A DNA stretch of 32,517 bases from contig JAFTPN010000007.1 in assembly GCA_017463245.1 (NCBI GenBank), positions 1 to 32,517 on the forward strand, read 5' to 3'. Every line of letters begins with the position of its first letter. Position 1 is the stretch's first letter. Source of the DNA: Clostridia bacterium (GTDB taxonomy: Bacteria > Bacillota > Clostridia > Christensenellales > Aristaeellaceae). The notes beneath the pieces are model-generated. The model was given only the letters and a program-made list of their open reading frames with translations, made no database searches and was not told where the DNA came from. Position numbers and translations under genes: made by a program. Below, in pieces: positions 1 through 32,517 of this stretch.

Positions 1-17
1 CGCTATGATACTTTCCG

Positions 18-35
18 GACCGGTCAGACCGGTCA
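18..35. promoter_or_regulatory. Tandem GACCGGTCA palindromes, possible operator
   Basis: Two head-to-tail copies of GACCGGTCA, each holding the palindrome GACCGGTC, lie between a TATGAT box at 4-9 and the ribosome binding site of the first gene. If TATGAT is a -10 element, the repeats overlap the transcription start, a usual place for a repressor. The -35 region is outside the window, so the promoter call is inference. Confidence 0.35.
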
Positions 36-53
36 AGGAACGGAGGGTATCAT

Positions 54-356
54 ATGGAACACAAGTTTTGTCCGGGCTGTGAGAATCACTGTCCGCTGGA
101 TGCGCTGAAGTGCGGAAAGGGCCGCAACTTCTTCGGGGTCAGGGATGAATGTGAACACCGTCATGACCGTCCCCGGCGCAGCGCCCCCAGGGCGATCGAG
201 CTGATGATCCGCTGCGGGAAGTTCCTGCATCACGGCGTGCCTCAGGATGCGGATACCAGCGAATTGCTGAAAGCTCTGAATCCGGAAGAGATCTCCATGC
301 TGGAAAAGCTGCTGGAAAAATGCCTGCAGGTGTGGCAGACGGAGCAGAAGGCGTAA
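54..356 (+). CDS. Small Cys-rich conserved hypothetical protein
   Basis: A 100-residue protein with ribosome binding site GGAACGGAGGG a short way before the ATG. The N-terminus has four spaced cysteines (CPGC, then CP and CG, residues about 6-20) with nearby histidines, which suggests a small metal-binding knuckle. The C-terminal half, from about residue 60, is a charged helix (NPEEISMLEKLLEKCLQVW) of the sort used for dimerisation. There is no signal peptide or membrane segment. Short proteins with this CPGCxxHCPLDAL start occur in Clostridia, but I know of no assigned function. It is followed by a hairpin at 425-466 and lies convergent to iscU. Coding status is well supported; function is unknown. 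Confidence 0.7.
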   Translation: MEHKFCPGCENHCPLDALKCGKGRNFFGVRDECEHRHDRPRRSAPRAIELMIRCGKFLHHGVPQDADTSELLKALNPEEISMLEKLLEKCLQVWQTEQKA

Positions 357-424
357 GCGCCTGGAACGCAGTCGGTTTGAGCAAAAAGCTGAACATTTCT
401 CCCCGGACGGTGGACAATATGAAA

Positions 425-466
425 GACGCCTCCTGTTGCAGAATCAAAACTGCGACAGGAGGCGTT
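425..466. terminator. Hairpin between convergent genes
   Basis: A 17-base inverted repeat (arms 425-441 and 450-466, GACGCCTCCTGTTGCAG against CTGCGACAGGAGGCGTT) with an 8-base loop lies between the first gene and the end of iscU. The T-run after it is poor on both strands, but its place between convergent genes fits a shared terminator. Confidence 0.6.
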
Positions 467-510
467 ATGTTGCTATTTTGATATGGGAATATATAGTTTT
501 GTTTCCGGGG

Positions 511-945
511 TCATTCCGCGCTGCAATGCCCGCAGTGCTCGCAGTCCGGAAATGCACTGCGGTCGTAGGCAATGCCGTTCCTCTCATAGTAATCCTGCAG
601 CGCCTTCTTGATCGCTTCCTCGGCCAGCACGGAGCAGTGGAGCTTATGCGGCGGGAGCCCATTGAGCGCCTCGGCGACGGCCTTGTTGGTCAGCGCCATG
701 GCCTCGGAAACAGGCTTCCCCTTGATCAGCTCCGTCGCCATGGAGCTGGATGCGATGGCGCTTCCGCAGCCGAAGGTCTCGAACCGGACGTCCGTGATCA
801 CGTCTTCTTCGATCTTTAGATAGATTTTCATGATGTCGCCGCATTTGACATTGCCGACCTCGCCGATGCCGTCTGCATCCTCAATCACGCCGACATTGCG
901 CGGGTTGCGGAAATGATCCATGACCTTTTCGCTGTACAGTGCCAT
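511..945 (-). CDS. iscU: Fe-S cluster assembly scaffold IscU/NifU N-terminal type
   Basis: This 144-residue protein starts at the ATG of MALYSEKVMDHFRNPRNVG, a typical IscU start, preceded by GGAGTGAGG. It holds the three cluster-ligand cysteines in GNVKCGD, FGCGSAIASSS and KLHCSVLAEEA, with the expected Asp after the first. IscU receives sulfur from a cysteine desulfurase and builds [2Fe-2S]/[4Fe-4S] clusters for transfer to apo-proteins in the cytoplasm. The C-terminus adds CEHCGHC, an extension seen in clostridial members. The reading frame is open upstream into a decayed nifS, so the fused frame reaches 1503, but IscU itself looks intact. With the adjacent desulfurase broken, sulfur must come from another enzyme. 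Confidence 0.92.
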   Translation of the reverse strand: MALYSEKVMDHFRNPRNVGVIEDADGIGEVGNVKCGDIMKIYLKIEEDVITDVRFETFGCGSAIASSSMATELIKGKPVSEAMALTNKAVAEALNGLPPHKLHCSVLAEEAIKKALQDYYERNGIAYDRSAFPDCEHCGHCSAE

Positions 946-952
946 ATTAACC

Positions 953-1503
953 TCACTCCAGCATGAATGGTTTGGTCCCCCGTTTTCCATATCGCGCCAG
1001 ACGGGGGACATCCCCCGCAGCTGCGCCACAACTTCCCTGACTGCGCCGATGGTGTAGTCAACTTCCTCCTCGGTGGTGTCCTCCGACAGAGTCAGCCGCA
1101 GGGAGCCATGGGCGATCTCGTGGGGCCTTCCGATGGCCAGCAGCACATGGCTCGGATCAAGGGAGCCGGAGGAGGCGTACACGCCCCGGTCATCCAGCAG
1201 AAGCAGCAGGGATTCACCCTCGATCCCCTCGAAGCAGAAGTTCACATTGCCCGGGAGCCTGTGCACCGCGTCGCCGTTAAGCGCCGCATGGGGAATGGCC
1301 AAAAGTCCGGCGATCAGCCTGTCCCGCAGCGCCGATACCCTTGCGCTGGTAGAATCGATCCTTCCGCAGGCTTCCTCCAGCGCAGCCGCCATGCCCATGA
1401 TGGCGGGGATATTCTCCGTACCGGCCCGCCTTCCCCGCTCCTGTGCGCCGCCTTCGATCAGGCTGGTAAGGAACACGCCCCTGCGCATAAACCAATAAAA
1501 CAT
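953..1503 (-). pseudogene. nifS: Decayed cysteine desulfurase (NifS/IscS), C-terminal part only
   Basis: The frame gives RRGVFLTSLIEGGAQERGRR, GTENIPAIMG and SLDPSHVLLAIG, all hallmarks of the C-terminal half of NifS. About 220 N-terminal residues, including the PLP-binding lysine, are missing: homology starts abruptly near 1485 and AT-rich unrelated DNA follows. The active-site loop normally reads ASSGSACTSGSLDPSH. Here it reads ASSGSLDPSH, an in-frame loss of six residues that removes the catalytic cysteine. Near 985 the frame shifts away from a likely original ending (in another frame ...TKPFMLE then stop at 953-955), which is why it now runs into iscU. Truncation and loop loss are seen directly; the frameshift is inferred. 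It cannot act as a desulfurase. Confidence 0.85.
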
Positions 1504-1743
1504 GAAGAAGCTTCTGATAAAAATGTTATTGGATGCTTCTTACTATATGGTGTTATCAACTGGTTGGTAAAGCATATTGCCTTTGACAAAATGAGGCAAA
1601 GCACCATGTTCTGATTATGCGGATAGAAAATAGGAAAACACCCTTGACAAAACAGCGCGTCGGGGAGGGAGGCTTTTGGTTGCGTTTCTTGCTGCAATAT
1701 CAGACAAGCGACTGCTGAGAAATCAAGCATCGGCAGCGACGAA

Positions 1744-1792
1744 GGCTCCCTCCGGGAGGGAGCTGGCAGCCGCTTGCGGCTGACTGAGGGAG
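1744..1792. repeat. REP-like double-hairpin repeat
   Basis: GCTCCCT(45-51)/AGGGAGC(57-63) forms one hairpin and CAGCCGC/GCGGCTG (1767-1782) a second, followed by ACTGAGGGAG. The order (hairpin, CTG-C, hairpin, ACTGA-GAGG) matches the right half of the palindromic element at 31854-31990. Such units are scattered in many Clostridia genomes, often with flanking inverted halves. Confidence 0.6.
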
Positions 1793-1936
1793 AACGCGGG
1801 ACTGACACAACAATCAAGTGGCAAGGATGGGCATAGGCATCACCGCCACATCCAATATGTGTTAGCACCCCGTGCAGGGCTGTGGCCTATATATGGACTG
1901 GATGCTGCGGGAAGCATCAAACTCATAGGAATAAAA

Positions 1937-1963
1937 AGAACGGAGCCGCAGTAGCTCCGTTCT
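1937..1963 (-). terminator. Rho-independent terminator
   Basis: AGAACGGAGC/GCTCCGTTCT makes a perfect 10-base stem with a 7-base loop. Read on the minus strand it is followed by TTTTAT, just after the stop codon of the zinc-ribbon gene at 1970. Confidence 0.85.
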
Positions 1964-1969
1964 ATGTTT

Positions 1970-2368
1970 TTACTTACGCTGTGTGCCGCAGGATGTGCAG
2001 AAGCCCTTGCTGATAGGGTTTTTCTCTTTACAGTTAGAACAAGTCCAAGTGGGGCCGGAATAAACAGGCGAAGAGGTGCTTTGCGTGGCGACGGACGTAG
2101 TAGCGAACAAGCTGCTCGTAGTTGACGGAGTGTGGGGATTCGATTTGTTGTTCAAGGCGGTAAGCTGATCGATGATTTCGCCAAAGCCGTAGGTGAACAG
2201 GCTACCCAACCACGAACTTACTGCACCTGCTGCCAGTACGCCGAACCCTGGCCAAAAAGTTTCGGTGGAAACCCACAAAGCAATAGCTCCGATCACGCTG
2301 GCAATGATACCAATCCAGCACACAACCATGGCAAGTCCCTTAATTTTTCCACCGATGTTGTCAAACAT
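1970..2368 (-). CDS. Two-TM protein with C-terminal zinc ribbon, function unknown
   Basis: A 132-residue protein starting at an ATG with a strong AAAGGAGG site. Residues about 10-33 (LAMVVCWIGIIASVIGAIAL) and 38-60 are membrane segments. A Ser/Thr-rich linker follows, then a C-terminal zinc ribbon (CSNC about residue 110, CTSCG near the end). Such proteins anchor a cytoplasmic zinc finger at the membrane; no substrate is known. A good promoter (2422-2450) and a terminator (1937-1963) frame it as a single-gene unit. It is divergent from the RHH gene at 2465, with a palindrome between them, so that regulator may control it. Lower GC than its surroundings hints at an accessory origin. Confidence 0.8.
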   Translation of the reverse strand: MFDNIGGKIKGLAMVVCWIGIIASVIGAIALWVSTETFWPGFGVLAAGAVSSWLGSLFTYGFGEIIDQLTALNNKSNPHTPSTTSSLFATTSVATQSTSSPVYSGPTWTCSNCKEKNPISKGFCTSCGTQRK

Positions 2369-2386
2369 AGAAAAACCTCCTTTTGT

Positions 2387-2414
2387 ATTCTATTTTGGAT
2401 ATCCATTTTAGAAT
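2387..2414. promoter_or_regulatory. 28-bp palindrome between RHH gene and divergent membrane gene
   Basis: ATTCTA-TTT-TGGATATCCA-TTT-TAGAAT: outer arms and central TGGATATCCA are perfectly symmetric around 2400/2401. A further inverted pair, TGTATTCT at 2384 and AGAATACA at 2435-2442, shares the ATTCT core. It lies just downstream of the minus-strand promoter and upstream of the RHH start, as expected for an operator of the RHH protein. Confidence 0.5.
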
Positions 2415-2421
2415 ATATCTA

Positions 2422-2450
2422 ATAATATCAAAAAAGAATACAATAGTCAA
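2422..2450 (-). promoter_or_regulatory. Sigma-A type promoter for the zinc-ribbon gene
   Basis: On the minus strand TTGACT, a 17-base spacer and TATTAT, in an AT-rich stretch. Transcription would start near 2415, at the edge of the palindrome. Confidence 0.65.
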
Positions 2451-2464
2451 GGGGGTGATGCCAA

Positions 2465-2641
2465 ATGGCAAAGTTTATTGTAAAGAAGCCGGAAAAAGAA
2501 GTGATCTCCATGCGCATTTCTTCCGATGTGCTGGAGCAGCTGGACGGCATGGCTGCACAAGCTGGCATCAGCCGCAATGAGTTAATCAATCAGATGATCG
2601 CTTTTGCATTGGAACACATGGAAGAGGACAACGATAACTGA
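2465..2641 (+). CDS. Ribbon-helix-helix (CopG/Arc-like) small DNA-binding protein
   Basis: A 58-residue protein, MAKFIVKKPEKEV..., with GGGGGTGATG ahead of the ATG. EKEVISMRISSDVLEQLDGM supplies the strand and first helix of an RHH fold, and AGISRNELINQMIAFALEHM the turn and second helix; SRNELIN is a typical turn motif. RHH dimers insert their paired strands into the major groove of palindromic operators. The gene lies divergent from a membrane zinc-ribbon gene and next to a 28-bp palindrome, so autoregulation is plausible. No toxin gene follows; a terminator is immediately downstream, so this is not an obvious toxin-antitoxin pair. Confidence 0.8.
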   Translation: MAKFIVKKPEKEVISMRISSDVLEQLDGMAAQAGISRNELINQMIAFALEHMEEDNDN

Positions 2642-2684
2642 CCGTCATATGCAAGAAGAACTTGCGTATGGCGGTTTTTGTTTT
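2641..2684 (+). terminator. Rho-independent terminator after RHH gene
   Basis: ACCGTCATATGCAAG pairs with CTTGCGTATGGCGGT (two G-U type pairs) around a 5-base loop and is followed by TTTTGTTTT. It starts right at the stop codon. Confidence 0.85.
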
Positions 2685-2758
2685 GCTGTCAGGGTGCTGC
2701 CCTTTGCTATGCGCCCCTTCGGCTAAGACTTGGCAAAGAAGGACGGGGAAAAGTTGAA

Positions 2759-2788
2759 TTGACAGGGTGGGGACGATATAGTTATGAT
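2759..2788 (+). promoter_or_regulatory. Sigma-A type promoter for permease and Ca2+-ATPase
   Basis: TTGACA at 2759-2764, an 18-base spacer and TATGAT at 2783-2788. It lies 60 bases ahead of the permease start and is the best match to consensus in this part of the window. Confidence 0.75.
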
Positions 2789-2848
2789 GTGTAGATTTTG
2801 GCATATGCGCCCCGCCTGGCGCGTGTGTAAAGAAAGGATGGTCTTTCC

Positions 2849-4123
2849 ATGCTTCCCGCACTGATTTTGTTTGCTGCCACCTATGTTTTCATGCTGGTGT
2901 TCAGCAAATATCGTCCCTATATCGCGCTGGGTTCCGCGCTGATCTTCATCTTCACGGGGATGCTGCCCGTGAATGAGATCATCCCCAACATCGACCTGAA
3001 TGTGCTGCTCATGATCGCCGGCACCATGGGTCTGGTGGCGCTGTTTATCGAGAGCCGCATGCCCGAGCTGCTGGCCGACCTGGTGATGGAGAAGGTGCCC
3101 AACGTGCAATGGGCCGCCGTGGCGCTGGCGCTGTTCGCCGGTGTGATCTCCGCCTTTGTGGACAATGTGGCCACCGTGCTGATGGTGGCGCCCGTGGCGC
3201 TGGAGATCTGCAAGAAGCTCAAGACCAACCCGGTGCCGTTTATCATCGGCATTGCGGTTTCCTCCAACCTGCAGGGCGCGGCTACGCTGGTGGGCGATAC
3301 CACGGCCATTATGCTGGGTTCTGCCCTGGATATGAGCTTTATGGATTTCTTCTTCTATAAGGGCAAGCCCAGCATGTTCTTTGCGGTGGAGCTGGGCGCG
3401 GTGCTGAGCGCGCTGATCCTGTACTGGATCTTCCGCAAGGAGAAGGGGCGCATTGAGAAGAACAACCAGCGCACCAAGGTGACTGACTATGTGCCCACCG
3501 TGCTGCTGGGCGGCGCCATCGTGCTGCTGATCCTGGCCTCCTTCCTGCCGGAGAAGCCCGCCATTACCAACGGCCTCATCTGCTGCGGCCTGCTGGTGAT
3601 TGGCCTGATCTACAACTATGGCAAAAAGAAGAACCTCTCCGCCATCGTTGAGCCGCTGAAGGGCATCGACTTCGAGACCATCGGCCTCTTGCTGGGTCTG
3701 TTCCTGATGATCGGCGGCATCTCCGCCCAGGGCGTGATCAAGGCCGCGGCTGACCTGCTGGCTCAGCTGGGCGGCGGCAATGTGTTTGTGCTGTACACCG
3801 TGGTGGTGTGGGCGTCCGTGCTGATCTCCGCTTTCATCGACAACATCCCCTATGTGGCCACCATGATCCCCGTGATCGCCTCCCTGGCCGCCACCCTGGG
3901 TGTGGATCCAACGCCCCTGTACTTTGGCCTGCTCTCCGGCGCTACCCTGGGCGGCAACTGCACGCCCATCGGCGCCTCGGCCAACATCACGGGTATCGGC
4001 ATCCTGCGCAAGGCCGGCCATGAGGTGAAGAACAGCGACTTCTTCAAGATCGGCATTCCCTTCACCCTGGCGGCTATCATTCCTGCCTATGTATACATTT
4101 GGCTGATTTACGGCATTCACTAA
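2849..4123 (+). CDS. ArsB/NhaD-like ion permease (IT superfamily)
   Basis: A 424-residue, about 11-TM inner-membrane protein with GAAAGGA before the ATG. It has the duplicated hairpin motifs of the arsenite/Na+:H+/dicarboxylate superfamily: AFVDNVATVLMVAPV with NLQGAATLVGDTTA in the first half, AFIDNIPYVATMIPV with GATLGGNCTPIGASANI in the second. Family members move arsenite, Na+/H+ or organic anions; the sequence does not tell which. No arsR or arsA is nearby. It lies 18 bases before a Ca2+-ATPase and shares its promoter, suggesting a role in ion balance rather than arsenic resistance. Family placement is firm, substrate open. Confidence 0.88.
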   Translation: MLPALILFAATYVFMLVFSKYRPYIALGSALIFIFTGMLPVNEIIPNIDLNVLLMIAGTMGLVALFIESRMPELLADLVMEKVPNVQWAAVALALFAGVISAFVDNVATVLMVAPVALEICKKLKTNPVPFIIGIAVSSNLQGAATLVGDTTAIMLGSALDMSFMDFFFYKGKPSMFFAVELGAVLSALILYWIFRKEKGRIEKNNQRTKVTDYVPTVLLGGAIVLLILASFLPEKPAITNGLICCGLLVIGLIYNYGKKKNLSAIVEPLKGIDFETIGLLLGLFLMIGGISAQGVIKAAADLLAQLGGGNVFVLYTVVVWASVLISAFIDNIPYVATMIPVIASLAATLGVDPTPLYFGLLSGATLGGNCTPIGASANITGIGILRKAGHEVKNSDFFKIGIPFTLAAIIPAYVYIWLIYGIH

Positions 4124-4141
4124 TACAAAGGAGGGGTTACC

Positions 4142-6775
4142 ATGAAACACTATTGCGAGGACGCGGCAAGCGTCATCCAGCATGTTCAGTCCACGGCGGA
4201 AGGCCTGACCGCCCAGGAGGCGGAGAAGCGCCTGGCCGCCAATGGCAAGAACAAGCTGGCCGAGGGCAAGAAGGACTCCCTGCTCAAGCGCTTTGTTGAC
4301 CAGCTGATGGATCCCATGATCCTCATCCTGCTGGCGGCAGCGGCCATCAGCGGCGTGCTGGCCGTGGTGGAGGGCGAGAGCTTTACCGACGTGATCATCA
4401 TTCTGGCGGTGGTCATTGTGAACGCCGTGCTGGGCGTGTATCAGGAGAGCAAGGCCGAGAAGGCCATCGAAGCTCTGCAGGAAATGTCTGCTGCCACCTC
4501 CCGCGTGCTGCGCGATGGCAAGATCGTTACCGTGCACAGCGAGGACCTGGTGGTGGGCGACGTGGTGCTGCTGGAGGCTGGCGACGCTGTGCCTGCCGAC
4601 GGCCGCCTGATCGAGAACGCCTCCCTGAAGATCGAGGAAGCGGCGCTGACCGGCGAATCCGTGCCCGTGACCAAGTTTGTTGACCTGATCAACCTGAAAG
4701 AGGACGCCAAGGACATCCCCCTGGGCGACCGCAAGAACATGGTGTACATGGGCTCCACCGTGGTGTATGGCCGCGGCAAGGCGGTGATCACCGCCACCGG
4801 CATGGACACCGAGATGGGCAAGATCGCCGATGCGCTGGCCAATGCCGAGGAAGGGCAGACTCCCCTGCAGATGAAGCTCAGCCAGCTGTCCAAGATCCTG
4901 ACCTGGCTGGTGCTGGGCATTTGCGCCGTGATCTTTGTGGTGCAGATGCTGCGTGCTGGCGGCTTGAACTTCGAGAGCGTGCTGAATTCCTTCATGGTGG
5001 CCGTGTCCCTGGCCGTGGCTGCCATTCCTGAGGGTCTGGCTGCGGTGGTGACCGTGGTGCTGTCCATCGGCGTGACGAATATGTCCAAGCGCAGCGCCAT
5101 CATCCGCCGTCTGACTGCCGTGGAGACCCTGGGCTGCGCTCAGATCATCTGCTCAGACAAGACCGGCACCCTGACCCAGAACAAGATGACCGTGGTGGAC
5201 TCCTTCTGCGACGATGAAGCCTACCTGGCCAAGGCCATGGCGCTGTGCTGCGATGCCGAGCTGGCCGACGATGGCTCCATCACCGGCGAACCCACCGAGG
5301 CGGCGCTGGTCAACTGGGCTGCCAAGCTGAACCTGCCCAAGTATGACCTGAAAAAGCAGTTCCCCCGCTCCGGCGAGGCGCCCTTCGATTCCGGCCGCAA
5401 GATGATGTCCACCGTGCATCACGACGGCGCTGGCTTCACCCAGTACACCAAGGGTGCGCCGGACGTGGTGCTTGACCTGTGCGCCACCCGCATGAAGGAC
5501 GGCCAGATCGTCCCCATGACCGACGCCGACCGCCAGGAAATTCTGGCTGCCAACAAGCGCATGGCCGACAAGGCGCTGCGCGTGCTGGCCTGCGCCCAGC
5601 GTGTGTACACCGCCGAGCCTGCCTCCTACGAGGCCGAGGATCTGGAAAAAGAGCTGTGCTTCGTTGGCCTTTCCGGCATGATCGACCCCGTGCGCCCCGA
5701 GGTGAAGGCTGCCATTGAGCAGTGCAACCAGTCCGGCATCACCGCCATCATGATCACCGGCGACCATGTGGATACCGCCGTGGCCATCGCCAAGGAGCTG
5801 GGCATCCTCACCGGCGGCAAGCGTGCCATTACCGGTGCGCAGCTCAATGAAATGAGCGACGAAGAATTCGCCAAGGAAATGAAGAACATCGGCGTGTACG
5901 CCCGCGTGCAGCCCGAGCACAAGACCCGCATCGTCAACGCCTGGCGCGAGGCTGGCTACATCACTGCCATGACCGGCGACGGCGTGAACGACGCTCCCTC
6001 CATCAAGTCTGCCGATATCGGCGTGGGCATGGGCATCACCGGCACCGACGTGACCAAGAACGTGGCCGACATGGTGCTGACCGACGATAACTTTGCCACC
6101 ATCGTGGGCGCAGTTGAAGAAGGCCGCCGCATTTACGATAACATCCGCAAGGCCATCCAGTTCCTGCTGGGTTCCAACATGAGCGAGGTCATCGGCATCT
6201 TCGCCGCGACCCTCATGGGCTTCACCATTCTGGAGCCGGTGCATCTGCTGTGGATCAACCTGGTGACCGACTGCTTCCCCGCCCTGGCGCTGGGCATGGA
6301 AAAGGCCGAGCCTGACATCATGCAGCGCAAGCCCCGCAAGGCCAAGGCCGGCATCTTCTCCGGCGGCATGGGCATCGACATTGCTTATCAGGGTCTGATG
6401 GTCTCCGTGCTGGTGCTGGCCAGCTACTTTGTTGGTCACTTCATGGAGAGCGGCGTGTGGGAGATCGCCAACAGTCCCGATGGCACCACCATGGCGTTCC
6501 TCACCATGTCCATGGCTGAAATTTTCCACTCCTTCAACATGCGTTCCCAGCGCGGCAGCATCTTCAAGCTGCCCGGCCAGAACAAGTTCCTGCTGGGCGC
6601 CAGCCTTGCTGCGCTGATCGCCACCACCCTGGTGTGCGAGGTGCCCGCCATTGCCGGTGCCTTCGGCTTCACCACGGTGAGCCTGGCTGAGTATGTGATC
6701 GCCCTGGCGCTGGGTGCGCTGGTGATCCCGATCGTGGAGATCGTGAAGCTGGTGCAGCGCAAAATGGCCAAATAA
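4142..6775 (+). CDS. P-type calcium-transporting ATPase (P2A/P2B class)
   Basis: An 877-residue cation pump with AAAGGAGGGG before the ATG, the usual length for bacterial SERCA/PMCA-like ATPases. Visible motifs: TGES in the actuator domain, IPEGLAAVVTVVLSIG in TM4 (the PEGL calcium-site motif), the phosphorylated Asp in CSDKTGTLTQNKM, KGAPDVV in the nucleotide domain, MITGDH and TGDGVNDAPS at the hinge, and NLVTDCFPALALGMEK in TM6. It couples ATP hydrolysis to Ca2+ export from the cytoplasm. It follows the ArsB/NhaD-like permease by 18 bases and is closed by a terminator, so the two form an operon. Assignment to the calcium class rests on the TM4 and TM6 motifs; Mn2+ transport is also possible. 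Confidence 0.95.
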   Translation: MKHYCEDAASVIQHVQSTAEGLTAQEAEKRLAANGKNKLAEGKKDSLLKRFVDQLMDPMILILLAAAAISGVLAVVEGESFTDVIIILAVVIVNAVLGVYQESKAEKAIEALQEMSAATSRVLRDGKIVTVHSEDLVVGDVVLLEAGDAVPADGRLIENASLKIEEAALTGESVPVTKFVDLINLKEDAKDIPLGDRKNMVYMGSTVVYGRGKAVITATGMDTEMGKIADALANAEEGQTPLQMKLSQLSKILTWLVLGICAVIFVVQMLRAGGLNFESVLNSFMVAVSLAVAAIPEGLAAVVTVVLSIGVTNMSKRSAIIRRLTAVETLGCAQIICSDKTGTLTQNKMTVVDSFCDDEAYLAKAMALCCDAELADDGSITGEPTEAALVNWAAKLNLPKYDLKKQFPRSGEAPFDSGRKMMSTVHHDGAGFTQYTKGAPDVVLDLCATRMKDGQIVPMTDADRQEILAANKRMADKALRVLACAQRVYTAEPASYEAEDLEKELCFVGLSGMIDPVRPEVKAAIEQCNQSGITAIMITGDHVDTAVAIAKELGILTGGKRAITGAQLNEMSDEEFAKEMKNIGVYARVQPEHKTRIVNAWREAGYITAMTGDGVNDAPSIKSADIGVGMGITGTDVTKNVADMVLTDDNFATIVGAVEEGRRIYDNIRKAIQFLLGSNMSEVIGIFAATLMGFTILEPVHLLWINLVTDCFPALALGMEKAEPDIMQRKPRKAKAGIFSGGMGIDIAYQGLMVSVLVLASYFVGHFMESGVWEIANSPDGTTMAFLTMSMAEIFHSFNMRSQRGSIFKLPGQNKFLLGASLAALIATTLVCEVPAIAGAFGFTTVSLAEYVIALALGALVIPIVEIVKLVQRKMAK

Positions 6776-6786
6776 AGTATTACACA

Positions 6787-6816
6787 GAAGCACTCGCTTC
6801 GGCGGGTGCTTCTTTT
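6787..6816 (+). terminator. Rho-independent terminator after Ca2+-ATPase
   Basis: GAAGCACTCGC/GCGGGTGCTTC with a TTCG tetraloop and TTTT. It separates the ATPase from the phosphate transporter, whose ribosome binding site follows 20 bases on. Confidence 0.9.
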
Positions 6817-6847
6817 CGAGAATACTGATACAAAAGGAGTATCACTT

Positions 6848-8482
6848 ATGACGATTACTGAAATATTCGGTCTGCTGGGCGGCCTGGCGCTGTTCCTTTA
6901 TGGTATGCAGATGATGTCCTCCGGCCTGGAGGACGCAGCTGGCAACCGCATGAAGTCCATCCTGGAGAAGCTGACCTCCAACCGTTTCCTGGGCGTGGGC
7001 GTGGGCGCTGGCATCACCGCCATCATCCAGTCCTCCTCTGCCACCACGGTGATGGTGGTGGGCTTCGTCAATTCCGGCATGATGACCCTGAAGCAGGCCG
7101 TGTGGATCATTATGGGCGCCAACATCGGCACCACCATCACCGGCCAGCTGGTGGCGCTGGATATCGGCCTGCTGGCGCCTGTGTTTGCCTTTATCGGCGT
7201 GGCGCTGATCGTGTTTGTGAAAAAACCCAAGGCGCATTTTATCGGGCAGATCCTGGCGGGCTTCGGCGTGCTGTTCATCGGCATGGACATGATGGGCGCG
7301 GCCATGAAGCCCCTGCAGAGCAATGAGGGCTTCATCTCCCTGATGACCACCTTCTCCAACCCCGCCCTGGGCATTATAGCCGGTGCGGTGTTCACGGCCA
7401 TCATCCAGTCCTCCTCGGCTTCCGTCGGCATTTTGCAGAAGCTGGCGGCGGAGAGCCTCATTCCCCTTTCCAGCGCGGTGTTCGTGCTGTTTGGCATGAA
7501 CATCGGCACCTGCATCACGGCGGTGCTGGCCTCCATTGGCACCAACCGCAGCGCCAAGCGCACCACGCTGATCCACCTGATGTTCAACATCATCGGTACG
7601 GCGGTGTTCACGGCGCTGTTCCTGCTGCTGCCGGTGACGGACTGGATCATCCCCCTGGCACCCGACAACCCCGCCGCGCAGATCGCCCACACCCACACCC
7701 TGTTCAACATTGCCACCACCTGCCTGCTGCTGCCCTTTGGCTCTGCGCTGGCCTGGCTGGCTACCCGCATCCTGCCGGACAAGGCTGTGGAGGAAGCTAC
7801 CGCCCGTCCCCTGGAGCAGCTGCTGCATGAGTACCGCTCTTCCCGCCTGAACCTGGGCAACGCCGCCATCCACACCGACGCCCTGCGCCAGGAGGTGGAG
7901 CGCATGATGAGCCTGGCTGCGGGGAACATCCAGCTGTGCTATCAGGCCGTGCTGGACACGGACGCGGACGCTGTGGCCAGGGCTGAGGAGACCGAGGAGC
8001 AGATCGACCTGATCAACAAGGATGTATCCGAGTATGTGTCCCACATCCTCACCACCGCTGGCAACGGTATGGACGTGCGGGCCATTGAGAGCTACTTTAC
8101 CATTTCTGCCAATGCAGAGCGCATCGGCGACCATGCGGTGAACATTGCAGGCTATGTGGAGGTGCTGCAGCGCAAGGAGATCATCTTCTCCGAGAACGCC
8201 CGCAAGGAAATTGCCGAAATGCAGCAGGTGGCCTCCGATGCCATGAGCAAGGTGCTGCGCCCGGAGAGCGTGACCGACGCCTGGCTGCAGGAAGTGGCCG
8301 ACATGGAGCAGCAGATCGACGATATGACCGACCAGTACCGCGAGAAGCACCTGAAGCGCATGCGCAAGGGCAAGTGCACCGCTGAGGCCTGCGTGCTGTA
8401 TTCCGAAATGCTGACGGACTTTGAGCGCATTGGCGACCATGTGCTGAACATTGCAGAAGCCTATGCCAAGATGGGTGCCTGA
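6848..8482 (+). CDS. Na+/phosphate cotransporter with C-terminal PhoU-like domain
   Basis: A 544-residue protein. I choose the ATG of MTITEIFG because AAAAGGAG lies just before it; an upstream start would overlap the terminator. The N-terminal membrane domain (about 1-310) has the inverted-repeat signature QSSSA at residues 61-65 and 187-191, which defines the NptA/SLC34 fold and lines the phosphate site. Residues about 340-540 are helical with repeated ERIGDHAVNIA and ERIGDHVLNIA motifs, a PhoU fold that in other systems binds metal and restrains uptake. It probably imports phosphate with Na+ and senses it through its tail. It precedes the kinase gene by 41 bases. Confidence 0.92.
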   Translation: MTITEIFGLLGGLALFLYGMQMMSSGLEDAAGNRMKSILEKLTSNRFLGVGVGAGITAIIQSSSATTVMVVGFVNSGMMTLKQAVWIIMGANIGTTITGQLVALDIGLLAPVFAFIGVALIVFVKKPKAHFIGQILAGFGVLFIGMDMMGAAMKPLQSNEGFISLMTTFSNPALGIIAGAVFTAIIQSSSASVGILQKLAAESLIPLSSAVFVLFGMNIGTCITAVLASIGTNRSAKRTTLIHLMFNIIGTAVFTALFLLLPVTDWIIPLAPDNPAAQIAHTHTLFNIATTCLLLPFGSALAWLATRILPDKAVEEATARPLEQLLHEYRSSRLNLGNAAIHTDALRQEVERMMSLAAGNIQLCYQAVLDTDADAVARAEETEEQIDLINKDVSEYVSHILTTAGNGMDVRAIESYFTISANAERIGDHAVNIAGYVEVLQRKEIIFSENARKEIAEMQQVASDAMSKVLRPESVTDAWLQEVADMEQQIDDMTDQYREKHLKRMRKGKCTAEACVLYSEMLTDFERIGDHVLNIAEAYAKMGA

Positions 8483-8523
8483 CAAGTGAAAATGTGGTAG
8501 AATATCAGCAGGAGGTGAGCAGG

Positions 8524-9585
8524 ATGCCCAATTGGAAGCGGCGGCTGCGCGACGGCGCGCTGACCATTGCCGTGATGGCGGCCATCTTCCTGCTGGTATT
8601 GGCTTTGCAGCGCTTCTTTGTGGCGGATAAGCTGATCCCCATGCTGTTTGTGCTGGGCGTGTTCATCGTGTCCCTGCAAACAGAGGGCTACCTGTGGGGC
8701 GTGGCGGCCTCGCTCATCGGTGTGCTGCTGGTGAACTATGCTTTCATGTTCCCGTATTATGCTTTCGATCTGCTTTCGCCTGTCAATCTGGCCACGGCGG
8801 TGGTCATGCTGGCCGTATCGGTGATGACCAGCACCCTGACCACGCAGATCTCCGTGCAGCAGCAGGAAAAAGCCGCCGCCGAGCGGGAGCGCATGCGCGC
8901 TAACCTGCTGCGTGCCATTTCCCACGACCTGCGCACACCGCTGACCTCCATTTCGGGGGCCTGCTCGGTGATGCTGGACAACCATGATACCCTTTCCGAA
9001 GAGAAGCAGCTGACCCTGCTGGGGGATATGCGCCGGGACGCGGACTGGCTGATCCGCATGGTGGAGAATTTGCTGTCCGTTACCCGCATCGATGATAAGA
9101 AGCTGCTGGTCTCCAAGGTGCCCACCGTGCTGGAGGAGCTGATCGACACGGTGCTGGTGAAGTTTTACAAGCATTATCCCCAGCAGCAGGTGGAGGTCAG
9201 CATTCCGGATGATTTCGTGAGCATCCCCATGGATGCCATGCTCATCGAGCAGGTGCTGATCAACATGCTGGAAAACGCCGTGGTGCATGCCAAGGGCATG
9301 ACCCGGCTGAGCCTGACGGTCGCCGTGGAACAAGGCAAGGCATGTTTCGCCATCTGCGATGATGGCTGCGGCATTCCTGCCCAACGGCTGAACGGCCTCT
9401 TCACCGGCTACCTTGACCGGGATCAGGAGGTCAGCGATGGCAAGCGCAACGGCATGGGCATTGGCCTGTTTGTGTGTGCGGCCATCATCCGCGCCCACGG
9501 CAGCGAGATCCACGCCCGCAACCTGCCGGAGGGCGGGGCGGCCTTCAGCTTTGCCCTTGATATGGAGGAATCCGATGAGCAATAA
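8524..9585 (+). CDS. KdpD-like sensor histidine kinase
   Basis: A 353-residue kinase starting at MPNWKRR, with AGGAGG eight bases before the ATG. Residues about 12-105 form a four-helix membrane block like the DUF4118 region of KdpD; the large N-terminal KdpD/USP part is absent. A short coiled linker leads to the H-box ISHDLRTPLTS with His134, then the N-box (NMLENAVVHA), DDGCGIP and NGMGIGLFVC of the ATPase domain. It overlaps its response regulator by 11 bases, so the pair is translationally coupled. No kdpFABC is in view. Its neighbours suggest an ionic or phosphate signal, which is inference. Confidence 0.9.
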   Translation: MPNWKRRLRDGALTIAVMAAIFLLVLALQRFFVADKLIPMLFVLGVFIVSLQTEGYLWGVAASLIGVLLVNYAFMFPYYAFDLLSPVNLATAVVMLAVSVMTSTLTTQISVQQQEKAAAERERMRANLLRAISHDLRTPLTSISGACSVMLDNHDTLSEEKQLTLLGDMRRDADWLIRMVENLLSVTRIDDKKLLVSKVPTVLEELIDTVLVKFYKHYPQQQVEVSIPDDFVSIPMDAMLIEQVLINMLENAVVHAKGMTRLSLTVAVEQGKACFAICDDGCGIPAQRLNGLFTGYLDRDQEVSDGKRNGMGIGLFVCAAIIRAHGSEIHARNLPEGGAAFSFALDMEESDEQ

Positions 9586-10285
9586 CAAATACCGCATTCT
9601 GGCCGTGGAGGACGACCGCAGCGTTTCCAGTCTGCTGCACGCCATGCTGGACGCCCAGCACTACGAGACCCTGATGGCCGAGACCTGCGCCCAGGGGCTG
9701 ATGATGCTCTCCTCCCACGTGCCGGATCTGGTGATCCTGGACCTGGGTCTGCCGGACAGGGATGGCCTGGAGTTCATCCGCACCGCCCGCGGCAAGAGCG
9801 CCGTGCCGATCCTGGTGCTCTCTGCCCGTGCCACCGAGAAGGACAAGGTCACCGCGCTGGATCTGGGCGCCAATGACTACATCACCAAGCCCTTCAGCAC
9901 CGCGGAGCTGCTGGCTCGCATCCGTGCAGCGCTGCGCTACAGCCGCCCCGGCACCGAGCAGAACAAGCTGCCGGAAAGCCGCTTTCAGCTGCACGATCTG
10001 GCCATCGATTACGAAAACCGCACGGTGTCCGTGGCCTCCCAGCCCGTTCACCTGACCCAAACGGAGTTCAACATTCTGGCGCAGCTGGCGCAGCACGCTG
10101 GCAAGCTGCTGACCTACGCCGCCATGAACGAGGCCATCTGGGGTGCTGCCGACCCCGGCGGCAACAAGAAGCTGCAGGTCAACATGGCCAATCTGCGCCG
10201 CAAGCTGGGCATCCGGCCGGGGGATAACCGCTATATCGTCAACGAACTGGGTGTGGGCTACCGCATGCAGCAGGGCGAGGAATGA
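9575..10285 (+). CDS. OmpR/KdpE-family response regulator
   Basis: A 236-residue regulator whose ATG lies inside the 3' end of the kinase gene, with GGAGG upstream. The receiver has acidic VEDD at 11-14, phospho-acceptor Asp56 in LVILDLGLPDRDG and Lys105 in YITKPF. A winged-helix Trans_reg_C domain follows (LTQTEFNILAQLAQHAGKLL, then NMANLRRKLG and YIVNELGVGYRM). Phosphorylated by the adjacent kinase, it would bind direct repeats at target promoters. Targets are not visible; transporters on either side are candidates. It ends 50 bases before the promoter of the purine permease. Confidence 0.92.
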   Translation: MSNNKYRILAVEDDRSVSSLLHAMLDAQHYETLMAETCAQGLMMLSSHVPDLVILDLGLPDRDGLEFIRTARGKSAVPILVLSARATEKDKVTALDLGANDYITKPFSTAELLARIRAALRYSRPGTEQNKLPESRFQLHDLAIDYENRTVSVASQPVHLTQTEFNILAQLAQHAGKLLTYAAMNEAIWGAADPGGNKKLQVNMANLRRKLGIRPGDNRYIVNELGVGYRMQQGEE

Positions 10286-10334
10286 CCTGCTGCACCATCC
10301 CCAGGCTCCTGAAAAAAACACCTGCGCAATTGCA

Positions 10335-10362
10335 TTGCAAAGCTGCCGATTGATGATATAAT
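10335..10362 (+). promoter_or_regulatory. Promoter of the NCS2 permease
   Basis: TTGCAA, a 16-base spacer and a perfect TATAAT. The leader to the ATG is only about 27 bases, too short for a purine riboswitch, and I see none. Confidence 0.65.
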
Positions 10363-10395
10363 AGGAACAAGTATCAACACAAAAGGAGCTTGAGC

Positions 10396-11805
10396 ATGGA
10401 TCACTTTTTTAAGCTGAAAGAGCGCGGCACCTCGGTCAAAACGGAACTCATTGCAGGCATGACCACGTTTTTCTCCATGGTGTACATCCTGATGGTCAAT
10501 GCCAATATGTTTGCCAACCCCTTTGGTGATGGCTCCAACCCCCTGGGCGTTTCCTATGGCGCGATCTACATCGCCACGGCCATCTCGGCCATTGTGGGCA
10601 CGGTGCTGGCGGGTCTGCTGGCCAACCTGCCCCTGGCGCAGGCCAGCGGCATGGGTCTGAATGCGTTCTTTGTCTACACGGTGTGCATCGGCTTCGGCCT
10701 CTCCTACGAGAATGCCCTGGTGCTGGTGCTGCTGGAGGGCGTGGCGTTCATCCTGCTCACGGTGACCGGCCTGCGCAAGAAGATCTTCGACGCCCTGCCC
10801 GAGGCCGTGCGGGTGGCGATCCCTGCGGGCATTGGCCTGTTCATTGCGCTATTGGGCTTGCAGAATGCGGGTCTGGTGGTGCCGGACACCTCCACCTGTG
10901 TGAACCTGGCCTCCTTCAACCTGCTGACCCAGAGCTGGGGTGACATCATGCCCATGCTGGTCACCCTGTGCACCTTCCTGGCCATTGTGATCATGGCGCA
11001 CAAGCAGGTGCGCGGCGCGGTGCTCATCGGCATCCTGGGCGGCATGGGGCTGTATTATCTGCTGGGATTGACGGTGGATGGCTTCTATGCCCAGATGCAG
11101 CTCAGCGTGCTCAGCCCCTTCCAGGCCTTTGAGGAATTTGCCGATCAGTCCCTGTTCAAGGTGTTCACCAAGGGCTTTGACTTCTCTGCCTATGCGGCGG
11201 AGCATGGCGCTGCCAACCTGGCGCTGACCATTGCCACCACGGCGCTGGCCTTCTGCATGGTGGATATGTTCGACACCCTGGGCACCCTTTACGCCGCCTG
11301 CGAGCGTGCCAACCTGCTGGACGAAAAGGGCGAGCCCCTGAACATGAACGAGGGTATGCTGTCCGATGCCATTGCCACCACGGTGGGCGCCATCTGCGGT
11401 ACCTCCACGGTGACCACCTTCAGCGAGGTGAATGCAGGCGTGGCTGCGGGCGGCCGCACGGGACTGACCTCCATTTTCTGCGGACTGTTCTTCTTTGTGG
11501 CCATGTTCCTCAGCCCCATTGCCCAGCTGATCCCCAGCTGCGCCACCGCCGCTGCGCTGATCTATGTGGGTCTTTTGATGATGGCCTCCGTCCGCAATAT
11601 TAATTGGGATGATTTCAAGATCGCCGTGCCTGCCTTCCTCACCCTGGCGGTGATGCCCTTTACCTACAACATCTCCTACGGCATTGCCTTTGGCCTGATC
11701 TCCTACCTGGTCATCAGCGTTTTCTGCGGCGATGCCAAGAAGATCAAGGGCGCTTCCTGGGTGATCGGCCTGCTGTTCGTCCTCATGCTGATCCTGACGC
11801 ACTAA
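10396..11805 (+). CDS. NCS2 purine permease (AzgA/PbuG group)
   Basis: A 469-residue membrane protein. The ATG of MDHFFKLKERGTSVKTELIAG is preceded by AAAAGGAG at a good distance; a TTG two codons earlier is less likely. Typical features are MTTFFSMVYILMVNA, LAQASGMGLNAFFVYTVC and, near residue 290, FDTLGTL followed by GTSTVTTFSEVNAGVAAGGR, the substrate and proton site of AzgA-like carriers. About 12-14 TM segments. It imports hypoxanthine, guanine or adenine with protons. It has its own promoter and terminator, so is a single-gene unit. Which base it prefers cannot be told from sequence. Confidence 0.92.
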   Translation: MDHFFKLKERGTSVKTELIAGMTTFFSMVYILMVNANMFANPFGDGSNPLGVSYGAIYIATAISAIVGTVLAGLLANLPLAQASGMGLNAFFVYTVCIGFGLSYENALVLVLLEGVAFILLTVTGLRKKIFDALPEAVRVAIPAGIGLFIALLGLQNAGLVVPDTSTCVNLASFNLLTQSWGDIMPMLVTLCTFLAIVIMAHKQVRGAVLIGILGGMGLYYLLGLTVDGFYAQMQLSVLSPFQAFEEFADQSLFKVFTKGFDFSAYAAEHGAANLALTIATTALAFCMVDMFDTLGTLYAACERANLLDEKGEPLNMNEGMLSDAIATTVGAICGTSTVTTFSEVNAGVAAGGRTGLTSIFCGLFFFVAMFLSPIAQLIPSCATAAALIYVGLLMMASVRNINWDDFKIAVPAFLTLAVMPFTYNISYGIAFGLISYLVISVFCGDAKKIKGASWVIGLLFVLMLILTH

Positions 11806-11825
11806 TGAAAATATCCTGCAAAATG

Positions 11826-11856
11826 AAAGAGGCACCCGCACATGGGCGCCTCTTTT
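11826..11856 (+). terminator. Rho-independent terminator after NCS2 permease
   Basis: AAAGAGGCACCC pairs with GGGCGCCTCTTT (one A-C mismatch), loop GCACAT, then a short T-run. Confidence 0.85.
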
Positions 11857-11963
11857 GCTTGCCTTATCGATGGAATTGCGACATGAACCGCCAGGTCTGC
11901 CAGCCTTTCACATCGCCCAGCACTTCGGCCTGGGGGAAACCCTCATACCCAGGAGGTGTTTCC

Positions 11964-12407
11964 TTATGATTCTTTCTGGTCAGCCTGCTGCCGGAGCGCC
12001 TTGAGCAGCTCCCGCTGCACGGGCAGCCTGCGGTGGAGGGGGTAGGCCTTGCGGTATTGCTGATAAAGCTCCGCCGCTCCCTGCGATGAGAGAAGGGGCA
12101 CCAGCTGCAAGCCGTGCCGATGGACGGCAATGAGCATCCAGCTGGCGCAGGGCGGTGCTTCCCGCTCCCTTTCAAAAAGGAGCAGCACCGTGGCCAGCTG
12201 GCTTGCCTCTGTGGGGGAAAGCCCTTCCCCGATGGCGGCGGTCACGCAGGTTTCCACCTGCTGGTCAAAGGCATCGTGGCAGGGGTCGTGCTGGGGCGCC
12301 TTGCCCATGCCCAGCAGACCGTCGCCGGGCTTGGCGCTGCGCAGCAGCTGATCCACCTGCAACAGATATTCCTCGCAAATGCCACGGAGCGTGGCTGCAT
12401 GATCCAT
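11964..12407 (-). CDS. Conserved hypothetical protein, helical, no known domain
   Basis: A 147-residue protein starting at MDHAATLRGICEEYLLQVDQLL, with TCAGGAGG before the ATG. It is soluble and largely helical, with a central stretch LSPTEASQLATVLLLFERE and a basic C-terminus (LPVQRELLKALRQQADQKES). No catalytic motif is recognisable. It lies downstream of mmsB on the same strand behind a terminator, so expression may depend on read-through. Past its stop the +1 frame continues with a protein-like tail to 11864, so the true 3' end may have been altered by a frameshift. Coding status is likely, function unknown. Confidence 0.65.
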   Translation of the reverse strand: MDHAATLRGICEEYLLQVDQLLRSAKPGDGLLGMGKAPQHDPCHDAFDQQVETCVTAAIGEGLSPTEASQLATVLLLFEREREAPPCASWMLIAVHRHGLQLVPLLSSQGAAELYQQYRKAYPLHRRLPVQRELLKALRQQADQKES

Positions 12408-12423
12408 ATGGTTTCCTCCTGAT

Positions 12424-12462
12424 AAAAACAGGCGCAGGACTGCATTTTGCCCTGCGCCTGTT
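12424..12462 (-). terminator. Terminator of the chvE-mmsAB operon
   Basis: AACAGGCGCAGG and CCTGCGCCTGTT form a perfect 12-base stem with a 12-base loop. On the minus strand it is followed by TTTTTATC. It lies 12 bases past the mmsB stop and just before the ribosome binding site of the next gene. Confidence 0.88.
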
Positions 12463-12473
12463 GCAGATAAGGC

Positions 12474-13754
12474 TTACTTGCCGGTCTTGCGGCTGGACAC
12501 CACGTCGAAGATAACGGCGATGAGCAGCACCGCGCCCTTGACCACATACTGCCAGGAGTCGGTGATGCCCATGATGGACATGCCCATGTTGATCACGCCC
12601 AGCAGCAGAGCGCCGATGACCACGCCGCCGATGGTGCCGCTGCCGCCGTAAGCGGAAGCGCCGCCGATGAAGCAGGAGCCGATGGCGTCCATCTCAAAGG
12701 AGGTACCCGTCTGGCCGGAAACAGAGCCCACGCGAGCCAGGCAGAGCAGGCCGCACAGGCCAGCCAGCAGACCCATGTTGGCATAGGCCAGGAAGTACAC
12801 CTTGTTGGTGTTGATGCCGGAGAGGCGGGTAGCCTTCTCGTTGCCGCCTACGGCGTAGAAGTAGCGGCCAAAGGCCGTCTTGGCGGTGATGAAGTTGTAG
12901 ATCAGGCAGATGGCCAGCACCCACACCAGCATCACGGAGATGCCCTTGTACTGCGCCAGCATGGAGCAATACCACAGGATGATGGCGCCGATGACGATGG
13001 TCTTGCCATAGTCCACCAGGGCGCTGTTCTGGCGGTAGCCATGCTTTTTCTTGTTGGCACGGGAGCGGATGGTCATCACCAGGATCACCACCACGGCCAG
13101 GGCGCCGATGATCAGGGGAGAAATGGCCTTGATGGTGCCAAAGGAGGTCTCGATGTTGTTGTAGACCCACTTGGTGACCTCAACGCCCTTCTTGTTCAGC
13201 TCGGTGACCATGCTGCCATCCAGTCCGGGAATGGTGATGTAGGAAGTAAAGATGTTCTTGAAAACATCATCCTGGATGGCCACGGTTTTGCTGTCCAGCA
13301 CCAGTCGACCCATGCCGCGGAAAATGAACATGCCGGCCAGGGTGGTGATGAAGGGCGGGATGCGCACATAGCCGATCCAGTAGCCCTGCCAGATGCCCAC
13401 GCCCACGCCGATGAGCAGGCACAGGGCGATGGTGAGGTAGGTGTTCCAGCCCAGGTTGCTGATCAGCACAGCGGCCAGGCCGCCGGTGAGGCAGATCACC
13501 GAGCCAACGGACAGGTCGATGTTACCGCCGGTGAGGATGCACAAAAGCATACCGCAGGCCATGACCAGCACATAGCCATTCTGCAGGAGCAGGTTGGACA
13601 TGTTCTGGGCATACAGCAGACGGCCATCGGTAAGGAAGTAGAACAGGATGAACACCACCACCAGGGCGATGGTCATGGAGTTCTTCGTCAGGAATTTGAT
13701 GATCTTGGTCTTGGTGCTCTCCTGAGCCACGGCAGTTCCGGTATTTGCTGCCAT
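12474..13754 (-). CDS. mmsB: Sugar ABC transporter permease, MmsB/GguB type
   Basis: A 426-residue permease with AAAAGGAG before the ATG. It has the branched-chain/ribose permease fold of about 10 TM segments. Marker motifs are CILTGGNIDLSVGSVICLTGG, RIPPFITTLAGMFIFRGM and GGNEKATRLSGINT (the coupling loop contacting the ATPase), and GGASAYGGSGTIGG. Length above 400 and a long periplasmic loop (about 150-215) separate MmsB/XylH from RbsC (about 320). It works as a dimer with MmsA and receives sugar from the ChvE-like protein. In relatives the substrates are xylose, glucose, galactose or arabinose; the exact sugar here is unknown. Confidence 0.93.
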   Translation of the reverse strand: MAANTGTAVAQESTKTKIIKFLTKNSMTIALVVVFILFYFLTDGRLLYAQNMSNLLLQNGYVLVMACGMLLCILTGGNIDLSVGSVICLTGGLAAVLISNLGWNTYLTIALCLLIGVGVGIWQGYWIGYVRIPPFITTLAGMFIFRGMGRLVLDSKTVAIQDDVFKNIFTSYITIPGLDGSMVTELNKKGVEVTKWVYNNIETSFGTIKAISPLIIGALAVVVILVMTIRSRANKKKHGYRQNSALVDYGKTIVIGAIILWYCSMLAQYKGISVMLVWVLAICLIYNFITAKTAFGRYFYAVGGNEKATRLSGINTNKVYFLAYANMGLLAGLCGLLCLARVGSVSGQTGTSFEMDAIGSCFIGGASAYGGSGTIGGVVIGALLLGVINMGMSIMGITDSWQYVVKGAVLLIAVIFDVVSSRKTGK

Positions 13755-13779
13755 AAGGCGTCACTCCTTTTCTGAATTA

Positions 13780-15312
13780 TCACTTGCTGTCGCGCAGAAT
13801 GTGACCCATGATGATCTCCTGCGTGGCTTGAGCCGTTTCCAGCTCAGCAAGCAGCTTGCCCTCGTTCATGACGTAGATGCGGTCGCTCATGCCCAGCAAT
13901 TCGGGCATCTCCGAGGAGATCATGATGACCGATTTGCCATTCTCCACCATCTGATTGATCAGGCAGTAGATGTCATACTTGGCGCCCACGTCGATGCCGC
14001 GGGTAGGCTCGTCGAGGATCAGGATGTCGGGTTCGGTGAACATCCACTTGCCCAGCAGGGCTTTCTGCTGGTTGCCGCCGGAAAGGTTGCCCACCTTCTG
14101 CTCGATGGAGGGGGTCTTGGTACCCATTTCTTCCTTCATGCGCTCGGCGTCGATGCGTTCCTTTTCCCGGTCGATGATGCCCCTGGCGCTCACCTTGTCC
14201 AGGCGTGCCAGGGTGGTGTTCATGCGGATGCTCTCGTTCAGCAGAAGGCCGTTGGTTTTGCGGTCCTCCGTCACATAGGCAAGGCCGGCGTGGATGGCGT
14301 CCACGGGGCTCTTCAGCACGGTTTCCTTGCCGCCCACCTTCAGCTTGCCGGAAATATCCGTGCCATAGCTCCTGCCGAAGATGGACATGGCCAGCTCGGT
14401 GCGGCCAGCGCCCTGCAGGCCGGAGAAGCCAATGACCTCGCCCTTGTGCACCTTGAAGGAAACATTGTCCACGACTACCTTTTCGGGGTAGAGGGGATGG
14501 TGCACCGTCCAGTCGGTGACTTCCATGCTCACCTCGGGCTGGATGTTGCGCTCGCGGGCGGGGTAGCGATCCTCCATGGAGCGACCCACCATGCCCTTGA
14601 TGATGCGATCCTCGCTCAGGTCGTCCACGCCCTTGACCAGGGTCTCGATGGTGGCGCCGTCGCGCAGGATGGTGGCCTTGTCGGCACAGTAGATGATCTC
14701 GTTGAGCTTGTGGGTGATGATGATGGAGGTAAGACCCTGCTTTTTGAACTCCATCAAAAGATCCAGGAGCATCTTGGCGTCCTCGTCGTTCAGGGAGGAG
14801 GTGGGCTCGTCCAGGATCAGCAGCTTCACGTTCTTGGAGAAGGCCTTGGCGATCTCCACCAGCTGCTGCTTGCCGGTGCCGATGTCCTTGATCAGCGTGC
14901 GGGCAGATTCCTGCAGACCCACCTGAGCCATGTGCTTTTCGGCCTCGGAGTAGGTTTTATCCCAGTCGATGACGCCGTTCTTTTTGAACTCGTTGCCCAG
15001 GAACATATTCTCGCCAATGGTCAGCAGCGGGATCAGCGCCAGCTCCTGATGGATGATCACAATGTTCTGCGCCTCGGAATCCTTCAGCGTTTTGAACTGG
15101 CAGAGCTTACCGTTGTAGTGGATCTCGCCTTCATAAGTGCCATAGGGATAAATGCCTGAAAGCACGTTCATCAGCGTGGATTTGCCAGCGCCGTTTTCGC
15201 CGATCAGGGCGTGGATCTCACCGCGTTCCACCACCAGATTAACGTTATCCAGCGCTTTAACGCCCGGGAATTCCTTGGTGATCGACTTCATTTCCAGAAT
15301 GATGTCCGCCAA
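13780..15312 (-). CDS. mmsA: Sugar ABC transporter ATPase, MmsA/GguA type
   Basis: Two fused ATPase domains, about 510 residues. I place the start at the second of two TTG codons ([18 protein letters not shown]), eight bases after AAAGGAGG; the first TTG is too close to it. The first domain has Walker [11 protein letters not shown]-loop HQELALIP, variant signature [14 protein letters not shown] and Walker [12 protein letters not shown]. The second has a degenerate Walker A (GLQGAGRTE), [15 protein letters not shown] and [14 protein letters not shown]. This asymmetry is normal for sugar importers. It lies between the binding protein and permease genes and energises uptake. Confidence 0.94.
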
Positions 15313-15348
15313 GTTCAATTCCTCCTTTCAAAGTCGCTGTTCTTCACG

Positions 15349-15373
15349 AAAAGGGCGGGGCTTAGCCCCGCCC
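15349..15373 (-). terminator. Attenuating hairpin between chvE and mmsA
   Basis: GGGCGGGGC/GCCCCGCCC with a 3-base loop, followed on the minus strand by TTTTCG. It lies inside the operon, so partial termination would give more binding-protein mRNA than ATPase and permease mRNA and protect the chvE 3' end. The ordering is seen; the effect is inferred from other sugar operons. Confidence 0.75.
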
Positions 15374-15430
15374 AAACAGCGTAACTGTTTTCAGTCAGCA
15401 CGCCCTTTCGGGTTGAACCGACGTTTGTGA

Positions 15431-16537
15431 TTACTCAGCAGCCTTCAGGTAGCCGTCGTCGCCCATAACATACAGGCCGGTGGCAACCAGGTCGTTCAGG
15501 TTGTCCTTGGTGATCACAGAGGGCACCAGCAGGAAGGAGGGGCACTTGGTGCCTTCGGAGGTCTCGTAGGACTCGGTGTCATAAGCGCAGTCCACGCCGA
15601 AGGTCTTCACCAGTTCTTCGCCGTTCACTTCGCCAGCCAGCATGGCCTTGGCCAGTTCCAGGGTCACAACGGCTTCGTTCATCACGTTCTTGTAAACGGT
15701 CATGGTCTGCTTGCCGTCAACGATGTTGGCGAGGTTGGCGATGTCGCCGTCCTGGCCGGTCACGATGATGGTGTTGGAGCCAGCGTAGTCGGACTCGATG
15801 GCCTGAGCAACGCCCAGAGCGGTGGAGTCGTTGGAGCAAACCCAGGCGTCCAGCACGGTGCCGTCGGCATAGTAGGAAGCCAGGATGTTAGCAGCGCGGT
15901 TCAGGGCGGTGTCGGTGTTCCACTGGGCAGTGGCGACTTCCTGGAAAGCGGTCTGGCCGGAGGTGACCTTCACGGTGCCGTTGTCGATGTAGCCCTTCAG
16001 CACATCGTAAGCGCCATTGAAGAAGTAGCCAGCGTTGTTGTCGGCGGGGTCGCCAGCGGTGAACTCGATGACGTAGGTCTTGTCACCGGCGTTGGCCAGA
16101 TCCAGAGCGGTCTCAACATACTGGCCCTGCAGCTTGCCCACGGTGTAGTTGTCGAAGGACACATAGTAGGACACAGCGTCGTTCAGGATCAGACGGTCGT
16201 AGGAGATGACGGGGATGCCAGCGTTGGCAGCTTCGTCCATCACGGTGTTCAGGGCTTCGCCGTCGATGGCGGCGATGATCAGCAGGTCAACTTCATCAGC
16301 CAGCATGTTCTGGATGTCGTTCACCTGACGGCCAGCGTCGTTATCGGAGTAGGTCAGGATGGTCTCAAAGCCAGCGGCCTTGAACTGCTCGTCCAGGTAA
16401 GAACCGTCGCGGTTCCAGCGCTCCAGGGACTGGGTGGGCATGGAGATACCGATCTTCTTGGGGGCTTCAGCAGTCGCAACGGCGAACACGCTCAGCACCA
16501 GAGCCAGAGCCAGAAGCAGAGATACGAACTTTTTCAT
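15431..16537 (-). CDS. chvE: ChvE-like multiple sugar-binding protein
   Basis: A 368-residue periplasmic-type binding protein. The N-terminal 23 residues (MKKFVSLLLALALVLSVFAV) form a signal peptide ending ATAEA with no cysteine, so it has no lipobox. The mature part begins KKIGISMPTQSLERWNRDG, the ChvE/XylF opening, and includes NDAGRQVNDIQNM, VISYDRLI, AWVCSNDSTALG and VTGQDGD, which line the sugar pocket in the family. It delivers aldoses to MmsB. Lack of a lipid anchor is unusual for a monoderm and is shared with YtfQ in this window. First gene of its operon; a consensus promoter lies upstream. Confidence 0.93.
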   Translation of the reverse strand: MKKFVSLLLALALVLSVFAVATAEAPKKIGISMPTQSLERWNRDGSYLDEQFKAAGFETILTYSDNDAGRQVNDIQNMLADEVDLLIIAAIDGEALNTVMDEAANAGIPVISYDRLILNDAVSYYVSFDNYTVGKLQGQYVETALDLANAGDKTYVIEFTAGDPADNNAGYFFNGAYDVLKGYIDNGTVKVTSGQTAFQEVATAQWNTDTALNRAANILASYYADGTVLDAWVCSNDSTALGVAQAIESDYAGSNTIIVTGQDGDIANLANIVDGKQTMTVYKNVMNEAVVTLELAKAMLAGEVNGEELVKTFGVDCAYDTESYETSEGTKCPSFLLVPSVITKDNLNDLVATGLYVMGDDGYLKAAE

Positions 16538-16585
16538 GATGAGTCAACTCCTTGCATATTTATTTTCTGGAAAAGTTCTGACCTG

Positions 16586-16614
16586 ATTATACACAATTAT
16601 AGTGCTTTTGTAAA
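16586..16614 (-). promoter_or_regulatory. Promoter of the chvE-mmsAB operon
   Basis: On the minus strand TTTACA, a 17-base spacer and perfect TATAAT. No clear cre site or AraC-type repeat was seen nearby. The leader to the ATG is about 40 bases. Confidence 0.75.
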
Positions 16615-16671
16615 TCCCCTTTGTAAAAAAAGTGTAGACAACCACGCCGGAAACTACAGGAAAAGTATCTT

Positions 16672-16917
16672 TCACTTCAGCGCCGATTCATCCTCAGGTT
16701 CTTTTTCATCCTGCTTCTTTGCATCTTTCCACAGTTTCCATGCATAACACAAAACGCCGATGCCCCCCACCGTGAACACCGCAATGGCGGCAATGGCTGC
16801 GGCCTGGGGCATTTCATCCCTGCCAGCCAGCAGGCCATCCAGCAGCTGCCAGGCAATATACAGCACATAGCCGCCCACCAGCGCCAGCAGCATGGCGTGG
16901 GTATTCTGATTTTTCAT
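16672..16917 (-). CDS. Small two-TM membrane protein
   Basis: An 81-residue protein. Three in-frame ATGs exist; I choose MKNQNTHAMLL because GGAGG lies seven bases before it. Two membrane segments (ALVGGYVLYIAWQLLDGLLA and AAAIAAIAVFTVGGIGVLCYAW) are joined by a short acidic loop, and a basic then acidic tail (KLWKDAKKQDEKEPEDESALK) would face the cytoplasm. I do not recognise a family with a known role. It lies upstream of chvE on the same strand, but each has its own promoter. Confidence 0.7.
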   Translation of the reverse strand: MKNQNTHAMLLALVGGYVLYIAWQLLDGLLAGRDEMPQAAAIAAIAVFTVGGIGVLCYAWKLWKDAKKQDEKEPEDESALK

Positions 16918-16942
16918 GTGCATTCCTCCGTGCTTTTTTCTC

Positions 16943-16972
16943 AGCATACCACAGGGGTTTCCCCCTTGTCAA
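16943..16972 (-). promoter_or_regulatory. Promoter with palindrome in its spacer
   Basis: On the minus strand TTGACA, an 18-base spacer and TATGCT, 26 bases before the small membrane protein gene. The region between the boxes reads ACAAGGGGGAAACCCCTGT, a near-perfect inverted repeat in MerR-like position. A dedicated regulator is not in the window. Confidence 0.55.
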
Positions 16973-17036
16973 ACGGCGGTGGTGTAAGGCTGCATAGAAA
17001 AAACCCGGCTGTTCGGTGGGTGTCCGTAAAACAGTT

Positions 17037-17068
17037 AAAGCCAAGCTGCATCTTGCAGCTTGGCTTTT
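17037..17068. terminator. Strong hairpin, likely bidirectional terminator
   Basis: AAAGCCAAGCTGCA and TGCAGCTTGGCTTT are perfect 14-base complements around a 3-base loop, with T-runs on both strands. It lies past the end of the GNAT gene. Confidence 0.75.
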
Positions 17069-17169
17069 ATCGTTGTGTGCACTACATAGCAGGACGCTAT
17101 GTATAGAAGTGCGCCCTTAAGCCTGTTCGATAAACTTCAATTTACTCAATAGTTTGCTAATTTCTAAAA

Positions 17170-17637
17170 TTACAGCTTCTTTTCAAACACATAACGCTGG
17201 GGTGTCATACCCATTGCTTGATACATGGCGATAGCATCCTTGTTGAAATCCCAAGTATGCAAATCCAGACGAATAGCACCCTGTTCTTTTGCCCATAACT
17301 CAACCTCTGCAAATAGCCTTGTTGCAACTCCATTGCGACGATGGGTAGGCAAAACATAGATATTATCCAAGCATACAGTCTTTACATCCTTGACCATGCC
17401 ACTTTCTTCCCAAAGTGTTGCACTAACAATGCCCACAAGCTGTTCATTTTCAAAAGCACCAACGTCCAAACCGCCAGGATAAGACAAATTATGAACGAAA
17501 GCATCTTTGGGATAGATTTTATCTTTGTCCCGATATACAAAGTAGTCCGGCCGAGCCTGCACATGCATTTCATCCAATTCCTTGTATAGTTCAATTACCA
17601 TATCGTAATCAGACTCTATCAGTTTCCTAATTTTCAT
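17170..17637 (-). CDS. GNAT-family N-acetyltransferase
   Basis: A 155-residue enzyme starting MKIRKLIESDYDMVIELYKEL, with AGAGGG ahead. It has the GNAT fold: conserved strand DNIYVLPTHRRNGVATRLF (motif A; RRNGVA matches R/Q-x-x-G-x-G/A for acetyl-CoA), GIVSATLW and a C-terminal MYQAMGMTPQRYVFEKKL as in RimI-like members. The acetyl acceptor is unknown. Its DNA is far more AT-rich than the transporter operons on both sides and uses different codons, and it is bounded by hairpins at 17037 and 17722. A transferred single gene is the likely explanation. Confidence 0.88.
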   Translation of the reverse strand: MKIRKLIESDYDMVIELYKELDEMHVQARPDYFVYRDKDKIYPKDAFVHNLSYPGGLDVGAFENEQLVGIVSATLWEESGMVKDVKTVCLDNIYVLPTHRRNGVATRLFAEVELWAKEQGAIRLDLHTWDFNKDAIAMYQAMGMTPQRYVFEKKL

Positions 17638-17721
17638 AATCTCTGGCCCTCTTTGTCAAATTCAATTTTATCGGTCTGTTTGGTTATATACTATCACACA
17701 AAAGCAAATTATACAAGAACA

Positions 17722-17747
17722 GGCACAGCAGTACAATCTGCTGTGCC
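17722..17747 (-). terminator. Hairpin terminating the ytf/yjf operon
   Basis: GGCACAGCAG/CTGCTGTGCC, 10-base stem with a 6-base loop, followed on the minus strand by TGTTCTTGT. The same stretch includes TTGTAC-17-TATAAT, a weak -35 with good -10 that could drive the GNAT gene. Confidence 0.65.
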
Positions 17748-17794
17748 CGCTAACTGTCTTATGAGTATCGCCCTTTAAGCCGGGTTTTTGTGTG

Positions 17795-18868
17795 TCAGTC
17801 TTTCTTGCCGATCTGCATCCATTGGGGCAGCAGCTTCTTCAGGCCGCCCTTGCCGCGGTTGGAAAGCACCACGCTTTGCAAAAGGATGAAGAAGCACAGC
17901 ATGGCGCCGGTGGTGATGGACTGCCACCAGGGATCCCGCAGGCCGGAGGTGGTCACGATGGCCTTGATGGTGGTCAGCGTCAGCGTGCCAAACAGGGTGC
18001 CGATCACGTTGCCCACGCCGCCGGAGAGCAGCGTGCCGCCGATGATGGCCGAGGCGATGGCGTTCATTTCAGCGCCGGCGGCGTTGGTGGCGTTGCCCGC
18101 GCCGGTGTGCATCATGAACACAAAGCCCGCGATGCCGGAGAGGATGCCGCTGATGAGGTAGGAGTAGAAGCGGGTGCGCTTCACGTTCACGCCCAGCATC
18201 AGGGCGGACTGGCTGTTGCCGCCCATGGCGTAGAAGTTGCGGCCAAGGCGGGTCTTTTTCAGCACGAAGAAGATGATCAGCACGATCAGCAGCGCCACCA
18301 CCACGCCGATCTCCATGCGGGCGGGGATCAGGTTGCCCTTCTTGGCAATGTAGCCCAGCCAGGGGATCTCGATCTTGGTCTTCATCAGCTGCTGGAAGCC
18401 CTCGTGGGCGATCTTCTGGGGCTCCAGGGAAACGATGGTGGTCATGCCCCGGGCAAAGAACATGCCCGCCAGGGTGATGATGAAGGGCTGGATCTCCAGA
18501 TAGGAGATGAGGAAACCATGCACCAGGCCGAAGCACAGGCCGATGCCCAGCGCCAGCAGCGCGGCGGTGAAAATGCTGCCGCCGTTGTTCATGTGGACGA
18601 TGCAGCTCATCACCACCAGGGCGGTGACGCCGCCCACGGAGATATCGATGCCGCCGCCGATCATGACCACCGTGAGGCCGCAGGCCACGATGATCAGGGC
18701 AGCGTTGTTGTTCAGCATGTCAAACACCTGCTGCCAGCGCAGGAAGCCGCCGCCCCAGATGGCCATGGCAGCAAAGTACATGGCGAAGAAAATGCAGATG
18801 GTAATGGTCAGGAGCAGCTGGGTATCGGTCAGCGGCTCCCGGCGCTTCAGTTCACGGTTGCGCTTCAT
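17795..18868 (-). CDS. yjfF: Sugar ABC permease, YjfF-like (second permease)
   Basis: A 357-residue permease. The ATG of MKRNRELKRREPL is chosen because AAGGAGG precedes it, and it overlaps the ytfT stop by four bases (ATGA). About 9-10 TM segments. Motifs are VVMIGGGIDISVGGVTALV, EIQPFIITLAGMFFARGM, MGGNSQSALMLGVNVKRT and ASAIIGGTLLSGGVGNVIG. With YtfT it forms a heterodimeric channel, as in the galactofuranose system of E. coli and the fructose system of bifidobacteria. It is the last gene of the operon, ending about 50 bases before a terminator. Confidence 0.92.
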   Translation of the reverse strand: MKRNRELKRREPLTDTQLLLTITICIFFAMYFAAMAIWGGGFLRWQQVFDMLNNNAALIIVACGLTVVMIGGGIDISVGGVTALVVMSCIVHMNNGGSIFTAALLALGIGLCFGLVHGFLISYLEIQPFIITLAGMFFARGMTTIVSLEPQKIAHEGFQQLMKTKIEIPWLGYIAKKGNLIPARMEIGVVVALLIVLIIFFVLKKTRLGRNFYAMGGNSQSALMLGVNVKRTRFYSYLISGILSGIAGFVFMMHTGAGNATNAAGAEMNAIASAIIGGTLLSGGVGNVIGTLFGTLTLTTIKAIVTTSGLRDPWWQSITTGAMLCFFILLQSVVLSNRGKGGLKKLLPQWMQIGKKD

Positions 18869-19932
18869 GCTGCCGCCTCCTTTCCTGCCTTGCCCGCGGT
18901 GAGCTTCTTCCACAGCTGGTTCAGCTTGGCCTTCACCACGGGAGAACCGATGACCACGATGAGGATGATCACAATGGCCTTGTAGGCCTTCACGTCGGTG
19001 GAGGGCACCTTCATGGCATAGAGGGTGATGGTCAGCGCCTGGATGGCGTAGGCGCCCAGCACGGAGCCCGCCACCTTGAACTTGCCGCCGCCCAGGGCGT
19101 TGCCGCCGATGGCCACCGCCAGAATGGCGTCCATCTCAATGTCCAATAGCAGGGTCTCGTGGTTGATGAGGCTCAGGCGGCTCACGGCAATGACGCCCGC
19201 AATGGCGCAGCACGCGCCCAGGATCATGAAGGAGAGCAGCTTGATGCCGGTGGTGTTGATGCCGTTGAGCCGGGCAGCCCGCTGGTTGATGCCCACGGCC
19301 TGGGTATACAGCCCCAGGGTGGTGAACTTGAACACCAGCGAGAGCACGATGGCCGTGATGATCACGATGATGATGGGGGTGGGCACCGGCACACCGGGGA
19401 TGAAGCTGCCGATGGCGTTGATCAGCGGGCTTTCCACGGTGGGAGTAGCGCCGCCGTTGATCCAGTAGGCCACAGAGCGGCCGCAGGTGAACAGCACCAG
19501 GGTGGCGATCATGGGCTGGATCTTGAACACGGACACCAGCGTGCCATTGAAGGCACCGAAGGCCATGGCCACCGCGCAGCAGGCCACAAAGCCCAGGGCG
19601 ATGGCGAGGGGGGTGATCTCGCCTGCGCGCAGCACCTTCACGAACACGCTGCCTGCAATGGCTGCCAGCGCGCCCACGGAGATATCCTGGCCGCCGCAGG
19701 CTGCGGTGACCAGCGTCATGCCCATGGCCAGGATGGCCAGTTCGCTGGCGCCGTTGAGGATGGAGATCAGGTTGCCGGTCAAAACGGTGCTGCCTGCATT
19801 GTTGGTGGTCACCTCAATGGAGAAGAAGCTGGGGTCGCGGAAGGCGTTGAACAGAATGATCAGCGCAATGGAGAGCAGCGGCACCAGCAGCTGCGAGTGC
19901 TTGCTCCAGTTCTTTTTGGCCTGCTTTGCCAT
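18865..19932 (-). CDS. ytfT: Sugar ABC permease, YtfT-like (first permease)
   Basis: A 355-residue permease starting at MAKQAKKNWSKHS; GGGAGGTGG lies before the ATG, which is one base after the ytfR stop. Motifs are TLVTAACGGQDISVGALAAIAG, KIQPMIATLVLFTCGRSVAYWI, VGINQRAARLNGINTTGIK and VAIGGNALGGGKFKVAGS. It pairs with YjfF. The tight spacing through ytfR-ytfT-yjfF shows one transcription and coupled translation. The YtfT label rests on the two-permease arrangement and on overall likeness; rbsC-type naming would also be defensible. Confidence 0.92.
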   Translation of the reverse strand: MAKQAKKNWSKHSQLLVPLLSIALIILFNAFRDPSFFSIEVTTNNAGSTVLTGNLISILNGASELAILAMGMTLVTAACGGQDISVGALAAIAGSVFVKVLRAGEITPLAIALGFVACCAVAMAFGAFNGTLVSVFKIQPMIATLVLFTCGRSVAYWINGGATPTVESPLINAIGSFIPGVPVPTPIIIVIITAIVLSLVFKFTTLGLYTQAVGINQRAARLNGINTTGIKLLSFMILGACCAIAGVIAVSRLSLINHETLLLDIEMDAILAVAIGGNALGGGKFKVAGSVLGAYAIQALTITLYAMKVPSTDVKAYKAIVIILIVVIGSPVVKAKLNQLWKKLTAGKAGKEAAA

Positions 19933-19933
19933 A

Positions 19934-21442
19934 TCAGTCTCCACCTCCCGCAATGGTACGCATCACATTGTCCTGGGTCAGCTCGGTACCGCGCAATTCG
20001 CCCACGATGTGGCGGTCGCGCATGACGATGAGCCGGGAACAGGTGCGCAGCATTTCTTCGATCTCAGAGGAAATAAAGGTGACGCTCATGCCCTCTTCCG
20101 CCAGCTTGCGCACCAGGCGCTGGATCTCCGTTTTGGTACCCACGTCGATGCCGCGGGTGGGTTCATCCAGGATCAGGTACTTGGGATGGGTGAGCAGCCA
20201 GCGAGCCAGAATGACCTTCTGCTGGTTGCCGCCGGAAAGGGACTTGATGGGCGTATCGGAGGATGCGGTCTTGATCTCCAGCGCCTTGATGTATTCATCG
20301 GCAAAGGCCTCGGCCTCCGCCTGGGAGAAGGGATGGAAGAAGCCCTTTTCCACCTGCAGCGCCAGAATGATGTTCTCCCGCACGCTCAGATCGGCAATGA
20401 TGCCGTCGTCCTTGCGATCCTCGGGCAGGTAGCCGATGCCCTGCTTCATGGCGTCGATGGGCTTGCCGATCTTCACGGCCTTGCCATCGATCTTCACCTT
20501 GCCGCCGGTGACGCGATCCGCACCGAAAATGGCGCGCACGCTCTCCGAGCGGCCGGAGCCCAGCAGGCCGGTGAAGCCGTTGACCTCGCCCTTGCGGATG
20601 GCGAAATCAAAGGGGTTCACGCCCTTGGCGCTGGAAAGCTCGCTGGCCTCATACACGGGGGTGGAGGCGTCTGCCACGGGGGTATCGTCCCGCACCAGGT
20701 CGCTCAGGCCTTCCAGCTCCTTGCCCATCATTTTGGACACCAACTCCACCTGGGGCAGATCCTTCACCTCGTATTCGCCCACCAGTTCACCATTGCGCAA
20801 AACGGTGATCCGGTCGCTGACGGCGTAGACCTGCTCCAGGAAGTGGGTCACGAAGATGATGCCCACGCCGCGGCTCTTCAGGTCGCGCATGAGGGAGAAG
20901 AGCATCTCCACTTCCTTGTCGTCCAGGGAGGAGGTGGGCTCGTCCAGGATCAGCACCTTGCAGTCCATGTCCACCGCGCGGGCGATGGCCACCATCTGCT
21001 GCACGGCCAGGGAGCAGCTGCCCAGCTGCTGCTTGGGGCGGGCGGGGATGCCCAGGCTCCGGAGGATCTCACCGGCGCGCTTCTCCATGTCCTTCCACTT
21101 GACCAGGGCGCCTTTGCCACGGCCAATGAACATGTTCTCCGCTACGGTGATGTTGGGGCAGAGCGTGATCTCCTGATACACGGTGCTGATGCCCGCCTGC
21201 TGGGCGTCCTGGGGGGAGCGGATGATGACCTCGCCCTCCACGCCGTCCAGGTGGATGGTGCCTGCGTCCTTGGTGTAAACGCCGGTGAGCACCTTGATCA
21301 GGGTGGATTTTCCCGCGCCGTTTTCGCCCATCAGCGCGTGGACCTCGCCCTTGCGCAGGGTGAAATCCACATTGTGCAGCGCCCGCACGCCGGGAAATGT
21401 TTTGCCGATACCACGCATAGACAAAACGACATCGTTTTGCAT
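19934..21442 (-). CDS. ytfR: Sugar ABC ATPase, YtfR-like
   Basis: A 502-residue double ATPase starting at MQNDVVLSMRGIGKTFPGV, with GGAAGGAGG seven bases before. The first domain has Walker [10 protein letters not shown] (residues 39-47), YQEITLCPNI, CSLAVQQMVAIARAV as signature and [11 protein letters not shown]. The second has degenerate [24 protein letters not shown] and [17 protein letters not shown]. It drives both YtfT and YjfF. An in-operon hairpin at 21490-21531 separates it from the binding-protein gene, so it should be made in lower amount than YtfQ. Confidence 0.93.
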   Translation of the reverse strand: MQNDVVLSMRGIGKTFPGVRALHNVDFTLRKGEVHALMGENGAGKSTLIKVLTGVYTKDAGTIHLDGVEGEVIIRSPQDAQQAGISTVYQEITLCPNITVAENMFIGRGKGALVKWKDMEKRAGEILRSLGIPARPKQQLGSCSLAVQQMVAIARAVDMDCKVLILDEPTSSLDDKEVEMLFSLMRDLKSRGVGIIFVTHFLEQVYAVSDRITVLRNGELVGEYEVKDLPQVELVSKMMGKELEGLSDLVRDDTPVADASTPVYEASELSSAKGVNPFDFAIRKGEVNGFTGLLGSGRSESVRAIFGADRVTGGKVKIDGKAVKIGKPIDAMKQGIGYLPEDRKDDGIIADLSVRENIILALQVEKGFFHPFSQAEAEAFADEYIKALEIKTASSDTPIKSLSGGNQQKVILARWLLTHPKYLILDEPTRGIDVGTKTEIQRLVRKLAEEGMSVTFISSEIEEMLRTCSRLIVMRDRHIVGELRGTELTQDNVMRTIAGGGD

Positions 21443-21489
21443 ACACGTTCCTCCTTCCATGCTGTGCCTTCCTGGAAAAAGCCACGAAG

Positions 21490-21531
21490 CGCGGTGCGGT
21501 AGGCGGATCGCTCCACACAGACCGCACCGCG
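21490..21531 (-). terminator. Attenuating hairpin between ytfQ and ytfR
   Basis: CGCGGTGCGGT pairs perfectly with ACCGCACCGCG across a 20-base loop. On the minus strand GGCTTTTTCC follows a few bases later. Placement mirrors that of the hairpin between chvE and mmsA. Confidence 0.6.
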
Positions 21532-21566
21532 CGGGGTATTACTTGTTACTCAGCTTTCAGCTGTGC

Positions 21567-22529
21567 TTACTCGCCCAGGCCGTAGGTGTCGATGTCAGCC
21601 TGAGTGATGGTGGTGGCGTCGAAGCCCTTCTCCTCGGAGATGATCTTCTTGGATTCCAGGTTCAGAGCCTCACCGGCTTCCAGCTTCTGGATCAGATCAG
21701 AAATGACCTGAGCCTGGAAGGGAGAGCACTGGCCGTCGTAGTTCCAGTTGCCAGAGAGCAGTTCGCGAAGCGCCCAGCGGTTGCAGTCGAAACCCATCAC
21801 GATGACATCCTTGCCCACGCCGTGGGAGATGCCAGCCTCATCCAGGGCAGCCACAGCGCCCTTGGCCATGCCGTCGTTCTCGGCGTAGATGATGTTGAAG
21901 GCTTCCTTGGAGTTGATCACGGACTCGGTGATCTTCTTGGCTTCAGCTTCGTCCCAGGTAGCGGTCTGCTGCACGACGAGCTTCCAGTTCTCGTTGTTGG
22001 CAACCTGCTCGTCCAGCGCGCCGGTACGGCCGATCTGAGCGTCGGAGCCCATGGCGCCCTGAATGTGAATGATGTTGTAAGCTTCCAGGTTCTGGGCGAT
22101 CAGCCATTCCACGGCCAGCTTGCCCTGGTTCGCCATGTCGGACACAACGGCAGCCTCATACAGGCTCTCGTCGCAGGCGATCATGCGGTCGAACAGGAAC
22201 ACGGGGATGCCATTCTCCTGGGCGGAGGTCAGCACGGCGTCCCAGCCGGTGGTCTCAGCGGCGGAGATCAGCAGGTAGTCCACACCATCGGTGATGAACT
22301 GCTGAGCGGCAGCCAGCTGCTCGTCGTTCTTCAGGGAGTAGTAGGTCTTGGCGGCATAGCCATTCTCGGCAGAGAACACAGCCTCGAAGTCCTTCACGTT
22401 GGCCTCACGGTAGCCGGACTCGGACGGGGGGTTGTTCACGATACCCACGGTGACCTCGGCCATGGCAGAGCCAACGGTCATGGTCAGCACCAGCAGCATC
22501 GCAAGCAGCAGAGCGGCAAACTTCTTCAT
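21567..22529 (-). CDS. ytfQ: YtfQ-like sugar-binding protein of the ABC importer
   Basis: A 320-residue binding protein with CAGGAGG before the ATG. The signal peptide MKKFAALLLAMLLVLTMTVG ends in SAMA-E, a type I site; there is no lipobox cysteine. The mature part opens TVGIVNNPPSESGYREANVKDF and has GVDYLLISAAETTGWDAVL, PVFLFDRM, GSDAQIGRTGALDEQ and IIYAENDGMAKGAV, the pattern of galactofuranose/fructose binders. It is paralogous to the sensor protein at 24207-25178, with the same motifs in the same order. First gene of the operon and the likely target of the three-component regulator. Confidence 0.93.
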   Translation of the reverse strand: MKKFAALLLAMLLVLTMTVGSAMAEVTVGIVNNPPSESGYREANVKDFEAVFSAENGYAAKTYYSLKNDEQLAAAQQFITDGVDYLLISAAETTGWDAVLTSAQENGIPVFLFDRMIACDESLYEAAVVSDMANQGKLAVEWLIAQNLEAYNIIHIQGAMGSDAQIGRTGALDEQVANNENWKLVVQQTATWDEAEAKKITESVINSKEAFNIIYAENDGMAKGAVAALDEAGISHGVGKDVIVMGFDCNRWALRELLSGNWNYDGQCSPFQAQVISDLIQKLEAGEALNLESKKIISEEKGFDATTITQADIDTYGLGE

Positions 22530-22581
22530 GATTCATTCCTCCTGTTTTCTCTTTGTCCATTCTGGTGGACTTGTTACTGTT

Positions 22582-22741
22582 ATTGTATATGAAACGGCGG
22601 CGGGGAACATTCACATTCTTTTTTTGGATACAGAAACATTTTTGGATATTTTCTTTTCTTTTTTATGGAAATGAGAAATTATTTCGATTTCTGATACTTT
22701 TTTTGGATGGCTCTCCCCCGGATGGAAAAACATGATATACT
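22582..22741. promoter_or_regulatory. Divergent control region with TTTTTGGAT repeats
   Basis: Three direct TTTTTGGAT copies start at 22621, 22639 and 22700 (the first two extend to GGATA and are 18 bases apart). On the minus strand a TACAAT -10 for ytfQ at 22582-22587 has no good -35, and repeats 1 and 2 lie at about -46 to -73 from the expected start, an activator position. On the plus strand TATACT at 22736-22741 serves the kinase gene, also without a good -35. No gene lies in 22530-22761. The binding protein is inferred to be the YesN-type regulator at 25172. Confidence 0.55.
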
Positions 22742-22761
22742 GAAACAAAGAGGTGTATGCC

Positions 22762-24210
22762 ATGCAAAAGAAACAACAAAACCGCACCATCCAGCAGCAG
22801 ATCAGGCGGCTCCTGGGTACGGTGCTGCCGGTGATGGGCGCCATCATCGTGATACTGATCGTGATGCTTTTGTCCATCAACCGCCAATATACCGGCGTGC
22901 TGCTAAGCGCCAATACCGCTGCGGATTTCAACCAGGAGTTCAAGAGCCAGCTGGATTCGGGCATGTACAACCATGTGATCCGCCCCCGCAGCGAAGCCTC
23001 GGTGCAGGAGCTGCCCATGGCGGTGCTGGACGATGCCGCTGCTGTGCTGCGCCGATTGGAAAACACCACCACCCTCCGCGACAACCGCTGGCGCATCCAG
23101 AGCATGCTGGACATGTGCGAAAACCTGCGAGGGTACATGATCGAGATCGCCCAGGAGGAATCCTACGACCTGCGCATGGAGCTGTTGGAGCGCAACATCC
23201 GCGGCGAGACCGGCCTCACCAAGCTGATCGAGACCTATATGAACGATTTCATCAACGATGAAGTGCGGGAAATGGCACGGTTGCAGCGGCTCATCACCCA
23301 GCAGATGACCTTTGTGATCATTGCGGTCATTGCCGGGGTGGCGGTGCTGACGCTGGCCATGGTGTGGTATTCCGTGCGCGTGACCCGGCGCATCACAGGG
23401 CCCATCAGCGCGCTGTCCCGCAAGGCGCAGCAGTTTGGCGAGGGCGACTTCACCCCCACGCCCGTGGAGACCCACATCACCGAATTGCAGACCCTGGACA
23501 GCGGCTTTGACGAAATGGCCCGCCGCGTGGATGCGCTGATGGCCAAGCAGATCGAGGATCAGAAGTCCCTGCACCGGGCAGAGCTGGAGCTGTTGCAGGC
23601 GCAGATCAACCCCCACTTCCTCTACAACACGCTGGACTCCATTGCCATCCTGGCCGAGAGCCAGCGGGAGGAGGACGTGGTGACCATGGTCACAAGCCTT
23701 TCCACCTTCTTCCGCAACTCGCTGAACAAGGGCGAGGACATCATCTCCCTGGATGCGGAGCGCACCCAGGTGGCCAGCTACCTGGAGATTCAGCAGATCC
23801 GCTACAGCGACATCCTGCGCTATGAGATCAACATCCCCGAAGAGCTGTTGGACTGCATGGTGCCCAAGCTGATCCTGCAGCCCCTGGTGGAAAACGCCCT
23901 GTATCACGGCATCAAGAACCGCCGGGGCATGGGCACCATCACCGTCACCGGCGAGGCCGACGGCAGCGACCTGCTGCTGAAGGTCACCGACAATGGCGCG
24001 GGCATGGACGAGGAGCAGGTGCGCATCCTGCAAGCGGGCATTTACGAGGATCGCCACACCGGCCTGGGGCTGGTGAACGTGCATAAGCGCATCCGGCTCT
24101 ACTGCGGCGAACCCTACGGCCTGTTCTTTGAAAGCCAGATGGGCAAGGGTTCCATCGTGTCCATCCGATTGCCCCAGTATCGCAAAGAAGAAAAGGAGGT
24201 CTCCCTGTGA
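22762..24210 (+). CDS. YesM/LytS-type sensor histidine kinase
   Basis: A 482-residue kinase. I choose ATG at MQKKQQNRTIQ, eight bases after AGAGG; a GTG three codons earlier falls in the ribosome site. TM1 is about 17-38 and TM2 about 182-204. Between them is a mostly helical outside region of about 140 residues with no Cache fold visible. HAMP follows at 205-255, then His285 in LLQAQINPHFLYNTLD of the His_kinase family, N-box LVENALYHGIKN and DNGAGM. It overlaps the lipoprotein gene by four bases. The helical sensor part and the coupled binding protein suggest it reads sugar through that protein. Confidence 0.93.
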   Translation: MQKKQQNRTIQQQIRRLLGTVLPVMGAIIVILIVMLLSINRQYTGVLLSANTAADFNQEFKSQLDSGMYNHVIRPRSEASVQELPMAVLDDAAAVLRRLENTTTLRDNRWRIQSMLDMCENLRGYMIEIAQEESYDLRMELLERNIRGETGLTKLIETYMNDFINDEVREMARLQRLITQQMTFVIIAVIAGVAVLTLAMVWYSVRVTRRITGPISALSRKAQQFGEGDFTPTPVETHITELQTLDSGFDEMARRVDALMAKQIEDQKSLHRAELELLQAQINPHFLYNTLDSIAILAESQREEDVVTMVTSLSTFFRNSLNKGEDIISLDAERTQVASYLEIQQIRYSDILRYEINIPEELLDCMVPKLILQPLVENALYHGIKNRRGMGTITVTGEADGSDLLLKVTDNGAGMDEEQVRILQAGIYEDRHTGLGLVNVHKRIRLYCGEPYGLFFESQMGKGSIVSIRLPQYRKEEKEVSL

Positions 24211-25178
24211 AACGCATCCTGTTGATGGTCTGCATCCTGTGCCTGCTGATGCTCACCGCCTGCACGCCCGCCCCCGCAGTTCCCGTGGAGACCTACGATG
24301 ATATGATCGTGGTGGGGTTCTCCCAGGTGGGCGCGGAAAGCGACTGGCGCAACGCCAACACCCGCAGCATGAGGGAGGCACTGTCTGAGCAGAATGGCTA
24401 CCGCCTCATCATCGACGACGCCCAGCAGAAGCAGGAGAGGCAGATCACCGCCATCCGCAACTTCATCCACCAGGGGGTGGACTACATCGTGCTGGCGCCC
24501 ACCACCGAAACGGGCTGGGACACCGTGCTGGCCGAGGCCAAGGCCGCAGGCGTGCCGGTGATCATTGTGGACAGGATGATCGAGGTGGAGGACGACAGCC
24601 TGTTCACCTGCTGGATCGGCTCCGACTTCCGCAAGGAGGGCGATGCGGCGGTGGAATGGCTTGCGCAGCACTTTGGCGATGAGCCCCTGCGCATTGTGCA
24701 TTTGCAGGGGAACCTGGGCTCCTCCGCCCAGCTGGGGCGCACCCAGGGGCTGGACACCGGGCTGGCAAACCACCCTGCCTGGGAGCTGGTTTACCGCAAC
24801 ACGGGGGATTTTACCCAAGCAAAAGGCCAGGAGCTGGTGGAAGCGCTCCTGGCACAGGGAATGCAGTTTGATGTGATCTATTCCGAGAATGACAACATGG
24901 CCTATGGCGCCATCGACGCCCTGAAAAACGCAGGCTTGCAGCCCGGCAAGGACGTGACCATCATTTCCTTCGACGCCAGTCACGCGGCGCTGGAAATGGT
25001 CATGGCCGGGGAGATCAGCTTTGACGTGGAGTGCAATCCTCTCCATGGCCCCAGGGTGCAGGCCATTATCGAGAAGCTGGAAGCAGGCAGCAAGCCGCCC
25101 AAGCTGACCTATGTGGAGGAAACCACCTTCGATGCGGCCACCATCACCCGCCAGATCATGGACGGCCGGGGTTACTGA
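24207..25178 (+). CDS. Lipoprotein sugar-binding protein, likely sensor partner of the kinase
   Basis: A 323-residue YtfQ-like binding protein. It starts at a GTG whose TG is shared with the kinase stop (GTGA), seven bases after AAAGGAGG. The signal peptide ends LMLTAC, a lipobox, so it is membrane anchored. The mature part has VVGFSQVGAESDWRNANTRSM, GVDYIVLAPTTETGWDTVL, PVIIVDRM, GSSAQLGRTQGLDT and VIYSENDNMAYGAI, matching YtfQ at 21567 step for step. Its coupling to a kinase rather than to transport genes implies that it presents bound sugar to the kinase, as XylFII does with LytS in Clostridium beijerinckii. That role is inference; the sequence family is firm. Confidence 0.9.
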   Translation: MKRILLMVCILCLLMLTACTPAPAVPVETYDDMIVVGFSQVGAESDWRNANTRSMREALSEQNGYRLIIDDAQQKQERQITAIRNFIHQGVDYIVLAPTTETGWDTVLAEAKAAGVPVIIVDRMIEVEDDSLFTCWIGSDFRKEGDAAVEWLAQHFGDEPLRIVHLQGNLGSSAQLGRTQGLDTGLANHPAWELVYRNTGDFTQAKGQELVEALLAQGMQFDVIYSENDNMAYGAIDALKNAGLQPGKDVTIISFDASHAALEMVMAGEISFDVECNPLHGPRVQAIIEKLEAGSKPPKLTYVEETTFDAATITRQIMDGRGY

Positions 25179-26761
25179 TCGCCCTGCATGGCGCGGTTGC
25201 GGTATTCCTTGGGGGTGATGCCCTCCAGCTTGCGGAACACATGGCTGAAGTAGTTCGGCTCGTTGTAGCCGATCTCCATGGCGATGGTGGAGAGCTTCAG
25301 GCTGGTGGTGGCCAGCAGCTCCTTGGCGCGCTCGATGCGCATGGCGGTGAGGTAGTTGATGAAGGAGCGCCCCAGCGTTTGCGAGAACACGGTGCTGAAA
25401 TGCGCCGAGCTGAGTCCCACTTCCTTCGCCACGCTGATCAAAGAGATATTCGGATCGCAAAAATTCTCAGCCACGTATTTTTCAGCCCTGCTGATGACGT
25501 GGCTGTATTTGATATTGGCCGGGTTCTCCTGCTTCATGCTCACGGCCTTTTGGAGCAGCTCCACCGCCGTTTGCCGGAAGTCCTCCATCCGGCCGGAGGC
25601 AGCGAAGATATCATGCTCGCCGCTGAGCTTGGTGGCAATGTCCTTGGCGTCCACCCCGGGGGTGTTGCGGGCGATCTGCTCCACGGTCATCTTCAGAATG
25701 TCGATCAGCGCATAGTAGCGCATCAGCATGCTGTTGAAGCGGCTGCCCTCCGGGCTGGCCAGCACATCGTCTACCAGGGCGGGCACATCCCGGGCGGTGA
25801 CGTATTGCAGCTTCTGCTGGAACTCCCCGCCAAAGGGGTCGCCCAGCTCGATCATCTCGGCGGTGATCTGGGCGGAGTCGTTCACGTCCACCACCTGCCC
25901 CACGGACACGCCGCAGACCTTCTTGAGAAGATCCGCCGCGGTGTTGTAGGCCTGGCACACGCCGCTGAGGCGCTGCACCACATTGCCCACCACGGTGGTA
26001 ATGGTGGGGCAGAGCTCCTTCATTTCATGCCGGAGGATGTTGATGAACTGGTACACCTTTTCGCTGAGGCTGTCGGTATCCTGGCCGTAGCACAAAACCG
26101 TGAGCTGGTTGGACTCGGTGAAATAATACAGGGGCAGACCCTGCTGCTGCAAAATGTTTTCCACCGCAAAGCGGGAGGTCTGGTAGTCGAATTCCTCGGG
26201 GCTGAAGGAGAACAGCACCAGCTGGTAATAGGGCTTCACAATGTCCAGCTCCAGCGCCCGGGCGCGCTCCAGCAGGGTGGCGGTGTTCAGCCCGCCGTAG
26301 AGCAGCTGCTGCATGAAATGCTGGCGCAGCGCCAATTGCACCTCGTCCTGGTCATAGCCCCGGGGCAGGGTGCTTTTTGTTTTGCTTTCGTCGATCTGCC
26401 GCGCCATTTCCTCAATCACTTTGGTCAGCTCGGCCGAGCGGATGGGCTTGAGCAGGTACTGATCCACCCCCAGGGAGATGGCCTTCTGCGCCGACTCAAA
26501 GTCCCCATAGCCGCTGATGATGATGATCTTCAGCCAGGGCATCATGGCCTTGGCGTGGCGGATCAGCTCAAACCCGTCCAGGAAGGGCATGCGGATGTCG
26601 GTCAGAACGATGTCGGGCATCAGATCCTGCATCATGGACAGCGCCATTTCCCCATCGGAGGCCTCGCCGCAAAAGGCAAAGGGGCCGGGCATGTTTTCGA
26701 TCACATTGCGGATGCTCTGGCGGATGAGCAGCTCATCCTCCACCACGAATACCTGGTACAT
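25172..26761 (-). CDS. YesN-type response regulator with AraC DNA-binding domain
   Basis: A 529-residue regulator with GGAGG upstream. The receiver (1-120) has acidic VVEDE, phospho-acceptor Asp55 in IVLTDIRMPFLDG and Lys105 in YLLKPIRS. A middle part of about 280 residues is weakly conserved. The end (about 420-525) is an AraC/XylS double helix-turn-helix: ISLISVAKEVGLSSAHFSTVF and LSTIAMEIGYNEPNYFSHVF with GITPKEYR. It faces the sensor lipoprotein gene and their ends overlap by seven bases. As the only AraC-type protein here it is the natural activator of ytfQ. Confidence 0.94.
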   Translation of the reverse strand: MYQVFVVEDELLIRQSIRNVIENMPGPFAFCGEASDGEMALSMMQDLMPDIVLTDIRMPFLDGFELIRHAKAMMPWLKIIIISGYGDFESAQKAISLGVDQYLLKPIRSAELTKVIEEMARQIDESKTKSTLPRGYDQDEVQLALRQHFMQQLLYGGLNTATLLERARALELDIVKPYYQLVLFSFSPEEFDYQTSRFAVENILQQQGLPLYYFTESNQLTVLCYGQDTDSLSEKVYQFINILRHEMKELCPTITTVVGNVVQRLSGVCQAYNTAADLLKKVCGVSVGQVVDVNDSAQITAEMIELGDPFGGEFQQKLQYVTARDVPALVDDVLASPEGSRFNSMLMRYYALIDILKMTVEQIARNTPGVDAKDIATKLSGEHDIFAASGRMEDFRQTAVELLQKAVSMKQENPANIKYSHVISRAEKYVAENFCDPNISLISVAKEVGLSSAHFSTVFSQTLGRSFINYLTAMRIERAKELLATTSLKLSTIAMEIGYNEPNYFSHVFRKLEGITPKEYRNRAMQGDQ

Positions 26762-26814
26762 AGGCGGCCTCCTTTGCGGGAATATGATGATGAACGTGAG
26801 TTACAGCTAATTGC

Positions 26815-26843
26815 ATTATACGCTTTTTTCCTGAAACAGGCAA
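26815..26843 (-). promoter_or_regulatory. Promoter of the YesN-type regulator
   Basis: On the minus strand TTGCCT, a 17-base spacer and TATAAT, 54 bases before the ATG. Unlike the kinase and ytfQ promoters it is near consensus, fitting constant expression of the regulator. Confidence 0.65.
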
Positions 26844-26864
26844 TATGCTGCAAGGAATGCAAAA

Positions 26865-26888
26865 GAGCCGGAGCTTTCGCTCCGGCTC
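26865..26888 (-). terminator. Rho-independent terminator
   Basis: GAGCCGGAGC/GCTCCGGCTC, 10-base stem with a 4-base loop, followed on the minus strand by TTTTGC. It closes the gene ending at 26896. Confidence 0.9.
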
Positions 26889-26895
26889 CCGTTTG

Positions 26896-27381
26896 TTATT
26901 CGATATGAGCTTCCGCTGCCAGCTTCGGCTGATCTTCCTTTTCGCTCAGGCGGATCATGTCGTCATACATTTTCTCGTACAGGCGCAGGATCTGCTGGTT
27001 GGTGGTCTCGCGGCTCTGCACCACGGTGGCAATGGCGTTGGCCTTGGCCTCTCCCATCACGTTGCCGGGAGAATTCATCTCACCGCTGTCGCCATCGCCC
27101 ATGGCTGCCAGGGATTCGCAAGCCTCTCCAATGTAGCTGGTCTGGTTGATGATGTTGTTGATGCGTTCCAGGATAACCGCCACAGTCATATCGCCGAAGA
27201 TCTTCATCGTATTGCTCATGTTGTTGTCCTCCATTTCATGTTCTGGCGGACACGCTAAGCAAATTCTGTTTTCGTTGACGAAGCGCGCCCGGCCATGTTT
27301 CACAAGACCCTTTGCCCGCTTGGGCCAGGTCGGTTCATACACGTTACCCGCTTCATCGACAACTTCAATGTTTTTTTCCAT
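26896..27381 (-). CDS. Hypothetical protein with PKRAKGLVKHGRAR motif
   Basis: A 161-residue protein. Of two near ATGs, MEKNIEVVDEAGN is chosen since GGGGGA lies eight bases before it; the first (27390) is too close. Residues about 17-40 hold PKRAKGLVKHGRARFV followed by ICLACPP, a basic block seen at the start of clostridial proteins of unknown role and similar to the start of RRXRR-type domains. The rest (about 60-155) is helical, with ILERINNIINQTSYIGEACESL and a TTNQQILRLYEKMYDDMI stretch. No catalytic residues are evident. A mini-ORF and duplicated start lie upstream. Nucleic acid binding is a guess from the basic motif. Confidence 0.7.
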   Translation of the reverse strand: MEKNIEVVDEAGNVYEPTWPKRAKGLVKHGRARFVNENRICLACPPEHEMEDNNMSNTMKIFGDMTVAVILERINNIINQTSYIGEACESLAAMGDGDSGEMNSPGNVMGEAKANAIATVVQSRETTNQQILRLYEKMYDDMIRLSEKEDQPKLAAEAHIE

Positions 27382-27386
27382 GGGTG

Positions 27387-27434
27387 TCATCCCCCGTTGT
27401 CTTGTTGAACGCCGTTTTTTGTGATGGGTGCCAT
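27387..27434 (-). other. 15-codon upstream mini-ORF, partial duplicate of the next start
   Basis: MAPITKNGVQQDNGG ends with TGA sharing bases with ATG 27390. DNA around its start repeats that of the main gene with a 44-base period (GGGATGGCACCCAT against GGGATGACACCCAT, then runs of A). The peptide echoes MTPMEKN. It starts only about nine bases after the expected transcription start, so it may act as a leader or be a duplication relic. Confidence 0.4.
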
Positions 27435-27449
27435 CCCCTGTTCCTGTTC

Positions 27450-27478
27450 ATCATAGCACAGATGGAAGAAATTCGCAA
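27450..27478 (-). promoter_or_regulatory. Promoter of the PKRA/GRAR-motif gene
   Basis: On the minus strand TTGCGA, a 17-base spacer and TATGAT. Transcription should start near 27443. Confidence 0.7.
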
Positions 27479-27547
27479 TAATTTTTTCGGGATATGCAAT
27501 TTTTTCCGGGTTGTGTACGTCTGATAGAGCAGGAGGGGATTTTGACC

Positions 27548-28072
27548 ATGAAGAGATTGCTCGTTTTGCTGCTGGCGGCGGTGCTGCTCGCCGCCTGCGC
27601 CGCGCCTGCTGACCGCACCTTTGCCACCCTGCCGCCCGCCACGGAGGCACCCACCGCCACGCCCACCCAGACGGCGGAGGCTACCCGCGCCGCCGTGCAG
27701 GAGGTGGACTTCGACCCTGCGCTGGTGGGGACGCTGCAATCCGCCACCCTCACCTGGACGCAAAGCGACGACCGGGGCAGCATCCACACCGGTGCGCTGA
27801 CCGATGCCTACAAGCTGCGCGTGCTGGAGGGCATCCTCTCCGGCGCGAAGCGGATGGAGAACATCCCCATGTGCTTCGATGCGGAGTTCAAGCACGAGCT
27901 GACCCTGGTGCGGGCGGATGGTTCCATCATGACCGTGCTGGTGTCCATCGACGAATGCCCTTATCTTCGGGAAGGGGACGTGTGCTACAACTATGAGCGC
28001 GCTGGCGAGAAGCTGACCGGCAAGGACAGCAATGCCGCTATTTATGACCTGTTCGGCGCTGTGATCCATTGA
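27548..28072 (+). CDS. Lipoprotein of unknown function
   Basis: A 174-residue lipoprotein. The ATG of MKRLLVLLLAAVLLAAC is chosen for AGGAGGGG upstream and because it starts a clean signal peptide with lipobox LLAAC; a longer frame exists but adds non-signal residues. A Pro/Thr-rich linker (PPATEAPTATPTQTAEATRA) leads to a folded part of about 120 residues with LRVLEGILSGAKRM and TVLVSIDECPYLREGDVCYNY. The two cysteines there could pair. I do not recognise the domain. Convergent with the foldase gene, sharing a terminator. Confidence 0.75.
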   Translation: MKRLLVLLLAAVLLAACAAPADRTFATLPPATEAPTATPTQTAEATRAAVQEVDFDPALVGTLQSATLTWTQSDDRGSIHTGALTDAYKLRVLEGILSGAKRMENIPMCFDAEFKHELTLVRADGSIMTVLVSIDECPYLREGDVCYNYERAGEKLTGKDSNAAIYDLFGAVIH

Positions 28073-28085
28073 TTTTCCCACAGAA

Positions 28086-28115
28086 AACCCCCGCAGGAAT
28101 GTACCTGCGGGGGTT
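28086..28115. terminator. Bidirectional terminator between lipoprotein and foldase genes
   Basis: AACCCCCGCAGG/CCTGCGGGGGTT, a perfect 12-base stem with loop AATGTA. On the minus strand TTTTCTG follows; the plus-strand T-run is short. Confidence 0.85.
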
Positions 28116-28132
28116 CGTTGCGTGTAGGGGGA

Positions 28133-29569
28133 TTATTCCGCGGTGCCCATCATGGCCTGGGCATCCTCGGAGTAGGTGATCTGGGCTTCGGCCATCCAGG
28201 CTTCCATGGTGGCGCTGAACAGCTCGTTCTCCTTCTCGCTCAGGGCAGCCTCGTGCAGGGCGAGCTGGATGTCGGCGGTGTATTCCACGGGGCCGGCAGG
28301 CACGTCGCGGGTGTACTGCACGATGTGCACGCCGTAGCTGCCCACCACGGGCTGAGCCACATCGCCCACCTTATCCACAGAGAAGGCGGCCTGCACAAAG
28401 GCGGGATCCCAGATGATGGAGTCCATGTGCACGGGGTAGCCCTCGGTCTTGGTGGGCTCCTGCTCCATGCCGGGGTCGGTGCCATAGGTGGCCACCAGCT
28501 CGGCGAAGGCAACGCCCTCGGCCAGCTTCTGGTTGATCTCATCGATGGTGGGCTGCACGGAGGCGATGATGGCCTGATAGGCAGCGTCCACATCGGCCTG
28601 GGTCACGGTGATGTCGGTGGTGGTGGCAGCCGCGATGGCCTCTTCCTTCTCCTCCAGCTGGGCGGAGAGGGTCTGGTAGGTGCTCAGCAGCTCCTCGTCC
28701 ACCTCCAGCAGGATGTGGGTGATGCCGCGGTAGCCTTCGGGGGTGTAGTAGGATTCCTGACCATAATACTGGGTCATGTACTCATACATGCCGATGTCTT
28801 CCTTGTAGCTGGCCTCGTCCTGCTTGACGTATTCGTCAAACAGGGCCTTCACCTCGTCGTCGGTCACGGCAGCGCCTTCCAGCATAAAGGCCTCCACGCG
28901 ATCCAGCTTGGCGCTGTTGAAGGCGTCCTCCAGCATCACGGCCTCGGTGTAGCCCATGCCCTCCAGCATGGAAAGCACGTTCACGCGGGCAGCGGCCTTC
29001 TCCTCCTCGGTGGATTCTTCGGTCACGCCGCCGTAGTAGGTGACGTACAGATCGACGATCTCAGCCCAGTTGGTGGCGTTTTCGGCCTCGATGGTGGCCT
29101 TCTCTTCGTCGGTGAACTGGTCAAAGCCCTTCTCGGCGGCCTTCTGCTCCATCAGCTCCAGCTGCACGGCATATTCCAGGGCGTACTGGTTCATGTCGTT
29201 CAGGAAGGTTTCGTCGGTGGTGTCGTAGCCATACTGGGCATAGGTGGACACCAGGTTGGCCTGGATCAGCTCCACGTCCTCACGCAGGATCTCGGTGCCG
29301 TTCACGGTGATCATCACAGCCTTGGGGTCGGCGGTGGTGGCAGCCGCATCGGCAGCGGGTTCAGCGGTGACGTCGGCCGCAGGCTCGGCGGTGACGTCAG
29401 CAGCGGGCTCAGCAGTGGGGTCGGCGGCCTCGGTGGCTACCACGGTGGGCACGGCGGGGGCGTCGGCAACCTGCTGATCCTTGCTGCCATTGCCAAACAG
29501 CACAACGGCCAGAACCACCAGCACAACGATCACCACAGCCGCGATGATCCACTTCATATTCTTTTTCAT
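28133..29569 (-). CDS. Membrane-anchored parvulin-like foldase (PrsA/SurA type)
   Basis: A 478-residue protein with GAAGGAGG upstream. Residues 7-28 form a single N-terminal membrane anchor without lipobox. Next comes an Ala/Pro/Glu/Thr linker (about 36-80) with tandem AEPAADVT units, then a SurA-like helical N-domain (ITVNGTEILREDVELIQANL) and a PPIC domain: ITHILLEVD at the start, GVAFAELVATYGTDPG, DPAFVQAAFSVDKVGDVAQP and GSYGVHIVQYT. About 60 residues, partly coiled coil, split the first strand from the rest of the PPIC domain. It should fold or guard exported proteins on the outside of the membrane, useful beside so many secreted binding proteins. Catalytic activity is unproven. Confidence 0.85.
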   Translation of the reverse strand: MKKNMKWIIAAVVIVVLVVLAVVLFGNGSKDQQVADAPAVPTVVATEAADPTAEPAADVTAEPAADVTAEPAADAAATTADPKAVMITVNGTEILREDVELIQANLVSTYAQYGYDTTDETFLNDMNQYALEYAVQLELMEQKAAEKGFDQFTDEEKATIEAENATNWAEIVDLYVTYYGGVTEESTEEEKAAARVNVLSMLEGMGYTEAVMLEDAFNSAKLDRVEAFMLEGAAVTDDEVKALFDEYVKQDEASYKEDIGMYEYMTQYYGQESYYTPEGYRGITHILLEVDEELLSTYQTLSAQLEEKEEAIAAATTTDITVTQADVDAAYQAIIASVQPTIDEINQKLAEGVAFAELVATYGTDPGMEQEPTKTEGYPVHMDSIIWDPAFVQAAFSVDKVGDVAQPVVGSYGVHIVQYTRDVPAGPVEYTADIQLALHEAALSEKENELFSATMEAWMAEAQITYSEDAQAMMGTAE

Positions 29570-29618
29570 AAGGGAGTACCTCCTTCACTTCCGCAGCGCC
29601 AGCGGCGCAGCTTTGTCT

Positions 29619-29647
29619 ATTATGACACGATTTTGCCCATTGTGCAA
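29619..29647 (-). promoter_or_regulatory. Promoter of the foldase gene
   Basis: On the minus strand TTGCAC, a 17-base spacer and CATAAT, 50 bases before the ATG. Confidence 0.65.
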
Positions 29648-29697
29648 CCGTGAATTCACAAAAGTTACACGCTATTCATTTTCTGATCACATTTTCA

Positions 29698-30339
29698 TCA
29701 CACAAGGCGGCGGCCAGCCAGGGTGAGCCGCTCCTGCAGGCGGCAGAGAAATTCTTTATTGGTGGGCTTGCCTTTTTCCGGATCCACCGAGTGGCCGAAG
29801 AACCTCTCCAGCGCCTGCAGGCTGCCGTGGCTCCAGGTGGATTCCACCAGGGTGCGCAGGCTGCGCTCCACGGCGGCGGGGGTCATGCCGTGGCGGCGGG
29901 CGATGAGCGGGTACAGCTGGTGGTGCAGGTCGCCCAGCAGCGGCGGATGCACCACCGTCAGCGCGGCCATGTCCGGCAAAAAGCGCCATGCCCGCAGCTT
30001 GGGCTGCGCTGTGAGCGCCTGCAAAAGGCTGCGGCTCAGGCAGGTGAGCTGCTCCAGGCGCTGCAAGGCCAGGGGCGGGATGCCCTGGGGGATATCCTCG
30101 CCGGGATGGATGACCCATGGGGGCGACAGGGGCGGCCGTGCTTGCAGCCGGGCGGCCAGCGCTTCGGCCTCCGGGCAGGGGCAGAGCAGGCACACCTCGT
30201 AATATCCATCGCACAGGGCGTGGTAGGCGGCCTCCGCTTCGGTGAACACCCGGCATTGCCACTCCTCGCCCCTGTTTTCCATGGCGGTCAGCCAGGTTTC
30301 GCCCTGGGCGGGGGTCAGGGCGAGGATCACGCACCGCAT
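29698..30339 (-). CDS. Spo0A-C domain regulator with degenerate receiver
   Basis: A 213-residue protein. The ATG of MRCVILALT is chosen since AAAGGAGGG precedes it. Residues about 140-205 match the Spo0A DNA-binding domain: LYPLIARRHGMTPAAVERSL, then ESTWSHGSLQALERFFG and GKPTNKEFL, in the order and spacing of Spo0A. The N-terminal part keeps the length and start of a receiver, but no acidic pair follows MRCVILALTP, and the phospho-acceptor site reads VCLLCPCPE with Cys53 in place of Asp. It cannot be phosphorylated in the normal way. It is divergent from a MATE gene with 0A-box-like sites between. Not the master Spo0A, which would have an intact receiver. Confidence 0.85.
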   Translation of the reverse strand: MRCVILALTPAQGETWLTAMENRGEEWQCRVFTEAEAAYHALCDGYYEVCLLCPCPEAEALAARLQARPPLSPPWVIHPGEDIPQGIPPLALQRLEQLTCLSRSLLQALTAQPKLRAWRFLPDMAALTVVHPPLLGDLHHQLYPLIARRHGMTPAAVERSLRTLVESTWSHGSLQALERFFGHSVDPEKGKPTNKEFLCRLQERLTLAGRRLV

Positions 30340-30392
30340 GGCGCTCCCTCCTTTGCATCGGCATAGGATTCGCCGTGGGCAGGGCACCTCCC

Positions 30393-30421
30393 TTTGACGA
30401 AAAAGAGCTTCCTTTGTCGGC
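30393..30421. promoter_or_regulatory. Tandem 0A-box-like sites
   Basis: TTTGACGAA (30393-30401) and TTTGTCGGC (30413-30421) are 20 bases apart, two helical turns on one face. The Spo0A box is TTTGTCGAA, so each departs by one or two bases. They abut the -35 box of the MATE promoter and lie upstream of the Spo0A-like gene. Confidence 0.45.
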
Positions 30422-30450
30422 TTGCATTTCCCTGGCGGCGGTGCTACAAT
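30422..30450 (+). promoter_or_regulatory. Promoter of the MATE gene
   Basis: TTGCAT, a 17-base spacer and TACAAT, with start expected about 23 bases before the ATG. Confidence 0.7.
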
Positions 30451-30479
30451 TTTCCCTGTGCGTTGAAGGAGGCGTTCCC

Positions 30480-31817
30480 ATGCAGGCTAACGATTTTTCC
30501 ACCGGCTCGGTGCGGCGGCACATCATCGCCCAGGCGGTACCGCTGATGATGGCGCAGCTGGTGCAGCTGCTTTATAACATTGTTGACCGCATCTACATCG
30601 GCCACCTGCCGGAAACGGGCAGCATGGCGCTGACGGGACTGGGCATCACCTTTCCGGTGATCGTGCTGATCGCCGCCTTCACCAGCCTGTTCGGCACGGG
30701 CGGCACGCCGCTGTTTTCCATCGCCCGGGGCAAAAAGGATACCCAGGAGGCCGAGGCCATTCTGGGCAATGTGTTCACGCTGCTGGTGGGCGCATCGGTG
30801 ATCCTGTTCGCGGTGTGCTATGTGCTGCACCGCCCCATCCTGTTCCTCTTCGGCGCCAGCGAGGCCTCGTATGTCTATGCCGACCAGTATTTGCAGATCT
30901 ACCTGCTGGGAACGGTTTTCTCCATGATCACCACCGGCCTGAACGGCTTTATCAACGCCCAGGGATTCCCCAAGTTTGGCATGGTCACCACGCTGCTGGG
31001 CGCGGTGATCAACATCGTGCTGGATCCCTTGTTCATTTTCATCTTCAACATGGGCGTGCAGGGCGCGGCGCTGGCCACGGTGATCAGCCAGGGCATTTCC
31101 GCCCTGTGGGTGATGAAGTTCCTCACCGGCAAAAAGGCCATCATCCGGCTGAAGCGCCAGTACCTGCGCATCGATCCCGCCCGCACCCGGCGCATCTGCT
31201 CGCTGGGCACCAGCGGCTTTGTGATGCAGGGCACCAACTGCCTGGTTCAAATTGTGTGCAACAACCAGCTGCAAGCTTTCGGCGGCGATCTGTATGTGGG
31301 CATCATGACGGTTTTGAACTCCGTGCGGGAGATCCTTTCGCTGCCCATGAGCGGCATCAGCAGCGGCGGCCAGCCGGTGATGGGCTACAACTACGGCGCA
31401 GGCCGCAACGACCGGGTGAAGGAGTGCATACGCTTCACGGCGGTGCTGGGCTTTGTGTACACGCTGGTGGCGTGGATATTGGTGATGCTCCTGCCCCGGC
31501 AGCTGATGGGCATTTTCGCCAGCGACGCGGCCACCATCGACCATGGCGTGGAGGCCATGTTCATCTACTTCTTCGGCTTTGTGTTCATGACCTTCCAGTT
31601 TGTGGGGCAGAACACCTACCTGGCGCTGGGCAGGTCGAAGCAGGCGATTTTCTTCTCCCTGCTGCGCAAGGCCTTCATCGTTGTGCCGCTGACGCTGCTG
31701 TTGCCCCACATGGGTTTCGGGGTGAACGGCGTGTTCCTGGCGGAGCCCATCTCCAACGCGGTGGGCGGGTTGGCGGCGTTTGTGACGATGTGGTTCACGG
31801 TGTATCGGAAGCTGTAA
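30480..31817 (+). CDS. MATE-family multidrug/toxic compound exporter
   Basis: A 445-residue, 12-TM exporter. The ATG of MQANDFSTGSVRRHIIAQAVPLM follows GAAGGAGG; longer frames upstream would read through the promoter. MatE repeats are clear: LVQLLYNIVDRIYIGHLPETGSMALTG in half one, with GFINAQGFPKFGMVTTLLGAVINIVLDPLFIF, and SGISSGGQPVMGYNYGAGR in half two. It exports drugs or metabolites using Na+ or H+. The DinF/NorM split cannot be made. It is divergent from the Spo0A-like gene, which is the probable regulator. Confidence 0.93.
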   Translation: MQANDFSTGSVRRHIIAQAVPLMMAQLVQLLYNIVDRIYIGHLPETGSMALTGLGITFPVIVLIAAFTSLFGTGGTPLFSIARGKKDTQEAEAILGNVFTLLVGASVILFAVCYVLHRPILFLFGASEASYVYADQYLQIYLLGTVFSMITTGLNGFINAQGFPKFGMVTTLLGAVINIVLDPLFIFIFNMGVQGAALATVISQGISALWVMKFLTGKKAIIRLKRQYLRIDPARTRRICSLGTSGFVMQGTNCLVQIVCNNQLQAFGGDLYVGIMTVLNSVREILSLPMSGISSGGQPVMGYNYGAGRNDRVKECIRFTAVLGFVYTLVAWILVMLLPRQLMGIFASDAATIDHGVEAMFIYFFGFVFMTFQFVGQNTYLALGRSKQAIFFSLLRKAFIVVPLTLLLPHMGFGVNGVFLAEPISNAVGGLAAFVTMWFTVYRKL

Positions 31818-31824
31818 TTGAAAA

Positions 31825-32021
31825 AGGGCGGTACTGCGTAGTTGTTTCTTCATGCAGCGTCCACCTCATCCGGCCTCGCTTTGCTCGGCCACCTTCCCCT
31901 CAAGGGGAAGGCTTAACGCCGGGTTGCGAACAAAGGCTTCCCCTTGAGGGGAAGCTGTCGCCTTCAGGCGACTGATGAGGTGGACGCTGCGGAAGCGCGC
32001 AACGTGGCAGCACCGCCTTTG
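31825..32021. repeat. Large palindromic MITE/REP-like element
   Basis: The core (31854-31990, 137 bp) ends in perfect 17-base inverted repeats, GCAGCGTCCACCTCATC against GATGAGGTGGACGCTGC. Inside are hairpins CCTTCCCC-TCAA-GGGGAAGG, GCTTCCCCTTGAGGGGAAGC and GTCGCC-TTCA-GGCGAC. The symmetry weakly extends outward to GCGGTACTGC (31829 region) and GCAGCACCGCC. No open frame is inside. The right half resembles the repeat at 1744-1792. It also could end transcription between the MATE and XRE genes, which are convergent. Confidence 0.75.
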
Positions 32022-32022
32022 T

Positions 32023-32235
32023 TTATTCATCTTTCTGATATTCCAGTATATCCCCTGGCTGGCAGTCCAGCACCTCGCAAATGGCTTCCAGCGTGGAGAA
32101 GCGAATGGCGCTGACGTGGCCGTTTTTCAGCTTGGAGAGGTTCACATTGGCCACGCCCACCCGCTGGGACAGCTCGTTGAGGGACATTTTTCGCTCGGCC
32201 ATCATGCGGTCGAGGCGCAGTATGATCTTGCCCAT
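32023..32235 (-). CDS. XRE-family small regulator (YozG-like)
   Basis: A 70-residue Cro/C1-type helix-turn-helix protein with AAAGGAGGG upstream of the ATG. LRLDRMMAERKMSLNELSQRVGV carries the first helices, ANVNLSKLKNGHVSAIRFST the recognition part and LEAICEVLDCQPGDILEYQ the closing helices, as in YozG. It follows a DUF2975 gene by 12 bases. The DUF2975/YozG pair is a common small operon in Firmicutes, whose role is unclear. The protein likely controls its own promoter. Confidence 0.9.
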   Translation of the reverse strand: MGKIILRLDRMMAERKMSLNELSQRVGVANVNLSKLKNGHVSAIRFSTLEAICEVLDCQPGDILEYQKDE

Positions 32236-32247
32236 GATCTCCCTCCT

Positions 32248-32517
32248 TTACAAAAGACCGTCCACATCTTTTTGCAGCTCCAGCCCGTAGGCGAAAACGT
32301 GGGTCAGGCACAGCACCAGGATGCCCATCAGCAGCCCGGAGAGATCCAGCGTTGCATGGATGCCGTCTACGCTGATCAGCATGGCAACGATGCTCATCAC
32401 CGCGCTCACCAGGGGCATGACCACGGCGCAGTAGCCGATCTGCTTCATCCACTTCACCGTGCGGGGCTGGAAGGGCTTGCCCGCCATGGTTTCCACGATG
32501 ATGCCGTGCATGCGGTG
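32248..32517 (-). CDS. DUF2975 membrane protein, N-terminus outside window
   Basis: The frame is open to the window edge; about 90 C-terminal residues are visible. GKPFQPRTVKWMKQIGYCAVV is the central DUF2975 motif, followed by two membrane segments (PLVSAVMSIVAMLISV and LLMGILVLCLTHVFAYG) and LQKDVDGLL, the typical end. Whole members are about 150-170 residues, so roughly half is missing here. The ATG at 32511 is internal and not the start. It is cotranscribed with the XRE gene. Confidence 0.85.
   Translation of the reverse strand, partial: HRMHGIIVETMAGKPFQPRTVKWMKQIGYCAVVMPLVSAVMSIVAMLISVDGIHATLDLSGLLMGILVLCLTHVFAYGLELQKDVDGLL

Follow-up and report, generated by a model that had tools for sequence, protein, structure and literature searches.

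Among described sensing systems, the one that this locus most resembles is XylFII-LytS-YesN of Clostridium beijerinckii, reportedly the subject of Li et al. in 2017, in which a dedicated sugar-binding protein (SBP), a LytS-type kinase and an AraC-type regulator accompany a CUT2 importer equipped with a paralogous SBP of its own. AraPST of Geobacillus likewise combines a sugar-binding protein, a kinase and a regulator for a pentose importer. A third system, CuaD-CuaS-CuaR of Ruminiclostridium cellulolyticum, shares a lipoprotein SBP, an AraC-type regulator and a separate transport SBP with the locus, and its lipoprotein is reported to bind the outer region of the kinase with or without ligand (PMC10384115). 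It differs in sensing cellobiose through another SBP (410 aa) and in a kinase outer region modelled with beta sheets, whereas the one described here is predicted to be all-helical. XylFII-LytS-YesN is cited in PMC6321045 and PMC10384115, and AraPST is mentioned in PMC4194401.

The importer beside the locus is of the GafABCD/YtfQ-YtfR-YtfT-YjfF type, whose control in E. coli is reported to be by GalR/GalS and AraC (PMC10191376); the term 'histidine kinase' is absent from that paper. Our literature search, which covered openly licensed PMC papers, found no sensor of this kind for a furanose importer, so the statement of an earlier, sequence-only reading of this DNA that none has been described is plausible, not proven. 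Here we analyse a window of 32,517 nucleotides from a Clostridia bacterium of the family Aristaeellaceae (GCA_017463245.1, contig JAFTPN010000007.1, positions 1 to 32,517) and conclude, with a probability of roughly four in five, that it encodes a three-component furanose sensor, akin to XylFII-LytS-YesN, that drives the neighbouring importer.

Gene and domain content of the locus

The features discussed here are as follows.

17795..18913, minus strand: yjfF-like permease (best NCBIfam match YjfF, 260 bits, cut-off 363)
18865..19953, minus strand: ytfT-like permease (best NCBIfam match YtfT, 200 bits, cut-off 535)
19934..21460, minus strand: ytfR-like ATPase (best NCBIfam match YtfR, 664 bits, cut-off 850)
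21567..22529, minus strand: Q, ytfQ-like transport binding protein with an altered pocket, divergent from K
22581..22592, minus strand: -10-like element of a putative ytfQ promoter (columns conserved in 20 loci; role putative)
22607..22622, no strand assigned: half-site 1, near the -35 position of the putative ytfQ promoter, conserved
22635..22646, no strand assigned: half-site 2, conserved
22676..22687, no strand assigned: half-site 3, conserved
22692..22706, no strand assigned: half-site 4, upstream of the K promoter, conserved
22733..22741, plus strand: extended -10 of the K-L promoter, TGaTATACT (conserved columns; role putative)
22762..24210, plus strand: K, LytS-type sensor histidine kinase, 482 aa from the ATG at 22762
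24207..25178, plus strand: L, GafA/YtfQ-type sugar-binding sensor lipoprotein (Peripla_BP_4, lipobox LTAC)
25172..26761, minus strand: R, response regulator (Response_reg, GGDEF_2 and AraC-type HTH_18)

K has two transmembrane helices enclosing an outer region of about residues 39-185, followed by HAMP, His_kinase and HATPase_c as identified by domain search. The alternative listed start, a GTG at 22753 giving 485 aa, sits within the ribosome-binding-site-like AAAGAGGTG, and the in-frame ATG at 22762 is therefore the likelier one. The PHFLYN block with H288 is invariant in the 41 kinases aligned. AlphaFold2 models the outer region as all-helical (mean pLDDT 82.9, pTM 0.47), the domain search returned no Cache match in K, and none of 40 outer regions from K-type kinases matched Pfam at E ≤ 0.001, so that by these searches K does not belong with the Cache-domain sensor kinases, in agreement with the earlier description of a helical outside region. 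In a sequence-profile search of the PDB with the outer domain, 0 of 47 matches at E ≤ 1 were named LytS.

The genes of K and L overlap by 4 nt (GTGA), as the sequence-only reading had noted; its starting point for the system, 22582, falls instead in the promoter region shared with ytfQ. It had also placed an AraC-type regulator with the pair, and R does lie beside K and L, converging on L with an overlap of 7 nt; being on the opposite strand it is not part of the K-L operon, and co-transcription with K-L is rejected. The divergent importer, ytfQ-ytfR-ytfT-yjfF-like and spanning 17795-22529 on the minus strand, bears out the assignment made earlier in that YtfR, YtfT and YjfF are the best NCBIfam matches, all of them under the curated cut-offs. 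A ChvE-type importer adjoins the locus. Coupling of the SBP and kinase genes, the layout of the kinase and an AraC-type response regulator are all features of the XylFII-LytS-YesN kind, and the analogy drawn in the sequence-only reading is supported; the differences are a sensor of the GafA/YtfQ (furanose) type in place of an XylF-type one, and a convergent R.

Recurrence and co-variation in related genomes

The set of kinase, lipoprotein and regulator next to the importer, claimed from the single sequence, is real: in a survey of the class, 33 of 39 kinases with a K-type outer domain had a GafA-type SBP in the flanking DNA and 30 of 39 a YtfR-type ATPase, against 0/20 for each beside 20 other LytS kinases. 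The pairing of K-type kinase with GafA-type SBP exceeds chance. Linkage of kinase and importer is also found with co-directional genes and extends to a further class of the phylum. About 65 kinase loci (L053 and L054 are left out of the counts, and identical kinases in L050 and L087 mark at least one duplicate in the 76-locus set) divide into 57 that have two binding proteins and 8 that have a single one beside the importer; no kinase-SBP fusions were noticed among the ORF tables of the loci. Counting against the proposed switch, two loci of the window's own family (L130, L132) have sensor and kinase and no importer within the 14-18 kb fetched, and genomes G014, G038 and G040 encode a protein of the Q type (identity of 54% or more) without a K-type kinase.

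Distances between proteins were compared across the 44 loci in which all five were long enough, as plain p-distances with 1000 permutations and with duplicated or broken loci (L001, L024, L123, L131) excluded. The correlation was 0.93 between outer region and sensor and 0.56 between outer region and importer SBP, 0.95 between kinase core and R, 0.89 between importer SBP and ATPase, and 0.61 between sensor and ATPase. Given the kinase core, the partial correlation of outer region with sensor was 0.56, a value that none of the 1000 permutations attained, and that with importer SBP was 0.05 (207/1000); the latter was 0.10 given the ATPase (30/1000) and 0.15 when the window's group was omitted (12/1000). 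A link between outer region and importer SBP thus persists in some tests, and shared ancestry accounts in part for the co-variation.

These data bear on whether L is merely a second transport SBP, for this importer or the neighbouring ChvE-type one, with K alone sensing something else. L and Q do share family and locus, and in seven of the eight single-SBP cases the genome was searched and yielded a single match to L above 95 bits, so that a lone protein of this kind can work with the importer. However, L overlaps K rather than the importer, sensor distances track the kinase outer region and the regulator above the ATPase, and in rearranged loci sensor and kinase are often still adjacent (the sensor-like protein is apart in L038, L044, L095, L119 and L040), which makes a purely transporting L improbable. 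Still less probable is that R controls the importer without being the partner of K, its adjacency being incidental: R is encoded on the opposite strand and shows little conservation upstream, but its distances follow those of the kinase core closely and in many other loci it is the immediate neighbour of K, in the same orientation. L in this gut bacterium is probably a detector for a membrane switch and not part of the adjoining sugar importer.

The sensor lipoprotein and the importer binding protein

Paralogy of L and Q, as proposed from sequence, stands, with one correction to the accompanying claim of shared ordered motifs: L keeps the canonical motifs better than Q. Against solved GafA/YtfQ proteins L scores 248, 221 and 212 bits and Q 136, so it is L, and not the importer's own Q, that by sequence stands close to the solved furanose-binding proteins; NCBIfam YtfQ is the best match of L at 273 bits (Q, 149), with the cut-off of 510 reached by neither. 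NCBIfam XylF gave no match to L at E ≤ 1e-20, and L as an XylFII orthologue in the strict sense is rejected. Q has a signal peptide without Cys.

Pocket residues were taken from PMC10191376 (Trp, Phe, Asp111, Arg38) together with columns conserved in the alignment. The locus shares its importer type with the GafABCD/YtfQ system described there, and in the alignment L has the conserved pocket residues of solved GafA proteins; 42 of 42 sensor-like proteins keep Q30, W37, R38, W93, D111, R112, R167, N220, D248 and E267 (E. coli YtfQ numbering). In the window's Q, F28, Q30, W37, F191 and E267 are all replaced, and R38, W93, D111, R112, R167, N220 and D248 are retained. Among 31 importer-type SBPs, F28 is I or V, Q30 is N, T or L and F191 is W in 31/31, W37 is Y in 23 and kept in 8, and E267 is Q in 21, kept in 8 and a gap in 2. 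A tree without sequences under 240 aa and three duplicates sets 48 of 57 importer SBPs apart from the sensors, which group with known GafA, although its rooting is weak, given a very long outgroup branch that, by the program's own warning, may be joined wrongly to the importer group. In the narrow sense, then, a sensor copied from the importer's YtfQ is rejected; by sequence L is the canonical GafA-like copy and Q the more distant one.

These replacements and the tree would suit a sensor with a canonical furanose pocket and an importer with a specialised SBP that read different sugars, one announcing the other. We consider this unlikely, if well short of negligible, as the seven residues that the window's Q retains are kept in 31/31 importer-type SBPs, so that sensor and importer may share a sugar and differ in affinity for it, and one SBP seems to fill both roles in the eight single-SBP loci. 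Binding of one sugar with different affinities is reported for CuaD/CuaA in PMC10384115.

The ytfQ-K intergenic region

In an alignment of 20 of 21 ytfQ-K intergenic regions (L021, on a contig without ytfQ, was dropped), conservation reaches 90% or more in 51 of 224 columns; the corresponding count upstream of R, where the alignment is poor, is 5 of 111. Four conserved repeats lie between K and ytfQ with spacings of about 20-22 or 41 bp, and in relatives the extended -10 of the K-L promoter is mostly TGnTATAAT. Repeats at lags 20, 61, 63 and 83 exceed 300 of 300 column shuffles; lag 73, off the 21-bp series, also narrowly exceeds them. The pairs of half-sites 1 and 2 and of half-sites 3 and 4 each occur once in their own genome, which has no further copy of either pattern, and hence no independent regulon backs binding by R. 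The recurring adjacency, the co-variation of kinase, sensor and regulator, and the conserved repeats together support the earlier suggestion that the sensor set probably controls the importer.

Discussion

What has been computed for the three-component furanose sensor is gene content, protein families, pocket conservation, gene neighbourhood, co-variation and DNA repeats, and from these we infer the ligand, the L-K contact, phosphotransfer, DNA binding and activation. In the mechanism we propose, L, tethered outside the cell, would close on a sugar in its furanose form (L-arabinofuranose and/or D-galactofuranose) and dock on the helical outer region of dimeric K; the signal would travel via TM2 and HAMP into the LytS-type kinase core and on to R, and phosphorylated R would bind the two half-site pairs, with a within-pair spacing of about 21 bp, raising transcription of ytfQ-ytfR-ytfT-yjfF and probably also of K-L.

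Relatives suggest L-arabinofuranose as the sugar, an uncertain assignment. L-arabinose isomerase was not detected in the organism's own genome. Of the family's 20 genomes that bear the kinase, 6 have AraA, and of the 15 with the window's arrangement, 2; L-arabinose catabolism via AraBAD as a universal fate is rejected. Galactokinase has matches in 19 of 20 genomes, 0 of them above the cut-off.

The K-type outer domain is also found on chemoreceptors. The MCPs beside these importers in L038 and L087 have Cache domains and lend no support to a shared outer domain. As a tentative proposal, to which we would give slightly less than even odds, the helical outer domain may be an undescribed portable reader of CUT2-type SBPs, carried on LytS kinases for gene control and on chemoreceptors for movement and often encoded with its partner SBP. 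Importer families would in this way be equipped with a detector of their own, separable by duplication, through which a dual-role SBP would give rise to a sensor with a furanose pocket and a drifting importer protein.

As the switch recurs beside YtfQ-type importers in many relatives, it seems to be a genuine variant, not described before, of a sensing system already known. If this is correct, furanose importers gain a membrane-bound control circuit and sugars can be sensed extracellularly by their ring form, and the two-SBP and one-SBP designs offer a comparison from which it may be learned how a transport protein turns into a dedicated sensor.

Gene content of the window

The importers and the sensor set (LytS-type kinase K, GafA/YtfQ-type sensor lipoprotein L and AraC-type response regulator R) are arranged as follows:

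12474-16537, minus strand: second sugar importer, ChvE-GguA-GguB type, adjoining the first
17795-22529, minus strand: yjfF-, ytfT-, ytfR- and ytfQ-like genes, in plus-strand order
Gap between ytfQ and K: 223 bp
22762-24210, plus strand: K (His_kinase, HATPase_c, HAMP)
24207-25178, plus strand: L (Peripla_BP_4 with lipobox)
25172-26761, minus strand: R (Response_reg, GGDEF_2, AraC-type HTH)

ATG 22762 was taken as the start of K because the listed GTG (22753) falls within AAAGAGGTG. The best NCBIfam matches of the first importer's proteins are YtfR, YtfT and YjfF, each under its own curated cut-off; for the second importer, bits against cut-off are 323/460 (ChvE), 794/810 (GguA) and 425/450 (GguB). 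Cys is absent from the signal peptides of both transport binding proteins (21567-22529 and 15431-16537), whereas the sensor L has a lipobox. Among relatives, a crude lipobox pattern is failed by 26 of 67 importer sugar-binding proteins (SBPs) overall and also by 17 of 60 sensors, although several of the latter do have a Cys close by; three sensors of the Lachnospiraceae group (L043, L047, L049) lack Cys and begin with an uncleaved-looking hydrophobic helix that might be another way to tether them.

The sequence-only reading had described the outer region of K, between its two TM segments, as helical, and the predicted structure agrees: an AlphaFold2 model from 41 sequences contains helices only (mean pLDDT 82.9, pTM 0.47), and 0 of 40 outer regions match a Pfam family at E <= 0.001.

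Recurrence of the sensor set beside the importer

The same reading had set the sensor beside the importer it probably controls, and the juxtaposition recurs in relatives. When 391 genomes of the class were searched with a profile of K's N-terminal part, at least 44 proteins, the window's included, matched along most of the profile, the last of them at E 4.7e-30; among the matches listed, weaker ones cover mainly the HAMP end. The weakest four of the 44 are chemoreceptors. That leaves 39 kinases in addition to the window's, of which one (L124) is without the PHFLYN-like string that served as a check. Fetched flanks hold a GafA-family SBP (at least 90 bits) in 33 of the 39 loci and a YtfR-type ATPase (at least 400 bits) in 30, as against 0/20 and 0/20 for control LytS-type kinases, which were picked by hand from the best partial matches and some of whose flanks are cut by contig ends; weaker traces occur at control loci L134, L146 and L152 (a 337-bit ATPase). 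The other six of the 39 loci comprise one with both permeases (L087), one with both permeases and an ATPase piece (L090), one with an 86-bit SBP piece at a contig end (L092), one on a 3.9-kb contig (L088), one 22 bp from a contig end (L102) and one starting 354 bp from a contig end with none in the 8 kb downstream (L091). Two loci of the window's own family speak against the pairing: L130 and L132 combine sensor and kinase with no importer found in the fetched flanks, although the genome of L132 (G029) has a copy of Q, the transport binding protein, on another contig.

Among the 60 nearest genomes, 21 carry Q at 54% identity or more, and 18 of these carry K (E <= 1.7e-58), broken by stops in one (G019); G014, G038 and G040 have Q without K. 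The importer can exist without this sensor, since the G014 locus (L164) has a close Q and ATPase and K is absent from 7.9 kb on the expected side of Q. Across the phylum, a search with only the outer region as query finds it in no more than 5 of 398 genomes. In G019 the kinase gene (L018, L131) is interrupted by three in-frame TAGs, and two more kinase matches in that genome by one each, which could reflect recoding, decay or assembly errors. The set also occurs in an Anaerolineaceae (Chloroflexota) MAG (L045), nested among Lachnospiraceae on a very short branch, perhaps through recent transfer or a misplaced contig.

Gene order is divergent in the window's relatives; elsewhere it is R-K-L-Q-A-T-F, L-K-R-Q-A-T-F (A, T and F being ytfR-, ytfT- and yjfF-like) or others. 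Eight loci have a single GafA-type SBP, adjoining the importer, and because each of the seven of their genomes that were searched yields only one match to L above 95 bits, one protein probably does both jobs. A ninth case, in another class of the phylum, has one GafA-type SBP in the 19.9 kb fetched.

The sensor is the more canonical binding protein

Against solved GafA/YtfQ proteins of M. smegmatis (6hb0/6hbd), Shewanella (5ocp) and E. coli (2vk2), L scores 248, 221 and 212 bits, and Q 136, 108 and 116. E. coli and M. smegmatis share the same residue at 135 columns; L has it at 78 of them and Q at 58. The means are 81.0 (minimum 72) for 42 sensor-like and 56.6 (maximum 60) for 31 importer-type proteins, a contrast partly built in because similarity to E. 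coli YtfQ was used to define the groups. L040_12 and L041_1, two of the sensor-like proteins, adjoin the importer's ATPase. A 132-row tree, made by a quick method with a very long outgroup branch, was labelled by gene position and so is free of that bias: 59/59 sensors group with E. coli and M. smegmatis GafA, and 48/57 importer SBPs fall in two other groups.

Q30, W37, R38, W93, D111, R112, R167, N220, D248 and E267 (E. coli numbering) are kept in all 42 sensor-like proteins, and F28, Q30 and F191 are replaced in all 31 importer-type proteins. PMC10191376, on Shewanella GafA, gives the pocket residues as identical in three GafA proteins, and the bulky Phe40 of the Shewanella protein as a possible reason for its taking L-arabinofuranose only. 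The aligned residue is Asn in L and in 41/42 sensor-like proteins. M. smegmatis GafA, which accepts D-galactofuranose as well as L-arabinofuranose, has Asn there too, but so do 31/31 importer-type proteins.

Protein distances were compared over 44 loci with all five proteins. Those of the outer region correlate at r 0.93 with the sensor and 0.89 with R, and at 0.56 with the importer SBP and 0.59 with the ATPase; importer SBP and ATPase correlate at 0.89. Shared descent inflates these figures, and what is informative is how the two SBPs differ. Given the kinase core, outer region and sensor retain 0.56 (0/1000 permutations as high), and outer region and importer SBP 0.05 (207/1000), or 0.10 given the ATPase (30/1000). 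Without the window's own group (33 loci), the corresponding values are 0.50, -0.05 and 0.15 (12/1000).

Candidate regulatory sites and ligand

Twenty aligned ytfQ-K intergenic regions share four conserved blocks besides ribosome-binding sites and -10 elements, the one nearest ytfQ lying at about its -35 position. The blocks resemble one another at lags 20, 22, 41, 61, 63 and 83, close to what multiples of two turns of the helix would give. None of 300 column shuffles scored above 4.03, a value passed at lags 83 (7.8), 20 (7.3), 63 (6.4) and 61 (5.9); lags 22 and 41 pass the 95% point (3.06). Lag 73, off the series, also scores 4.12, and T-runs, which make up much of the blocks, are controlled incompletely by the shuffle. 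Columns at least 90% conserved number 51/224 here (20 loci) and 5/111 upstream of R (15 loci), where the alignment is poor. Site-pair patterns with 3 mismatches allowed match only this place in the 2.7-Mb genome, the hit there being by construction, so that R looks local, though degenerate sites would escape the search. Rearranged loci have further conserved blocks upstream of importer SBPs, not equated with these four.

L-arabinose isomerase, ribulose-phosphate epimerase or GH51 genes occur in the fetched flanks of 17/76 loci, or 26/76 if a GntR-LacI-type regulator, which we take to be AraR, is included; for the isomerase, the epimerase and the arabinofuranosidase, representative proteins score above an NCBIfam cut-off. 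An isomerase match occurs in 6/20 kinase-bearing genomes of the family, one partial; none was found in the window's genome (90.8% complete). The sensor is therefore likely to detect a furanose, which in some relatives would be L-arabinofuranose; for the window's sensor, D-galactofuranose is equally possible.

Relation to known systems and the outer domain on chemoreceptors

Judged by gene content, the system belongs to the broad XylFII-LytS-YesN kind, and it probably works like it. It is set apart by a sensor from another family, by an outer domain that no Pfam model covers and by the importer type to which it is linked. Its ligand, K-L contact and regulation are putative.

The four chemoreceptors (L125-L128) are open frames of 581-607 aa with an MCP signature string, and MCPsignal and HAMP by Pfam in the three scanned. 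They match the kinase outer-domain profile at E 1.7e-15 to 4.4e-10 in a nine-protein set with filters off; with filters on, L128 is missed. Another MCP (L160; MCPsignal by Pfam), directly downstream of yjfF, matches over the whole outer domain at E 1.8e-22. A ChvE-GguA-GguB-type importer precedes the MCP of L125, a GguA-like ATPase lies about 4 kb from that of L128, and at L162 a related MCP (24.5 bits) has such an importer on one side and a second gene for a ChvE-type binding protein on the other; no importer of this type was seen at L126, L127 (a 4.7-kb contig), L161, whose MCP is below the kinase-profile threshold, or L163. Chemoreceptor genes also lie near the YtfQ-type importers at L038, L087, L050 and L093, those of L038 and L087 having Cache domains, unlike K. 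Since the outer domain is found on MCPs, some of them beside such importers, it may be a portable module for reading CUT2 binding proteins; of our points this is the boldest, and the cases are few.
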